DNA of 64,000 bases, from the NCBI GenBank assembly GCA_026003195.1, contig BPGU01000002.1, forward strand, positions 930,001 through 994,000, given 5' to 3'. The notes beneath the pieces were generated by a model. It ran no database searches and was not told where the DNA came from. It worked only from the letters and a program-made list of their open reading frames with translations. The DNA comes from Armatimonadota bacterium (GTDB lineage Bacteria; Armatimonadota; HRBIN16). Numbering within the stretch: the first letter of the stretch is position 1; each line of letters begins with the position of its first letter. Below are positions 1 to 64,000 of the stretch, in pieces. The translations under genes and the position numbers were made by a program.

Positions 1-256
1 TGAACTCTGGAGTCCATCGCCGCGCTGCTACGCTTTCACCCGACAGGTTCACCACCGCATCGGCGTCCGACAACACCTGCAGAAGCCCGTCGGGTTGCTC
101 GGGAGACCACTGGGTGATGCCCGCTCCCTGCGGTACCCGCCCCCTGGCGCGGGCAGCGTCACGTGTGAGCACCGCCACCTCGTGCCCCGCCAGCAGCAAC
201 TCCCGACACAACGCCTTACCGATGAAACCCGTACCACCAGCGATAATGACTCGCAA
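1..256 (-). CDS. TIGR01777 family NAD(P)-dependent epimerase, 3' end outside the window
   Basis: Reading the minus strand from a TTG at 256 gives a Rossmann-fold start, MRVIIAGGTGFIGKALCREL, with the GGTGFIG dinucleotide-binding loop at residues 7-13. Around residue 70 comes NLSGESVAARRWTPEF, which matches the NLAGESI...RWTPE signature of TIGR01777 (SDR39U1/YfcH-like) epimerases. The family binds NAD(P) and probably acts on a sugar-nucleotide-like substrate, but its substrate is unknown. The TTG start is preceded by GGAGGGAAGGCA, a good ribosome binding site, and no ATG or GTG fits better. About 85 codons are visible; the remaining two thirds lie left of the window. The gene is divergent from the URO-D-like gene at 345. 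Family assignment is confident, function is not. Confidence 0.85.
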   Translation of the reverse strand, partial: MRVIIAGGTGFIGKALCRELLLAGHEVAVLTRDAARARGRVPQGAGITQWSPEQPDGLLQVLSDADAVVNLSGESVAARRWTPEF

Positions 257-277
257 TGCCTTCCCTCCTTCCCTCTT

Positions 278-286
278 ATTATAGCA
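278..286 (-). promoter_or_regulatory. Extended -10 promoter of the epimerase gene
   Basis: On the minus strand the sequence TGCTATAAT fits the extended -10 consensus TGnTATAAT exactly. It sits about 20 bases upstream of the TTG start at 256. No convincing -35 hexamer is present, as often seen with extended -10 promoters. Confidence 0.5.
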
Positions 287-344
287 CCTTGCGCCTTCAC
301 AGCATATCATGTTACATTAGGGAAAACGGACATGGGAGGTTGCC

Positions 345-1385
345 GTGAGTTACACCATTGGCATGGAGGCGATACGCCTGCAATCGCCACGAAGGCTGGC
401 ACATACGGAATATTGCAGTCACTACGCGCTGGTGCGGGCGGTGACCGGTAAGGACCCGGTGAAGCACCCTGACGCCTGGCGCGAATTCCACGATGCATGG
501 GAGATAGACCTTCTCTGGGTAACCAACGACGGACCCGTTCCCTGGTCGCAACGCGGCAGAACCACCGACATGGGGCATGCAGAGTTCCTGGAAGGGGGCA
601 TCGACCGTCGCGACACCGTGCATTGCCCCTTCCGAGACGTCGAAGAGGTGTTGCAGTTCGACGCGGTGGAAGAGTACGGTCTGCCCGACATGGAGGAACT
701 GGTGCGCTACTACGAAGAGGCTTACCAACAGGGACAGACAGCCAACCCCAACCAGATATTCACGGGCGGATACTATAAGACCATCGTATCGGGAGCGATC
801 GAGGCGTTCGGCTGGGAAATGTTGCTGGAAGCTGCCGCCGATCGCGAGCGATTCGACAGGGTGCTGGAAAGCTTCTACCGATTGTCCCTGCACCATTATC
901 AGGCATGGGCGAAGACCTCTGCGCCGGTATTCATCTGCCACGACGATATGGTGTGGTCGGAGGGACCGTTCATGCACCCCGATTTTTACCGCTCCGCTAT
1001 CTTTCCGCGCTACGCGAAACTCTGGCAGGTGTTACACGAGGCAGGTAAGGTAGTGCTCTACTGCTCGGACGGCACGTGGACAGAGTTCGTGGACGACATC
1101 GCGCAGGCGGGAGCGGATGGATTCATCTTCGAACCCACCACCTCGCTGGACTATGTGGTGGAGCGATACGGTAAGACGCACGTCATCGTCGGTAGCAAGG
1201 TAGACGCTCGAACACTCACCTTTGGCACGCGCGAGCAGATACAGCAGGAGATCGACGAGACCCTGCGTATCGCTAAAGACTGCCTGGGTTTCATGTTCGC
1301 GGTCGGTAACCACATCCCCAGTAACGTACCTGTGGACAATGCACTGTTTTACTTCGACTACCTGAGCAAGCACTGGTGGAGGTAA
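345..1385 (+). CDS. Uroporphyrinogen decarboxylase (URO-D) fold protein, paralog A
   Basis: A 346-residue protein of the URO-D/MtaA superfamily, a TIM-barrel family that includes HemE and cobamide-dependent methyltransferases. It is not HemE: the HemE N-terminal substrate signature is absent. The middle has the family pattern of a barrel strand ending in ICHDDMVWSEGPFMHPDFY (about residues 193-211), followed by YCSDG near residue 240, where the methyltransferase members carry an HxCGD zinc-ligand motif. The tail GNHIPSNVPVDN matches the conserved C-terminal loop. Start is GTG at 345 with GGGAGGT 5 bases upstream; no ATG fits as well. It is monocistronic and divergent from the epimerase. Substrate is unknown; Armatimonadota carry many such genes. 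Possible roles are methyl transfer or decarboxylation of a modified aromatic or tetrapyrrole compound. Confidence 0.85.
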   Translation: MSYTIGMEAIRLQSPRRLAHTEYCSHYALVRAVTGKDPVKHPDAWREFHDAWEIDLLWVTNDGPVPWSQRGRTTDMGHAEFLEGGIDRRDTVHCPFRDVEEVLQFDAVEEYGLPDMEELVRYYEEAYQQGQTANPNQIFTGGYYKTIVSGAIEAFGWEMLLEAAADRERFDRVLESFYRLSLHHYQAWAKTSAPVFICHDDMVWSEGPFMHPDFYRSAIFPRYAKLWQVLHEAGKVVLYCSDGTWTEFVDDIAQAGADGFIFEPTTSLDYVVERYGKTHVIVGSKVDARTLTFGTREQIQQEIDETLRIAKDCLGFMFAVGNHIPSNVPVDNALFYFDYLSKHWWR

Positions 1386-1442
1386 GCTAGTCGTCTGTCA
1401 ATCCTGATCGTTCTGAGTGTAACAGGATGGCAAAGTCATCCT

Positions 1443-1495
1443 TGTCATTCTGAGCGCAAGCGAAGAATCTCGTTATAGCGACACTTGGAGATGCT
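1443..1495. repeat. Dispersed intergenic repeat, TCATTCTGAG...GAAGAATCT family
   Basis: The intergenic stretch 1386-1577 carries TGTCATTCTGAGCGCAAGCG followed by AAGAATCTCG and, 18 bases on, AGATGCT. A related copy with the same order of blocks lies at 47247-47318. The blocks CATTCTGAG and GAAGAATCT are familiar from intergenic repeats of several bacterial phyla. Just upstream, ACAGGATG and CATCCTTGT form an imperfect stem that may belong to the same element. Nothing else is seen in this 192-base gap. Confidence 0.55.
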
Positions 1496-1577
1496 CCACT
1501 GATGATTAGCACGAAAAAATTGGTTTGCGCCATCTGAAACAGCAATACTTGGTATTGCAAGAGAGAACCTTGACGAA

Positions 1578-2582
1578 CTACTCGCTACCTCTTGCGTAGG
1601 GAGCGCAAACAGGATCACCCACCACGATGTCCTTCCAGAACAGGTAGGGCGTTGCCATCCAGAAGCTCTCGGCAAGGGTGTAGCCGTCGGTGTAGCGGTC
1701 GAAGAGGATGTCGGCGCGACAGAGAGCGTCGGCGTACGGTTCGGAGACATACCCCTTCACGCCTGTGACACCCACCTTGATCAGGTCGGCAATCAGCGAC
1801 TGCCCTTTGTCGGTGGGCAGGAACGTGCGTGCGCTGGTGGACACAGCGGTCTCAGCAATGGCTCCCGGCAGGAAGGTGTTGCTCAGATAGAGCTCTTTTT
1901 TGTACTGCGGGTCGTTGCTTCCCCAGGAGTAATAGCCCATCAGCCCCTTCTGGTTGCCGATGAACTCTCTGGTATCGTCCAGCAGAACGCGCAGCTTCTT
2001 GCGCTGCAACAGCTGGGCGGCGCGGCGCATCGACTCGTTCACCTCGCCGTACGCACTGCGCTGATGGGAGGGGCTGATATCCAGCAGAAACAAGCCGTCT
2101 GCACGTCGTGCTTTCAGAGCACGCTGTAGCAAGGCATCGGCATCGGCGAAGGTGTAACCATCCAGGCGGGTGGCAAGGTATAAACCGCCGTACCGTGAGG
2201 ATGAGAACGGTTCCTGCCTGCCAAAGTAGGGGTTACGGCTACGCACAGATACCGACAGGTTCATGCACATCAGCAGGCTGTCCACCGAAAAGCCGCGCTG
2301 GGCGGTTTTAATCGGTACGCCTTTGACCACAAGCAGGAAGTCTACCTTTTCGGCGAGTTTGCGTTCTCGCAGCGCCTTACGCACAGACGCCTGGATGTCG
2401 GTGAGGTAGTCGCCTTCAGGAATGCTCTCGGAGGTTGTGCAGTTGAGCAGGATGAGATGTTCCTCTGGCACTGCCCGGTCGCGGCAGTACTGGCGTGCCA
2501 GCTTTTCCGATTCGGGCTGAGCACGGTTGGCAATGACCACTACTCTACGACCGGGCGGGTTTGCCAGAGGCTGGAATCGCAT
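1578..2582 (-). CDS. TIGR03790 family protein
   Basis: A 334-residue protein matching the TIGR03790 family of unknown function. Recognisable elements are the opening ANRAQPESEKLARQYCRDR followed by VPEEHLI, then DFLLVVKGVPIK near residue 83, a tyrosine-rich segment RYGGLYLATRLDGYT, the glycine-rich GLMGYYSWGSND near 215, and VGDPVCAPYA at the C-terminus. No signal peptide or membrane segment is visible at this start, though many family members are exported. The start ATG at 2582 has GAGGAG 8 bases upstream, and the ribosome binding site overlaps the stop region of the PilT gene (11 bases between the two genes), so it is the last gene of the pil operon. Its placement behind three PilT ATPases hints at a link with pilus or surface function, but this is inference. 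Confidence 0.85.
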   Translation of the reverse strand: MRFQPLANPPGRRVVVIANRAQPESEKLARQYCRDRAVPEEHLILLNCTTSESIPEGDYLTDIQASVRKALRERKLAEKVDFLLVVKGVPIKTAQRGFSVDSLLMCMNLSVSVRSRNPYFGRQEPFSSSRYGGLYLATRLDGYTFADADALLQRALKARRADGLFLLDISPSHQRSAYGEVNESMRRAAQLLQRKKLRVLLDDTREFIGNQKGLMGYYSWGSNDPQYKKELYLSNTFLPGAIAETAVSTSARTFLPTDKGQSLIADLIKVGVTGVKGYVSEPYADALCRADILFDRYTDGYTLAESFWMATPYLFWKDIVVGDPVCAPYARGSE

Positions 2583-2593
2583 GGCGCCTCTCC

Positions 2594-3724
2594 TCAGCTT
2601 CCCATGGCACGCGCTCCTGCCATCGTCGGTGCACCAGCAGGGCGCTGTGCCTGAAGCTGGTCTATTCCCAGCAGAGCGTTGAACTCCTTGATGTCTTTCG
2701 CCTTCGCCAGAGCCTCCTCGTAGGTGACGATGCCGCGTTTCACCAGCGATGCCAGCGACTGGTCCAGCGTCATCATCCCCTGCTTGGTTCCCGTCTGTAT
2801 CAGCGAGGTGAGCTGATAGGTCTTCGCTTCACGGATGAGGTTACGCACGGCGGATGTTCCCACCAACACCTCGAACGCCGCGATGCGCCCCTTGCCGTCC
2901 GCCCGCTTACACAGCGTCTGCGAGATCACGCCCACCAGGTTCACCGACAGCTGCATGCGGATTTGCTGTTGCTGGTGAAGTGGGAACACGTCGATCACGC
3001 GGTCTACCGTTTGCACTGCGTCGGGCGTGTGCAGGGTTCCGAACACCAGGTGCCCCGTTTCGGCGGCAGTGATGGCGAGGTGGATGGTCTCCAGGTCGCG
3101 CATCTCGCCCACCAGAATCACGTCGGGGTCCTGACGCAGTACGAACTTCAGCGCGTTGGCGAACGAGTGGGTATCGGTGTCCAGCTCGCGCTGATTGACC
3201 AGAGCCACCTTCGGCTCGTGCACAAACTCTATCGGGTCTTCTACCGTGACGATATGCACCGGGAAGTTTTCGTTGATATAGTGCAGCATCGCCGCCTGTG
3301 TCGTGGACTTGCCTGAGCCTGCGGGACCGGTCACCAGCACCAGCCCACGCGGTCGCTCGGCGAAGTAGCGGCACACGGGCGGCAGGTGCAGTTCCTCCAT
3401 CGTCTGAATACGATAGGGGATGACGCGGAACGCCGCTTGCACGTTGCCACGCTGCTGATAGATATTACCGCGGAAGCGTGACAGCCCCTTCACCTCGTAG
3501 GCGAAGTCCAGCTCCAGCTCTTTCTCGAATCGCTCGCGTTGCGCTGGCGAGATAACGCTAAAGCACAGATCGCGTACCTGTTCGGGGCTGAGCCTGCCGT
3601 ACTCTTCCATCGGGTACAGGTCGCCGTAAATGCGCACCATCGGATACTGATTTGCCTTCAGATGCAGGTCGGAACCGTCTCGTTGCACCACTTTGGTCAA
3701 AAGCTCGTCTACGGTAACCGTCAT
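2594..3724 (-). CDS. pilT: PilT-type twisting motility ATPase, paralog 1
   Basis: A 376-residue secretion-superfamily ATPase of the PilT branch. The N-terminal PAS-like domain opens with LLTKVVQRDGSDLHLKANQ, typical of PilT/PilU. Walker A is GPAGSGKSTT (about residues 133-142), the Asp box is TVEDPIEFVHEPK, Walker B is VILVGEMRDLET and the His box is TGHLVFGTLHT. The C-terminal VRNLIREAKT corresponds to the AIRNLIRE motif of retraction ATPases. PilT hexamers in the cytoplasm power depolymerisation of type IV pilus fibres. It follows the SpoU methyltransferase gene with an ATGA overlap, so translation is probably coupled. The C-terminal tail after residue 355 is Ala/Pro rich and unlike the other two paralogs. 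Confidence 0.93.
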   Translation of the reverse strand: MTVTVDELLTKVVQRDGSDLHLKANQYPMVRIYGDLYPMEEYGRLSPEQVRDLCFSVISPAQRERFEKELELDFAYEVKGLSRFRGNIYQQRGNVQAAFRVIPYRIQTMEELHLPPVCRYFAERPRGLVLVTGPAGSGKSTTQAAMLHYINENFPVHIVTVEDPIEFVHEPKVALVNQRELDTDTHSFANALKFVLRQDPDVILVGEMRDLETIHLAITAAETGHLVFGTLHTPDAVQTVDRVIDVFPLHQQQQIRMQLSVNLVGVISQTLCKRADGKGRIAAFEVLVGTSAVRNLIREAKTYQLTSLIQTGTKQGMMTLDQSLASLVKRGIVTYEEALAKAKDIKEFNALLGIDQLQAQRPAGAPTMAGARAMGS

Positions 3725-4359
3725 GGTTCATCTCCCTGTGTTTGCTCAGTGTTTGGGATAGATAGCAGTTTTCGGGAAACCGCTCGCGCGGGTATAAAGT
3801 TCGGGTTCACTCGCTGTCGGTAGGCAGTCGCGATGGCATGGACACAGATGCCTGTAGCCACCGCGACGTTCAGCGAGGTCGTGGCGCCGTAAAGCGGTAT
3901 AGCCACACACTGTTCGCATTCCGCCAGCACATCGGGCGGCACACCGTGCAGCTCCTCGCCGATGACCAGTGCGATGGGAAACCGCCACTCCATGCGCTCC
4001 AGCGGGATAGCCTGCTCGCCCAGATGTAGCGCCACGATGCTGTAGCCTTTTGTCCGCAGGGAACGAATTTCTTCCAGCGGGTAGCCCCAACGGTGCGGTT
4101 GCCACTTTTCTGCCCCTACCGCTCCTGCGTAGTTCTTCTCGCGCCCGTCGCACCGGCTGAATACCACTTCTTGTACCCGGAAAGCCTCGGCGATACGTAA
4201 GATGTTGCCGTGGTTGATTTCCTTATCCAGATAGCTGCACACAATCACCAGCGGTAGCCGGGGCAGACTGGGCAACCTCTCGCGCAGTCCGGGGTCGGTT
4301 TCTGGTCGCCCGCTGGCTTCCCATTCGCGGCGTATATGTTCGGGCACGGTGGCGTTCAT
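3721..4359 (-). CDS. SpoU/TrmH family RNA 2'-O-methyltransferase
   Basis: A SPOUT-fold RNA ribose methyltransferase of about 212 residues. Its three SpoU motifs are clear: NHGNILRIAEAF (motif 1, RNA-binding Asn and Arg), ALVIGEELHGVP (motif 2) and IPLYGATTSLNVAVATGI (motif 3, knotted SAM-binding loop). The enzyme methylates a ribose in tRNA or rRNA using S-adenosylmethionine; which nucleotide cannot be told. I chose the ATG at 4359, one base after the stop of the upstream pilT gene, with AGGT 5 bases upstream. A GTG at 4374 would add five residues (MFRYS) but has no ribosome binding site. Its 3' end overlaps the next pilT gene by ATGA. An RNA-modifying enzyme inside a run of pilT genes is unusual. 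Confidence 0.9.
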   Translation of the reverse strand: MNATVPEHIRREWEASGRPETDPGLRERLPSLPRLPLVIVCSYLDKEINHGNILRIAEAFRVQEVVFSRCDGREKNYAGAVGAEKWQPHRWGYPLEEIRSLRTKGYSIVALHLGEQAIPLERMEWRFPIALVIGEELHGVPPDVLAECEQCVAIPLYGATTSLNVAVATGICVHAIATAYRQRVNPNFIPARAVSRKLLSIPNTEQTQGDEP

Positions 4360-4360
4360 G

Positions 4361-5437
4361 CTATACCTGAACACCTGCCATCATGCGCTGGGCACGCTGT
4401 TCGAAGTCGCGCGGGTTGGAAGACTTGGCGATAGCGTCTTCGAAGTCTACCAGTCCCTTGCGCACCAGATTCAGCAAGCAGCTGTCCAGCGTCTGCATCC
4501 CGTACTCTGCACCGGTCTGGATGTCCATGTAGAGCTGGTGGGTTTTGCCTTCACGAATCAGGTTGCGCACTGAGGGGGTTGCTACCATCAGTTCAAACGC
4601 CGCCACGCGCCCTGTGCCCTGTGCGTTCGGAAGCAGGGTTTGGGACAATACCCCCACCAGCACCACCGACAGCTGCATCCGTATCTGCTGTTGCTGCTCC
4701 GGTGGAAACACGTCCACGATGCGGTCGATGGTCTGGGGGGCGTCCTGCGTGTGTACGGTGGACATGACAAGGTGCCCGGTTTCGGCGGCGGTGATGGCGA
4801 GGTGAATGGTCTCCAGGTCGCGCATCTCGCCTACCAGAATCACGTCCGGGTTCTGGCGCATCACGTGGCGCAGCGCATCGGCGAAGGAGTGGGTGTCCAC
4901 GCCCAGCTCGCGCTGGTTGATGATGGAGAGTTTATCGTGATGCATGTATTCAATGGGGTCTTCGATGGTCATGATGTGGCAGCGCTTATGCGTGTTGATA
5001 TGGTCAATCATCGCCGCCAGCGAAGTGGACTTCCCTGAACCAGTGGGACCGGTGACCAGGAGCAGCCCTCGCGGACGCATACAGAGCTCTTTGACCGCCG
5101 GTGGCATCAGCAGCTCGTCGATAGTGCGAATGCGGAAGGGTATCAGACGCAGCGCCGCCCCCACGCACCGCTGTTGCCAAAACATGTTCACGCGGAACCG
5201 CGCCAGCCCCGGTACCTCGTACGAGAGGTCGAGCTCTTTGTCGCGTTCCAATCGCTGTTTGCGTTCCTCGTTGAGGATAGCGTAAAGCAAGTTTTTCACA
5301 TCTTCGGCGGTGAGGCGCGGCAGGTCGGTGCGCTTCAGGTCGCCGTGAACGCGCAGGATAGGTGGTTCTCCCGCGCGCAGGTGAAGGTCGGATGCATCGC
5401 GCTGCACCACCATGCGCAAGAGGTCGTCTATATGCAT
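4361..5437 (-). CDS. pilT: PilT-type twisting motility ATPase, paralog 2
   Basis: A 358-residue PilT-branch ATPase. It opens MHIDDLLRMVVQRDASDLHL, has Walker A GPTGSGKSTS near residue 128, the Asp box TIEDPIEYMHHDK, Walker B VILVGEMRDLET, the His box TGHLVMSTVHT, and VRNLIREGKT near the C-terminus. All motifs for ATP hydrolysis and for the retraction function are intact. It is clearly a paralog of the genes on both sides, closer to paralog 1 than to paralog 3 in the stretch DLETIHLAITAAETGHLV. The start ATG at 5437 is preceded by GGGAGG at a rather long spacing of 12 bases. The next gene starts one base beyond its stop, so expression is operon-based. Confidence 0.93.
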   Translation of the reverse strand: MHIDDLLRMVVQRDASDLHLRAGEPPILRVHGDLKRTDLPRLTAEDVKNLLYAILNEERKQRLERDKELDLSYEVPGLARFRVNMFWQQRCVGAALRLIPFRIRTIDELLMPPAVKELCMRPRGLLLVTGPTGSGKSTSLAAMIDHINTHKRCHIMTIEDPIEYMHHDKLSIINQRELGVDTHSFADALRHVMRQNPDVILVGEMRDLETIHLAITAAETGHLVMSTVHTQDAPQTIDRIVDVFPPEQQQQIRMQLSVVLVGVLSQTLLPNAQGTGRVAAFELMVATPSVRNLIREGKTHQLYMDIQTGAEYGMQTLDSCLLNLVRKGLVDFEDAIAKSSNPRDFEQRAQRMMAGVQV

Positions 5438-5483
5438 ACTCTGTGTTTTCCTCCCAATATCGGCTGTAGGTGCTCCACAATGA

Positions 5484-6542
5484 TTAGCGCCGAAGCATTT
5501 GACGCAGCTCGGTCAGGTTGCCCGCGTATGCCAGCGCATCCTCCTCGGTGATCAGCCCCTGTTTCACGTACTTGTACAGGCACTGGTTCATCGTCTGCAT
5601 TCCCCAGAACTGCCCTTCCTCGATGGCGCTGTAGATTTGCCCGACGCGCCCCTCCTCGATCAGTTTGGCAATGGTGGGGGTGGAGATCATCACTTCCACC
5701 GCGGCGATTCGTCCACTGCCGTCTTTCAGGGGCACCAGCTTCTGCGAGATGATGCCTCGCAGGGAGTTCGACAGACGCATACAAATCTGGGGCTTGTCGT
5801 GAGGTGGGAACATGTTGATGATACGGTCCATCGTCTCCGCCGCGCTCGGCGTGTGCACCGTCGAGAAGACCAGGTGTCCGGTCTCCGCCGCCTGCAGGGC
5901 GACATGCATGGTCTCGATGTCGCGCATCTCACCGATGAGAATCACGTCTGGGCTTTCGCGCACCACGTACTTCAGGGCGTCGCTGAAGCTATCGGTGTCG
6001 ATGCCCACCTCGCGCTGGCTGACGATGGCGAGTTTATCCGGGTGCACGAACTCGATGGGGTCCTCAATAGTGACGATGTGGCAGCGGCGATTGCTGTTGA
6101 TCAGGTCAATCATCGCCGCCAGAGTAGTGGACTTTCCACAGCCGGTCGGACCGGTCACCAGCACCAGACCCTGCCGCTGTTTGGCGAGTTCGGCAACTGC
6201 CGGCGGCATCTTCAGCTCTTCCAGGGTGTAGATGCTCAACGGGATGAGGCGGCACACCATCGCGATGCTGCCTCGTTGCTGGTAGATGTTGGCGCGCACG
6301 CGGGTGATGCCCTCAATCGTGAAGGCGAGGTCCAGCTCGTGTCGGTGTTCAAACCGACCGATTTGCTCGTGTGTCATCACGCTGTAAGCCAGATTGCGCG
6401 TGTCATCCGCCGACAGCGGAGGCAGGTCCATCGGCTGAATCCTGCCGTGCACCCGCAACGTGGGCGGCGTGTTTTCCTTGATGAACAGGTCTGAAGCTTT
6501 GACCGACGCACCGTAGCGCAGTAACTCGCTCAGTTCCAACAT
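5484..6542 (-). CDS. pilT: PilT-type twisting motility ATPase, paralog 3
   Basis: A 352-residue PilT-branch ATPase, the first ATPase of the operon. It opens MLELSELLRYGASVKASDLF, with the N-terminal domain followed by Walker A GPTGCGKSTT near residue 128, Asp box TIEDPIEFVHPDK, Walker B VILIGEMRDIET and His box TGHLVFSTVHT. The C-terminal retraction motif is diverged: TIAKLIEEGRVGQ in place of VRNLIREGKT. It may therefore be a PilU-like accessory ATPase rather than the main retraction motor; that is inference. It begins 6 bases after the membrane-anchored protein gene at 6549 and is separated from paralog 2 by 46 bases that hold no obvious promoter or terminator. Confidence 0.92.
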   Translation of the reverse strand: MLELSELLRYGASVKASDLFIKENTPPTLRVHGRIQPMDLPPLSADDTRNLAYSVMTHEQIGRFEHRHELDLAFTIEGITRVRANIYQQRGSIAMVCRLIPLSIYTLEELKMPPAVAELAKQRQGLVLVTGPTGCGKSTTLAAMIDLINSNRRCHIVTIEDPIEFVHPDKLAIVSQREVGIDTDSFSDALKYVVRESPDVILIGEMRDIETMHVALQAAETGHLVFSTVHTPSAAETMDRIINMFPPHDKPQICMRLSNSLRGIISQKLVPLKDGSGRIAAVEVMISTPTIAKLIEEGRVGQIYSAIEEGQFWGMQTMNQCLYKYVKQGLITEEDALAYAGNLTELRQMLRR

Positions 6543-6548
6543 CGGCGT

Positions 6549-7328
6549 TTATCCCTCTCTTGTGGATTCATGACGTTGTGCAGATGCCGGTAAACGGGAA
6601 GAGTGGCGCATTGCCCAGCGCATCACCAGATACGCCAGCGCTCCCAGCGCCAGCGAGACCAGCGCCCAGCCTGCGATTCGCCACATCAGCGCGGTTTCCT
6701 TTCGCGGCTCTTGCGCCGGTTGTCGCTGTTCCACAGGTTGATGAAAGGGCACTCGCAGGTCCACATCGGCAGCGTGTCTCCAGATACGTACCTGATACCG
6801 GTAGACGCCGGGCGTGTAGATGAGTTTCACCTGCAAGTCGCGCGTTGTCCATTCACGCAAGCCCTGAAAAGGCATTTCTCCCTGCACCAGAAAGTATATC
6901 TCAAAAGCGTCTAAATCCGAGAAGGCGCGCAAGAAGGGCTCCACCGGTAAACCGCCGCTATTGCGGTCGATAACGTTGCGGGCACGTCCAATCACGTCGG
7001 TCATGGGGGGCAACGGGGTGCCAGCGATGCTGCGGGGCGACTCCGTACGCACTTTCAACAGTTTCCCCTGCCAGCCTCCATAGCGTAGCAGGCGTTCAAA
7101 TCGCTCCCTGGCTTCTTTTTCGGGCACGACAGTGTTGTAGGCGAAGGTCAGGCGATCCTCGCCGGTACCTGTGGAGACGACGACGATAGTCACTTGCGGA
7201 GGAGTCTGCTGCGCCGTGACAGCCCCCATGAGGAGACAGATGAGTAGAGCCTGCAGCATAGAACGCATTGGCGTATCGATAAAACTCCCTTTGTGAAATT
7301 CACCTCTGGCAACGGCGCAACAGCTCAT
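6549..7328 (-). CDS. Exported protein with C-terminal membrane anchor, first gene of the pil operon
   Basis: A 259-residue protein that I do not recognise. A hydrophobic segment MLQALLICLLMGAVTAQQ at residues 24-41 looks like a signal peptide with a cleavage site after AVTA. The bulk (about 45-215) would lie outside the membrane and has mixed alpha/beta character. A single strong transmembrane segment, WRIAGWALVSLALGALAYLV (about 219-238), is followed by a basic tail, giving a type I membrane topology. The GTG-free start ATG at 7328 has AGGA 7 bases upstream but gives a long n-region; an ATG at 7268 (MRSMLQALL) gives a more normal signal peptide without a good ribosome binding site. Position ahead of three pilT genes suggests a surface role. 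The promoter at 7379-7408 lies directly upstream. Confidence 0.75.
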   Translation of the reverse strand: MSCCAVARGEFHKGSFIDTPMRSMLQALLICLLMGAVTAQQTPPQVTIVVVSTGTGEDRLTFAYNTVVPEKEARERFERLLRYGGWQGKLLKVRTESPRSIAGTPLPPMTDVIGRARNVIDRNSGGLPVEPFLRAFSDLDAFEIYFLVQGEMPFQGLREWTTRDLQVKLIYTPGVYRYQVRIWRHAADVDLRVPFHQPVEQRQPAQEPRKETALMWRIAGWALVSLALGALAYLVMRWAMRHSSRLPASAQRHESTREG

Positions 7329-7378
7329 GACGCTTCCTGCTCAGCGTTTGTGATGATACCTGCCCAAGATACACACTG

Positions 7379-7408
7379 ATTGTATCAAAAGGGAGGGTGA
7401 AAGGTCAA
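7379..7408 (-). promoter_or_regulatory. Sigma-70-like promoter of the pil operon
   Basis: Minus strand: TTGACC (7408-7403), an 18-base spacer, then TACAAT (7384-7379). TGA directly before TACAAT adds an extended -10. It lies about 50 bases upstream of the ATG at 7328. The rest of the 249-base gap between this operon and ackA holds no further recognisable element; a weak inverted repeat GGAGCA/TGCTCC spans 7423-7453. Confidence 0.65.
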
Positions 7409-7577
7409 GGGAGGGGTATCCGGGAGCAGGTGAACAGCGGTCTGGTTTGCTCCTTGCACCCTGAGTCGTCTGTGCGGGTATCCTGTTTTTGCAGGAGAAC
7501 GCTGCCTCTGCCTGCAAATATACAAGTACATAAGCGGTTCCAGGCAACTGCAGAAAGAGAACCGGAGGAACATTTCG

Positions 7578-8732
7578 GTGAACATACTGGTCGTCAACTG
7601 CGGTAGTTCGTCGGTAAAATACCGACTGTTCTGTGACTCTCAAGAACGCGCGCGTGGGCTGATCGAGCGCGTGGGCAGTGCAGAAACCCCCAACCACACC
7701 GTAGCCGTCCAGCAGATGTTTGTGCAGCTCAGCCAGATGGAGGGTGGTCTGCCGATAGATGAGATTCACGCCATTGGGCATCGGGTGGTGCACGGTGGCG
7801 AGCGGTTCACGGGATCGGTGGTGATTACCCCGGAAGTGATGGAGGCAGTGGAAGAATGCGCCAGCCTCGCGCCTTTGCATAACCCGCCCAACCTGCAGGG
7901 TATTCGCGCCTGTATGGAGCAGGCACCTCAGGCGATACAGGTGGCGGTGTTCGACACCGCCTTCCACCACACGCTGCCGCTACACGCCTACCTGTATGCC
8001 CTGCCCTACGAACTGCGTGAGAAGTACGGTATTCGCCGGTATGGTTTCCACGGCACCTCGCATCGCTATGTCTCGGAGCGAGTGATCGATCTGCTGAAGC
8101 AGCAGAACGCTCTCCAGACGCCCAGCAAGGTCATCTGCTGCCATCTGGGCAACGGAAGCAGTATCACCGCCGTGCTGGACGGCAAAAGCGTGGATACCAG
8201 CATGGGCATGACCCCCGCCGAAGGGCTGGTGATGGGAACCCGCTCCGGCGACCTCGACCCGGCGATATTGTTGCACTTGCAACGCACCCTCGGCTGGGAT
8301 GCTGACCGCGTAGACCGCCTGATTAACAAAGAGGGCGGTTTACTGGCGCTGGCGGGGGTATCGGATATGCGCGACGTGGAAGCACGAGCTGCCGCCGGGG
8401 ATAGTAGAGCGCAGACCGCGTTCGAGGTATTCTGTTATCGGATTATCAAGTACATCGGCGCGTATGCCGCTGCGATGAACGGTGTACATGCCATTGCGTT
8501 CACGGCGGGCATCGGCGAGAACAGTCCGGCGGTGCGCAGTAGAGTGTGCGCTTCGCTGGGATACCTGGGTGTGGAGATAGACGAAAACGCGAACCGAACG
8601 GGCAAAGGGGAAAGGTGTATCAGTACGCCCGGCTCACGAGTCCAAGTCTATGTTGTGCCCACCGACGAGGAGCGCGTCATCGCCGAGGAGACCCGCAAGC
8701 TGGCGGAAGGGCTACGCAAGTCAACTCTGTGA
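7578..8732 (+). CDS. ackA: Acetate kinase
   Basis: A 384-residue acetate kinase, which interconverts acetate plus ATP with acetyl phosphate plus ADP in the cytoplasm. The N-terminal NCGSSSVKYRLF phosphate-binding motif (residues 7-18), IGHRVVHGG (67-75), the catalytic Asp within VFDTAFH (124-130) and the signature RRYGFHGTSH (153-162) are all present, as is the TAGIGENS segment near residue 310. Length is close to the usual 395-400. The GTG at 7578 is preceded by GGAGGA, and the protein lines up with the family from its first residue. No phosphotransacetylase gene is adjacent. It sits 21 bases upstream of the yceD-rpmF-plsX cluster, so it may be cotranscribed with the fatty acid genes, which compete for the same acetyl-CoA pool. 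Confidence 0.97.
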   Translation: MNILVVNCGSSSVKYRLFCDSQERARGLIERVGSAETPNHTVAVQQMFVQLSQMEGGLPIDEIHAIGHRVVHGGERFTGSVVITPEVMEAVEECASLAPLHNPPNLQGIRACMEQAPQAIQVAVFDTAFHHTLPLHAYLYALPYELREKYGIRRYGFHGTSHRYVSERVIDLLKQQNALQTPSKVICCHLGNGSSITAVLDGKSVDTSMGMTPAEGLVMGTRSGDLDPAILLHLQRTLGWDADRVDRLINKEGGLLALAGVSDMRDVEARAAAGDSRAQTAFEVFCYRIIKYIGAYAAAMNGVHAIAFTAGIGENSPAVRSRVCASLGYLGVEIDENANRTGKGERCISTPGSRVQVYVVPTDEERVIAEETRKLAEGLRKSTL

Positions 8733-8753
8733 CCAAGAGAGGGGGAGTTCCCC

Positions 8754-9293
8754 GTGAGGCTGGATTTAACCGAGATCGCCCAGCATGTGGGCAAGCAGAT
8801 GTCTTATGACGTGGACGAACCGGCGAGCTCGATTACCGACGTGCAGGTGCTCAGTCCTATTCGGGGCAATCTGCGCTTTACGAACACGGGAGACCTGCTG
8901 CTGGTGCGTGGTATCCTGCACACCACTGTGGAGCTGGAGTGCAGTCGGTGTCTGCGTCTTTTCGAGATGCCTCTGCTGTGCGAGGTAGAGGAGCAGGTGG
9001 AACTGCGCGCTATCGCGGCTCGCCCGTTTGAGCACCCACAGGTTACTATTGTGCCGGAGGAGGGTGATACGCTCTTTCTGGACGGCAACATTCTGGACCT
9101 CACCGAGCTGATACGGCAGATGCTGCTGATATCACTGCCCATCAAGCCCCTGCATGATGCAGAGTGCAAAGGGCTCTGCCCGAACTGTGGTGCCGACCTC
9201 AACGAGGGCGAGTGCTCTTGCGAGCGTCCGGCAGGGCATCCTGCCTTCGCGGCACTGGCAAAACTGCTTGCGCAGATGGAACATCAAACATGA
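8754..9293 (+). CDS. yceD: YceD/DUF177 family protein
   Basis: A 179-residue DUF177 protein. In E. coli YceD is linked to 23S rRNA accumulation, and the gene is nearly always directly upstream of rpmF, as here. Visible features are the Cys pair ECSRC (62-66) and a C-terminal Cys cluster CKGLCPNCGADLNEGECSC (138-156) that probably binds zinc. The C-terminal phrase CxGLCPxCGxDLN is diagnostic for the family. Start is the GTG at 8754 with GGGGGAG upstream. It is part of the classic bacterial order yceD-rpmF-plsX-fabHDG-acpP-fabF. An extended -10 box overlaps its last codons and would feed rpmF. Confidence 0.92.
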   Translation: MRLDLTEIAQHVGKQMSYDVDEPASSITDVQVLSPIRGNLRFTNTGDLLLVRGILHTTVELECSRCLRLFEMPLLCEVEEQVELRAIAARPFEHPQVTIVPEEGDTLFLDGNILDLTELIRQMLLISLPIKPLHDAECKGLCPNCGADLNEGECSCERPAGHPAFAALAKLLAQMEHQT

Positions 9294-9299
9294 TATAAT
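9291..9299 (+). promoter_or_regulatory. Extended -10 promoter ahead of rpmF
   Basis: TGATATAAT at the very end of yceD fits TGnTATAAT perfectly. It would give transcripts starting near 9306, about 28 bases before the rpmF start. The best -35 candidate, TTGCGC at 9268, lies at a 20-base spacing and is weak. Confidence 0.5.
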
Positions 9300-9333
9300 A
9301 TATCGGCAATTTTTATCGGAAAGAGGTGAGACG

Positions 9334-9552
9334 GTGGCTCTACCCAAAAGACGGCATTCTCATGCGCGAACCGCAAAACGGCGCACTCACTATACTCTGA
9401 ACGCGGCGACAGTGGTGAAAATCGGACGTTGCCCGACGAACAACCCGAACTGCCCCGGCGCGCACTTGTCGCACACCGCGTGCCCCGTCTGTGGCTACTA
9501 CAAAGGGCGGCAGGCGGTACTCACCAAGCAGAAGAGGCGCCGCGAAGGATAG
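9334..9552 (+). CDS. rpmF: 50S ribosomal protein L32
   Basis: A 72-residue L32. The basic start MALPKRRHSHARTAKRRTHY and the ending CPVCGYYKGRQ are standard L32. The Cys pattern is not: in place of the usual first knuckle CPxCG the protein has CPTNNPNC (Cys 33 and Cys 40), followed by HTACPVCG with the normal second pair (50 and 53). Four cysteines remain, so zinc may still bind with altered geometry. The GTG start at 9334 has AGAGGTGA upstream and gives the typical MALPKRR opening. The gene lies between yceD and plsX as in most bacteria, and has its own likely promoter at 9291. At 72 residues it is about 12 longer than most L32. Confidence 0.95.
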   Translation: MALPKRRHSHARTAKRRTHYTLNAATVVKIGRCPTNNPNCPGAHLSHTACPVCGYYKGRQAVLTKQKRRREG

Positions 9553-9563
9553 TCGCTACCTAG

Positions 9564-10631
9564 ATGGCGATTTCCCACTCGTCCATACGGATAGCGGTCG
9601 ATGCGATGGGGGGCGACTACGCTCCGCAGGAAGTGGTGCGGGGGTGCTTGACCGTCGCCCGCGAGATGCCTTTTGTGGACATTACCCTGGTGGGTGACGA
9701 GGAGCGTGTTTCTGCCGAACTGCGGGGAGCGTCTTTGCCCTCCAATCTGCATCTGCGCCATGCCTCGCAGGTGATTGAGATGGGTGAAAGCCCCGTACAG
9801 GGCGTCAAGCGCAAGCGGGACGCCTCCGTCGTGGTGTGTGCGCGAATGGTTCAGGAGGGAGAGGCGGACGCTTTCTTCTCTGCGGGCAACAGTGGTGCGG
9901 CAATGGCAGTCGCCGCTCTGCAAATCGGACGCATCCCAGGCATAGACCGTCCTGCCATCGCTGCGGCGTTACCTGCCAAGAAGGGGCGGTTTGTACTGAT
10001 TGACGCGGGTGCGAACGTAGACTGTGACCCCTCACACCTGCTGGAGTTCGCCATTATGGGGTCGGTGTATGCTCAGGTCATTCTGTGTATCCCCAACCCC
10101 ACGGTGGGCTTGCTGAGCAATGGCGAGGAAGAGGGTAAAGGCAATCAGGTGGTGAAACTGGCGCATAGACTGTTGCATCAGAGCGGACTGCCTTTCGTCG
10201 GCAATATCGAAGGCAAGGATGTTTTCGATGGCAAGGCAGACGTGGTCGTGTGCGACGGGTTCGTGGGGAATGTCGCGCTCAAAATCGGCGAAGGAACCGC
10301 CAGCTTTATGGTGAGCCTGATCGAGGAAGAGGTGCGACGCAATCCACTGTTGATGGTACCTCTGAGCCTGATGAAAGGGGTTATCCGTCGTCTGAAACAG
10401 CGCACCGATTACGCGGAGTACGGCGGTGCCCATCTTCTGGGCGTCAGAAAGGTGTGCGTCATCGGGCATGGACGTTCCCATGCCAGCGCCATCGCGAATG
10501 GTGTGCGCCTCACTGCGCGCTCTGTGCAGGAGCGCATGGCAGAACGCATCGAAAGCGCGATGCTCCAGCAAACCGCCCTGCTGAGCTCATTACCTCTCTT
10601 GCTCCAGGAGAGTGAAGCCGATGCACGGTAA
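9564..10631 (+). CDS. plsX: Phosphate acyltransferase PlsX
   Basis: A 355-residue PlsX, the peripheral membrane enzyme that turns acyl-ACP into acyl phosphate for phospholipid synthesis by PlsY. The opening IRIAVDAMGGDYAPQEVVRG, the central FSAGNSGAAMA and IDRPAIAAALPAKKGRFVLIDAGAN (split here over residues about 120-155), and CDGFVGNVALKIGEG near residue 230 are family hallmarks. Start is the ATG at 9564, twelve bases after rpmF; the ribosome binding site is weak (AAGGA at a distance of 14). The final 11 bases overlap the start of fabH, in a different frame, so translation is likely coupled. Confidence 0.96.
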   Translation: MAISHSSIRIAVDAMGGDYAPQEVVRGCLTVAREMPFVDITLVGDEERVSAELRGASLPSNLHLRHASQVIEMGESPVQGVKRKRDASVVVCARMVQEGEADAFFSAGNSGAAMAVAALQIGRIPGIDRPAIAAALPAKKGRFVLIDAGANVDCDPSHLLEFAIMGSVYAQVILCIPNPTVGLLSNGEEEGKGNQVVKLAHRLLHQSGLPFVGNIEGKDVFDGKADVVVCDGFVGNVALKIGEGTASFMVSLIEEEVRRNPLLMVPLSLMKGVIRRLKQRTDYAEYGGAHLLGVRKVCVIGHGRSHASAIANGVRLTARSVQERMAERIESAMLQQTALLSSLPLLLQESEADAR

Positions 10632-11616
10632 GAGACGGGCTGGCATTGTGGGTGTTGGCGTCGGCATCCCCGACAAGGTGCTCACGAACCACGACCTGGA
10701 ACAACGCATCGATACCACCGATGAATGGATAGTCGCCCGTACCGGCATCCGAGAAAGGCGTATCGCTCCGCCCGAAGTGGCTACCTCGGACCTCGCTGCG
10801 TGGGCAGCCCAGCAGGCACTACAAAACGCGGGCAAACAGGCTGAAGAGGTAGACCTGATTGTGGTCGCTACCGCCACCCCCGACATGCCCTGGCCCTCTA
10901 CTGCCTGCCTCGTTCAGGCGAAAATCGGAGCCAGCAAGGCGGCTGCCTTCGACCTGAACGCGGTGTGTTCGGGCTTCGTGTATGCCCTGTGGATGGCGGC
11001 ACAGGCAGTGGAAACCGGTGCGTATCGGTGCGTGCTGGTGATTGGCGCGGACATCCTGTCGCGCCAGGTGAACTGGGAAGACCGTGCGACCTGTGTGCTG
11101 TTTGGCGATGGTGCAGGCGCGGTGGTGCTCACCCCTGTGGAGGAGCCTTACGGTGTGTTGTCGGGCGTGCTGGGGGCAGATGGCACCGGTGCGCCTCTGC
11201 TCAACGTGCCCGCGGGTGGCACACGTGAGCCGATCAGCCCCGAAGTGATTGCCCAGAAACGCCACACCATCCACATGCGCGGGCGTGAGGTGTTCAAGTT
11301 CGCTGTCACCATTATGGGCGAGGTATCGGCGCAAGCGCTGGAAAAAGGGGGTATCCCCGCCGAAGAGGTCAGTCTTTTCATCCCGCACCAGGCGAACATC
11401 CGCATCATTCAGGCAGCCGCGGAGCGGTTGAACCTGCCGATGGAACGGGTGTTCGTCAACGTCGATCGCTACGGCAACACCTCGGCGGCGTCTATTCCCA
11501 TCGCGATTTACGAAGCATGGGAGCAAGGACACCTGAAAAAGGGCGACGTGGCGGTGGTGGTGGGCTTTGGCGCGGGGCTCACGTGGGGAGCGTGTGTGCT
11601 TCGATGGGCTTATTAG
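10621..11616 (+). CDS. fabH: Beta-ketoacyl-ACP synthase III
   Basis: FabH condenses acetyl-CoA with malonyl-ACP to begin fatty acid synthesis. The Cys-His-Asn triad is intact: Cys 116 in DLNAVCSGF, His 256 in IPHQANIRI and Asn 286 in RYGNTSAAS. The CoA-binding Arg of TGIRERR near residue 40 is also present. I place the start at the ATG at 10621, 8 bases after AGGAGAG; a GTG at 10612 would add three residues but has almost no spacing to that site. The gene overlaps the end of plsX by 11 bases and is followed 11 bases later by fabD. Length, 331 residues, is normal. Confidence 0.96.
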   Translation: MHGKRRAGIVGVGVGIPDKVLTNHDLEQRIDTTDEWIVARTGIRERRIAPPEVATSDLAAWAAQQALQNAGKQAEEVDLIVVATATPDMPWPSTACLVQAKIGASKAAAFDLNAVCSGFVYALWMAAQAVETGAYRCVLVIGADILSRQVNWEDRATCVLFGDGAGAVVLTPVEEPYGVLSGVLGADGTGAPLLNVPAGGTREPISPEVIAQKRHTIHMRGREVFKFAVTIMGEVSAQALEKGGIPAEEVSLFIPHQANIRIIQAAAERLNLPMERVFVNVDRYGNTSAASIPIAIYEAWEQGHLKKGDVAVVVGFGAGLTWGACVLRWAY

Positions 11617-11627
11617 GGAGGTAGGCA

Positions 11628-12563
11628 GTGTACGCGCTCGTTTTTCCGGGACAGGGTTCTCAATCGCCGGGCATGGGCAAAGAGTTTGCCGAAGCCTTTG
11701 CCTCGGCACGAGAGGTTTACAAAGAGGCGGATGAGATACTGGGCTATTCGCTGAGCACACTGTGCTTTGAAGGCAGTGAGGAAGAGCTACGCCAGACGCT
11801 TCACGCTCAGCCTGCGCTGTTCGTGACCAGTGTGGCAACGTGGCGCGCGCTGGGCGAGTTAGTCGACCTGAAACCTGTTTGTGTAGCAGGGCACAGCGTG
11901 GGCGAATATGCGGCGCTGGTGGCAGCTGGCGTGCTGGAGTGGCAGGACGGTCTTCGTCTGGTGAAAGCGCGTGCGCAAGCGATGCAGGCGGCGGCAGAGA
12001 GGTCGCCGGGCACCATGGCAGCGGTGCTTGGCTTGGATGCGGATGCTGTGGAGGCGGCGTGTGCAGAAGCCTCTTCTGCGGGGGTAGTCTGCGTGGCGAA
12101 TCGCAACTGTCCGGGGCAGGTGGTGATTTCGGGCGAGGTAGATGCCGTCGCCAGAGCGAGCGACCTGTGTAAAGCGAAGGGCGCAAAAAGAGTCGTGCCC
12201 CTGCGGGTCAGCGGGGCATTCCACTCACCGCTCATGCGAGCCGCAGCCGAACAGTTTCGTGAGACCTTGCAGAAGGTCACTTTCCGCCCACCGGGAGTGC
12301 CTGTGGTGGCAAATCGCACCGCAGATGTGTTGTCAGCAGATACCGATTTTGTGGCTCTGCTCACCGAACAGCTGCTCCATGCAGTGCGCTGGGAGGAAAG
12401 CGTGCGCACGATGTGGCAATTAGGAAGTCGGCTCTTCGTGGAGCTGGGACCTGGCGATGTGTTGAGCGGGCTTATCCGCCGAACAGTAGCGGAAGCGCAG
12501 ACGTTGACGGTACGCAATGCGGAAGAAGCGCAGCATGCCGCAGAACGGTTGAGAGGCGAGTGA
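11628..12563 (+). CDS. fabD: Malonyl-CoA:ACP transacylase
   Basis: A 311-residue FabD, which moves malonyl from CoA to the acyl carrier protein. It opens MYALVFPGQGSQSPGMGKEF, with the oxyanion Gln in GQGSQ. The nucleophile is Ser 90 in GHSVGEYAAL, the malonyl-carboxylate-binding Arg is at 115 and the catalytic His is 199 in SGAFHSPLM. GTG start at 11628 is preceded by GGGAGGTAGGCA. Position between fabH and fabG is standard. Nothing odd is seen. Confidence 0.96.
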   Translation: MYALVFPGQGSQSPGMGKEFAEAFASAREVYKEADEILGYSLSTLCFEGSEEELRQTLHAQPALFVTSVATWRALGELVDLKPVCVAGHSVGEYAALVAAGVLEWQDGLRLVKARAQAMQAAAERSPGTMAAVLGLDADAVEAACAEASSAGVVCVANRNCPGQVVISGEVDAVARASDLCKAKGAKRVVPLRVSGAFHSPLMRAAAEQFRETLQKVTFRPPGVPVVANRTADVLSADTDFVALLTEQLLHAVRWEESVRTMWQLGSRLFVELGPGDVLSGLIRRTVAEAQTLTVRNAEEAQHAAERLRGE

Positions 12564-12617
12564 TGCACGTGAAGGGCGAGTCTCTTGCCGATCCGTAAAG
12601 CAAAACGGGAGGACAAA

Positions 12618-13370
12618 TTGCGACTCGAAGGCAAAGTGGCGCTGGTGACCGGCGCCGGTAAAGACAATCGGGGTATCGGACATGGCATCGCTGTAGCATT
12701 GGCGCGCGAGGGCGCAGACGTAGTGGTCGCATCGCACACGCTGGCAAACGCGCTGCGGGTCGCCGACGCAGTGCAGGCTCTGGGCAGGCGTTCGCTGGCG
12801 ATAGAGATGGATGTGTCGCAGGCAGAATCGGTAGAATCTGGCGTCGCCGAGGCGATCGAAGCGTTCGGCAGGATAGATATACTGGTCAACAACGCCGGTA
12901 TCACGCGCGACGCACTGGTGGTGCGCATGCGTGAGGAAGACTGGGACGCAGTGCTGGATGTGAACCTGAAAGGGGCGTTTCTGTGCAGCCGTGCCGTCGC
13001 GAAGGTGATGATGAAACAGCGCGCCGGTAGCATCGTCAACATCACCTCCATTATGGGGTTGATGGGCAACGCCGGACAGGCAAACTATGCTTCGGCGAAG
13101 GCGGGGCTCATCGGTCTGACGAAGTCGCTGGCGCGGGAGCTGGGTTCGCGCAACATCCGCGTGAACGCCGTCGCTCCCGGCTGGATAGAAACCGCCATGA
13201 CCGACTCCCTGCCTGAATCGGTGCGTGAAACCATCCTGAAGCAGATTCCGCTGGGGAGGCTGGGCAAAGCCGAAGATGTTGCGGGCGCAGTCGTCTTCCT
13301 GTGCAGTGAAGAGGCATCCTACATTACCGGGCAGGTCTTGACGGTAGACGGCGGTCTCGTTATGATATAG
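12618..13370 (+). CDS. fabG: 3-oxoacyl-ACP reductase
   Basis: A 250-residue short-chain dehydrogenase that reduces 3-oxoacyl-ACP with NADPH. Catalytic Asn 116, Ser 144, Tyr 157 and Lys 161 are present (NITSIMG, NYASAKAG), as are NNAGITRD and the C-terminal VDGG motif. The cofactor loop reads TGAGKDNRGIGHGIA, three residues longer than the usual TGASRGIG. Start is a TTG at 12618, 5 bases after GGGAGGA, giving the standard opening RLEGKVALVTG. An upstream in-frame TTG at 12585 would add 11 charged residues and lacks a ribosome binding site. A promoter for acpP appears to lie within its last codons. Confidence 0.94.
   Translation: MRLEGKVALVTGAGKDNRGIGHGIAVALAREGADVVVASHTLANALRVADAVQALGRRSLAIEMDVSQAESVESGVAEAIEAFGRIDILVNNAGITRDALVVRMREEDWDAVLDVNLKGAFLCSRAVAKVMMKQRAGSIVNITSIMGLMGNAGQANYASAKAGLIGLTKSLARELGSRNIRVNAVAPGWIETAMTDSLPESVRETILKQIPLGRLGKAEDVAGAVVFLCSEEASYITGQVLTVDGGLVMI
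13338..13366 (+). promoter_or_regulatory. Probable acpP promoter inside the end of fabG
   Basis: TTGACG (13338-13343), 17 bases, TATGAT (13361-13366). The hexamers overlap the fabG codons for LTVDGG and the stop codon. Transcripts would begin near 13373, leaving a leader of about 55 bases before acpP. A separate promoter would fit the high demand for acyl carrier protein. Confidence 0.5.
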
Positions 13371-13427
13371 GGAAGCCGTTACCGGAATCACAGCAAAAGG
13401 TCAAAACTTACCATACGGAGGGAACGC

Positions 13428-13667
13428 ATGAGCACGTTTGACCGCATCAAGAAAGTGATTGTGGACAAGCTGGAAGTCGATGAGAACGAGGTCACGCCGC
13501 AGGCTTCCTTCGCCGAGGACCTCGGTGCAGACTCGCTCGACGTGGTGGAGCTCATTATGGCTCTGGAGGAGGAGTTCAACATCGAAATCCCCGACGAAGA
13601 TGCCGAAGGCATTCGTACGGTACAGGATGCGGTAGATTACATCGAAAAGAAGCTCGCTTCGGGTTAG
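13428..13667 (+). CDS. acpP: Acyl carrier protein
   Basis: A 79-residue acidic ACP. The phosphopantetheine attachment site is Ser 36 in [12 protein letters not shown]. Helices II and III ([16 protein letters not shown]) are typical of the fatty acid ACP. ATG at 13428 follows CGGAGGGAACGC. It carries the growing acyl chain for all Fab enzymes encoded around it. The gene has its own likely promoter at 13338 and is 6 bases from fabF. Confidence 0.97.
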
Positions 13668-13673
13668 ACGAAA

Positions 13674-14924
13674 ATGGGACAGATGTGGCGACGGGTAGTG
13701 GTGACCGGTATGGGCGCCATTACCCCGTTGGGCTTGGATGTTCCTTCCTTCTGGGAGGGGCTGAAGAGCGGGCGCAACGGGGTGGCGACCATCACCTCTT
13801 TTGACCCTTCGGAACAGCCGGTGCGGTTTGCGGCGGAGGTCAGGGATTTCATCCCCGAGAACTACATGGAACGCAAAGAAGCGCGTCGCATGGACCGCTT
13901 CACGCAGTTTGCCATCGCGGCGACCAGAGAGGCGCTGGCGAGCTCGGGGCTGGAGATTACCGACGAGAACCGTGCACGCATCGGCACGTTGATCGCCAGC
14001 GGCATCGGCGGGCTACAAACCCTCGAGGAGCAGCACAAGGTGTTTCTGGAACGCGGTCCCGACCGGGTGAGCCCCTTCCTCATCCCGATGATGATTGCGA
14101 ACATGGCGTCGGGACAGGTTGCCATTCAGTTTGGGTTGCAAGGACCCTGCACCACGGTGGTGACCGCCTGCGCGGCAGGCACGAACGCTATCGGTGACGC
14201 CTGGGAGATTATCCGTCGCGGCGACGCTGATGTGATGATAGCAGGTGGTACTGAAGCGGCTATCACTGCCCTTGCGCTCGCCAGCTTTGCCAACGCCCGT
14301 GCGCTCTCCACCCGTAACGACGATCCCGAACACGCCAGCCGACCCTTTGACGCCGAGCGGGATGGTTTCGTGATGGGTGAAGGCGCGGGCGTGCTGGTGC
14401 TGGAGGATCTGGAGTTCGCCTTGCAGCGCGGCGCGCCCATTCTGGCGGAAATCACTGGCTATGCTATGACCGCCGATGCCTACCATATCACTGCTCCTGA
14501 CCCGGAGGGCGAAGGCGCGAAGCGCGTCATGGAGCTGGCAATGCGCAAGGCGGGCGTCGCCCCTGACGAGGTGGACTACATCAACGCGCACGGCACCTCT
14601 ACTCCCGCCAACGACCGGCTGGAGACACTGGCTATTAAACGCGCCTTTGGAGACCATGCCTATCGCCTGGCTGTCAGCTCCACCAAGTCGATGACAGGAC
14701 ATCTTCTGGGCGCGGCAGGAGCCATTGAAGCCATCGCCACGGTGCTGGCTATCCAGCACCAGATTGCGCCTCCCACCATTAACTATCAGGTTCCTGACCC
14801 GGAGTGTGACCTGGACTACGTGCCGAACGAGGCGCGTCCGATGAAGATAGATGTTGCCCTGTCTAACTCCTTCGGATTCGGCGGACACAACGCCACGCTG
14901 GTGTTCCAACGCTGGGAGGGCTAG
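13674..14924 (+). CDS. fabF: Beta-ketoacyl-ACP synthase II
   Basis: A 416-residue elongating condensing enzyme. The Cys-His-His triad and Lys are present: Cys 166 in [13 protein letters not shown], His 306 in [11 protein letters not shown], Lys 338 and His 343 in [16 protein letters not shown]. The [12 protein letters not shown] ending is standard. Start is taken as the ATG at 13674; a second ATG at 13683 (MWRRVVVTG) is equally possible. The stop codon is immediately followed, with no gap, by the ATG of a URO-D family gene, so the two are probably cotranslated. Confidence 0.95.
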
Positions 14925-15992
14925 ATGGCGGAACTCACCACCCACGAGCGCGTGAGGCGGATGTATGAGTACCGCGAAGCGGACCGCGTGCCCATCACCG
15001 ACAGCCCCTGGAGTGCGACTGTGGAACGCTGGCATCGGGAAGGGATGCCTGAAGGTGCCGACTTCGCGGAGTTCTTTGGTCTGGACCGCTTCGCCTACAT
15101 CGGCGTAGACAACAGCCCGCGCTACCCGGGCAAGGTGGTGGAAGAAACGGACGAGTATATCATTACTACCTCGCCCTGGGGCGTCACCATGAAGAACTGG
15201 AAACATCGGGGCGGCGTGCCGGAGTTTCTGGACTTTACCATCGTAGACCGCGACAGCTGGCAAGAAGCGAAAGCACGCATGACCCCGACTCCTGACCGTA
15301 TCCCCTGGGACGTGCTTCGGCAGAACTACCGTCGCTGGCGCGAAGAGGGCTACTGGGTGAGCGCAGGGCTGTGGTTTGGCTTTGACGTGACGCACTCGTG
15401 GGTGGTGGGCACGGAGCGCGTGCTGATGGCAATGGTGGAAGACCCCGAGTGGCTGATGGACATGTTCCACCATTTTCTGGAGGTGAACCTTGCTCTGCTG
15501 GACATGGTGTGGGAGGCGGGGTACACCTTCGACGAGATTACCTGGCCCGACGATATGGGCTACAAAGGGCATCAGTTCTTCTCGCTGAAAACCTATCGTG
15601 AGCTGCTCAAGCCTGTGCACCGACGAGCCTGTGAATGGGCGCAGGCGCATGGGGTGTATGTGCGGCTCCATTCCTGCGGCGACGTACGTCCGTTTATCCC
15701 CGAGTTCATCGAAATCGGCGTGCAGATGCTGAACCCTGTGGAGGTGAAGGCAGGCATGGAACCGACCATGCTCAAAAGGCAATACGGAGACAGGCTGGGC
15801 TTTCACGGCGGGTTGAACGCGGTGCTGTTTTACGATATGGACGCCATGTTTGCGGAGATGGAGCGCGTCATTCCCGTGATGAAAGAAGGTGGTGGCTACA
15901 TCATCAGCTCCGACCACTCCGTACCCGACAGCGTGAGTCTGGAGCAGTTCCGTGCCTTTGTGCAGAAGGCAAAGGAGCTGGGAAGATACTAA
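14925..15992 (+). CDS. URO-D fold protein, paralog B
   Basis: A 355-residue member of the URO-D/MtaA superfamily. It opens with ELTTHERVRRMYEYREADRV, the common N-terminal pattern of methyltransferase-like members, and has VRLHSCGDVRPFIPEFIEIG near residue 247, matching the HxCGD motif that binds zinc in the corrinoid methyltransferases. The C-terminal GGGYIISSDHSVPDSV segment closes the barrel. Those family members transfer methyl groups between corrinoid proteins and thiols; whether this protein does so is unknown and no corrinoid protein gene is near. It starts directly at the end of fabF and shares that operon, possibly by accident. It is convergent with ctaA, 8 bases away. Confidence 0.87.
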   Translation: MAELTTHERVRRMYEYREADRVPITDSPWSATVERWHREGMPEGADFAEFFGLDRFAYIGVDNSPRYPGKVVEETDEYIITTSPWGVTMKNWKHRGGVPEFLDFTIVDRDSWQEAKARMTPTPDRIPWDVLRQNYRRWREEGYWVSAGLWFGFDVTHSWVVGTERVLMAMVEDPEWLMDMFHHFLEVNLALLDMVWEAGYTFDEITWPDDMGYKGHQFFSLKTYRELLKPVHRRACEWAQAHGVYVRLHSCGDVRPFIPEFIEIGVQMLNPVEVKAGMEPTMLKRQYGDRLGFHGGLNAVLFYDMDAMFAEMERVIPVMKEGGGYIISSDHSVPDSVSLEQFRAFVQKAKELGRY

Positions 15993-16000
15993 GTTACCCA

Positions 16001-16945
16001 TCACAACCGGGCAGGAGCGGTGGGGGACATCGCGGCAGATTCGCGGACAGGAACCTCCTGCGAAGCGAGCGCCACCGCGGAGAGCAACACCAGCACAATC
16101 CATATCACGTCAGACAGCAGTAAATGCACCAGCTGCATCCACACAGGAGCTTTCAACACCACGTTGACCGCGCCAGCGGTGAGCTGCAGCACGAACAGCA
16201 TCAACAGCGCCATCACCAGGCGAGCGACCAGAGGCTGGGGGCGATGGTTCGATATCCAGATGCCCGCCGCCGAGAGATAGACCCCCGCGACGACGGAGAT
16301 CACCGGGTGAATGGGGCGGAGGGCAACCAGTGTGCGCACCAGAGGCGATTGCTCCGGCGAGATGCCGAGTCCCAGAGTCAGCGTATCTCCCAGCGCAATC
16401 ACCGCGCCTGTCATACCAGTGACCAGCAGCGCGAACAAACCTCCTGCCAAAATCTGCAAGAGCTTGCCCTGTCCGCGCAGGCGAAAAGGCGTACCTCCAG
16501 ATGCCCACCACGCCGTGAGAGCCAGCGCGGCTAACAACAGGAAGGTATTCGCAAGGTGCACCGGCATCGATATCGCCCGAGCCACAGAGGTGTTGTGGGC
16601 AACCCACTCGAAGAGCACCAGCCCCGCACCTACCAGTGCCTCCGTGACGATAAAAAACAGCGAGAGCGATGCTCCCAGCCGCACGATGTGCTTACGGGGA
16701 TAAGCGCGGAATGCCCAGACAAACATCGCCAGTACTGCCAGCAGAGCGATGCCGCTGGTGGCGCGATGAGTGAACTCGATGAGTGTCTCTACCGAGTGCG
16801 GGCGAGGTATCACTTCGCCGTTACAGGTAGGCCAGTGGCTACCGCATCCCGCACCGCTTCCCGTCGCCCGCACATACGCTCCCCACAGGATCACCAGCAC
16901 ATTGTATGCGAGCACGCCCCAGCAGAACTTCGCCAAGCGGTTCAT
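16001..16945 (-). CDS. ctaA: Heme A synthase, COX15/CtaA family
   Basis: A 314-residue integral membrane protein with eight predicted hydrophobic segments. Four conserved heme-ligand histidines are seen in EFTHRATSG, MPVHLANTF, IHPVISVV and LVHLLLSD. The first outer loop has the Cys pair of GAGCGSHWPTCNG, as in the Bacillus type CtaA, where it forms a disulfide. The enzyme oxidises the C8 methyl of heme O to give heme A for aa3-type cytochrome oxidases. No ctaB or oxidase gene is adjacent. ATG at 16945 has GGGAG 10 bases upstream, with a TATAAT box at 16977-16982. Convergent with URO-D paralog B. Confidence 0.93.
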   Translation of the reverse strand: MNRLAKFCWGVLAYNVLVILWGAYVRATGSGAGCGSHWPTCNGEVIPRPHSVETLIEFTHRATSGIALLAVLAMFVWAFRAYPRKHIVRLGASLSLFFIVTEALVGAGLVLFEWVAHNTSVARAISMPVHLANTFLLLAALALTAWWASGGTPFRLRGQGKLLQILAGGLFALLVTGMTGAVIALGDTLTLGLGISPEQSPLVRTLVALRPIHPVISVVAGVYLSAAGIWISNHRPQPLVARLVMALLMLFVLQLTAGAVNVVLKAPVWMQLVHLLLSDVIWIVLVLLSAVALASQEVPVRESAAMSPTAPARL

Positions 16946-16976
16946 CGGTATCGGCTCCCTTTGTGTGTCTACCCTG

Positions 16977-16982
16977 ATTATA
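16977..16982 (-). promoter_or_regulatory. -10 box of the ctaA promoter
   Basis: Minus-strand TATAAT lies 31 bases upstream of the ctaA start, in the 39-base gap between ctaA and the membrane glycosyltransferase-like gene. No clear -35 hexamer is seen upstream, where the other gene ends. Confidence 0.4.
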
Positions 16983-16984
16983 CC

Positions 16985-18850
16985 CTACCGTTCGGCTATC
17001 GCTATCGGGCGCGGGCGTATCTCGAACACCACCACCGACTTCTCGCGAAACCGCTCCACCAGCGCGCCGCGCGCTATCGCATCCGTCAGCAACCTGCGCC
17101 AGTGCTCGCTCTCCGCCCCCAACGGCACAAAAGCCAGATTCTGCAGCACCACATGGTAGCCCATGCGATGCAGGGTGCGTACCAGCATGTCGCCATCGGT
17201 AAAGGAGTTGTAGTCGATCAGGGTGTGATGCCCCGGATTGCCCCACAGGTAGCGTCTTTGCAGGTAGAAGCCGCGCGTTTCGTCATAGAGTATTACTCCC
17301 GCTTCACGAGGGGTGTTGCGATTGATCCAGTCGCACGCCTGCCACAAGCCCGGCAAGGCACGCTCCAGATACGCCGAATCGCCATCGCTCCACACGGTAA
17401 GCGACCTGCTCCACAGGGGCGATATGCCCACTGCGCACCACAACACTTGCAGCACAATCGCCACCTGCATGGCTCGCGCCGTCCATCTGCAATCCCTCTG
17501 CACCGCCAGCCAGCCGCACCAGAGCGACACCAGCGGAAAGATGGTCATCAGGTAGCGCACCTGCTGCATCAGCACGAACCAGAGCACCAGCGACACCAGT
17601 GAGAAGACCACCCACCACCGCCCAGCATCGGGTAAGCGTCGTACGAAAAGGAGCGGTATCAGCCCAGCCAGATACACAAAGCCCGGCGACCCCACAAAAG
17701 GCAGAGGGTCAAAGAAGCGGTTCCAGTAAAAGGTGAGATTGAACGGTGACATGAGCAGCTGGTAGGGTTCCCTGCCCATGCCGAACGCCAGCTGCGCCTC
17801 GCGGTAGATTCGGGCGTTCTCTGCCGTCCAGTTCCGCCCGCCGAATATCTCGTAGAAGTAGGGGTACACCGGGTTGCCGGTATACACGTATGTTTTGATG
17901 TACCAGGGTGCACCCACCAGTACCGCAACGCCCACGCACAAAGCGATCTCCGCAAAACGCACCGGACGCCGGCGCACCGCTTCCCAAACCAGCAGCACTG
18001 CCAGCAGTCCCACACTGCCCAGTGCGGTCATCTTCGTGCCCAGCGCGAGACCGCCCATCAGCCCCGCCAGCACCAGCCACTTGCGTCGGGGGGATGCATT
18101 TTGTTCTGCTGCGGCGTTCCACGCTGCCAGCAAACAGAGTAGCGTGTAGGCTGTGGTGGCGAGGTCAGCGTAGGCGACGGTGGATTCCCACAGCACCACC
18201 GGCACTGAAACCAGACTCAGTGACGCCCAGAAGCCGTTGAACCCAGCCCGACGCGCAAAGGCGAGCACTCCCGCCAGTGTGACCAGCAGGGTTGCCCAGT
18301 GGAACACCTTCGCTCCGCCTGCCCCCATCCCTGTGCCCAGCGCCCAGAGATACTGCATCTCGATCACAAACGGGAAGTTGGAATGGTGCATGAAAGGGAT
18401 ATAGCCGATGCGCCCCTCACGCAACCAGATGGCAGGCGCAGCTAAGTGGTAGGATAGCCCATCCCAGTCGGTAGCGGCGGGAGGCGAAGCCACCATGGGC
18501 AACACCAGCACTACCAGCAACGCCAGGGGAAGTGCGGTCCGCCAAGACGGGGGAGGCGTGCCCTCCTGCAGGTTGCGCGTGAGCCACCAGCTCGCTATTC
18601 CCGTTAGCAGAACGGACACGAACAGTGCCCACAACACTTCGGGACGTAACCACCCCAGTAGTCCAGCCGCAAGCACCAGATAGGATAGCGCACCCGTGCC
18701 CAGAGCCAGACCGAAGGCGAAACGCTCGCCTCTGTCACCGAACGGCAATCGCCAGAAACGACACCATTGCTCCCCCACCCAGGCGAGCAGGGCGAGTACG
18801 GGCAAAACCCATACCCACCCCAGGGGCTGATAGAGTGTTATCTCACCCAC
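16985..18850 (-). CDS. Polytopic membrane protein resembling GT-C fold glycosyltransferases (ArnT/PMT type)
   Basis: About 621 residues with some eleven to thirteen hydrophobic segments. The first outer loop carries PPAATDWDGLSYHLAAPAIW, with an acidic pair (Asp-Trp-Asp) placed as the catalytic aspartates of GT-C glycosyltransferases, followed by a loop HHSNFPFVIEMQYLWALG. The C-terminal 150 residues are soluble. GT-C enzymes move sugars from polyprenyl phosphates to lipids or proteins at the outer face of the membrane; donor and acceptor here are unknown. Start is taken as the GTG at 18850, with GGGGAG 8 bases upstream; the gene begins inside the last codons of the hydrolase gene (13-base overlap), suggesting translational coupling. 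Confidence 0.78.
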   Translation of the reverse strand: MGEITLYQPLGWVWVLPVLALLAWVGEQWCRFWRLPFGDRGERFAFGLALGTGALSYLVLAAGLLGWLRPEVLWALFVSVLLTGIASWWLTRNLQEGTPPPSWRTALPLALLVVLVLPMVASPPAATDWDGLSYHLAAPAIWLREGRIGYIPFMHHSNFPFVIEMQYLWALGTGMGAGGAKVFHWATLLVTLAGVLAFARRAGFNGFWASLSLVSVPVVLWESTVAYADLATTAYTLLCLLAAWNAAAEQNASPRRKWLVLAGLMGGLALGTKMTALGSVGLLAVLLVWEAVRRRPVRFAEIALCVGVAVLVGAPWYIKTYVYTGNPVYPYFYEIFGGRNWTAENARIYREAQLAFGMGREPYQLLMSPFNLTFYWNRFFDPLPFVGSPGFVYLAGLIPLLFVRRLPDAGRWWVVFSLVSLVLWFVLMQQVRYLMTIFPLVSLWCGWLAVQRDCRWTARAMQVAIVLQVLWCAVGISPLWSRSLTVWSDGDSAYLERALPGLWQACDWINRNTPREAGVILYDETRGFYLQRRYLWGNPGHHTLIDYNSFTDGDMLVRTLHRMGYHVVLQNLAFVPLGAESEHWRRLLTDAIARGALVERFREKSVVVFEIRPRPIAIAER

Positions 18851-20760
18851 TGCAGTATCTCCCCATCTGACGCAAGCATTGGTGATACGCTCAGCGTCGG
18901 GGCGAAGTCTTGTAGCGACGCTTTCCGTGCCTCCTCCACACCCAGGTGATGGATCAGCACTCTGGCGGGCAAAGCCAGCACCGCTGCCGTTGCCCAGTCG
19001 CCCAGTCTGCGGATGCCGGGTATCCACATGTTCTGCAGGAAGAAGCGGTTACTGCCGTCGCAACCGTTCAGGTCGGCGACTACAGCGTGCACCTTGCGGT
19101 CGCAGGACGCTGCCAGCAGCGCCCACCACCCTGCATTGCCAACGCCTATCAGAGATGTTTGCCTCACCCCACGCTGCGAGCGCAGTAGCGCAAGGGCAGT
19201 GAGCGTATCCTGCACCTGCCACTGTGCATCGGTGCGGTTAAAGGTCTCCGGGAAATTGCCTTGCAGCTCGCGCTTGCCGAAGCGTCGCAGGTGCTCGCCC
19301 GTGCCGAAGGCGTCCAGCGTCATCACCACCATGCCAGCTTCCAGCAGGCGGTGCAACAGGCTCTCCGAGCGTGTCCATGCCTCCGTGCCCTCCGGGTGGA
19401 GCAACAGCACTGCTTTGCCAGAAGCACGACCTGCAGGGCGGAACAGCGCGCCGAGCACTACCTCACCCGTTCCCTGACGTCGGAATGCGAGGCGACGATG
19501 AGGTAGAGGAGTTGCATACTCCCGGTCATCCAGCACTTCCACCCGCGAAGGCGACACCGCCTCTACAGCCAGCGTATGCATCCAGGCGTTGCCCAGCCAC
19601 CGACGGAAGGCGGGAACCTGTTGGGGCGTGCGCGGGAAGCGTTTGCGCAGTTGCTCCGCGTCTCGTTGACGCAGAGATTCCAGCACCGCGTCACCCTTCT
19701 GGTATCCTGCAGGCAGCACCCCATCGGGAAAGACGCGCACTTTCTCCGGGGGGTCTACCCTGAAGGGCGGCTCGTGCTCGGGCGCGTGAACGCCCAGCCA
19801 CTTTCCGAAAAAGGCGTATACTGACTCTCGGCTGGCGCGGTTATAGTTGTGGTCTGCCTCGTAGCGCACAGCGGAGACGCGCGACTCTGCCCCCAGCAGG
19901 GCATAGATCGCTCTGGCAGCAGGATATTCCTCCTCCATCGTGTTTTTCGTCCAGTCACCGGTCGCGGCAACCAGCAACAGAGGGCGCGGCGCGGCAAGCG
20001 CGGCGATTTCCACGTTATTCGTATCCAGACGCAAACCGGGCGCGTTTTCGCAGAAGCACCCTCCCTGATAGTGCGCAGAGACCATGCACACCGGCGCGGC
20101 GGCAGTCACACGGGGTTCTACCGCTGTGAGCAGAAAGGTCTGCGTGCCTCCCCCCGAAGAGCCGGTGCAGCCGATACGGCGCGTGTCCACCTCCTTCAGG
20201 GTGTGAAGCAGATCCATCGCCCGCAGGCTGTTCCATAACTGCAGACGCAACAGATGAATTCCCCACAGCTCCCATTCTTTGGAAAGACGCTGGTGGGGCA
20301 GTTGCAGGCTATCGTTGTAGCCTACCATATCATAGCTCAAGGCGATATAGCCCTGCTTTGCCAGATTGACGCACAAGCCCGCATACGAGGTGGCGCTGTT
20401 GTCGTTGGGATTATCTTCTAACCTGCCAGAACGAGCGTGGCCGTGCGGACACAGCACCGCCGGAAACGGTGGTTTCTTGCCCACGGGACGGTACAGGTTC
20501 CCTGTACACAGGAAACCGGGGAAGCTTTCAAAGTACACCTTCTCCACGCTGTAGTCTTCGTGCTCGATGCGCCCGAAGAAACGCGCTTTCAGAGGCGCAC
20601 GCGGTGGGAGTGGCAGTAGCCCCGCGCTGTTCAAAATGTGCTCCCGCAACCACCTCGCCCGCGCCTCCCACTGCTGGCGAGAGGAATAGGCAGGCGTCGG
20701 CAGGTGCATCTCCCCATGCCGAACGTTCACAACGCGCTCGTCGCGAGAAGGAATATCCAT
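18838..20760 (-). CDS. Tandem alpha/beta hydrolase, acetyl xylan esterase-like
   Basis: A 640-residue protein with two alpha/beta-hydrolase domains. Domain 1 (about 80-330) has the nucleophile elbow GCTGSSGGGTQTFL near residue 215 and a late His in YEADHNYNRASRES, as in the AXE1/dienelactone hydrolase group, with FPAVLCPHGHARSG as the oxyanion region. Domain 2 (about 420-620) has the fold pattern KAVLLLHPEGTEAW and DAFGTGE, but its elbow reads IGVGNAGWWAL, with Asn where the Ser nucleophile should be. Domain 2 is therefore probably not catalytic. No signal peptide is visible. Family members deacetylate xylan or related sugars; the exact substrate is unknown. ATG at 20760 follows GGAGGACGTGAT. 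The next gene overlaps by 13 bases. Confidence 0.82.
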   Translation of the reverse strand: MDIPSRDERVVNVRHGEMHLPTPAYSSRQQWEARARWLREHILNSAGLLPLPPRAPLKARFFGRIEHEDYSVEKVYFESFPGFLCTGNLYRPVGKKPPFPAVLCPHGHARSGRLEDNPNDNSATSYAGLCVNLAKQGYIALSYDMVGYNDSLQLPHQRLSKEWELWGIHLLRLQLWNSLRAMDLLHTLKEVDTRRIGCTGSSGGGTQTFLLTAVEPRVTAAAPVCMVSAHYQGGCFCENAPGLRLDTNNVEIAALAAPRPLLLVAATGDWTKNTMEEEYPAARAIYALLGAESRVSAVRYEADHNYNRASRESVYAFFGKWLGVHAPEHEPPFRVDPPEKVRVFPDGVLPAGYQKGDAVLESLRQRDAEQLRKRFPRTPQQVPAFRRWLGNAWMHTLAVEAVSPSRVEVLDDREYATPLPHRRLAFRRQGTGEVVLGALFRPAGRASGKAVLLLHPEGTEAWTRSESLLHRLLEAGMVVMTLDAFGTGEHLRRFGKRELQGNFPETFNRTDAQWQVQDTLTALALLRSQRGVRQTSLIGVGNAGWWALLAASCDRKVHAVVADLNGCDGSNRFFLQNMWIPGIRRLGDWATAAVLALPARVLIHHLGVEEARKASLQDFAPTLSVSPMLASDGEILQWVR

Positions 20761-20856
20761 ATCACGTCCTCCGAGCTCCAGAATTGCTCTCTTTCACTCT
20801 ACGCCAGTACTTGTATGGTTCCTGCTTTCTCTTCAAGGGGTACATGTGCCGATGTG

Positions 20857-20865
20857 TGGTAGAAT
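20857..20865 (+). promoter_or_regulatory. Extended -10 box ahead of the DUF6599-like gene
   Basis: TGGTAGAAT matches TGn plus a TAGAAT hexamer, about 107 bases before the GTG at 20972. No good -35 is seen. The transcript would carry a leader of roughly 100 bases that contains several purine runs but no recognised riboswitch. The rest of the 211-base gap is featureless. Confidence 0.35.
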
Positions 20866-20971
20866 GAAGGTTAAGGAGTGGGAACGCCCCAAGACTGAGA
20901 TCCTGGAGGATGGATAGGGGGGAGAGTCTGCCTGTGCGAATGATCGTTTTGCGAGAACAGGGAGGTGTACG

Positions 20972-21490
20972 GTGCGAAAACTGTATCACTGCATTCCAGT
21001 CGTTCTGACGCTGCTTTTTGCCTCTCTGGCAGGGGCGCAGGGTGAGAATAGCCCCTGTGCGAAACTACTGCCGGGGGGCGAGCTGAAAAACTGGAAAGAG
21101 GTCAGCGGTTCCTATCTCTACGGTAAGGGCGAAGGCTTAACCAGCATCTACGATGGGGGGTATCAGCTCTACCTGAAAAACGGTGTGCTGGAGGCGGCGC
21201 AAAAGCTCTACCAGCGCGGCGACCTGTACGTTACGGTGACCACGCACACCATGAAGGATGCAGTCGCCGCGCGCCGGTTTGTGGAACACTGGCGCAACAC
21301 ACACCGCAAGCAAAAGCCTCAACCACTGAAGCTTACCGGAGCGGGTTTCTGGATACAGGCGGATGGTGCCACCACCCTCTACTGGGCGAGAGGGCGGTTT
21401 TTCGTCACGGTGATGGTGACACGCGACGACCGCCCGGCTCTGGAGGCGGGGTTGGAGGTCTTGCGGGCGGTCGCGGGCAAGGTGAAGTAG
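20972..21490 (+). CDS. Exported DUF6599-like protein
   Basis: A 172-residue protein with a clear signal peptide (RKLYHCIPVVLTLLFASLAGA, cleaved before QGENSPC). The mature part begins LLPGGELKNWKEVSGSYLYG, then IYDGGYQLYLKNGVLEAAQK and LYVTVTTHTMKDAVAARRF. This order resembles DUF6599 proteins, where a W residue, an IDGGAELYLEYGF-like stretch and a beta strand with acidic helix follow each other. Function is unknown. GTG start at 20972 follows GGGAGGTGTAC. The gene is alone on its strand and ends in a strong stem-loop shared with the convergent pseudopilin gene. Family call is moderate. Confidence 0.75.
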   Translation: MRKLYHCIPVVLTLLFASLAGAQGENSPCAKLLPGGELKNWKEVSGSYLYGKGEGLTSIYDGGYQLYLKNGVLEAAQKLYQRGDLYVTVTTHTMKDAVAARRFVEHWRNTHRKQKPQPLKLTGAGFWIQADGATTLYWARGRFFVTVMVTRDDRPALEAGLEVLRAVAGKVK

Positions 21491-21513
21491 GGAGCACGGC
21501 AGACCGTGCTCCC
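21490..21513. terminator. Bidirectional stem-loop between convergent genes
   Basis: GGGAGCACGG, loop CAGA, CCGTGCTCCC: a perfect 10-bp stem with a tetraloop. It begins at the stop codon of the exported DUF6599-like gene and precedes the end of the pseudopilin gene. The T tract is poor (GGACTTTCTG). Confidence 0.7.
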
Positions 21514-21527
21514 GGACTTTCTGCGGG

Positions 21528-22301
21528 TTATGTGTCGGGCGTGCCGCCCGGGATACCCGACAGGTCGCAAGGCAGAGTGTAGGTAGGCACGAGACCCGAC
21601 GAGCTGGGAGAGGTGCCGGGAATCTGTCCCTTGCGCGGGTAGTATTTGGCGTGCCCATCTACGAAGTTCACGTTGAAACCGTCGGAATGGCGTGGATGTC
21701 CGGGGAAATTGCTCCACTCGAACGGACCGCTCGGCAGACGACACGACGGGTCCACCTGAGGACCGGTCACGGCGACGTAGGTGCTGTCGTAGAACATCGT
21801 GGTGTTTGCTGGCTCGCCTACGGCTCCTAAACTGACCACGGGGTCATTCTCAAACAGTCCCGGAGGCAACGCCGGGTCCTGGAACAACGCGAAGTTGTAG
21901 GCGTAAGAGCCGTACCGGAAATTGCCGCCGATACGTAGCCCCAGCGGTTGCAGCAGGGCTTGAAAGTCGATACCAGGTCGTTGGGACGGACACACGATAA
22001 TTTCTACGTTCTTCATGTAGGGCATGGTCGCATCGAAAACGGTGAACACACGGTCGCCACTACCTGGTATCAGGATACGGTTGTCCAGGCTGTATACGCT
22101 CTGCGGGAAGGTTTCGTCGTAATCCTGCACGTATGCCAGTGTTGCCAGCGCAAACTGGCGCAGGTTGCTCAGGCAGGAAGCAGAGCGCGCCTTTTCTCGC
22201 GCCTGGGAAAAGACAGGGAACAGAATCGCTGCCAGGATTGCAATAATCGCAATCACGACGAGCAGCTCGATGAGTGTGAAAGCCCTTCGGATAGTGGACA
22301 T
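21528..22301 (-). CDS. DUF1559 pseudopilin
   Basis: A 257-residue type II pseudopilin-like protein. After a short basic leader (MSTIRRA) comes the class III signal sequence [20 protein letters not shown], with the prepilin peptidase site before Phe and Glu at +5. [21 protein letters not shown] follows, typical for DUF1559 proteins, and the C-terminus has [13 protein letters not shown], matching the conserved VDGHAK motif. ATG at 22301 has AAGGAGGGG 5 bases upstream; starts further up add an unlikely 20-residue leader. Such proteins are abundant in Planctomycetes and Armatimonadota, are processed like pilins, and their roles are largely unknown. It has its own promoter at 22333-22361. Confidence 0.92.
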
Positions 22302-22332
22302 GGTGCCCCTCCTTATCAGAGTTTCCTCTCCT

Positions 22333-22361
22333 ATTCTAAACGTTTGCACGAACAAATACAA
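22333..22361 (-). promoter_or_regulatory. Promoter of the DUF1559 gene with AAACGTTT palindrome
   Basis: Minus strand: TTGTAT (22361-22356), 17 bases, TAGAAT (22338-22333). The palindrome AAACGTTT directly abuts and overlaps the -10 box by one base, and AAGCGCTT overlaps the -35 side. The recG promoter in the same gap carries AAACGTTT at the same place relative to its -10, which suggests a shared operator. Confidence 0.6.
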
Positions 22362-22398
22362 GCGCTTTCCATTAAGATTTTGTGAAATGCTCCCTCGC

Positions 22399-22428
22399 TT
22401 GACAAACCTCCTCTGAAACGTTTACAAT
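22399..22428 (+). promoter_or_regulatory. Strong sigma-70 promoter of recG
   Basis: TTGACA (22399-22404), 18 bases, TACAAT (22423-22428). AAACGTTT lies immediately before and into the -10 box. The predicted start point near 22435 gives a short leader to the ATG at 22469. Confidence 0.7.
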
Positions 22429-22468
22429 CTATCCCTGCAGGGTGAGACGCTTGCAGGAATGGGGAAGC

Positions 22469-25654
<3,186 letters not shown>

Positions 25655-25674
25655 ACGGCGGTTTGTGCGAACAA

Positions 25675-25704
25675 AACATCCCGCCGGAGAACCGGCGGGA
25701 TGTT
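25675..25704. terminator. Bidirectional terminator between the coaD operon and clpC
   Basis: AACATCCCGCCGG, loop AGAA, CCGGCGGGATGTT: a perfect 13-bp stem with a tetraloop. On the plus strand it is followed by TCGCTTTGTGTTT and on the minus strand by TTGTTCGCAC. Placed between convergent genes. Confidence 0.85.
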
Positions 25705-25714
25705 CGCTTTGTGT

Positions 25715-28201
<2,487 letters not shown>

Positions 28202-28303
28202 GGGACCTCCTTGATCGGCAGCGGCGGTGCTTGCGGATGGTTTTTCCCTTCGACAGCGCCTGCAAAGCCGACCTTACTCCACAAAAGGTTCTTCTGTCTA
28301 TTA

Positions 28304-28320
28304 GGTTACCCGTTTTGACC
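28304..28320 (-). promoter_or_regulatory. Weak CtsR-like direct repeat upstream of clpC
   Basis: Minus strand GGTCAAA, three bases (ACG), GGTAACC. The CtsR operator of Firmicutes is a direct repeat of the heptamer GGTCAAA with a 3-base spacing; the first half matches perfectly, the second only in GGT and one further A. It lies 103 bases before the clpC start in the 151-base gap. No ctsR gene is in the window. Confidence 0.25.
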
Positions 28321-28352
28321 CTGCAGATGCAAGCACATGGACGAAGGGTGAA

Positions 28353-29729
28353 CTATCCGTTGCGCACTTGCCGCACCAGTGTTCGCATCCTGATGGCACG
28401 CCATTCGGCGTCGTCGTGCTGCCCTTCCCAGCGTATGGCCATCATCATCTCCTTCCAGACCTCAGGGGTCAAACGTCCCCAGCCCGCCATCGCGGCAAGG
28501 CTCACGACCGACAGCATCTGCAAGGCATCTGCGGCTCTCAAGGTGCGTTCCTTTGCAAGATTATGATACACCTGTTCTGCCTCTTCGTGCAACTGTCGCG
28601 TCTGAGAAGGCAACCATTGCTCTCGCGCACGCTGTTCCGCCTGGGCAATAAACTGCGCGGTGCCCGCTACCTGTGCAGCGAGGGTCGCCTCGTCGATACC
28701 GATACTATGTGTGTTGGACACCTGAAACAGCGCGCCGGCAGGTGTTCCCTCACCGTACGGTCCACGGATGGTGCCTCCCAGCTCTGCGGCTGCTTGCCAC
28801 ACGGTGTGTAACTGTCCCATTCGCTCCAGAGCAGGTGTGTACATCATCACCGAGACACGCAGCCCCCACCCGATGTTGAGAATGGAAGCGGTCAACCACC
28901 CGTAATTGTCGGAGAAAGCCAGTTCTTCTTGCAGTGCCAGTGCATCCAGGGCAGCGCGCGCCAGCACGATACTCTCGCGTACTTGCAACCCAGGCAGGAT
29001 AGCCTGTACCCGCAGGTGGTCCTCCTCGTTCACCAGCACGCTGACAGCGCGCGCTTCGTCCACGATCAACGCACCGAGGGGATTATCACGCAGCAGAGGG
29101 CTGGCGAGGCGCAGGTCTATCCACCGCTGTCTTTCCGAGGGCTTCATGCGGTGTGTCGGCAGGATGGCGAAATGCCAGGAGCTAAGGCGCGCTGCCCGAT
29201 CCACACGGTACCGTACCTGTTCCAGATCCGCACTATCGGCACACCAGGGAAAACGCGCCCAGGCGAAGTTGCGGGCATAGCGGGCACGGCTGCTGAGAAT
29301 CACCTGCTGAGGCTGCAGGGGATGGAGCCAGAAAGCATCCGGCTGCGTACTCGCTTGCCGTACCGTCGGAGGCTGCACGATCTCCGGCAGGAGGTCTCCT
29401 TCGTGGCGGGTCGGCAGCGACCACTGCTTCAGCCATTGTTCCACCGCTTGCGGAAAGTGCCGGTAGCAATCGACGCAGCCCGCCACTCCTTGCTCGGCGA
29501 GCATGCCGATCTCCGTCGCGCAGTGAGGACAGGCGATCTTTTCCGAAAGTGGCTGTGCTGCCGCTTGCAGTAGCGCAGAATACACCGGAGCCTCTTCGGG
29601 GACGAGCCTCGCCAGATATCGGCGGGCGCATGGCGCACACAACAGTCGGCGGTGGCTGTCGGCATGCACCCGCCACTGCGCGGCAAATCGCCCACAAACC
29701 TCGCACCGTTGCTCAGACAGGCGTGCCAC
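28353..29729 (-). CDS. mcsB: McsA-McsB fusion: zinc-finger activator joined to protein arginine kinase domain
   Basis: A 458-residue protein. The first 90 residues carry four CxxC pairs (9/12, 31/34, 67/70, 85/88) as in the zinc-finger protein McsA. From about residue 140 the phosphagen-kinase fold of McsB follows: VILSSRARYARNF (143-155), VNEEDHLR (233-240), GTIRGPYGEGTPAGALFQVS (319-338). McsB phosphorylates arginines on proteins to mark them for ClpC-ClpP, and McsA activates it. In other bacteria they are separate genes. The segment that normally reads ACPTNxGTG is here ASILNIGWG (281-289), so the conserved Cys is gone. It lies between ilvE, which it overlaps by 17 bases at its GTG start, and clpC. 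No ctsR gene is seen. Confidence 0.85.
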   Translation of the reverse strand: MARLSEQRCEVCGRFAAQWRVHADSHRRLLCAPCARRYLARLVPEEAPVYSALLQAAAQPLSEKIACPHCATEIGMLAEQGVAGCVDCYRHFPQAVEQWLKQWSLPTRHEGDLLPEIVQPPTVRQASTQPDAFWLHPLQPQQVILSSRARYARNFAWARFPWCADSADLEQVRYRVDRAARLSSWHFAILPTHRMKPSERQRWIDLRLASPLLRDNPLGALIVDEARAVSVLVNEEDHLRVQAILPGLQVRESIVLARAALDALALQEELAFSDNYGWLTASILNIGWGLRVSVMMYTPALERMGQLHTVWQAAAELGGTIRGPYGEGTPAGALFQVSNTHSIGIDEATLAAQVAGTAQFIAQAEQRAREQWLPSQTRQLHEEAEQVYHNLAKERTLRAADALQMLSVVSLAAMAGWGRLTPEVWKEMMMAIRWEGQHDDAEWRAIRMRTLVRQVRNG

Positions 29730-30588
29730 TGCTCTGGGTGTGTTCTCGGAACGCCGCGATGATGCGATGTGTCACCTCACCGGGCTTGCCCGTGCCAATG
29801 GGGCGCTCGTCCAGTGTCACCATCGGTATGACTTCGGCAGCGGTACCCGTGAGGAACGCTTCGTCGGCGGTATACACGTCGTACAGGGTCATCATGGTCT
29901 CGCGCACAGGAATGCCTCTCTGCTCTGCCAGCATCATCACAGTAGCGCGCGTGATGCCCGCCAGAATGCCTGCGGAAGATGGCGGCGTGTGCAAAACACC
30001 GTTCTTCACGATAAAGATGTTATCGCCGGTGGCTTCTGCCACAAAACCTTCGATGTTCAGCATCAGCCCTTCGCCTGCGCCCACCCGGTTCGCTTCCATC
30101 TTCGCCAGGATGTTGTTGATATATCGTCCCAGCGACTTGATGCGCGGGTCCAGACACTGCGCGGGCGGGATACGAGTGGAAACGGTCACCACGTGCAAGC
30201 CGTTCTCGTACATCTCCGGCGGATAGAGCGCGAGGTCGGCAGTGGAGATGGCAATGGTCGGCTCCAGGCGGATATGTTTGGGATCCAAGCCCAGCCCAAC
30301 GCCTCGCGAAACGGTCACCCGAATGTAACAGTTCGTTTCGCCATTCTCACGCACCACCGACCGGATGCGCTCGGTCATCTCCCCTTTGCTGATGGGGATG
30401 CCAATCATCAACGCACGGGCGCTGTGATACAGGCGATCCACGTGTTCCTGCAGCTTAAAGATGCGTCCATTGTAAACGCGGATGCCCTCAAAAACGCCGT
30501 CGCCGTACAGAAAACCGTGATCGTACAGGTCGATCTTTGCCTCGGCGGGCGAGACCATCTGTCCGTTCAAGTTCACGAAGCGTCGCAT
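29713..30588 (-). CDS. ilvE: Branched-chain amino acid aminotransferase, class IV
   Basis: A 291-residue fold-type IV PLP enzyme. The PLP lysine is Lys 151 in RIKSLGRYINNILAK, with VAEATGDNIFIVKNG near 195 and the phosphate-binding GILAGITRATVM near 220. The order YGDGVFEGIRVYNG at the N-terminus fits branched-chain aminotransferases more than D-amino acid transaminases or aminodeoxychorismate lyase. It transfers the amino group of glutamate to branched-chain 2-oxo acids. ATG at 30588 follows CAGGAGGGGAAGGGA. A strong promoter lies at 30614-30643. Its 3' end overlaps the mcsAB start by 17 bases, so a biosynthetic gene leads the protein quality-control genes in one transcript. Confidence 0.9.
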   Translation of the reverse strand: MRRFVNLNGQMVSPAEAKIDLYDHGFLYGDGVFEGIRVYNGRIFKLQEHVDRLYHSARALMIGIPISKGEMTERIRSVVRENGETNCYIRVTVSRGVGLGLDPKHIRLEPTIAISTADLALYPPEMYENGLHVVTVSTRIPPAQCLDPRIKSLGRYINNILAKMEANRVGAGEGLMLNIEGFVAEATGDNIFIVKNGVLHTPPSSAGILAGITRATVMMLAEQRGIPVRETMMTLYDVYTADEAFLTGTAAEVIPMVTLDERPIGTGKPGEVTHRIIAAFREHTQSSGTPV

Positions 30589-30613
30589 TCCCTTCCCCTC
30601 CTGTAACAGTTTC

Positions 30614-30643
30614 AGTATAACGCGGAGGTGGGGAAAGCGTCAA
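30614..30643 (-). promoter_or_regulatory. Sigma-70-like promoter of ilvE-mcsAB-clpC
   Basis: Minus strand TTGACG (30643-30638), 18 bases, TATACT (30619-30614), about 26 bases before the ilvE start. The GTG at 30628, in frame with lnt on the other strand, lies inside this promoter, which argues against the longer lnt start. Confidence 0.7.
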
Positions 30644-30708
30644 CCTGCCGGGCGCATCGGTCTCTACCCGAGAAGGCTTCCGGGCGCACCGCGCGAAAAT
30701 ACCACAGT

Positions 30709-32187
30709 GTGAAAAAGCTTTTCGTTTTCTTTCTTGGCAGTGTCTTGAGCGCGCTGATGCTGTGGCTGGCGTTCCCGCCGGTGGACTGGGGCTGGCTGGC
30801 GTGGGTGGCGCTGGTGCCTCTGATGCTTGCGCTGCGCTCCCTATCGCGTCCACGACAGGGATGCCTTCTCGGTGCGGTGTGGGGGGGCTGTTTCTATGGC
30901 GTCCTGCTGTGGTGGATGCAGCAGTTTGTGGCGCGATGGACGGGCAGTTTCTGGCTGGGGCTGGCGGCGTGGGGCGCGCTGGTGCTGTCTCAGACGCTGT
31001 TTGCGGGCGCGTTCGGCTGGTTGCACACGCTGGTCAACCGGCTAGTACCGGGATCCACGTTATCGGTTGCGTGGACGGTGGCGTTGTGGGTAGCTATCGA
31101 GTGGCTGCGCGGGGCAGGGGCATGGGGCTTTTTGTGGGGGCAGCTGGCGGTATCGCAACACCGGAACCTCCTGCCCCTGCAGAGCGCAGAGCTGCTGGGC
31201 GCGTGGGGATTGAGTGCGTGGATAGTATGGGTGAACGCGGCTCTCGCAGAGGCAATCGCCCGGCGGAAGCTGCGTCCGCTCATCGGTGCGATACAAATCT
31301 CCTTGCTGCTGCTCCTGTTCGGATGGTGGAGGTTTTCTCTGTCGCCTACCCCGGAACGCCTGACCGCGCTGGTGGTGCAGCCCAACGTGGATACCACCAG
31401 CCAGTGGACTCAGCAGATGCAGGATTCGGTGAAAGATGTGATGACCCGTGTTTTGCGGGATACCGCGACCAGCAGGATAGACCTCGTGCTTTTCCCGGAG
31501 ACGATAGTGCCCGATGCGATGGCATATCCCTTCTCCGAGCGGATAGCCCAGGTCAATGCACAGGGTGCAACCGTGCTCATCGGCAGCTTCACCGAGGAAG
31601 AAGGGCGTAGCTACAACAGCGTGATTGCGTTTGCCCCCGACGGGCTGGTGGAGTCGTACCGCAAACAACACCTTGTCCCGTGGGGCGAGTATGTGCCCTT
31701 CCGCCGCTGGACGCCCTGGGTAGAGCATTTTGGGGTTGTCAGCGCGGACGTTTCGCCCGGAGAGAAGCCCGTGTTGTTAACCTCCTGGCGCATCGGCACG
31801 CCAGTCTGTTTCGAGTCCACGTTGCCCCGCATCTCCTGCGAAATGGTGAGGCAGGGGGCGCGCCTGCTATGTGTGGTGACCAACGACACGTGGTTCGGAC
31901 ACGCGCCTGCTGCGGAACAGCACCTTGCCTTTTGCGCCCTGCGAGCGGTGGAGACACGTCGATGGGTCTTGCGCTCTGCCACCACGGGTATTTCCGCAGT
32001 GTTCGACGCACAGGGACGATGCCTCCAGCGGGCGAATTTGTTCACCGAAGCGCAGCTCCGAGCCGAGGGCGTGGAACTGAGGCAGGAAAGGACGCTGTAC
32101 GTGAGACTGGGGGACCAGATGTCCGCAGCGCTTATCGTGGTTCTGTGCACCCTGTCAGGAGCTGTTTTTCGTGAGCGCAAGCAGTAG
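30709..32187 (+). CDS. lnt: Apolipoprotein N-acyltransferase
   Basis: About 492 residues. Six to seven N-terminal hydrophobic segments (residues 1-210) are followed by a nitrilase-fold domain exposed outside. The Glu-Lys-Cys triad is present: Glu 264 in VLFPETIVP, Lys 319 in YRKQHLVPWGEYVPF and Cys 367 in GTPVCFEST. Lnt adds the third acyl chain to the N-terminal Cys of lipoproteins, a step mostly found in Gram-negative (diderm) bacteria, which fits an Armatimonadota host. The GTG at 30709 opens MKKLFVFFLGSVLSALMLWL; a longer GTG start at 30628 adds 27 polar residues and lies in the ilvE promoter. No ribosome binding site is clear for either. A small lipoprotein gene is at 39892. Confidence 0.92.
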   Translation: MKKLFVFFLGSVLSALMLWLAFPPVDWGWLAWVALVPLMLALRSLSRPRQGCLLGAVWGGCFYGVLLWWMQQFVARWTGSFWLGLAAWGALVLSQTLFAGAFGWLHTLVNRLVPGSTLSVAWTVALWVAIEWLRGAGAWGFLWGQLAVSQHRNLLPLQSAELLGAWGLSAWIVWVNAALAEAIARRKLRPLIGAIQISLLLLLFGWWRFSLSPTPERLTALVVQPNVDTTSQWTQQMQDSVKDVMTRVLRDTATSRIDLVLFPETIVPDAMAYPFSERIAQVNAQGATVLIGSFTEEEGRSYNSVIAFAPDGLVESYRKQHLVPWGEYVPFRRWTPWVEHFGVVSADVSPGEKPVLLTSWRIGTPVCFESTLPRISCEMVRQGARLLCVVTNDTWFGHAPAAEQHLAFCALRAVETRRWVLRSATTGISAVFDAQGRCLQRANLFTEAQLRAEGVELRQERTLYVRLGDQMSAALIVVLCTLSGAVFRERKQ

Positions 32188-32212
32188 AACTGCCCACAGT
32201 GTTCTCCAGGGT

Positions 32213-32242
32213 TTGTATCGGCTACGCCAGATGCGCTATACT
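32213..32242 (+). promoter_or_regulatory. Promoter of the molybdopterin oxidoreductase gene
   Basis: TTGTAT (32213-32218), 18 bases, TATACT (32237-32242), about 25 bases after the end of lnt and 32 bases before the ATG at 32274. Confidence 0.6.
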
Positions 32243-32273
32243 ATCCTCAAAGACGACCCGTGGAGCCCAGACC

Positions 32274-34358
32274 ATGCCTGAGATACGCGAAGTGAAAACC
32301 GTTTGCCCGCATGATTGTCCCGACACCTGTGCGATGCTCGCTCGCGTGCAGGGTGACCGCCTTTTAGGTGTGCGCGGCAACCCGGAGCATCCTGTGACAC
32401 GCGGCTACCTGTGCTGCAAGGTAAACCACTACGAGGAGCGCGTGTACAGTCCCGACCGGGTGCTGTATCCGCATAAGCGGGTGGGCGCAAAGGGCGAGGG
32501 CAGATTCGAGCGCATCTCGTGGGAGGAAGCGCTGGACACCATCGTCGCGCGGTGGAAGCAGATTATCGACAGGTACGGTGCAGAAGCCATCCTGCCGTAC
32601 TCCTACGCAGGCACCATGGGCGTAGTGAACATGTCTGCCTGCGATGGGCGTTTGTGGAATCGGCTGGGCGCAAGCCGCCTGCTGCGCACAATCTGTTCCA
32701 CTGCTGCCGAGGCAGGCTATGACTACACGATGGGCTGGTCAGGCGGTATCGACCCCGAAAGCTTCATCTACTCCAGAACGATTATCGTCTGGGGGATGAA
32801 CCCCGCCAGCACCGGCACGCACCAGATGGCTCTCTTGCGTGAGGCGCAAAAGCGCGGAGCCACCCTCATTGTGATAGACCCCTTCCGCACCCGTACCGCC
32901 GAGTGCGCCAACTGGCACGTGCACCTCGAGCACGGCACGGACAGCGCGCTCGCGCTGGGCATGATGCATGTGATCTTCCGAGAAGGGCTACACGATGAGC
33001 AGTTCCTGCGGGAGTATACCGTCGGGTGGGAAGCGCTTCGCGAACGGGTCATGCACGAATATGCTCCGGGCACAGTGGCTCAAATAACGGGCGTCCCCGC
33101 AGAGGACATCGAACGCCTCGCCATCACGTACGCCACGCAACGCCCGTCCGCCATCCGACTGGGCTACGGCATCGCCCGCAACACCAACGGCGGCATGATG
33201 ATTCGCACCATCACCTGCCTTCCTGCCATCATCGGCGCGTGGAGGGAGCTGGGTGGGGGACTGTTGCTCTCCACCAGCGCGCACTTTCCCCTCAACATGA
33301 AGGCAGTGAAACGCCCTGACCTGTTGCAGGACAACCCACGTGCGGTGAACATGAACCAGCTGGGCGAGGCGTTGCTGACGCTGGACAACCCGCCGATAAT
33401 GGCGCTCTACGTGTACAACTCTAATCCGGCTGCGGTCGCTCCCAATAGTAACCGCGTGATAGAGGGCATGTTGCGCGAAGACCTGTTTACCGTCGTGCAC
33501 GAACAACTCTGGACAGATACCGCCCGCCTGGCGGACATCGTTTTACCTGCCACCACGCAGATGGAGCATCTGGACCTACACACCGCGTATGGTCATCTCT
33601 ACGTGCAGCTGAATCAGCCGGCGATCCCGCCCCTTGGCGAGAGCCGACCCAACTGGGACGTGCTCTCGGAACTGGCGAGGCGGTTGGGCTTTCAGGAGCA
33701 ATGCTTCCGCGACACCGCCGAAGAGATTATCCGTCAGGCTCTGGATAGCGACCACCCCTACCTGCAGGGTATCACCTACGAGTATCTGCAGGAGCATGGC
33801 TTCGCCAAACTCCAAACACCCTCCGACCCGTTCGCCCCTTATCTGCATGGCGAGCCACACTTCCGCACCCCTTCGGGCAAAATAGAACTGTACTCGGAGC
33901 GGGCGAAACGGGACGGCTACGATCCCCTGCCTGTATACACCCCCGCTGAAGAGCATGGGGTGAACCGAACGCGCTACCCTCTGAAATTGATGACACCTGC
34001 CGCGCACCATTTCCTGAACACCTCTTTCGCCAATCTGGAGCGGATGCAAAAGGGCGAGCGCGAACCGCGTCTGTGGATGCATCCCCAGGATGCCGAGGCG
34101 CGAGGTATCCAGCAAGGCGATTGGGTACGCGCCTACAACCAGCGCGGAGAGGTACTGCTGCGGGCGATGGTCAGCGCGGAGCATGTGCGCCCCGGCACCA
34201 CATGGTCACCCTCCCTGTGGTGGCACCGGGATAGCCCGGGGGGACGTAATGTGAACACCCTGACCTCCGACAGGTTGGCTGACATGGGAGGCGGTTCAAC
34301 GTTCCACACGTGCTATGTTCAGGTGGAGAAGGTGGACGCAGAGATGGCTAGCGGATAA
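32274..34358 (+). CDS. Molybdopterin-containing oxidoreductase, DMSO reductase superfamily
   Basis: A 694-residue catalytic subunit. The N-terminal 4Fe-4S motif is CPHDCPDTC (Cys 11, 15, 19) with a fourth Cys at 47 or 48 in GYLCCK. The molybdopterin domains follow, with NPASTGTHQM and VIDPFRTRTAECA (cofactor-binding), and a C-terminal dinucleotide-binding beta barrel with PLKLMTPAAHHFLNTSFANL. There is no twin-arginine signal, so it should be cytoplasmic. No electron-transfer or membrane subunit is adjacent, which is unusual; similar single-gene members have unknown substrates. ATG at 32274 follows GTGGAG at 8 bases. An upstream in-frame start would fall before the promoter. It overlaps the convergent nuclease gene by 11 bases. 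Confidence 0.88.
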   Translation: MPEIREVKTVCPHDCPDTCAMLARVQGDRLLGVRGNPEHPVTRGYLCCKVNHYEERVYSPDRVLYPHKRVGAKGEGRFERISWEEALDTIVARWKQIIDRYGAEAILPYSYAGTMGVVNMSACDGRLWNRLGASRLLRTICSTAAEAGYDYTMGWSGGIDPESFIYSRTIIVWGMNPASTGTHQMALLREAQKRGATLIVIDPFRTRTAECANWHVHLEHGTDSALALGMMHVIFREGLHDEQFLREYTVGWEALRERVMHEYAPGTVAQITGVPAEDIERLAITYATQRPSAIRLGYGIARNTNGGMMIRTITCLPAIIGAWRELGGGLLLSTSAHFPLNMKAVKRPDLLQDNPRAVNMNQLGEALLTLDNPPIMALYVYNSNPAAVAPNSNRVIEGMLREDLFTVVHEQLWTDTARLADIVLPATTQMEHLDLHTAYGHLYVQLNQPAIPPLGESRPNWDVLSELARRLGFQEQCFRDTAEEIIRQALDSDHPYLQGITYEYLQEHGFAKLQTPSDPFAPYLHGEPHFRTPSGKIELYSERAKRDGYDPLPVYTPAEEHGVNRTRYPLKLMTPAAHHFLNTSFANLERMQKGEREPRLWMHPQDAEARGIQQGDWVRAYNQRGEVLLRAMVSAEHVRPGTTWSPSLWWHRDSPGGRNVNTLTSDRLADMGGGSTFHTCYVQVEKVDAEMASG

Positions 34359-35286
34359 CGAGTGTGCCTTCCACCACCTCGCCCCGGGTGTTCACCAGCC
34401 CTATTCCAGATTCTTGAGCAGCTTCTACTGCTGCAGGGTCTGGGCGCATGGCAAACAGGTAAGGCAGATACGGAGGGCTAAAACCTGCTGCCTGCATCCC
34501 GAGGCGAAAACTGTCAGACTGAACCCTTTGTGCCCAGGCGTAAACATCACCTTTGCCCAAACGGGTTTTGCTTTCAATCACCACCGAGATACTCTCGCCT
34601 TCAGGGGTTTCACCAATCAGCACAACGTCCACTTCCCCATCAAAGCGTGCCGACCGATACCCAGCCGCAAAACGGTAACCCTTCTGCTTTAGTACCCACC
34701 AGACCATATCTTCCGCTTCCTCTTCCAGGCTCATCCCCACACGCGCAGCGAGATTCCTGAGCTCCTTGCTCATTTCATCGAGGCGACGGTCAGTACTGCT
34801 CCGGTAGGCAATGAACTCCTCTGTCAGCTTCTTCTGCGCTTCCGCCAGTTCGCGCACCGTCTCAGACAACTCGGCAAAACGAGCGTCAGTCTGCGCACGG
34901 TATGCGACAAATTCCTCAGCAAGTCGCTTCTGCGACTCCACCAGTTCGCGGATGGACTGGTCTGTCTGCAACCGATAGGAGGCAAATTCCTCAGCAAGCC
35001 GCTTCTGCGACTCCACCAGTTCGCGGATGGACTGGTCTGTCTGCAACCGATAGGAAGCAAATTCCTCAGCAAGCCGCCGCTGCTCCTCCACCAGCACACG
35101 AACTTCTGCGGTAAGGGCAGCCAGCTGCTCGTCTGTGCGTTGCTGTGCCTGAAGGAGCAACTGCACTTGATGGGGCAGGGCAAGAAACTCCTCTCCCAAC
35201 AAGTTGTCCAGCAGCCTCGCACGCCACTCGGGGTGCTGTTGCAGGATTTGTAACAAGTCTTCAAACTCGTTGATGGTAAAAGGCAT
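34348..35286 (-). CDS. Coiled-coil protein with C-terminal PD-(D/E)XK nuclease-like domain
   Basis: About 312 residues. Residues 1-45 form a small domain (MPFTINEFEDLLQIL), 45-200 a coiled coil built of 25-residue repeats (QKRLAEEFASYRLQTDQSIR), and 200-312 an endonuclease-like fold with FDGEVDVVLIG and VVIESKTR, i.e. the Asp and Glu-x-Lys of PD-(D/E)XK enzymes. Related proteins (DUF3782-like) are common in cyanobacteria and thermophiles, function unknown. ATG at 35286 follows AGGTGAGCAGAGG. The two best coiled-coil repeats are nearly identical at DNA level. An extended -10 promoter lies at 35306-35314. It could be a restriction-type or a DNA repair nuclease. Confidence 0.75.
   Translation of the reverse strand: MPFTINEFEDLLQILQQHPEWRARLLDNLLGEEFLALPHQVQLLLQAQQRTDEQLAALTAEVRVLVEEQRRLAEEFASYRLQTDQSIRELVESQKRLAEEFASYRLQTDQSIRELVESQKRLAEEFVAYRAQTDARFAELSETVRELAEAQKKLTEEFIAYRSSTDRRLDEMSKELRNLAARVGMSLEEEAEDMVWWVLKQKGYRFAAGYRSARFDGEVDVVLIGETPEGESISVVIESKTRLGKGDVYAWAQRVQSDSFRLGMQAAGFSPPYLPYLFAMRPDPAAVEAAQESGIGLVNTRGEVVEGTLVIR
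34925..35074. repeat. Two tandem 75-bp repeats within the coiled-coil gene
   Basis: Copies at 34925-34999 and 35000-35074 differ at one position (G/A in AGGAGGCAAA versus AGGAAGCAAA). They encode two identical 25-residue heptad-type blocks. More degenerate copies flank both sides at the protein level, so the repeat number can probably change by slippage or recombination without breaking the frame. Confidence 0.9.
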
Positions 35287-35305
35287 CCTCTGCTCACCTG
35301 AGGCT

Positions 35306-35314
35306 ATTATACCA
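35306..35314 (-). promoter_or_regulatory. Extended -10 promoter of the coiled-coil nuclease gene
   Basis: Minus strand TGGTATAAT, an exact TGnTATAAT, about 20 bases upstream of the ATG at 35286. No good -35. Confidence 0.5.
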
Positions 35315-35394
35315 TACCAGCGCGTGAGCGTGACTCCCGCGGAATATGCCATAATCTATAGCGTAACTCCATACAGCACACAAGGGGAAGAGGT

Positions 35395-38300
35395 ATGAAA
35401 CGGACATTCGCATCGGCGATTCTCGTCGTGCTCTGGCTACTGGTGGCCATAGCCGCGACGGCACAAGAGAAAGTGTCTCTGCAGTATAAGGCACAGAAAG
35501 GTCAGAAGATGACCTACCGTCTGGAAGCCGACCTCAGCAGCGAGTTCGGCGGACAGAAGATTCAGGTGCTCATCAAGCAAACTTCTGTAGACGAAATCCT
35601 CGATGTGTCCGCTTCAGGCGAAATCACACGCCAGTCGGTGGATGAAGAGGTAGAGATGACCGTCAACGGTCAGAAGATGCCTGCCTCTGAGGAGGCAAGC
35701 AAGCGACGCACCATTACCGTCACCAAACCCGATGGCACGCTGGTTTCAGTGAAATGGGAAGGGGGACGTGAACCCACCGAAGCAGAGCGCAAGGCGCAGA
35801 TGCGCTTGATGCAATCCACCCAGATAGTCTTTTCGCCCAACCCTGTCGGCGTTGGCGATAAGTGGACGCGCGAATACCAGGAAGACGCCGAAAAGGGCAC
35901 CCCCGGCGCGGTAGCCGAGTATGAGCTGCTCGCCCTAGAGAAGACCAGAGGCGTGGACACGGCGAAACTGCGCTACACCTACCGTGAGACGGGACGAGAA
36001 AAGAACCTGAGCCTGCAAGGCGAGGTGTGGGTGGAGGTTGCCTCGGGGGACATTGTGGTGATGAACTTGCGGGTGGAAAACTTCCCCTTCGCCCCCTCCG
36101 AGCAGGCTCCAACCTTCAGCGGCACGCTGCGTGCGGAGCGTACGGGGGGCAGCCCCATCGGTGGAGCGGCAGCGGCTGCGCAACCTGCCGAAGCTCCGAA
36201 GAAGAAGGAAAAGAGCATCGAAGAGGTGGTGAAGGACACCGAGAAGATAGAGGGCGTGTTCACCCTCTACCGCAAGAAAGAGGCTGGTAAAGATACCCTC
36301 TACATGGAGATTCGCGAAGACCAGCTGGATCAGCTGATGCTGCTGCAGGTCACACAGAGCACGGGCACGGGAGGTTACTCCCTCGCCGCAGGCAACCCCA
36401 TAGACGATATCCTCTTCAAGTTCGTCAAACGCGACGAGCAGATTCTGATGGTCGTGCCCAACATCCGCTTCCGCGCTGACGAACGACAGCCCATTGCCCG
36501 CGCTGTCAAGCGCTCTTTTGCCGATGCCTATCTGGAAGCTTTCCGCGTGGAGGCGCGCAGTGAAGAGCGCAAAAGCCTGCTCATCAACGTCAGCGACCTG
36601 TTCCGCTCGGACATCGCGCAGATTACCCGACTGGCACAGGCAGCCGGAGGCGCATACAGCATCGACCGCGAAAAGACGGTCATCAGCGCTATCAAGAACT
36701 TCCCCAACAATCTGGTGGTGCAAACCGCTTATCATCTGGTGCGCGCAGGGGGAGGTGGTGGAGGCTCGCCCTTCTCCATTCCGGGCATGAGCTCTGGCGC
36801 ACCGCTCGCTGACCCGCGTAGCCTGCCTCTGGATGTCACCTACAATCTCTTCTTCCTGCCCGACAACGGCTACCGCCCGCGACTGGCAGACCCGCGCGTG
36901 GGCTACTTCGTGACCGAGTTTCAGGACTTCACACAGGACAAGGACGATCAGACCACGCGCTATATCCTGCGCTGGCATTTGGAAAAAGCCGACCCGAACG
37001 CGCCACTCTCGCCTCCCAAGGAGCCTATCGTCTTCTGGCTGGATAACGCCATACCCACCGAATATCGCGATGCGGTGCGTGAGGGCATCCTCTGGTGGAA
37101 CAAGGCGTTCGAGCGCATCGGCATCAAAGATGCTATCGTGGTCCAGCAGATACCCGAGGATGCCGACTGGGACCATGCGGATATGCGCTATAACGTCATC
37201 CGCTGGGTGACTTCGCCCTCTTCGGGCTATGCCGTGGCGCTGTTCCGGGCGAACCCGCTCACCGGGCAGATCCTCAACGCCAGCATCACCGTAGACGCCA
37301 ACATGACGCGCTTCGCCCGCACCGAGTTCAAACGCATGATTAATCCGCTCAGCGCGTTTGACCCAGAACCATTGCCTGCCAACCCCTTCTTGTGTAGCAT
37401 GGCGGAAGAGGCGGCTTATCAGGCGTGGTTCGGTGCCACGGCGATGAAGCTGATGCAGTCGTCACGCTCTACACGCATCTCCGAGTCGGAGTACGTGAAG
37501 CAGTATATCCGTGAGGTCGTGGCGCATGAGATGGGGCACATCCTGGGGTTGCGCCATAACTTCGTCGCCAGCACGCTGCATTCCACCGCGGATTTGGCAA
37601 ACGCCGACCGGATCAACCATTTGGGCATGACAGCTTCGGTAATGGACTATACGCCGGTGAACATCATCGCGCTGCACTCGCCGCGCTCGGCGTACTGGAC
37701 GCAAGGGCTGGGCGTGTACGACTACTGGGCGATAGAGTACGGCTACAAGCCCAGCAAGGCGGTCTCCCCTGAGGCGGAGCTGCCCATGTTGCGCGCGATT
37801 GCCCGCCGTTGCACGGAGCCGGGACTGGCGTACATGGGCGACGAGTTCGCCGACAACGTGGACCCGCTGATCACCCGCTTTGACCTGGGCAAGGACCCGC
37901 TGGAGTACTGGGCGACCATCTTCAGAGACGTCAGCCGCATGATACCCCAGCTGCCCGCCAAGGCGGTGAAGCCCGGCGAGAACTACTACGAGCTGACCCG
38001 CAGCTTCAACGGATTGCTCTCCATGTATGCGCGTGCGGCAAACGCTGTCTCGCGCTACATCGGGGGCGTGCGCCTGCGCCAGAACCATCGCGGCGATCCG
38101 AAAGAGAAACCGCCCGTGGTACCTCTCAGCGCCGCCGAGCAAAAGCGCGCCCTGGCGCTGTTGACACAGTACGTCTTCTCGCCCAGGGCGTTGAACTTCC
38201 CCAAAGAGGTGTATCTGAAGCTGGCTCCAGACCCCTACCCGGACTATGCCAGCTTCCTCACCAGCCGCCCTCGCCTGGACGCGCCGGTGCGGGATACACT

Positions 38301-38754
38301 CTCTGGCATTCAGGTGCGCACCCTGCGTCGGCTTTTCAGCGAGCAAACGCTCAGCCAGATTGCCAACAACGAGTTTAAGGCGCGCAAGCCGGAGGAGACG
38401 TTGAGCATGACCGCGCTCTTCGAGCAGGTCAGCAACGCAATCAATGCGGAAATCATCAACGGCACCAGCGTGCCCGCGCTGCGCAGACTGCTGCAGAGGA
38501 CGTACCTGCGCACGCTGGCGGACATGCTGGTCAACCCCGATTCGGAGGCGCCGGACGATGCGAAGATGCTGGCTCGCTATCACCTGCGCCGTTTAAAGAA
38601 CCAGATACAGGCGGTGCGCAACCGACCGCTGGATACTGCGACGCGCGTACATCTGGACGAGATGCTGAGCGAGATCGATCGCGTGCTCCGTGCGCAATAC
38701 ACTATCGGTTCCGCCTCAGAACCTGCACCCACAACCGTTCTTCCGCGCAGGTAA
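35395..38754 (+). CDS. Exported zinc-dependent metalloprotease, DUF5117/DUF4953 type
   Basis: A 1119-residue protein. A signal peptide (RTFASAILVVLWLLVAIAATA, cleaved before QEK) precedes an N-terminal beta-rich domain of about 240 residues resembling DUF6263 (LQYKAQKGQKMTYRLEADLS). After a linker PAEAPKKKEKSIEEV comes the metzincin-like part with FTLYRKKEAGKDTLYMEI, then the zinc site HEMGHILGLRH (His 711, 715, 721; Glu 712) and the Met-turn SVMDYTP (Met 750). The C-terminal 300 residues are helical. Such proteases are typical of Bacteroidetes and Planctomycetes; substrates are unknown. ATG at 35395 follows GGGGAAGAGGT. A stem-loop terminator follows. The N-terminal domain fusion is less common in the family. 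Confidence 0.88.
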   Translation: MKRTFASAILVVLWLLVAIAATAQEKVSLQYKAQKGQKMTYRLEADLSSEFGGQKIQVLIKQTSVDEILDVSASGEITRQSVDEEVEMTVNGQKMPASEEASKRRTITVTKPDGTLVSVKWEGGREPTEAERKAQMRLMQSTQIVFSPNPVGVGDKWTREYQEDAEKGTPGAVAEYELLALEKTRGVDTAKLRYTYRETGREKNLSLQGEVWVEVASGDIVVMNLRVENFPFAPSEQAPTFSGTLRAERTGGSPIGGAAAAAQPAEAPKKKEKSIEEVVKDTEKIEGVFTLYRKKEAGKDTLYMEIREDQLDQLMLLQVTQSTGTGGYSLAAGNPIDDILFKFVKRDEQILMVVPNIRFRADERQPIARAVKRSFADAYLEAFRVEARSEERKSLLINVSDLFRSDIAQITRLAQAAGGAYSIDREKTVISAIKNFPNNLVVQTAYHLVRAGGGGGGSPFSIPGMSSGAPLADPRSLPLDVTYNLFFLPDNGYRPRLADPRVGYFVTEFQDFTQDKDDQTTRYILRWHLEKADPNAPLSPPKEPIVFWLDNAIPTEYRDAVREGILWWNKAFERIGIKDAIVVQQIPEDADWDHADMRYNVIRWVTSPSSGYAVALFRANPLTGQILNASITVDANMTRFARTEFKRMINPLSAFDPEPLPANPFLCSMAEEAAYQAWFGATAMKLMQSSRSTRISESEYVKQYIREVVAHEMGHILGLRHNFVASTLHSTADLANADRINHLGMTASVMDYTPVNIIALHSPRSAYWTQGLGVYDYWAIEYGYKPSKAVSPEAELPMLRAIARRCTEPGLAYMGDEFADNVDPLITRFDLGKDPLEYWATIFRDVSRMIPQLPAKAVKPGENYYELTRSFNGLLSMYARAANAVSRYIGGVRLRQNHRGDPKEKPPVVPLSAAEQKRALALLTQYVFSPRALNFPKEVYLKLAPDPYPDYASFLTSRPRLDAPVRDTLSGIQVRTLRRLFSEQTLSQIANNEFKARKPEETLSMTALFEQVSNAINAEIINGTSVPALRRLLQRTYLRTLADMLVNPDSEAPDDAKMLARYHLRRLKNQIQAVRNRPLDTATRVHLDEMLSEIDRVLRAQYTIGSASEPAPTTVLPRR

Positions 38755-38759
38755 AGTTC

Positions 38760-38808
38760 CAGCAGGAGGGTGGTCTGTCTGCGAAATGTCAACAGCACCC
38801 TCCTGCTG
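38760..38808 (+). terminator. Stem-loop after the metalloprotease gene
   Basis: CAGCAGGAGGGTG and CACCCTCCTGCTG form a perfect 13-bp stem with a 23-base loop, starting 6 bases after the stop codon. There is no T tract, so termination efficiency is uncertain. Confidence 0.6.
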
Positions 38809-39096
38809 TACTCACACATAGCTTCTTAAGCAAATAATCGTGATTGCGCGTACAAAATTGTCCCTTTCAAACATTTTTTCGCTCAAACTGTAAAAATTGC
38901 GGATTTTTGGATTCACCACCTGACAAAATCTGCAGACGCCGTTAGAATCATAGCAAAGGCTGAATCGTTCAGGGTGCACTGTGTCTACTACCTGCTTCGC
39001 TGCAGGAGCGTTCCCCCAACGAAGGACCCCTGCGGTATTAGGCATCATCCCAACGGTGCTGATGAAAATCCTGAAACTTTTGAGGAGGTCGAACCG
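38809..39096 (+). other. Gene-free stretch with AT-rich upstream region and long 5' leader
   Basis: Together with the terminator this is the only gene-free gap above 300 bases. From about 38815 to 38915 it is unusually AT-rich, with A and T runs that could act as an UP element for the promoter at 38920. From about 38955 to 39096 it would be a 140-base leader of the pseudopilin mRNA. A small hairpin CCTGC/GCAGG lies near 38990-39005 and CATCA/TGATG pairs near 39045-39065. I could not fit any known riboswitch. No ORF with coding character is present. Confidence 0.5.
38920..38948 (+). promoter_or_regulatory. Promoter of the second DUF1559 gene
   Basis: CTGACA (38920-38925), 17 bases, TAGAAT (38943-38948). 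Spacing and the TAGAAT box are the same as in the promoter of the other pseudopilin gene at 22333-22361, and both have CGTT just before the -10. Confidence 0.6.
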
Positions 39097-39885
39097 ATGC
39101 ATCACGCGAGACGTTTCGCGTTCACGCTGATCGAGCTGCTGGTGGTTATCGCGATCATCGCGATACTGGCAGCGATCCTGTTCCCTGTCTTTGCTCAGGC
39201 ACGCGAGAAAGCACGTGCTGCCGGATGCTTGAGCAACTGCAAGCAGATGGGCACAGCTGTGCTCATGTATGCTCAAGACTATGACGACGCTATCGTGCCC
39301 TGGCTGCGACGCGCAAACTACTCTGGTGAACCGCGCGCTCAGCGCCTGTGGACCGGTTTGCTTCAGCCATACGTGAAGAACGGTGGAACTAACCCGCCAT
39401 CCGGCGTGTTTGCTTGCCCCTCCGGCAACCCGGAGTCTATCAAGAAGGGTGCGGACGCTCCCGATTGCTACCCGGGCGAGCTGGACGACTTCTGGCCCCC
39501 GCTGGAGGTATGGTCGCACTATGCAATCACCTTCCAGATGGCAACTCGCGCGGGCAGCGGCACCCAGCAGGACCCGTACTACCAGTACGCCGGTAGCCTG
39601 GCATATCCGCCAGATATGGGTGGTTTCACCCGCTATATGCCCGAGGTGAGGCGCCCCGCCGAGACTGTTCTGATCGGTGATGGTATCACCATGGTGGGTG
39701 GCGGCTACTTCGTGATCGTGCTGGGTTGCGAGTCGGCGTTCGTGCACCAGGACGGCGCCAACTACGTGTTCCTGGATGGTCATGCCAAGCGCATCGCGCG
39801 CAACTCGGAGCGCTACCTGTCTTCTACCGTGGAGAACGGACAGACCGTCTGGTACAAAACCTATTACACCTTCTCGATGGAGTAA
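39097..39885 (+). CDS. DUF1559 pseudopilin
   Basis: A 262-residue pseudopilin-like protein. Basic leader MHHARRFA, then [20 protein letters not shown] with the prepilin peptidase site before Phe, followed by [20 protein letters not shown]. The mature part is rich in aromatic and glycine residues and ends with the motif [19 protein letters not shown], the DUF1559 FxDGHA signature. ATG at 39097 has GAGGAGGT 7 bases upstream; in-frame starts up to 38974 would add an implausible leader. The N-terminal helix is almost identical to that of the protein at 21528, while the rest has diverged. It is followed 6 bases later by a small lipoprotein gene. Confidence 0.93.
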
Positions 39886-39891
39886 AAGACG

Positions 39892-40065
39892 ATGCGTGGC
39901 GTAGCCCGGCGCTTTCGTAGCGCGACCTTGCTCCTGCTGGCGGCAGCAATGCTGTTGCCAGTGCTGCTGGCAGGGTGCGGCAAAAAGGAGGAGAAGCTTC
40001 CGCCGAACTATTACACCGGTCCCATGAAACCCAAAGGCACCGGCGCGGCGGGAGCCAATAACTAA
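39892..40065 (+). CDS. Small lipoprotein paired with the DUF1559 pseudopilin
   Basis: A 57-residue protein. It begins MRGVARRFRSATLLLLAAAM and continues LLPVLLAGCGKKEEK: a basic start, a hydrophobic core and the lipobox LAGC with the acylated Cys at residue 29. The mature peptide is only 29 residues, charged then Pro/Gly rich, ending GTGAAGANN. It would be matured by Lgt, LspA and the Lnt encoded at 30709. The gene lies 6 bases after the pseudopilin stop and 10 bases before a strong terminator, so the two form an operon. The ribosome binding site is weak (GGAGTAAAAGACG). Short lipoproteins of this kind are easily missed in annotation. Function unknown. Confidence 0.8.
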   Translation: MRGVARRFRSATLLLLAAAMLLPVLLAGCGKKEEKLPPNYYTGPMKPKGTGAAGANN

Positions 40066-40075
40066 AACCTCAACC

Positions 40076-40105
40076 ACCGGAGAGCGGCTAATGCCGCTCT
40101 CCGGT
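40076..40105 (+). terminator. Terminator of the pseudopilin-lipoprotein operon
   Basis: ACCGGAGAGCGGC, loop TAAT, GCCGCTCTCCGGT: a perfect 13-bp stem with a tetraloop, followed by the pyrimidine-rich TCTCTCCCCTCTTTC. Located 10 bases after the lipoprotein stop codon. Confidence 0.85.
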
Positions 40106-40183
40106 TCTCTCCCCTCTTTCATTGCCTGCTCGCTGTGGAGTATCATCAATACAGAAAGACGCGAAGGGGTGGTACCACCTAAT

Positions 40184-40846
40184 ATGTGCGGACGCTTTAC
40201 CCTGACACAACCCACGCAGGCGGTAGCAGAACGTTTTGGGGTGCAGTTCGTGCTCTTTGAATTCGCCCCGCGTTACAACATCGCGCCTTCACAGCCGGTG
40301 GCGGTGATTCTGCAGAACGGCGAGCGCAGGCTGGAAGCCTGTCAATGGGGATTGGTTCCCTTCTGGGCGAAAGACCCTGAGATTGGTAACCGCCTGATCA
40401 ACGCCCGCGCCGAGACGCTGGCGGAAAAGCCCGCTTTCAAGTACTCGCTGACGCGCAGGCGGTGCCTGATACCTGCAGACGGCTTCTACGAGTGGCGCAA
40501 GGAGGGCAATCGTCGTGTGCCCATGTACATCCGCAGGCGCGATGGGGGGCTCTTTGCCTTCGCCGGGCTATGGGACGAGTGGCAGTCGCCCGATGGCTCT
40601 CCACTGCGCACCTGCACCATTATCACCACAGAACCCAACGCGCTCCTTGCGCCTATCCACCACCGAATGCCCGCTATTCTCAAACCCGAGCAGGAGGCGC
40701 TGTGGCTGGACACCTCCTTGAGGGACCCGGCGCGGTTGCTCCAGATGCTACAGGCGTATCCCGGAACGGAACTGGAGGCTTATCCGGTGTCCTCGCGCGT
40801 GAATCATCCCGGCAACGATGACCCGCTGTGCATCCAGCCTGTGTAA
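40184..40846 (+). CDS. SOS response-associated peptidase (SRAP), YedK/HMCES type
   Basis: A 220-residue SRAP protein, which forms a covalent thiazolidine link to abasic sites in single-stranded DNA through its Cys 2 after Met removal. The start MCGRFTLTQ at 40184 is therefore fixed by function. Other hallmarks are PRYNIAPSQPVAVI, WGLVPFWAKD, NARAETLAEKPAF, the catalytic Glu in DGFYEWRKEG and the His in HHRMPAIL near residue 167. It acts with the replication machinery to protect abasic sites from error-prone repair. A 12-base palindrome GGTGGTACCACC at 40168-40179 overlaps its ribosome binding site. Followed 16 bases later by the SLOG-fold gene. Confidence 0.95.
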   Translation: MCGRFTLTQPTQAVAERFGVQFVLFEFAPRYNIAPSQPVAVILQNGERRLEACQWGLVPFWAKDPEIGNRLINARAETLAEKPAFKYSLTRRRCLIPADGFYEWRKEGNRRVPMYIRRRDGGLFAFAGLWDEWQSPDGSPLRTCTIITTEPNALLAPIHHRMPAILKPEQEALWLDTSLRDPARLLQMLQAYPGTELEAYPVSSRVNHPGNDDPLCIQPV

Positions 40847-40862
40847 AGGGAGGCAAAAGAGG

Positions 40863-41351
40863 ATGGAGCGAACTTATCGGGTGGTCATTGGAGTGATGGG
40901 AGCATCTCAGTGTGACGAGCAGACCTACGAGATGGCAAGGAAGGTGGGCTTTCTCATTGCCCAGCGCGGCGCGGTGTTATTGTGTGGCGGGCGCGGGGGA
41001 GTGATGGAGGCTGCTGCACGGGGTGCCAAAGAGGCAGGAGGGCTGACCATCGGCGTGATGCCCGGCGTGAACGCCAGAGAAGCCCCGCCCAACCCTTACA
41101 TCGACGTGGCGATATTCACCGGCTTGCGCGATGGGCGCAACTGGATCAACGTCTGCGCCAGCGACGCCATCATCGCTATTTCCGGAGGATACGGTACTCT
41201 CTCGGAGATCGCACTCGCGCTCAAAATCGGCAAGCCGGTGGTGCTGCTGCGATCGTGGGAGCTGCCTCCTCGCGACTTCGCCCCGCTGTACGTGGCGCAA
41301 ACCCCTGAGCAGGCGGTGGAAATAGCATTTCAGCAGGTCTCCCCCCTCTAA
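40863..41351 (+). CDS. TIGR00725 family SLOG-fold protein
   Basis: A 162-residue single-domain Rossmann-type protein of the SLOG/LOG superfamily. GVMGASQC at the N-terminus, the phosphate-binding loop LCGGRGGVMEAAARGAKEAG (about 41-60), GVMPGVNAREAPPNPYIDV and the second loop ISGGYGTLSEIALALKIGKP (about 110-129) fit TIGR00725. It is related to nucleotide monophosphate phosphoribohydrolases (cytokinin LOG type) but lacks the full PGGxGTxxE catalytic motif, having SGGYGTLSE with the Glu kept. ATG at 40863 has GGGAGGCAAAAGAGG upstream. Cotranscribed with the SRAP gene. Substrate is unknown, probably a nucleotide or nucleotide-like ligand. Confidence 0.85.
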   Translation: MERTYRVVIGVMGASQCDEQTYEMARKVGFLIAQRGAVLLCGGRGGVMEAAARGAKEAGGLTIGVMPGVNAREAPPNPYIDVAIFTGLRDGRNWINVCASDAIIAISGGYGTLSEIALALKIGKPVVLLRSWELPPRDFAPLYVAQTPEQAVEIAFQQVSPL

Positions 41352-41356
41352 CAGGC

Positions 41357-42229
41357 TTAACGCCTCGGCGGTGCGGAGGGAACCTTTGGGATTTTCCTGC
41401 CGCACATCGGACAGTAGTTCCAGCGCGGTTGGAGTTCCGCGCCGCAGATGCACTTGAGCACTGGAGCCTGCGCCCCCAATCGCTTGGTGGATACCGACGG
41501 GGCAGGTGCGCCCTGCGGCTGGATCACAGTGCTCTGGGGCTGGGTGCGCAGTATCGTCGGGTCGACAAACTGGCGTGTGCCTGCTGTGCCTGGCGCACCC
41601 TTTACCTGTATCTGCGGAGCAGGCACCAGCAGGATGGAACCATCCGGCTGGAACTGATACTGCGTCTGGGTGGCTTGCGCAATCACATTGAGCGCGTAGC
41701 CCAGAGTGACGTTACTCAGCACCAGCTTCGTGACTTCCAGGTCAGGCACCTCAGGTGCTGCCACAATGGGCACCCCTGCTTGCTGCGAGAGCATGGTCAA
41801 CACGTTGCGCAGTTTGGTGCTTGCCACCATGTTCACCGGTCGCGAGAGAATATCCACCGGAGCCTGCATCATCAGCGGTACCGCTCCCTGCGGAGTGAAA
41901 CGTGCCCGGACGATGTAGGTTTCTATCGGGCGCCCCTGGGCACTCTGCGAACGCTCCACATGATAGACTAGCCCTGCGCTTTGCATCACGCGGTTTAACG
42001 CCTCTTCGAACGAGTCGGTAGCGATACGCAGCGAAACATTACCCCGCACCCCCGGCTCTATCACGTACTGTTTGCCAGCTTTCTGGAACAAATCGTCTAA
42101 GACCTCGCGCACATCGCGATTCACTGCTTCAATCTGATAAGCCCGGACGGGTGCCGGCTGTCGGGGTTGAGCCGCCAGCGGAACCGCCAATATCGTCGCT
42201 ATGATAAGAGCTATCCAACGGTTGCTCAT
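41357..42229 (-). CDS. Exported secretin-N/STN-like protein with C-terminal zinc ribbon
   Basis: A 290-residue protein. Signal peptide 1-20 (SNRWIALIIATILAVPLAA). Two similar beta-alpha-beta domains, about 30-110 (EAVNRDVREVLDDLFQKAGK) and 133-203 (LRNVLTMLSQQAGVPIVAAP), resemble the STN and N domains of secretins and TonB receptors; no beta-barrel follows. A Pro/Gln linker leads to a zinc ribbon with Cys 260, 262, 273 and 276 (CICG and CPMCG). A reduced zinc ribbon on an exported protein is odd. The ATG at 42229 follows GGAGGTGGAAAACA. The first 101 bases overlap the anti-sigma gene in another frame. It is the last gene of the sigma factor operon and may be a pilus or envelope part, or a sensor for the anti-sigma factor. 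Confidence 0.78.
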   Translation of the reverse strand: MSNRWIALIIATILAVPLAAQPRQPAPVRAYQIEAVNRDVREVLDDLFQKAGKQYVIEPGVRGNVSLRIATDSFEEALNRVMQSAGLVYHVERSQSAQGRPIETYIVRARFTPQGAVPLMMQAPVDILSRPVNMVASTKLRNVLTMLSQQAGVPIVAAPEVPDLEVTKLVLSNVTLGYALNVIAQATQTQYQFQPDGSILLVPAPQIQVKGAPGTAGTRQFVDPTILRTQPQSTVIQPQGAPAPSVSTKRLGAQAPVLKCICGAELQPRWNYCPMCGRKIPKVPSAPPRR

Positions 42230-42971
42230 TGTTTTCCACCTCCACTGCTGTTGGGGTATCGCACTCTATCTGCACCGCTCTGGGTTGTCCGTTTGCATCG
42301 TAGGTGGTTTGCAACATCACCTTTCCTACCAGCTCACCCTGCTCATTGCGCACCTCTGCATACGCCATGCTGGCAACCGGCTGAGGCGCGGCCGGGGATG
42401 TCTCTTGCACGGATTGTGCCAATGGTCGCGCGGCTATCTGCGCAGGCACGGACCTGGAACGCTTCATCGAAGTCGCTTGTGCAGTGTGAATCGGTCGGGT
42501 AGTAGACCGACGCTCTGGCGACCTGGGCGGACGCGCGGCGAAAGTTTCGGCTCCTCCTGTTGCAGATGCTCCTCGCTGTGGCTGCACGGAGGCGACGTTT
42601 TGTGTACCCGGCTGCTCCACAGACGGTGTCGCTTTCGGCACCGGAACCTGTCCGCCCCACCACACCATACCCAGTACCAGCACGCACGCTACAGCCGCCG
42701 TGGCTGTGCCCCATTGCCACCATGCGGCGTGCAACGCGCGTGCGGGTGGGCGGCGTTCGGCAAGCCTGCGCTGGAAATCCTGCCACATCTCCTGCGACGG
42801 CGCGGAGATGGTCTCCGGTTTCAGCGCCTCAGCCAGCGAGCGATGCCATGCCAGCTCCTGCGCACACGTGGGGCACTCCTGCAGGTGCTTTTCCACCCAT
42901 TGCAGGCGTGCACCTTCCAGCGTGCCGTCGATATATTCATCCATCCACCAGCGAATCAGCGCACACTTCAT
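42129..42971 (-). CDS. Zinc-finger anti-sigma factor with one membrane span
   Basis: A 280-residue protein. The cytoplasmic N-terminus carries the zf-HC2 anti-sigma motif, His 29-x3-Cys 33-x2-Cys 36 in EKHLQECPTC. One transmembrane segment TAAVACVLVLGMVWW lies at about 91-105. The outer part (110-280) begins with a Ser/Pro/Thr/Arg-rich linker and contains a small folded-looking section SMAYAEVRNEQGELVGKVML. It would hold the ECF sigma factor inactive until an envelope signal leads to proteolysis. The ATG at 42971 overlaps the sigma gene stop as ATGA. Its last 101 bases are also the start of the STN-like gene. The Gly/Ser/Thr-rich C-terminal tail lies in that overlap. Confidence 0.87.
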   Translation of the reverse strand: MKCALIRWWMDEYIDGTLEGARLQWVEKHLQECPTCAQELAWHRSLAEALKPETISAPSQEMWQDFQRRLAERRPPARALHAAWWQWGTATAAVACVLVLGMVWWGGQVPVPKATPSVEQPGTQNVASVQPQRGASATGGAETFAARPPRSPERRSTTRPIHTAQATSMKRSRSVPAQIAARPLAQSVQETSPAAPQPVASMAYAEVRNEQGELVGKVMLQTTYDANGQPRAVQIECDTPTAVEVENNEQPLDSSYHSDDIGGSAGGSTPTAGTRPGLSD

Positions 42972-43588
42972 CCTATCTCGCCATCCTCTTGAGGATGTTG
43001 CTTCTGGAACAAGCGGCGGAAGCTGTTGCGAGCCCGGTGTAGCCGAACCTTCACCGCCGCCACCGAGCAGTTCATGACCTCTGCCATCTCTTCCAGGGAC
43101 ATCTCCTGGAAATAGCGCAATACCAGTGCCACTCGCTGCTGCTCGGGGAGTTGAGCAAGCAATTGCTGTACTGTCTGTTGCGTCTCTTCGCGGACTGCCT
43201 GCTGCTCCGGCTCCGCGTCGATGTCGGCACGGAACTCCCGCAACGCATCCAGCGGTATGTGTGGGTGGCGTTTTTGCTTGCGCACGTGGGTAATCGCGGC
43301 GTTCACCGCCACCCGATACAGCCATGTCGAGAACGCCGAACCGCCCCGAAAGCGCGGCAGCGAGTCATATACGTGCAGAAAGACATCTTGCGTGACATCC
43401 CGTGCGTCGTCGGCGTTTTGCACAATGCCTTTCACGATGTTGTACACGTAAGGCTGATACCGATGGTACAGTTCCTCGAAGGCACTGGTGTCGCCCGCCA
43501 GAAATCGCTCTATCGCCTGGCGGTCGGCATCGGTGGTGTTTACCGTACCGGATGAGTGCGGCAACGCTATCGCTCCTGAGTTCGCCAA
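42968..43588 (-). CDS. ECF (RpoE-type) sigma factor
   Basis: A 206-residue sigma-70 family protein with only regions 2 and 4. Region 2 (about 30-100) has FEELYHRYQPYVYNIVKGI, the DARDVTQDVFLHVYDSLPRF core and FSTWLYRVAVNAAITHVRKQ. Region 4 (about 135-195) has LPEQQRVALVLRYFQEMSLE, then MNCSVAAVKVRLHRARNSFR as the helix-turn-helix. It directs RNA polymerase to a small regulon. The start TTG at 43588 has GGGGGAG 5 bases upstream; a TTG at 43564 with AGGAG is an alternative. The first gene of an operon with its anti-sigma factor, and behind a typical ECF promoter at 43634-43661, which suggests autoregulation. Confidence 0.94.
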   Translation of the reverse strand: MANSGAIALPHSSGTVNTTDADRQAIERFLAGDTSAFEELYHRYQPYVYNIVKGIVQNADDARDVTQDVFLHVYDSLPRFRGGSAFSTWLYRVAVNAAITHVRKQKRHPHIPLDALREFRADIDAEPEQQAVREETQQTVQQLLAQLPEQQRVALVLRYFQEMSLEEMAEVMNCSVAAVKVRLHRARNSFRRLFQKQHPQEDGEIG

Positions 43589-43633
43589 CGGTGCTCCCCC
43601 GTTTTTCGCACGGTGCGGATGTCATGCACCAAT

Positions 43634-43661
43634 AAGACGCCGTATCGGTGCGAAAGGTTAC
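43634..43661 (-). promoter_or_regulatory. ECF-type promoter of the sigma factor operon
   Basis: Minus strand GTAACC (43661-43656), 16 bases, CGTCTT (43639-43634). ECF promoters typically have an AAC-containing -35 and a CGTC -10 at 16-17 bases. It lies 46 bases before the sigma gene start. The rest of the 221-base divergent gap shows no clear promoter for the URO-D gene on the plus strand. Confidence 0.65.
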
Positions 43662-43809
43662 GGGATGCGAGCAGAATGGCTACCTCACACTTACGACATC
43701 TTCCCTATCCTGACCTTTTCCCCAACAAGATGCAGGCGAATGTGGGCAGGGCATGGAACTACTACGTTGCAAGGTGTGTGATGCAGGCTGTCAGGCGGAG
43801 GAAACTATC

Positions 43810-44979
43810 GTGAGCAGACATATCGATTTCGAGGCGCACAACGCCGAAGTGCAACAGGTTTGGGAAGCCTATCGGGCGGGGAAACCCGTTCGTGTGCCCA
43901 TTGTGTGGGGTATCAATCCGCGTTTCACGATGTGGATGCCCGAAGCCAACGCACGCGGTGCGACCTTTGAGCAATACTTCAACGACCCGCAGGTGATGTT
44001 AGAGCGTCAGGTCGAGCACGTCTACTGGGTTCGTCATCACGTGCCCCACGACGGCGAAATGGGCATGCCGCAGGAGGGATGGGGTGTTTACGTGGATTTT
44101 CAAAACGTATACGAAGCCGCATGGCTGGGATGTGCTATCCGGTATTACCCTGACCAGGTACCCGACGTGGAACCGCTCTTAACTGACGACAAAAAGAACT
44201 TGCTGTTTGACAGGGGCATCCCCGACCCGTTTACCGGTGGGCTGATGGCGCGCAACTGGGAGTTCTACGAATACATGAAGCGCAAGCAAGAAGAAGGCTG
44301 GACGATGTACGGCAAGCCGATCGCATCGGTGAGCCCGACCGGTTTGGGCACGGACGGACCCATGACGGTGTGCTGCAACCTGCGTGGCGCATCGCAGTTC
44401 GCTGCAGACCTGATGGAAGACCCCAACTACGCCCTGCAGCTGCTGGATTTCGTCACCACCGCCATCGTGACGCGCATCAAGGCGTACCGCCGCCACCTGG
44501 GTCAACCCGAGAAGATGCCGGGCGGATGGGGCTTCGCCGATGATAGCATCGAACTGTTGAGTACCCGGATGTACGAACAGATGATCTTCCCCTTCCATCA
44601 ACGGCTGAAGGAGGAACTGATGGAAGATCCCTCGCAGCCGATAGGCATCCATCTGTGCGGTGATGTGCAAAGACATCTGGTTTTCCTGCGTGACAGGCTG
44701 AATGTGCGTAGCGTGGATACGGGCTTTCCCATCGATCTGGGCAAAGCACGTCGCGACCTGGGACCAGATGTGGAACTGCTGGGAGGACCGGCGGTTCCTC
44801 TGCTCCATCACGGCACGCCGGAGCAGGTACGCGCAGAGACCATTCGCATCCTGCAGAGCGGCGTGATGGAGGGGGGGAAGTTTATCCTGCGCGAGGGCAA
44901 TAACCTTGCGCCGGGTACCCCTCTGGAGAACCTGTGGACGATGTACGAGACCGGTAAAGAGTATGGACGATACGTGTAG
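43810..44979 (+). CDS. URO-D fold protein, paralog C
   Basis: A 389-residue URO-D/MtaA superfamily protein. It has PIVWGINPRFTMWMPEANA near the N-terminus, a long insert with three Trp-rich loops, and PIGIHLCGDVQRHLVFLRDR near residue 280, the HxCGD motif that in methyltransferase members binds zinc. The C-terminal GGKFILREGNNLAPGTPLEN closes the barrel. Start is the GTG at 43810 with GGAGGA 7 bases upstream. It is the first gene of a four-gene operon with a nitroreductase, a flavin reductase and another URO-D protein (15, 2 and 9 bases between genes). The substrate is unknown; the context suggests a redox-coupled methyl or aryl modification. Confidence 0.87.
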   Translation: MSRHIDFEAHNAEVQQVWEAYRAGKPVRVPIVWGINPRFTMWMPEANARGATFEQYFNDPQVMLERQVEHVYWVRHHVPHDGEMGMPQEGWGVYVDFQNVYEAAWLGCAIRYYPDQVPDVEPLLTDDKKNLLFDRGIPDPFTGGLMARNWEFYEYMKRKQEEGWTMYGKPIASVSPTGLGTDGPMTVCCNLRGASQFAADLMEDPNYALQLLDFVTTAIVTRIKAYRRHLGQPEKMPGGWGFADDSIELLSTRMYEQMIFPFHQRLKEELMEDPSQPIGIHLCGDVQRHLVFLRDRLNVRSVDTGFPIDLGKARRDLGPDVELLGGPAVPLLHHGTPEQVRAETIRILQSGVMEGGKFILREGNNLAPGTPLENLWTMYETGKEYGRYV

Positions 44980-44994
44980 CAGGAGGGAAGAAAG

Positions 44995-45522
44995 ATGGAG
45001 TTCTTCGAAGTTCTGAAGCAGCGGCGCTCCGTACGCGCCTACGAGCGTAAACCGATTGAGGAAGAGAAGCTGCAGCAGATTCTGGAGGCCATCGACAGCG
45101 CGCCGTCGGCAGGCAACCTGCAGGCGTACGAGGTGGTGCTGGTGCGCGATCGCGAGCGCATCCGCCAGCTTGCGCGTGCCTCGCATGACCAGACCTTTAT
45201 CGAAGACGCACCGGTGGTGCTGGTGTTTGTTGCCAATCCGCTGCGCAATAGCAACACCTACGGGCGACGGGGAGAGCATCTCTACTGTATGCAGGACGCT
45301 ACCATTGCCTGTACCTACGCTCACCTGGCAGCGGCTGCGCTGGGGCTAAGCAGCTGCTGGATAGGTGCGTTCGATGATGAGGCGGTGGCGAAGATTATCG
45401 GCGCGGAGCCTCCATTGCAACCTGCAGCGATATTACCTATCGCCTATCCGGCGGAACATCCCGCACCGCGCCCGCGTCGCCCACTGGAGGATCTGATACA
45501 CCATGAGCAACTGAGGAGGTAA
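44995..45522 (+). CDS. Nitroreductase family FMN oxidoreductase
   Basis: A 175-residue nitroreductase-fold protein. FMN-binding residues appear in RRSVRAYERKPI (10-21), SAPSAGNLQAYEVVLV (35-50) and the C-terminal GLSSCWIGAF near 117. The C-terminal part ends PRRPLEDLIHHEQLRR, as in the F420- or NAD(P)H-dependent subgroup near COG0778. The family uses FMN to reduce nitro groups, quinones or enones, or in some cases removes halogen or builds flavin derivatives. ATG at 44995 follows CAGGAGGGAAAG. Two bases separate it from the flavin reductase gene. Dimer formation is expected. Substrate unknown. Confidence 0.92.
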   Translation: MEFFEVLKQRRSVRAYERKPIEEEKLQQILEAIDSAPSAGNLQAYEVVLVRDRERIRQLARASHDQTFIEDAPVVLVFVANPLRNSNTYGRRGEHLYCMQDATIACTYAHLAAAALGLSSCWIGAFDDEAVAKIIGAEPPLQPAAILPIAYPAEHPAPRPRRPLEDLIHHEQLRR

Positions 45523-45524
45523 AC

Positions 45525-46067
45525 ATGGAGAGGCGCGATATTCGCCTGTTTGACCTGTGGCAGGAAACGGTACGCATGCTGACGCACGAGGGCATCCTGC
45601 TGTGCAGCATGGGCAATGAAGGCAAGCCCAACGTGATGACCATTGGCTGGGCGACTGCTGGCGTCGTGTGGGGCAAGCCGATTCTGGTGGTATATGTACG
45701 CCCCACGCGCTTCACCTTCTATTATCTGGAACAGGTACCGGAGTTTACGGTGAACGTGCTACCGCCGGAGTACGCCGAGGCGCTGCAATTTTGCGGGACG
45801 GCGTCCGGGCGCGATGTGGACAAATTCGCGCGGACAGGTCTCAAGCCCGTGCCCGCCCGTAAGGTGAAAGTGCCGGTCATCGAGCAGGGAGTGATACACT
45901 ACGAGTGCCATATCGTGCATAAAAGCGATCTGGTGCCAGAGAATCTGGTACCGGAACTGGAGAGTGTGTACCCCCAGAAGGACTATCACCGTGTGTACAT
46001 GGGGGAAGTGCTTGCGGTATATGCCAGCGAGGACGCGCGTGAGAAACTGCAACGTCCTCTCCTGTAG
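45525..46067 (+). CDS. Flavin reductase-like FMN-binding protein
   Basis: A 180-residue flavin reductase-fold protein. GILLCSMGNEGKPNVMTIGW (about 24-43) and FTFYYLEQVPEFTVNVLP (about 66-83) form the split-barrel FMN site, and FCGTASGRDVDKFARTGL (about 90-107) matches the conserved CGxxSGRxxDKF motif of this branch. Members of this branch in anaerobes and archaea pass electrons to other redox partners instead of acting as NADH:flavin reductases. ATG at 45525 follows GAGGAGGTAAAC. It sits between the nitroreductase and URO-D paralog D genes in one operon, so electron transfer between the two flavoproteins is possible. Confidence 0.9.
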   Translation: MERRDIRLFDLWQETVRMLTHEGILLCSMGNEGKPNVMTIGWATAGVVWGKPILVVYVRPTRFTFYYLEQVPEFTVNVLPPEYAEALQFCGTASGRDVDKFARTGLKPVPARKVKVPVIEQGVIHYECHIVHKSDLVPENLVPELESVYPQKDYHRVYMGEVLAVYASEDAREKLQRPLL

Positions 46068-46076
46068 GAGGTGTGC

Positions 46077-47213
46077 ATGAACAGTTATGAGCGTTTTATG
46101 ACCGCTCTGCTGCGCCGGGGGGAACCCGACAGGGTTCCCCTGTGGGAACTGATTGTCAACGAGCCGACCCTCTCGGCGGTAGGGGCGAAGTCGCTGGAAG
46201 ACCTCGCGGAGAGGGACCATCTGGACGGTATCACCATCTTTGAGGACATGCAGATGCAGTTGCTCGGCTCGGCGCAGCAGTCGGAAGTGGTCTGGCGGGG
46301 ACGTACGATTACGGAGGGCACGCAACAGATTGTGCGCGACGAGTGGGGCATCATCTGGGGTGTTACCGAGTTCGGCATCCCCTACCCGATTGAAGGTCCC
46401 ATTCAGTCACGCGAAGACCTCAAGCAATACACTCCCCCTGACCCTGATGCGCCACATCGCCTGCGTTCCCTGCGCGAGGCGGTGCAACGGTTCAAGGGGC
46501 GCAAAGCCATCGTCTTCCTGACGCACGACGGCTTCGAGTTTCCCCACTACCTGCGCGGGGGCATGGAGAACCTGCTGGTAGACTATTTCGATGACCCCGA
46601 TCTGGCGCATACGCTGGCAGAGATGGTCATCGACTATAAGATACGCCTGATGCGCCGCGCCATTCGTGAAGGGGCGGATGCCATCGTCTCCGGCGACGAC
46701 TATGCGACTGCACATGGTCTCATCATGAGCCCGGCACACTTCCGCGAGTTCGTCCTGCCCTACCTCAAGCGCAGTATCGATGCCGCGCATGAGATGGGCG
46801 TGCCTTACATCAAGCATACCGACGGCAATATCTGGTCCATTCTGGATATGCTGGTGGAAGCGGGCATCGATGCCATTGACCCTATCGAGCCCCTGGCAGG
46901 CATGGACATCGGCGAGGTGAAGGCACGCTATGGAGACCGTATCGCGGTCATCGGCAATGTAGATTGCTCGCTGGTGCTGACCCAGGGCACGCGCGAGGAG
47001 GTAGGGGAGGCGGTGAAGGAGACTATCGCCAAAGCCTCGCCGGGTGGAGGGCATATTCTGGCGTCCAGCAACTCCATCCACCCCGCCGTCAAGCCCGAGA
47101 ACTACCTGGCGATGGTAGAAGCGGCGAGAAAATACGGCAACTATCCGATAGATCCGAAACTGGTGGCGGAATATCGGCACAGGAATTACATCCGGCGGTA
47201 TGTGAAAGTGTAA
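46077..47213 (+). CDS. URO-D fold protein, paralog D
   Basis: A 378-residue URO-D/MtaA superfamily protein. It opens MNSYERFMTALLRRGEPDRV, has HDGFEFPHYLRGGMENLLVD near 150, YIKHTDGNIWSILDMLVEAG near 242, where HxDGN replaces HxCGD, and RIAVIGNVDCSLVLTQGTRE near 285, whose Cys matches the second zinc ligand of methyltransferases. The C-terminal HILASSNSIHPAVKPENYLA is a family hallmark. ATG at 46077 follows TAGGAGGTGTGC; a GTG at 46071 overlaps that site. It is the last gene of the operon that begins with URO-D paralog C. It is the closest of the four to known methyltransferase-like members, but no corrinoid protein gene is in the window. Confidence 0.88.
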   Translation: MNSYERFMTALLRRGEPDRVPLWELIVNEPTLSAVGAKSLEDLAERDHLDGITIFEDMQMQLLGSAQQSEVVWRGRTITEGTQQIVRDEWGIIWGVTEFGIPYPIEGPIQSREDLKQYTPPDPDAPHRLRSLREAVQRFKGRKAIVFLTHDGFEFPHYLRGGMENLLVDYFDDPDLAHTLAEMVIDYKIRLMRRAIREGADAIVSGDDYATAHGLIMSPAHFREFVLPYLKRSIDAAHEMGVPYIKHTDGNIWSILDMLVEAGIDAIDPIEPLAGMDIGEVKARYGDRIAVIGNVDCSLVLTQGTREEVGEAVKETIAKASPGGGHILASSNSIHPAVKPENYLAMVEAARKYGNYPIDPKLVAEYRHRNYIRRYVKV

Positions 47214-47246
47214 ACCCTTACACGTCCGCATGTGATAGCGACGTGC

Positions 47247-47318
47247 TGTCGTTCTGAAGGCGAGCGAAGAATCTGCCGGGCTGTCTGAAGAGATGCTTCG
47301 CTGGCGCTCAGCAGGACA
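47247..47318. repeat. Second copy of the TCATTCTGAG-type dispersed repeat
   Basis: Block order TGTCGTTCTGAAGG, CGAGCGAAGAATCT, AGATGCTTCGCT, GCTCAGCAGGACA. The outer ends TGTC...TCTGA and TCAGCAGGACA are partly complementary, so the element is an imperfect inverted repeat. It shares its blocks with 1443-1495. It lies between the converging URO-D paralog D and leuS genes. Confidence 0.6.
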
Positions 47319-47330
47319 CTGGTAGCCTCG

Positions 47331-47367
47331 TGTCATTGCGAGGCACAAAGTGCCGTCACAATCTCCT
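47331..47367. repeat. Dispersed repeat of the TGTCATTGCGAGG...CAATCTCC type
   Basis: TGTCATTGCGAGGCACAAAG followed by TGCCGTCACAATCTCCTT. The core GGCAC-AAA-GTGCC is a small hairpin, and GCCTCG/CGAGGC pairs around its start. Such TCATTGCGAGG...CAATCTC sequences are seen as intergenic repeats in other bacteria. It directly follows the other repeat; together they fill most of the 193-base gap between convergent genes. Confidence 0.5.
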
Positions 47368-47406
47368 TCCCGGGCAGTGGCTGTACTGCCTCTGCTCTCG
47401 CCGTCC

Positions 47407-49914
47407 TTATCCCACCACCACGTTCACCAGCTTATTCGGCACGACGATGATCTTTTTCACCGTCTTGCCGTTGGTGAATTGCTGTACTTTGGGGCTTGCC
47501 AGCGCCAGTCGCTCCAGCTCCTCCTGAGGGGTGTCTACCGGAACCACCAGCACGTCCCGCAGTTTGCCGTTCACCTGCACGACGATATTCAACTCCTCCG
47601 CTGCCGCGACCGTCTCATCGTAATCGGGGTAAGGTTGGTTATAGGTAAAGCCTTCGTAGCCCAGCCTCTCCCACAGCTCGTCGGCGATATGCGGGGTAAA
47701 CGGCGCCAGCACCAGTATCAGCGAGTATATCGCCTCGCTGAAAGCGGGAGAGGCTATCAGCGTATCCTTCAGGTCGTACATCAGGTTGACCCATTCCATC
47801 ACCGCCGCCACTGCAGTGTTAAAGCGGAAGTCCTCGATATCCTCGCCCACTTTCTTGATCGTCTGGTGCGTCTTGCGTCGCAGTTTGCGCTCATCGGCGG
47901 TCAGTTCTGCGCCCTGCAGTTTCTCTTTCCAGTCGCGGTGATAGTGCGGGATGGTGTCCAGCACCAGTCGCCACACGCGGTGCAGGAAACGGTTGGCTCC
48001 GCTCACGCCTTCCTCGCGCCACTCAATCGCCTGGTCAAAAGGTGCCACGAACAGCTCGTACAGACGCAGGGTATCGGCGCCGTGTTTTTCCACCACTGCA
48101 TCGGGCGTGACCACGTTACCCTTGGACTTGGACATCTTGACCATCACATCGGGTTCGTCGGGGTCAGGAGCCAGCACCATGCCCTGGTTGCGCAGGGTGA
48201 GGAAAGGCTCTACGAAGTGCACCAGCCCGGCGTCGTACATCACCTTTACCCAGAAGCGGGCGTACAGCAGATGCATCACCGCGTGCTCCGCCCCGCCCAC
48301 ATACACATCGACGGGCAGCCAGTAACGTACTGCATCGGGGTTGAAGGGGCGGTCGGTCTCGTGCGGGCTGGCAAACCGCAGGAAGTACCACGAGGAGCAG
48401 GCAAAGCCCCCCATCGTGTCGGTCTCGCGCTCGGCGGCGCCTCCGCACTGCGGGCAGGTGGTGTTCACAAACTCCGGGATGTTCGCCAGAGGCGATTTGC
48501 CCGTGCCTGTCGGCTCATAGTGCTCCACGTCAGGCAGCAGCACAGGCAGCTGCTCTTCGGGAACGGGCACGATGCCGCACTTCGGGCAGTGGATAATGGG
48601 GATCGGCGCACCCCAGTAACGCTGCCGGCTAATCAGCCAGTCGCGCAAGCGGTAGTTCACGCGCCGCTTGCCGATGCCTCGTGCCTCCATCCAGTCGGCG
48701 ATACGCTGTTTGCCCTCTTCGCTGGGCAGTCCACTAAACTCGCCGCTGTTCACCATCGTGCCTTCGCCGGTGTACGCCTGCTCCAGCGGTTCGCCGTTCC
48801 AGCCGGGAGGGGCAATCACGACAGGGATAGGCAACCCGTACCGTTTGGCAAAATCAAAGTCGCGCTCATCGTGTGCAGGCACCGCCATAATCGCGCCCGT
48901 GCCGTAGCCCATCAGCACATAGTCGGCGATGAAGATAGGCACCAGCTGTCCGTTGACCGGGTTGATGGCGTACGCGCCGGTGAACACGCCGTCCCGCACG
49001 CGCTCTGTGGAGAGGCGTTCAATCTCCGTCTCGCGCTGGCTGCGGGCGATATACGCTTCTACTTCCTCGCGTCGGTCGGGGGTGGTAATCTCACGCACCA
49101 GAGGATGTTCCGGCGCCAGCACCGCAAACGACATGCCGAAAGTGGTGTCCACGCGCGTGGTGAACACCCAGAAGGATTTGCCCGATGGCTTGCCTTCTGC
49201 GTCGGCGACCGGCATCTGGAACTCCATGCCCTCGCTACGCCCAATCCAGTTGCGCTGCATCATCTTGATGCCTTCGGGCCAGTTGATGAGCTCCAAATCG
49301 TTGAGCAATCGTTCGGCGTAGTCGGTAATCTTGAAGAACCACTGGGGCAGGTCGCGCTTCTCCACGATACTGCCGCACCGCCAGCACGCACCGCCTTCTA
49401 CCTCTTCGTTCGCCAGCACCGTCTTGCAGGAGGGACACCAGTTGGCAGGGGCGGTGGAGCGGTACGCCAGCCCACGCTTGTACAGCAACAGGAAGAACCA
49501 CTGTGTCCATTTATAGTAATCCGGCGAGCTGGAGTTAATCTCACGGCTCCAGTCGTAGGAGATGCCTATCATGTTCATCTGCCGCTTGTAATTGGCGATG
49601 TAACGGGGCACCGTTTTGCTGGGGTGCGAGCGTTTGCGGATGGCTTCGTTCTCTGCAGGTAGACCGAACGCATCCCATCCCATCGGGTGCAGCACGTTGA
49701 AGCCCTTCATGTGTTTGTAGCGGCAGAAGGTGTCGGTGGGGATGTAGTTCCGACAGTGCCCGACCGACAGCCCGTCGCCCGAAGGATAGGGGAAGAAGTC
49801 CAGGGCGTACAGTTTGGGCTTCGGGCTGAAATCCACTGCACGAAACAGTTGCGCTTCCTGCCAGCGTTTTTGCCATTTTTGCTCTATCTGTTGCGGTTGA
49901 TACCTGTCCTCCAT
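47407..49914 (-). CDS. leuS: Leucyl-tRNA synthetase
   Basis: An 835-residue class I synthetase. The HIGH region reads FFPYPSGDGLSVGHCRNYIP (about 41-60), the KMSKS loop is MVKMSKSKGNVVTPD (about 590-604). Between them lie a zinc site (CPSCKTVLANE with a later CWRC) and the CP1 editing domain (about 225-415) with TRVDTTFGMSF. A second Cys cluster, CPKCG and CPQCGG, precedes the catalytic C-terminal half. A C-terminal anticodon-binding part is present. The ATG at 49914 is 10 bases after GGGAGGGG; an in-frame TTG upstream adds ten residues. Promoter at 49953-49982. It charges leucine tRNAs and removes misactivated amino acids. Confidence 0.97.
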   Translation of the reverse strand: MEDRYQPQQIEQKWQKRWQEAQLFRAVDFSPKPKLYALDFFPYPSGDGLSVGHCRNYIPTDTFCRYKHMKGFNVLHPMGWDAFGLPAENEAIRKRSHPSKTVPRYIANYKRQMNMIGISYDWSREINSSSPDYYKWTQWFFLLLYKRGLAYRSTAPANWCPSCKTVLANEEVEGGACWRCGSIVEKRDLPQWFFKITDYAERLLNDLELINWPEGIKMMQRNWIGRSEGMEFQMPVADAEGKPSGKSFWVFTTRVDTTFGMSFAVLAPEHPLVREITTPDRREEVEAYIARSQRETEIERLSTERVRDGVFTGAYAINPVNGQLVPIFIADYVLMGYGTGAIMAVPAHDERDFDFAKRYGLPIPVVIAPPGWNGEPLEQAYTGEGTMVNSGEFSGLPSEEGKQRIADWMEARGIGKRRVNYRLRDWLISRQRYWGAPIPIIHCPKCGIVPVPEEQLPVLLPDVEHYEPTGTGKSPLANIPEFVNTTCPQCGGAAERETDTMGGFACSSWYFLRFASPHETDRPFNPDAVRYWLPVDVYVGGAEHAVMHLLYARFWVKVMYDAGLVHFVEPFLTLRNQGMVLAPDPDEPDVMVKMSKSKGNVVTPDAVVEKHGADTLRLYELFVAPFDQAIEWREEGVSGANRFLHRVWRLVLDTIPHYHRDWKEKLQGAELTADERKLRRKTHQTIKKVGEDIEDFRFNTAVAAVMEWVNLMYDLKDTLIASPAFSEAIYSLILVLAPFTPHIADELWERLGYEGFTYNQPYPDYDETVAAAEELNIVVQVNGKLRDVLVVPVDTPQEELERLALASPKVQQFTNGKTVKKIIVVPNKLVNVVVG

Positions 49915-49952
49915 GCGTGCCAAACCCCTCCCACACGGTTGCAATCGTATTC

Positions 49953-49982
49953 AGTATAACGTGACCCGGTAAAGCTTTGCAA
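49953..49982 (-). promoter_or_regulatory. Sigma-70-like promoter of leuS
   Basis: Minus strand TTGCAA (49982-49977), 18 bases, TATACT (49958-49953), about 39 bases before the ATG. The box GTTATACTGAA is the same as in the ilvE promoter at 30614-30643. The rest of the 189-base divergent gap holds no clear promoter for the large exported protein gene. Confidence 0.65.
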
Positions 49983-50103
49983 GGGTGACGAAAGGGGCGC
50001 CAGGACACGAACGGCTCGCGGTGAACTTTGGAAGGAGCGTGTCTGCCAGCGGAGAAGTCTATCGCGATACCGACAGAACTCCACAAACGGGTGGGAGTGC
50101 AGG

Positions 50104-53100
50104 ATGAAACCACAATACGCTTTGGCATTTTTCTTCGCGCTATGCTGCATGGCGTGCACGGCGCAGAACCCCCTCACCAACGGCGGTTTTGAGATTCTGG
50201 ACGCACAGGGCAGACCTGTCGACTGGGAGCTTCTGGGCGATACCGTCATGGTCACCACCGATGCGCACTCGGGAAAGTATGCGCTGCGCTTTGAGCGGGG
50301 CAGAGGGCGCAATGTACCGCCTGAAATCGGCTTGAACCGCAACTGGGCTGCCGATAGCGGCCAGCAGGGCAAGATGCTCGCGGAGCGCAAAGGGGGCATC
50401 GTGTTCTGGTACAAGCTGGTTTCCGCCTCGCCGGATGCCTCGGTGAGCGTTCAGGTCATCCCCATGAGCGCACGCCCCTTCGAGGATACCGGCTCCGCTC
50501 GCGCCATTTACCAGATACCGCTACACCATGCGGGCGACGGTCGCTGGCACCAGGGCAAGCTGGTGTATGACTTCACCGGCAATCCCAAGGTGAGATGGGT
50601 ACACGTGGGCGTGCGGCTGACGGGTGGCGCCGCGGTGCTGATCGTGGATGATATGGAGTATGTGGAGCGCGTCGGCGCGGTGCTGCAGTTTGAAAAGATG
50701 CACTTCTACCCCGACAGGTCCGCTCCCGACAGGGCGGGCATGCTCACGTTCTCACTCACCAACGCGGGCGATACCCCTTCTCAGCCGGTGCAGATAGCGG
50801 TTCGTGCCCCTGAAGGCTGGCGCGTTCATCCGTTGCGTGTGCCGGATGCTCGTGCTGTGGCGCCGGGGGATGGGCTGACTTACCGCTGGAGCGTGCAGGG
50901 TGTGCTGAAACCTTCCACCGTGCGCCTGACGGCTACCGATGGTAAAGAGAGTGTAGAAGAAATCTTCCGGCTCACGCCCCGGGTAGAGCTGGAAAGCGTG
51001 CTGATGAAACCTGCGATGGTCGCGCCCGGAGGGACTGCTGAAATCGTAGCCACCGTGCGCAATCGGGGCGCCGCCATTGCCGAAGGAGTGGAGTTGCGCT
51101 GCACGCTGCCGGTTTCCCGGACACCCCTCACTTTCCTTACGAACAACGCGCAAAAAGCTCCAGCCGTTGCGCCCGGGGGGAAGACTGTCGTACGCTGGAA
51201 GATACGCGCAGGTTCCCATCCTGGCGAATGGCAGGTGGATTGCACTCTGCGTGCACCGGAGACGTCCCCTCAAAACGGCAGGGGCACACTCCTCATCACC
51301 GATGCGCTCCGGCGACCGGCACAGCGGGCAGTGGGCGCGCTGTGGATCAGGCGTGGCTCAGACCGTATCCTCGGCGAGCTGCGCGTGGGCGACCGCGTGG
51401 TGGCGCGAATGCCCCATCTGGGCAGTGTGGTGGTGAAATTGCCTGATGGCTCGGTGCAGAGGCTGTTTCCGCGATACCTGCTACCTGTGCGCAGAAATCC
51501 CGGCGCACCATTGGTGCTCAATGGCAGTGCGCGTGATCGTGGGGGAGCACGCTGGACGTTTACCCTCAGCGCGCAAACTGTGGACACGCACACGCTAAAG
51601 ATGGAATATGCCTGCGTTCCCGATCAACCGCGCGACGTGCTGGCTTTCGAGGGACCGATACTGCTGGTGGGCGACGGTAGCACTGCCGACGCGAAGCAAG
51701 AAGCGCTCCTGCCCGGTCTGGAGTGGCTGACCGCCGACGAAGTGAGCAGTAGCGACCTGGACATTGCCAGCGACCATCCCGACCGGATACGTTTTGTACC
51801 GCACCCGCACAAAGTGACCATTCCCGCCATGGGAGTGAAAACTCCTGTCGCGGTCGTGGGGTTGCTGTGGAATGTGTACGACCACTGGGGAAAGGGGCAG
51901 CAGATGCCCCAGCCCGTGTTCGCTGTGCCCGACAGGCTGAAGGGAACCGCCACACACCGCCTGGGGCTGATCGCGCCGAACGTACCTGCCGGTTTGGGCG
52001 AGAACCGATTGACGGCGTCAAAACCCTTCCGCGTGACGCCCGATGGATACCTGCGTCTGAGTGCGCTCGTGGTGGTACGCCCTCAGGCAACGGACGCGCT
52101 GAGCGTGGTGGATACCTGGTTCGCCCACTTCACGCCTGACCCACCCTTGCCCGCTCCTCAGGGTGATGACCTCGGGCAAATCGCCTGGAGCATGAAGGCA
52201 TACACCGATTCGCTGTGGGTTTCGGAGGAGGAGGGCTGGTTGCCATTTCAGGGCGGACCGGCGATATGGGCACGCCCGGGCTTTCGTCCCGACTACGTAT
52301 ATGACCTGCTCAAGGCGTTGATCCTCTTGCCAAACCACCCCGAATCTTCGAAGTGGCGCGCGCTGGTAGAGAAAACGCAGGCGCGCGTGGGCATCCCACA
52401 GGCGGAAGATATGCAGTTCGAACACGGCGACGTCGAGAACGCTCTGGCTTTTCTGCGTGCTCGTGCGCTGGAGCTGATGCAGTCCCAAAACCGTGATGGT
52501 TCGTGGGGCTTTGACGCCGACCGGCGCGACCAGGGCGTGTTCAAAGGGATGGACTACCATCAGCTCGGACCGCCCGACGCGGTGGAGCTCGGCACCTGCG
52601 CCCGCAACGCGTACGAGATTCTGCGCTACGCCCGAATCTCCGGCAGCGAAGAGGCGTATCGCGCCGGAGTGAAGACGCTGCTGTTCATGCGCCGTTTTAC
52701 TGTGCCGCGCGCCGCACAGGTCTGGGAGGTTCCGGTGCACACGCCCGACATCCTCGCTGCCGCCGACGCGGTAGACGCCTACCTGGAGGCATACTGGCAT
52801 AGCGGCGACCCGCGCTGGCTGGCGGAAGCCCGTCGCTGGGCAAGGGCGGGTTTGCCGTTTGTGTATGTGTGGAACGCGCCCGGCAAGCCGTGGATGCGTT
52901 ACGGCTCCATACCCGTTTTCGGCGCGACGTGGTATCTGGGAAGCTGGTTCGGTAACATCGTGCAGTGGAACGGCTTGCGCTACGCCTATGCTTTGCTCAA
53001 GCTCTGTGAGGCGGATCGGACTGCCCCGGCGCCGTGGAAGCAGGTTGCACTGGGCATCACGCGCTGCGCCATGTACCAGCAGTCCACCTCCGGCAAAAAC

Positions 53101-53976
53101 CTTGCCCTCTGGCCCGATAGCTACCACACCATCACTGACGTGCGCGCTGCATGGGACTTCGCCCCGCGCCAGATACTGAAGAACGTGTACCACTTTCTGG
53201 GGCACGAAGAGGAACCGAGAACCGTGCGCCTGCCCAGCGGCATCCGGGTGAGCAGCCGCGGGGTGAAAATGCAGGCGAGCGAAGAAGGCGATACGCTGCG
53301 CGTGGTGTTACGCCATCCTCCAGGCGAGCACGGTAACCTGCTCCTCAGCGGAATATCTCGCCCGGCACAGGTGCTGTTGCAGGGGCAACCTTTGTCGGAG
53401 GTAGAACGCTGGACGCCGGAGTCCCTCAGGCGGAGCGGCTGGAAGTATTCGCAGGCGCATCGTGCGCTCAGCGTGCGGCTTGCCACCGATGCGGAGGTCA
53501 CGGTGGAGGTGCGCGGGGTGCGAAAAGTGGACGTGCCTGCCTTTCCGCGTGTCGCCACCGAGCTACGCTTTGAGTTCGTGGAGGATACCGAGGGCTGGGA
53601 AGCCGCCAACGACCTGGAACCGTTGCAGGTTCGGCAGGGCGTGCTGGTGACCCGTTCTACCGGTGGCGACCCGTACATGATACGTCCGTTGTGTCAGTTG
53701 GATGGCGACTCTATCCAGCGTGTTCGTATCCGCCTGCGTGGCACAGGGGGCAGGGGAGGACAGTTTTACTGGACGACAGCCAGCTCACCCAGCTTCGCGG
53801 AGGATAAAGTCATCCTCTTTGAACTGCCTCTGGATGGGGAGTGGCACGAGGTGGTATTGCCTGTGGGTGAGCATCCCCTCTGGCGCGGGCAGACGATTAC
53901 CGCCATCCGCCTGGACCCGGGCTCTGCACCAAACACGCTGATAGAGATAGACTGGATACGGGGAGAAAACCGGTGA
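50104..53976 (+). CDS. Giant exported protein with Ig-like domains and an alpha/alpha-toroid-like domain
   Basis: A 1290-residue protein that I cannot assign. Signal peptide 1-20 (KPQYALAFFFALCCMACTA). Residues 22-185 form a carbohydrate-binding-like jelly roll (NPLTNGGFEILDAQGRPVDW and VLIVDDMEYVE). Two CARDB-like Ig domains follow (about 195-400; LTFSLTNAGDTPSQPVQIAV). A beta-rich region (410-670) leads to a helical domain (about 690-1040) with ALELMQSQNRDGSWGFD, WYLGSWFGNIVQWNGLRYAY and NAYEILRYA, like the alpha/alpha toroids of glycosidases and polysaccharide lyases. The end (1150-1290) is again jelly-roll-like with YWTTASSPSFAEDK. It may act on a plant or cell-wall polysaccharide. ATG at 50104 follows GGGAGTGCAGG. 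Its end is 4 bases from the convergent kinase fusion. Confidence 0.7.
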   Translation: MKPQYALAFFFALCCMACTAQNPLTNGGFEILDAQGRPVDWELLGDTVMVTTDAHSGKYALRFERGRGRNVPPEIGLNRNWAADSGQQGKMLAERKGGIVFWYKLVSASPDASVSVQVIPMSARPFEDTGSARAIYQIPLHHAGDGRWHQGKLVYDFTGNPKVRWVHVGVRLTGGAAVLIVDDMEYVERVGAVLQFEKMHFYPDRSAPDRAGMLTFSLTNAGDTPSQPVQIAVRAPEGWRVHPLRVPDARAVAPGDGLTYRWSVQGVLKPSTVRLTATDGKESVEEIFRLTPRVELESVLMKPAMVAPGGTAEIVATVRNRGAAIAEGVELRCTLPVSRTPLTFLTNNAQKAPAVAPGGKTVVRWKIRAGSHPGEWQVDCTLRAPETSPQNGRGTLLITDALRRPAQRAVGALWIRRGSDRILGELRVGDRVVARMPHLGSVVVKLPDGSVQRLFPRYLLPVRRNPGAPLVLNGSARDRGGARWTFTLSAQTVDTHTLKMEYACVPDQPRDVLAFEGPILLVGDGSTADAKQEALLPGLEWLTADEVSSSDLDIASDHPDRIRFVPHPHKVTIPAMGVKTPVAVVGLLWNVYDHWGKGQQMPQPVFAVPDRLKGTATHRLGLIAPNVPAGLGENRLTASKPFRVTPDGYLRLSALVVVRPQATDALSVVDTWFAHFTPDPPLPAPQGDDLGQIAWSMKAYTDSLWVSEEEGWLPFQGGPAIWARPGFRPDYVYDLLKALILLPNHPESSKWRALVEKTQARVGIPQAEDMQFEHGDVENALAFLRARALELMQSQNRDGSWGFDADRRDQGVFKGMDYHQLGPPDAVELGTCARNAYEILRYARISGSEEAYRAGVKTLLFMRRFTVPRAAQVWEVPVHTPDILAAADAVDAYLEAYWHSGDPRWLAEARRWARAGLPFVYVWNAPGKPWMRYGSIPVFGATWYLGSWFGNIVQWNGLRYAYALLKLCEADRTAPAPWKQVALGITRCAMYQQSTSGKNLALWPDSYHTITDVRAAWDFAPRQILKNVYHFLGHEEEPRTVRLPSGIRVSSRGVKMQASEEGDTLRVVLRHPPGEHGNLLLSGISRPAQVLLQGQPLSEVERWTPESLRRSGWKYSQAHRALSVRLATDAEVTVEVRGVRKVDVPAFPRVATELRFEFVEDTEGWEAANDLEPLQVRQGVLVTRSTGGDPYMIRPLCQLDGDSIQRVRIRLRGTGGRGGQFYWTTASSPSFAEDKVILFELPLDGEWHEVVLPVGEHPLWRGQTITAIRLDPGSAPNTLIEIDWIRGENR

Positions 53977-53980
53977 ACGC

Positions 53981-56596
53981 TTAGAGTACGATCACCTCGC
54001 TGCCCGCGACGGGCTGGCACACGAACATCTCGGGGGATAGATTGCGCGGGGCGTAGTAATGCTCGGTCAGAGCGTGCTGCACGGCGTCGCAGGCGTCCTC
54101 GCGCACCAGTACCAGGATACATCCGCCCAGTCCTGCACCCAGTATCTGCGCGCCCAGCACGCCCGGCACGCGCAATGCCACGTCCACCATCCAGTCAATC
54201 TCCGGTGTGCTGCACGCATACGCCCCGGGCTGCAGCGCAAGGTCAGAAGTGGGGTTATTGCTCTCTGCACCTTCGGCAAGACGTTGTAGAGCATCGTCCG
54301 AGTAGTCCACGACAAAGGGGCGATAATCGTTGCCGTTGCTGTTCCAGCAGGCGATGCGGTCGCCATCATGAGAACAGTTCATCCAGCGTCCGAAGGTGTC
54401 CATCTGTCCGTTTTGCAGCACGTGGGCGGTCCGGCGACTGCGTTCGCACTCCGCCAGCCCAAAAATGACCACTGAACGCAGGGGATAGCGGTTCAGCTTC
54501 TCGTCGTGCGTGCTGAGGTAAGGTGTCACCTGCTCGGCGGGAAGGCGTTCCAGCAGGTGCTGGCGTTCTACCACCTCGGGCAGATGCGCGAGCAGGCGGT
54601 AGAGATCGGAGAGGGAGATTCCTAACCGCTCCGTATTCACATCCCGCAGGTGCTCGATGCGCGGGGCAAGGTGCGGGAAAAGGTGCTTGAGCCACTCTCT
54701 GCCCAGCCCGTAGCACGCCACACGATGGTTGAACTGGTCGCGCGCACCGGCGGTTTTCTTCGCCTGCTGGTGCGAATGGCACACGAGGAACCGATAGCCC
54801 TGCGGGAAAGGCACGGTGCCCACCACCCGGAAGGGGAAGAAGCTCATCGTCACCACAGCATCGCGCTGGGCGAATTTCATCGCCGCGTGGTCGCCTGCCC
54901 CCCCGCGCGTGCCCACATACCACTCCGCCTCACCACACAGGTCCACAAACTGCTCCGCAGGCAGGTGGAAGCGGTTGAGATACAGCAAAGCCTCCATCGT
55001 CGCAACCACCACGGCTGAGGAGGAGCTCAGCCCTGCGCCGATAGGCACATCGCCATCCGCGGTCAGGTTGAAACCGGGCAGCGTGTAGTCGGCAAAGTGT
55101 GCTTGCAGGCGAGCGCAGGCAGCCTTGACATACTGTGACCACTCCCCCCGTGCGGAGGCAGCAGCCTGCAGTATCGGCGCGCTGTTGACAAACTCCACCC
55201 ACGCACCCGGCTGATAGCCCGGCAGCAGATCGTCCAGAGTGAACTCACGCGGAGGGAACTCGCGGGGACGCAAGTTTTGCAGATGCACCTGCCGATCGGC
55301 ACGCAACCCCACCACGGTGTGTACATCGCGGTCAATGGCTATCATGTTCACGTGTCCGCCCTGGTGGTCGATGTGCCTGCCCATGATGTTCACCCTGCCG
55401 GGCGCACGAGCGATAACCACCTGCTGGTCGCCAAATCGCTGCAGATGCAGGGCGAGCAGCGAAAGCAAACGTTCGCGTTTGCGTTCCGCAATGGTTTCAT
55501 TGCCCCCGTAAGTGTGACGCAGGTGGTTCATGAAGGCGTTTTCGCGCGCCTCAATGAGGCGCAACCACTGACTGACCGTGCGCGTTCCCTGCGGCAGCTC
55601 TTGCACCTGCACCCTGCGTCGGGAGAGGAGGTATTGCTCCATCGCCTGCAGTTCCTCCGGGGTGTTGAACGCCATTGCCTCTTCGGGGTAGGCAACGGGC
55701 ACGGCGTGTATAACGGCTCCGCGCTGTGATAACAGCCCGACAATGTCGGTCAGATACTGCTCACCCTGCGCATTGTCGGCGGTGAGTTGTGCGAGCGCAT
55801 CATAGAGCAGGGGCGCGCGGAACAGGTAGACCGACAGGTTGACCTCTGTGGCTTGCTCCACCTGTGCTATCGGTAACAGCGTGCCAGCTACCTGGATGCC
55901 CTCGGAGGCAGGGACGTCCCCGGAGGTTAGCCTCTCCCCACGCCGTATCGCCTGCCACAGGTCGCCCAGCGCACGCGCCGCCTTCTTCTCTTGCGGGAAG
56001 ACGTCGAGGACTATGCGCATCGCCTCTTCAGCAGGCAGGGGGGCAGATTGCGTCTTCTGCCGAAGCGTGCGGAACACTTGCGCTCGCGCGAGATCCAACA
56101 CCTCCACAATGGCACACACCTTACCTTCCGCATCGCGTACCACGCGCCCGGAGGTGGGAAAGTCCTCCACACTGCCTACCGCAAACGCGAGGTCGCTTCG
56201 GGTAGAGTAGAAGGTGTCTATCAGTCGGGCGAGGAACGCCTCTTCAATGACCTTATCGCCCGCGACGACCAGCAAGTCACCTTCATACCCCAGCGATTGG
56301 AGCAGGTCTACCGCCACGCGGGTAGCATGACCTGTGCCGAGCGGTTCGGGCTGGTGGGCATAGAGGCGTCGCCCGGGTAGGTCCTTCAGTACGCCCATAA
56401 TGGCTTCCGCGCCCTGCCCGACAACCACACAATGCGTGTGAATGCCGCAGCGCACGTAGGATTCCACCGCCCGCGCAATGGCAGGCACGCCCGCGATAGG
56501 AAAGCATACTTTCGGCAGGTGGGTTGCGCCCATGCGCGTGCCCCGCCCCGCCGCCAGGATCACCGCCACTATCGGATGCGAACGGGAGATGTTCAT
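53981..56596 (-). CDS. Bifunctional fusion: GlmU-like nucleotidyltransferase plus galactokinase-like GHMP kinase
   Basis: An 871-residue protein. Residues 1-350 are a sugar-1-phosphate nucleotidyltransferase: ILAAGRGTRMGATHLPKVCF (13-32), PLGTGHATRVA and VVAGDKVIEE, as in the uridyltransferase domain of GlmU. Residues 380-871 are a GHMP sugar kinase of the galactokinase type: the signature APGRVNIMGRHIDHQGGHVN (about 391-410), the ATP loop PIGAGLSSSSAVV (about 515) and GAGLGGCILVLV (about 822). The usual galactokinase signature is GRVNLIGEHTDYNxG; here Glu is Arg, Thr is Ile and Tyr is His, so the sugar is probably not galactose. Phosphorylation at C1 and nucleotide activation in one chain would make an NDP-sugar directly. 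ATG at 56596 has no strong ribosome binding site. Confidence 0.82.
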   Translation of the reverse strand: MNISRSHPIVAVILAAGRGTRMGATHLPKVCFPIAGVPAIARAVESYVRCGIHTHCVVVGQGAEAIMGVLKDLPGRRLYAHQPEPLGTGHATRVAVDLLQSLGYEGDLLVVAGDKVIEEAFLARLIDTFYSTRSDLAFAVGSVEDFPTSGRVVRDAEGKVCAIVEVLDLARAQVFRTLRQKTQSAPLPAEEAMRIVLDVFPQEKKAARALGDLWQAIRRGERLTSGDVPASEGIQVAGTLLPIAQVEQATEVNLSVYLFRAPLLYDALAQLTADNAQGEQYLTDIVGLLSQRGAVIHAVPVAYPEEAMAFNTPEELQAMEQYLLSRRRVQVQELPQGTRTVSQWLRLIEARENAFMNHLRHTYGGNETIAERKRERLLSLLALHLQRFGDQQVVIARAPGRVNIMGRHIDHQGGHVNMIAIDRDVHTVVGLRADRQVHLQNLRPREFPPREFTLDDLLPGYQPGAWVEFVNSAPILQAAASARGEWSQYVKAACARLQAHFADYTLPGFNLTADGDVPIGAGLSSSSAVVVATMEALLYLNRFHLPAEQFVDLCGEAEWYVGTRGGAGDHAAMKFAQRDAVVTMSFFPFRVVGTVPFPQGYRFLVCHSHQQAKKTAGARDQFNHRVACYGLGREWLKHLFPHLAPRIEHLRDVNTERLGISLSDLYRLLAHLPEVVERQHLLERLPAEQVTPYLSTHDEKLNRYPLRSVVIFGLAECERSRRTAHVLQNGQMDTFGRWMNCSHDGDRIACWNSNGNDYRPFVVDYSDDALQRLAEGAESNNPTSDLALQPGAYACSTPEIDWMVDVALRVPGVLGAQILGAGLGGCILVLVREDACDAVQHALTEHYYAPRNLSPEMFVCQPVAGSEVIVL

Positions 56597-56798
56597 GTCA
56601 GGCTATCTGTTCGTAGAGTTGTTATCCGCAGATTCGATGGAAACGGCTGGATTCCCTTTCGGACGGCAACGGTGGAGAGCGGAGCACCTGCCGAGCCGCT
56701 GGCTGTTTGGCGCTTGAGGTGGCGGAGTAGAAACTTTGTTCTCTCATGCACAGTGCACTCCATCGCATCCTGACCAACACAGTCAAACCGCTCACCTG

Positions 56799-56826
56799 TT
56801 CAATCCGAGCACGCCTGTGATAAAAT
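56799..56826 (+). promoter_or_regulatory. Promoter of gatB
   Basis: TTCAAT (56799-56804), 16 bases, TAAAAT (56821-56826), with TGA before the -10 forming an extended -10 (TGATAAAAT). It lies 36 bases before the gatB start. The preceding part of the 266-base gap shows no gene. Confidence 0.45.
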
Positions 56827-56862
56827 AAGAACGATATCAGCAGTGAGGATGGAGGTCTGTTC

Positions 56863-58320
56863 ATGGCGGAGTGGGAAGCCTGTATCGGCATGGAAGTGCA
56901 TGCTGAGCTGTTGACCGACAGCAAGATGTTCTGTGCGTGCGCCAACGCTTTTGGCGGTGAGCCCAACACCCGTTGTTGCCCGGTATGCACGGGGATGCCC
57001 GGCTCCCTGCCAGTGATGAACCGGAAAGCGGTGGAGATGGTACTGCGCACGGCGCTCGCGCTCAACTGCGAAATCTCCATGACCTCCATCTTTCACCGCA
57101 AGAACTACTTCTATCCCGACCTGCCCAAGAACTACCAGATTTCGCAATACGGCGACACGCCCATCGGCAAACGAGGCTGGCTGGATGTGCCGGTAAACGG
57201 AAGGCTGGTGCGCGTGCATATCCGCCGTGTGCATCTGGAGGAGGACACCGGCAAGCTTTTCCACCTGCCCACCGGCGAGAGCGCGGTGGACTACAACCGC
57301 AGTGGTGTGCCGCTGATGGAGATTGTGACCGAGTTCCCGCCCGACATGCATACGGCAGAGGAAGCGCGCGCCTACCTGCAAACGCTGCGCAGTGTGCTGG
57401 TGTATCTGGGTGTATGTGATGGGCGGATGGAACAGGGCAGCCTGCGTTGCGAGCCGAACCTCTCCGTGCGCCCAAAGGGCAGCGACACCTTCGGCGTCAA
57501 AACCGAGCTGAAGAACCTCAACTCCTTCCGCGCGGTGCAGAGAGGCATCGAATACGAGATACAGAGGCATATCGCCGTGCTGGAATCGGGTGGGAAAGTG
57601 GTGCAGGAGACGCGCGGCTGGAACGACGAGCGTGGCGAAAGCTTCCCCATGCGAACCAAAGAGTACGAGCAGGACTACCGCTACTTCCCCGAACCCGACC
57701 TCGTGCCGGTGCAGTTTACGGAAGAGTGGATCGAGCAGGTGCGTGCTTTTTTGCCCGAGTTGCCTCTGGCGAAGCGACAGCGTTTCATGGAGCAGTACGC
57801 CCTTCCCGAATACGACGCCACCCTGCTGGTGGAAGACCGTGCGACCGCCGACTACTTTGAGGAAGTGGTACAGCTCGGCGCGGAGCCGAAAGCGGTGGCG
57901 AACTGGATGAACGGCGACCTCGCCCGCCTGATGAACGCGGCGGGCATCGAGGACATTCGCACCTGCAAGGTGAAACCTCAGCACCTGCGCGACCTGATTG
58001 GGCTGGTACAGAAGGGCACGATTACCGGGAGCGTCGCCAAACAGGTGCTGGAGGAGGTCTTCCAGACAGGCGCAGACCCCGCACAGGTGGTGCAGGCGAA
58101 GGGTTTAACGCAGGTAAGCGACACCGACCAGCTGGCAGCGTGGGTGCAGCAGGCGATCGCCGAGAACCCCGACGCAGCTGAGAAAGTGCGTAACGGGAAG
58201 CTGCAAACGCTGCAGTTCCTGGTGGGTCAGGTGATGAAGCTCAGTCGCGGGCGCGCTAACCCCAATGAGGTGCGCCGGCTTATCGCCGAGGCGTTGGGAG
58301 TGCAGCTGGACCCCTCTTGA
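56863..58320 (+). CDS. gatB: Aspartyl/glutamyl-tRNA amidotransferase subunit B
   Basis: A 485-residue GatB. The opening [20 protein letters not shown] and [16 protein letters not shown] (zinc ligands), then [20 protein letters not shown], are diagnostic. The C-terminal GatB/YqeY domain has [20 protein letters not shown] and ends [20 protein letters not shown]. With GatA and GatC it converts mischarged Glu-tRNA(Gln) or Asp-tRNA(Asn) to Gln- and Asn-tRNA; GatB supplies the kinase site and binds the tRNA tail. gatA and gatC are not in the window. ATG at 56863 follows GGATGGAGGTCTGTTC. It ends 32 bases from the convergent GH106-like gene, with a GGGCGCGCGCCC palindrome between that could act as a weak terminator. 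Confidence 0.97.
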
Positions 58321-58352
58321 GGGCGCGCGCCCCTTCGACGCAAAACGCCACC

Positions 58353-61300
58353 TCACTCGTAAATCACGATGCGAGGAGGCTTCCCCAGACCGTAAGGCAC
58401 GAACTGGTACCGGTCGGTCCACTGGTCTGCCGACACGAAGCTTTCAGGTCCCACACCGTACAGCTCGCCCTGTCGGTGGTGCACAGGTCCCAGCAGGTTG
58501 CGTGGACTGGTAAACATCTCCACCGTGATCTCGTTCTCGCCTTCGTGCACCAGGTCGGTAATGTCCACCTCGTAGGGGTGCCACGCCAGCAAACCGGCGT
58601 ACTGCTCGTTGACCTGCACACTGCAGACTGGCGCCTGCGGCTTCTGGCACTTCAGCACGATGCGCTGTGCTTCACCCGGCAGGGACAGATTCCAGGTAAA
58701 CCGCATGGAGCCGCAGTAAAACGGGTATCCCTGCCCGCACCAGTCCTCGAGCGTGATACTCTTCGGCTCTTCTGCAAGCACAAAGTGGTGGCTGTCCTTC
58801 ACAGGCATCACCCCGAAATCACCGAGTATCATGATGGGTTCCAGCGTCATTCCCTCCACGAAGTGAAGGTGCTGTTCAATCACATTCACACCCTTGCGGA
58901 GGGTGCCCGAAATATCCAGCTTGCGGAAACCGATATCCAGCCACCATCCTGTGTCTTTGCTGCTGACCTCCACACCGTTCACCACGAATCGGCTGAGTTC
59001 CGGCTTTTCCACCACCAGCGTGACCGGTGAGATCGGCTCGATATGGCTCTCGAAGGTATAGGTGAGCACCACGTCACACGTTTGGGGAGGCGACTTGCGC
59101 TCCTGTTCGCGCTTCCACAGCGACACCCCGCCGTTGTGCAGATCGGGGTCTATGCCCAGATGTTCCGCCAGGTGCAGGTGCAGCTTCCACATCGGAAGCC
59201 GGGCGGTCGGCGGCTGACCGGGCAGGGTCAGGGTGGCGTAGTCCAGCAGCAAGACGTTCGGCTCGGTGCGCTCTACCCGGTAGTTACCGTCCAGATCTAT
59301 CTGCATGGCGGGATGCTTCCTGCGCTCGTATGCGGAGCCTGCGTCGCCATCCAGCATCAGCAGGTATGACTGCGCCGGACCGAACGGTAGATTGCATCGC
59401 CTCATCCCCTCGGTGCTCTTCTCCGCCGGCAGGGCAATGATTTCTCCCGTTTCTGCTTTCCACAGGCTCAGGTGTCCGTCGCCTTTCACGTGCACGGTCA
59501 GCTCGCCCTGGTCGTCGTTCAGTGCGCGATTCACCAGGAATATCACCAGCGCGCCGTCGTCCATGCGCACCAGCCGTGCGTACACCGAGCGACAGATATT
59601 GCCATTGGCAGAGGTCACGCGCACCATTGGAGGGAGAAGCGCATCCACCATCTCCTGCAAGGCGGCAAAATCTTCGGGGATGTGCTTCACGCTCGGATGG
59701 CTCCACAGCGAGGCGAGCTCTTCTTCGGCAGGGACGCCCTCTATCCGCGAAGCAGTCTCTCCAACAGTGAGGATCTGCCCGCCCGCATTCAGCCACTCTC
59801 GCAGCAGTTGCATGGTGGAACGCTCCAGCGTCAGCGCGGGCGGTATCACGAGCAGACGATAACGTGCCTGCCCGATGACCAGATACTCGCCCTCGACGCG
59901 AGCGTGTCGCTGCATGATGAGCTCATCACCGAAGTCATGGTCCTGTTGAATCTCGTTCAGCCAGGTGCTCACGCGCATACATGCCTCGCCGTAGCGGGCA
60001 CAGGGTTGCAGGTTATCCGGTCGGAAAGTAGCCCATCCCGAGCCGATGGTATGCAGTACCAGCAGTTCAGTGCAGGGCGTACCCGACTGAAGCATCAGCG
60101 TCACTCGCGCCATATAGTCGGACAGGTAGCGATAGTGCTCCCACCAGGGCTGCTGGTAGAAGATGGACGGAGGGAAATCGCGTTTGCGCCCACCCCACAT
60201 GGAATACAGGGCAAGGTGCTGGTTCATGTAGGTAACACCCTGCACGAACAGACTGTCGGCAATCCACTTCTGCTCGGCAAAGGAGATGTTCCATCCTGAA
60301 CAGCCATAGGTTTCGCACAGCACGCGCCGCCTGCCCATCTGACGTGCGACGCTGGAGACCTGCCTTGCCAGCAGGGCATCCGGCAAACGCCTGCCGAGGT
60401 GGTCAATGCCGGGCGACTGCATGTACTCGTACAGGGGCATCGCCGCGCCGATAGCCGCAATCTGCTCTGGGAACGTGTCCTCCAGCAGATAGTGCCCTGT
60501 GAGGTGAATGCCATGCTGTTCGCACCAGTCGTACAGCTGCTTGCCAAAGCTTTGCACGAACATCTGCGTGAGCAGGCGATGAAAGCGATATCGGTGTACC
60601 ACGGCGTCGGGTGTCTCGAAAAACAGTGCGGGAAGCGCTTCCGCCAGTGGATAACCGTACGCTTTCTCAAACTCGTCCGGCAGTCGCTCGGTGAAAGGTA
60701 GCTTGTCGGGCTGGAAGAACTTGCCGTAGTGCGGCTCATCGGTGAAGATGCCCGGTACCGTCTTGCCGAACTCTTCGCCGACTTCCCTCGCGTAGGCATC
60801 GTAGGTGTGGTGCAGGAACGCCGCAACCGCCTCCGGGTTGAGGGTGTCCAGATAGCTACCGCCGTTATACCAGGGGCTGGGTGGGTCATAATGCCAGAGG
60901 AAACAGACAGTGGTTCGACCCGGCGGTGTCCTTTCTCCCTCGTGGAGCAGACGAAAATCGCGCAGTTGCCCCTCTTCCTCCACGCAGGAGTAGACCGCCA
61001 GAACGCCCCCATCGGTAACGCCAGCCGCTTCCCCACGCTGCCAGGTGATGTGCTTCGCGCGGAACGAAGGGTGCATGGCGGGCACGTCGCCTCCGGCAAA
61101 ACCAGAGGGCCAGCGGTCCTCATCATACAACCACGCCAGCATCCCGCGCTCTCTGGCAGCCTGGACACAGGTGCGGATGTGTTGCATCCACTCGTGGGAC
61201 ATATATGGGGTGAGCAGACCGGTGCGGGAGTGCATGAAAAAGCCCCCCATGCCTGCCTGCATCATACTCTCTATCTGTCGTACCAGCTCGGCGTCCTCTA

Positions 61301-61376
61301 GACGGTCGTTCCAGGACCAGAAGGGCGCGCCGCGATACTCCATGCCCGGATGGCGAAACGCTTTTCTCAATCCCAT
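58353..61376 (-). CDS. Alpha-L-rhamnosidase-like glycoside hydrolase, GH106 type
   Basis: A 1007-residue protein. It opens with RGAPFWSWNDRLEDAELVRQ (about 15-34), the FWxWN pattern of GH106, and continues GMGGFFMHSRTGLLTPY, LYDEDRWPSGFAGGD and FTDEPHYGKFF (barrel strands with acidic residues). C-terminal beta-domains include ISPVTLVVEKPELSRFVVNG and a jelly roll FYCGSMRFTWNLSLPGEAQR. No signal peptide is visible, so it would act in the cytoplasm on imported oligosaccharides. GH106 enzymes release alpha-L-rhamnose, for example from rhamnogalacturonan. The start ATG at 61376 is followed by a normal N-terminus. It is the last gene of a cluster with ThuA and PL11-like genes. Confidence 0.82.
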   Translation of the reverse strand: MGLRKAFRHPGMEYRGAPFWSWNDRLEDAELVRQIESMMQAGMGGFFMHSRTGLLTPYMSHEWMQHIRTCVQAARERGMLAWLYDEDRWPSGFAGGDVPAMHPSFRAKHITWQRGEAAGVTDGGVLAVYSCVEEEGQLRDFRLLHEGERTPPGRTTVCFLWHYDPPSPWYNGGSYLDTLNPEAVAAFLHHTYDAYAREVGEEFGKTVPGIFTDEPHYGKFFQPDKLPFTERLPDEFEKAYGYPLAEALPALFFETPDAVVHRYRFHRLLTQMFVQSFGKQLYDWCEQHGIHLTGHYLLEDTFPEQIAAIGAAMPLYEYMQSPGIDHLGRRLPDALLARQVSSVARQMGRRRVLCETYGCSGWNISFAEQKWIADSLFVQGVTYMNQHLALYSMWGGRKRDFPPSIFYQQPWWEHYRYLSDYMARVTLMLQSGTPCTELLVLHTIGSGWATFRPDNLQPCARYGEACMRVSTWLNEIQQDHDFGDELIMQRHARVEGEYLVIGQARYRLLVIPPALTLERSTMQLLREWLNAGGQILTVGETASRIEGVPAEEELASLWSHPSVKHIPEDFAALQEMVDALLPPMVRVTSANGNICRSVYARLVRMDDGALVIFLVNRALNDDQGELTVHVKGDGHLSLWKAETGEIIALPAEKSTEGMRRCNLPFGPAQSYLLMLDGDAGSAYERRKHPAMQIDLDGNYRVERTEPNVLLLDYATLTLPGQPPTARLPMWKLHLHLAEHLGIDPDLHNGGVSLWKREQERKSPPQTCDVVLTYTFESHIEPISPVTLVVEKPELSRFVVNGVEVSSKDTGWWLDIGFRKLDISGTLRKGVNVIEQHLHFVEGMTLEPIMILGDFGVMPVKDSHHFVLAEEPKSITLEDWCGQGYPFYCGSMRFTWNLSLPGEAQRIVLKCQKPQAPVCSVQVNEQYAGLLAWHPYEVDITDLVHEGENEITVEMFTSPRNLLGPVHHRQGELYGVGPESFVSADQWTDRYQFVPYGLGKPPRIVIYE

Positions 61377-61403
61377 TCGCTTGTTACCTCGCCCTCAATG
61401 ACG

Positions 61404-62078
61404 CTATGACCTGCCTGCCACCCAGCGGATAGCTTGCCAGACCAGCCGACGATAACTCGGGTTTTCGTACGCGTAGTGGTCGTGTCCCAGCTGGATGTAC
61501 ACCACGCGCGATTTGCCGTAGGTGTGCGCCCAGCCGATGACACGGTTGCTGGTAGGTTCGTCGGTGGTGAGCAGCGGTTTGACCTTTGGCAACACCTCGA
61601 AGTTGCCGTATGTTTCGTCCCGGATGTGGAAATCCTGTATCCCTCGGGTGACAGGGTGATTTCTATCGACAATATGCACCTTCAATTGTACATCATGTTG
61701 AAAGGTGGAAGGAGGGCGCTCTGCCCCATTTTGCTTCCATTTTTCGGTGTACCACTTGCCCCCAATGATGAGGCGATATTCGTCCCAGAGCTGGTAGCTC
61801 GCCAGACTGTGATGCAAGGCGACCAGCCCCTTGCCGTTTCTCAACAGCTTCACGAACGCCGCCTGGCTCTCTTCGCTGATAGGCTGCCACATATCGTAAA
61901 GCACCACCACATCATACCCTTTGCCAGCCTCGGGGGTCAGGCGGGCATGAGCGTTCGGATGCTGTACCTCCTCGAAGGTGATGCCCTCGAAACTCCGGAA
62001 CATCTCAAAGAAGGGCTCACGCTCGAAATCGTGCCCACCGGTAACGATCAGCACGCGGATGGGTTTGCTTCCGTTCAC
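61404..62078 (-). CDS. ThuA domain protein
   Basis: A 224-residue protein of the ThuA family (class I glutamine amidotransferase-like fold). IRVLIVTGGHDFEREPFFEM (about 7-26), DVVVLYDMWQPISEESQAAF (about 53-72), GKGLVALHHSLASYQLWDEY (about 80-99) and VIGWAHTYGKSRVVYIQLGH are typical. The catalytic Cys of amidotransferases is replaced by Ala-Leu-His, as in ThuA. Some members act in trehalose or other disaccharide catabolism. I use the GTG at 62078, with GGGGGA 6 bases upstream; an ATG at 62096 overlapping the upstream stop is an alternative. It lies between a PL11-like and a GH106-like gene, which supports a role in sugar catabolism. Confidence 0.87.
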   Translation of the reverse strand: MNGSKPIRVLIVTGGHDFEREPFFEMFRSFEGITFEEVQHPNAHARLTPEAGKGYDVVVLYDMWQPISEESQAAFVKLLRNGKGLVALHHSLASYQLWDEYRLIIGGKWYTEKWKQNGAERPPSTFQHDVQLKVHIVDRNHPVTRGIQDFHIRDETYGNFEVLPKVKPLLTTDEPTSNRVIGWAHTYGKSRVVYIQLGHDHYAYENPSYRRLVWQAIRWVAGRS

Positions 62079-62092
62079 TGTGTATCCCCCTT

Positions 62093-63451
62093 TCATGGAG
62101 AGTAGTAGTTCCATACTGCTTTCGTGCGCCGGTATACAGGGTTTGTCCACAGGCGCGAGCGGTTCGGGTTCGGATTGGGAGCGGTGTTCTGGTAGATGTG
62201 CAGTTCGTTGCCCGCCAGCACAATCAGCTCCTCCCGCCAGTCGCCCGCTACGTCTGCCACATACAGCCTGTCCGCCTTCTCCGGGAAGCGCGCGATGAAC
62301 CGTCCCGTTATGGCGTCGATCACTGCTACGTCGCCCGACTCGTGCCGCTCCTTTGCCGCGAGGTGTTGTTTGCCCGTGCCGTCCCAGTGGATGGCGTGAA
62401 TCACCTCGATGCCTTTCTCCGTCCAGTCGGGGGGAGCTACCTTGCTCAGCTCGTAGTCCGCAATGACCTTCCCGTCGGCGTCCAGCACCCAGGGTTTCTG
62501 GTGCGTGTCGTATCGGCTGCGGCACCAGATTTGCAGTCCCTTTCGCGCAGGGTCAAACCGACCGACGGCAGCGTTTTGCGGTTCCTGACGTTTGTAGTCT
62601 ACCTCCCACAGAAGCCGTTTGCTGTTGAACAGGAACACCCGGTTCGCGCCCTCTTCCAGCGCCACGATCTCTAGCCCCTTCACGTCGGGTTGTACATCGG
62701 CGATAAAAACGCTGTCCAGATGCCCACGCACCTCGGGCAGTCGGAAGAGCTCCCTACCATCGGGCGCAAGGATACACCCGCTCACGATTTCATCCCTGCC
62801 ATCGCCGTCGATGTCCGCCACGCGCAAACCGTTGTGTGCGCAGGCAAGGAAGTTATTCACCTGCCACAGTGGTCTGGTGTTGCCCCTGCGCAGTTCCTCC
62901 AGCGCGAAGGCGGCGACGTACCTGCCCATTCGGTAACCTCTCGCGTTGGTGGCTTGCAGTACCACGTCGCGGTCACCTTTGCCGCGCAGGTTGACTATCG
63001 CCAGATGCTCCCATCGCTCGGCACCTTCGGGCACAGGGATGGTGGCTGTCCAGCGCGTTTGACCCGTTGTGCCCTCAACCACATGCAGGGTGCTGTTGTT
63101 GTCCAGGAACAGCACTTCGGTGCGCCTGTCGCCGTCAATGTCACCTGCCTGTACACCCGCGCCGTGGTGCCCCGGCAAGCCGTACGTCTCCGAGGAGCCT
63201 CCTACACGCACATCCACTTTCAGCACCCACAGCTTGCGCCCATCCCAGGCGTACGCCGCTACATGCCCGGGTACAGTCACCAGATAGTCCATGCGCCCAT
63301 CTCTATTCAGGTCAGCCACGATGAGACTGCCCGCGCTGTCCTGCGGGGCAGGAATCTCCATTTTGATGACGAAAGGGTTGCTCGGATACTCAGGGACATG
63401 GCGAGATTGCACTGTGATCACCCCTGAAGCCAGATTCGCAAGAGGAAGCAT
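62093..63451 (-). CDS. PL11-like rhamnogalacturonan lyase homolog, FG-GAP beta-propeller
   Basis: A 452-residue beta-propeller-type protein. Calcium-loop repeats are visible as ADLNRDGRMDYLV (about 47), GDIDGDRRTEVLF (about 105) and ADIDGDGRDEIVSG (about 205). The C-terminal segment VADVAGDWREELIVLAGNEL, then HIYQNTA and NPVYRRTKAVWNYYSP, matches the ending of PL11 rhamnogalacturonan lyases (ADxxGDWREE...P.YR..VAWQ). It is about 120 residues shorter than YesW/YesX because the N-terminal domain is missing, and no signal peptide is seen. PL11 enzymes cleave the rhamnogalacturonan I backbone; activity of this short form is uncertain. ATG at 63451 follows AAAGGATGAA. Divergent from purC by 30 bases. 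Confidence 0.75.
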   Translation of the reverse strand: MLPLANLASGVITVQSRHVPEYPSNPFVIKMEIPAPQDSAGSLIVADLNRDGRMDYLVTVPGHVAAYAWDGRKLWVLKVDVRVGGSSETYGLPGHHGAGVQAGDIDGDRRTEVLFLDNNSTLHVVEGTTGQTRWTATIPVPEGAERWEHLAIVNLRGKGDRDVVLQATNARGYRMGRYVAAFALEELRRGNTRPLWQVNNFLACAHNGLRVADIDGDGRDEIVSGCILAPDGRELFRLPEVRGHLDSVFIADVQPDVKGLEIVALEEGANRVFLFNSKRLLWEVDYKRQEPQNAAVGRFDPARKGLQIWCRSRYDTHQKPWVLDADGKVIADYELSKVAPPDWTEKGIEVIHAIHWDGTGKQHLAAKERHESGDVAVIDAITGRFIARFPEKADRLYVADVAGDWREELIVLAGNELHIYQNTAPNPNPNRSRLWTNPVYRRTKAVWNYYSP

Positions 63452-63481
63452 TTCATCCTTTGGAAAAGAGGTTGAGCATAG

Positions 63482-64000
63482 ATGCAAACAGTTACCCACA
63501 CTCAAATCCCTGGTTTGCCAGAGCCAAAGCGGGGCAAAGTACGCGACATCTACGACCTGGGCGATCAGTTGCTCATTGTGGCTACCGACCGCATCTCCGC
63601 CTTTGATGTGGTGTTGCCCAACGGCATCCCCGACAAGGGGCGCGTGCTGACACAGCTCTCGCTGTACTGGTTTGAACGCACGCAGCATATCGTGCCCAAT
63701 CATCTGATCAGTGCGGACATGGATGCGATGGCGGAGGCGGTGGCAAAGGCAGGCGGTCAGGTAGACGCAGGCGTCCGAGAGATGCTGGACGGGCGTTCTA
63801 TGCTGGTGGTGAAGGCGAAGCCGTATCCCATCGAGTGCGTGGTGCGCGGGTATCTGGCGGGTTCACTGTGGAAGGAGTACGTACAGGCGGGCGGCAGGGA
63901 GAAACCCGTTACCCTGCACGGCATCCCCTTGCCCGCCGGGCTGCGCGAGAGCGACCGCCTGGAGGAACCCCTCTTCACTCCTGCCACCAAAGCGGAAGCG
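63482..64000 (+). CDS. purC: SAICAR synthase, 3' end outside the window
   Basis: The first 173 codons of PurC, which joins aspartate to CAIR in purine synthesis. The opening [20 protein letters not shown] (ATP-binding GKVRDIY), then [20 protein letters not shown] and the signature [14 protein letters not shown] near residue 120 are diagnostic for the plant/bacterial long form. ATG at 63482, with AGAGG upstream at a long distance. About 120-130 further codons would be expected to the right. The reading frame is open to the window edge. Confidence 0.96.

Follow-up and report, generated by a model that had tools for sequence, protein, structure and literature searches.

Locus and gene context

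The window analysed here, a stretch of 64,000 nucleotides that spans positions 930001-994000 of contig C2 in a 4.58 Mb Armatimonadota genome, carries a gene, mcsAB, whose 458 codons form a single reading frame with no internal stops. The gene lies between an ilvE-type aminotransferase gene and clpC (Table 1), the product of which retains both TEHLLLG segments of the ClpC N-domain, and ClpP is also present in the genome. A 13-bp hairpin at window positions 25675-25704, just beyond the clpC stop codon (25715), may mark the end of an ilvE-mcsAB-clpC transcript.

Table 1. Coordinates of features in the window and, where a locus identifier is given, in other loci.
Feature	Position	Strand	Remarks
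Possible promoter upstream of ilvE	30614..30643	(-)	consensus match only; 2 found against 0.9 expected
ilvE-type aminotransferase	29713..30588	(-)	upstream; 17-base overlap with mcsAB start
mcsAB, fused McsA-McsB	28353..29729	(-)	intact ORF, 458 aa, GTG start
McsA zinc finger 1 (C9, C12, C31, C34)	29628..29705	(-)	invariant in genus and in separate McsAs
McsA zinc finger 2 (C67, C70, C85, C88)	29466..29531	(-)	hhalign to separate McsAs
Linker, residues 116-133	29331..29384	(-)	variable; low model confidence; without UVR motif
McsB phosphotransferase domain, residues 134-367	28629..29330	(-)	PF00217; PDB McsB by sequence and fold
NEEDHLR, residues 234-240; E236 (AK Glu225), R240 (AK Arg229)	29010..29030	(-)	invariant in genus; kept in Cys-less kin
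ASILN in place of (A/S)CPTN; Ser282 at Cys position, Asn285 (AK Asn274) kept	28875..28889	(-)	
RGPYGEG, residues 322-328; R322 (AK Arg309), E327 (AK Glu314)	28746..28766	(-)	RGxYGEG kept
McsB C-terminal (dimerisation) domain, residues 347-458, helical	28356..28691	(-)	model; fold match to whole McsB chains
RAIRMR where the phospho-arginine receptor motif RDxxRA would stand	28383..28400	(-)	
clpC, Hsp100 unfoldase	25715..28201	(-)	151 bases 3' of mcsAB; adjoining in genus
Short McsAs of family f7	L012 2484-2699; L018 1236-1436; L021 2474-2674; L022 2441-2665; L131 2736-2951; L132 2363-2569; L020 1232-1477		
McsA-McsB fusion of the comparison phylum	L216 1387-2979		same as L236 1713-3305

A first-pass annotation had correctly listed the ilvE and clpC neighbours and the lack of ctsR, and had regarded the combination as unusual. 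Across the phylum, ilvE lies directly upstream in most of the mcsB loci read and clpC lies downstream of mcsB in many, while CtsR, absent from this genome, was found in none of the 291 genomes of the phylum, in a search whose control recovered it in Lactococcus. An ilvE-mcsA-mcsB-clpC order without ctsR is the ordinary arrangement of the phylum, and neither feature sets this locus apart. A search of the genus for a YwlE-type phosphatase was likewise negative; the sole homologue there of low-molecular-weight protein tyrosine phosphatases (LMW-PTP; L049, G000:C2:201619-202002) is ArsC-like and carries CTGNSCRS, which rules out this match as a YwlE phosphatase.

One chain combines McsA and McsB

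Residues 1-116 were assigned to an McsA-type double zinc finger and residues 134-458 to an McsB-type protein-arginine kinase. The kinase part matched Pfam PF00217 (E 1e-34), two NCBIfam McsB models (E 2e-54 and 2e-52, both under the curated cut-offs) and, in a sequence search of the PDB, McsB 6fh1 (E 5e-43). When an AlphaFold model of the chain (mean pLDDT 85.5, with the kinase part mostly at 86-98 per ten-residue block and the McsA part at modest confidence) was used in a fold search, McsB chains came first (6tv6, 6fh3, 8wtc), and by both sequence and fold ranking the protein groups with McsB, not with the animal phosphagen kinases.

The N-terminus matched the McsA model NF053706 weakly (E 7e-4, residues 56-111). 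Profile comparison with the separate McsAs of the phylum, using hhalign, gave a probability of 99 and an E value of 8e-18 over 112 columns, and those separate McsAs in turn match solved McsA (8wtb_B, E 5e-21; 8gqd_E, E 3e-12). All eight Cys residues of the N-terminus, which form four CxxC pairs (C9/C12, C31/C34, C67/C70 and C85/C88), have the same placement as in the separate McsAs, with McsA-type spacing, and zinc finger 2 is the equivalent of the finger that touches McsB in solved complexes (8wtb_B, 8gqd_E; PMC12467219). McsA and McsB rows were aligned separately, as a joint MAFFT alignment misplaced the McsAs. When the McsA part was submitted to fold search by itself, McsA 8wtc_B ranked first without reaching significance (E 0.96), so the McsA identity rests on the sequence profiles. 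The UVR motif (PF02151) was not found in the fusion, nor in L013, a separate McsA of the phylum. At the level of sequence comparison, these matches confirm that the chain is a natural fusion of an N-terminal McsA with a C-terminal McsB, as the first-pass annotation had claimed.

The full-length fusion is present in nine of the ten genomes of the genus, at 66-83% identity, the tenth being an assembly of 470 contigs that is 89% complete. No other family of the phylum yielded it, in a set of 291 species genomes; outside the genus, the available kin are no closer than phylum level. Across the nine fusions the GTG start is identical, the four CxxC pairs that had been noted in the first 90 residues are invariant, and the median pairwise dN/dS is about 0.12 for the kinase and 0.22 for the McsA part. 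The gene is thus under strong purifying selection. Phylum relatives carry separate, often overlapping mcsA and mcsB genes, from which a decaying or mis-assembled pair, joined by error, might be imagined. One full-length frame shared by nine genomes, the strength of the selection and a linker without a conserved internal start make this exceedingly improbable, and we regard a frameshift or assembly error as ruled out as the source of the fusion. Since no in-frame start codon within the linker is common to all nine fusions, a separate kinase product is also unlikely.

The active site lacks the CPTN cysteine and retains the other catalytic residues

Seven catalytic residues were checked, namely the equivalents of R124, R126, E225, R229, R280, R309 and E314 of arginine kinase (AK). 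All seven, comprising the catalytic Glu pair and the arginine cage, are present in the fusion, and every catalytic position other than the Cys is invariant in the nine genomes, as is Asn285. The Cys of the CPTN motif is absent: as first reported, ASILNIGWG stands where ACPTNxGTG would be expected, while NEEDHLR and YGEG are kept. All nine fusions have Ser282 at the Cys position, and the Thr at 288 is replaced by Trp in the genus. Losses of checked catalytic residues beyond the Cys, the mark by which a pseudokinase was judged, were not found in the fusion.

In S. aureus, Cys157 has been called catalytically essential, with McsA acting by orienting it (PMC12467219). For arginine kinase, the guanidinium of the substrate is hydrogen-bonded and polarised by three groups, the Cys thiolate, Glu225 and Glu314 (PMC11075012), and Cys mutants of the enzyme are called 'partially active' in the title of a paper, Gattis 2004, that PMC12467219 and PMC11075012 both cite. 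To judge from that title, the literature does not make the Cys an absolute need.

Loss of the cysteine is widespread and precedes the fusion

Across 20 families of the phylum, the position was read in 73 McsB-type kinases, with Ser in 61, His in 5, Asp in 1 and Cys in 6. Thus 67 of the 73 are Cys-less, and 58 of those 67 are unfused. The Cys is kept in all 80 named relatives taken from genome contigs (Bacillota and one Latescibacterota), and 35 more Bacillota sequences, taken from a 398-genome search, all have it too. Nor is the Cys-less form confined to degraded genes: 65 of the 67 Cys-less kinases have all seven checked residues, and the remaining two come from ORFs with a truncated N-terminus. 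The Asn285 position (AK Asn274) is likewise invariant.

A quick tree, built without the CPTN loop, united 59 Cys-less rows from 12 families, the fusion included, in one clade (SH-aLRT 100), and the fewest changes between Cys and non-Cys on this tree is two. The fusion family sits at the end of a long kinase branch (1.05), and its exact sister is unsettled on this tree. As read from the tree, the loss of the Cys precedes the fusion and goes back to an ancestor of most of the phylum, with the fusion coming last, in this genus. The 58 unfused Cys-less McsBs and this order of events rule out the loss of CPTN as specific to the fusion. In the first-pass proposal of a self-activated kinase with changed chemistry, 'self-activated' is a fair reading of the sequence, whereas the link between the missing CPTN and the fusion does not hold.

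A different pattern was seen in a comparison phylum, reached via a record named Latescibacterota: of its five full-length Cys-less rows, three have lost further catalytic residues, and a sixth locus is broken. Loss of several residues in this manner has the look of decay and is absent from the phylum of the fusion. The comparison phylum holds the McsB-like L230, L238 and L239, in which several catalytic residues are lost and which are likely, from their sequences, to be true pseudokinases.

Receptor motif and McsA tail are lost alongside the cysteine

In Bacillus McsB, Arg337, Asp338 and Arg341 form a phospho-arginine receptor that lies behind auto-activation and oligomer assembly (PMC8370763). 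The corresponding RDxxRA motif was found in 74 of the 80 Cys-type comparison sequences, in four of the six Cys-type kinases of the phylum and in four of the 67 Cys-less ones (Fisher p 9e-4 for RDxxRA against Cys within the phylum, relatedness ignored). The four Cys-less kinases that retain it belong to families f12 and f25 and fall outside the 59-row clade, which fits a loss of the Cys before that of the receptor.

The separate McsAs vary in a similar way. In the Cys-type families f2, f3 and f5, McsA is 182-398 aa long with a UVR-like tail (PF02151 E 5e-6 in L036), while in most Cys-less families it measures about 120 aa and has no UVR tail. In family f7 it is only 67-82 aa long and consists of zinc finger 2 alone. 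The f7 protein may be a natural minimal activator, and its reduction points to finger 2 as the indispensable part. As these sequences are distributed, the receptor and the McsA UVR tail disappear along with the Cys. No McsA was found beside mcsB in the f16 and f6 loci read. The f16 proteins (L146, L147, L155-L161) are McsB-type with Ser at the Cys position and have neither mcsA nor clpC adjacent; some of their ORFs, at 500-576 aa, carry an N-terminal extension.

A proposed function for mcsAB

We propose that the product of mcsAB is probably a working protein-arginine kinase that would operate without a thiolate, permanently activated by its own McsA part, and would feed ClpC-ClpP. With the activator built into the single chain, zinc finger 2 would pack on the loop that precedes Ser282 (residues 274-281), as Bacillota McsA does in trans, and this docking would hold the kinase permanently in its activated form. 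Phosphoryl transfer would be carried out by Glu236, Glu327, Asn285 and the arginine cage, with Ser282 standing in for the Cys and hydrogen-bonding the substrate guanidinium less strongly, and the tagged proteins would pass to the neighbouring ClpC and then to ClpP. An active kinase is favoured because the Cys is one of three polarising groups and because Cys mutants are, in the wording of the Gattis title, 'partially active'. Against it we count the description of Cys157 as essential (PMC12467219), the negative search of the genus for a YwlE-type phosphatase, the absence of CtsR (the classic substrate), the long branch (1.05) and the modest model confidence of the McsA part.

Several of these points would sit comfortably with a protein that does not phosphorylate at all, and whose zinc fingers and inactive kinase fold instead bind substrates and pass them to ClpC: the Cys that McsA positions is gone, as is the phospho-arginine receptor, no YwlE-like phosphatase was found in the genus, and CtsR is absent. 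Such a kinase-dead adaptor, which the first-pass annotation had offered as its second option, is disfavoured by the strong purifying selection and by the two catalytic glutamates and five checked arginines, which are invariant in the genus and present in 65 of the 67 Cys-less relatives; where decay is seen elsewhere, as in three of the five Cys-less rows of the comparison phylum, other catalytic residues have gone too. We therefore consider the adaptor possible, though rather unlikely and less probable than an active kinase.

It is also conceivable that the kinase has changed its substrate and acts on free guanidino compounds or on another residue, not on protein arginine. The pocket may have changed, given that position 282 is Ser, His or Asp depending on the family and that Trp replaces Thr at 288. 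However, the whole McsB architecture is kept, including the C-terminal domain, together with the adjacency to clpC, and McsA has been retained and even fused, which makes a change of substrate improbable.

Extending the reading of an active kinase beyond the genus, we think it somewhat likely that the protein-arginine kinases of most of the phylum form a subclass of their own, which would lack both the thiolate (with Ser, His or Asp in its place) and the phospho-arginine feedback receptor and would rely on a stripped-down McsA, one genus having taken McsA into the kinase chain. With McsA and all checked catalytic residues except the Cys retained, this large natural group amounts to a ready experiment on the role of this residue and, as the Cys has been described as the residue that McsA positions, on what McsA really activates. 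If it is indeed permanently activated, a one-chain arginine kinase would also offer a simple means of studying arginine phosphorylation and targeted protein degradation.

Comparison with known systems and a second fusion

With McsB of known structure (PDB 6fh1-6fh3, 6tv6, 8gqd, 8wtb) the fusion shares the kinase and C-terminal domains, the catalytic arginines, both glutamates and the clpC neighbour; it differs in the Ser for the CPTN Cys, in RAIRMR for RDxxRA, in its position behind McsA and in scoring under the curated cut-offs. With McsA (8wtb_B, 8gqd_E) it shares two four-Cys zinc fingers and the GCxxCY...H.G ending, but it is joined covalently to the kinase and lacks the UVR tail, a motif that Bacillota McsA carries. 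The separate mcsA-mcsB pairs of the phylum have the same Cys-less kinase, UVR-less McsA and ilvE-mcsA-mcsB-clpC order, and differ in being two genes. The ctsR-first arrangement of the CtsR-McsA-McsB-ClpC operon does not occur in this genome. Animal arginine and creatine kinases have the PF00217 catalytic fold and its residues in common with the fusion. They keep the Cys, possess an N-terminal domain but not the C-terminal domain of McsB, and act on free guanidino substrates.

In the literature searched, which lay mostly outside subscription papers, we found no McsA-McsB fusion, no McsB C167S, and no paper on McsB or arginine kinase that dealt with Armatimonadetes or Armatimonadota. A second fusion was present in the comparison phylum (L216, genome G692): a single ORF of 531 aa with McsA at residues 3-119 and the kinase at 190-529. 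Like the fusion in the window, it is one chain with McsA first and the kinase second, but it retains the UVR motif (PF02151 E 4e-8) and an intact CPTN. Judged by these sequences, it is of independent origin, and McsA-McsB fusion has arisen at least twice. Two origins support a functional benefit of tethering, and a fused protein with CPTN intact indicates that fusion is separable from loss of the Cys.
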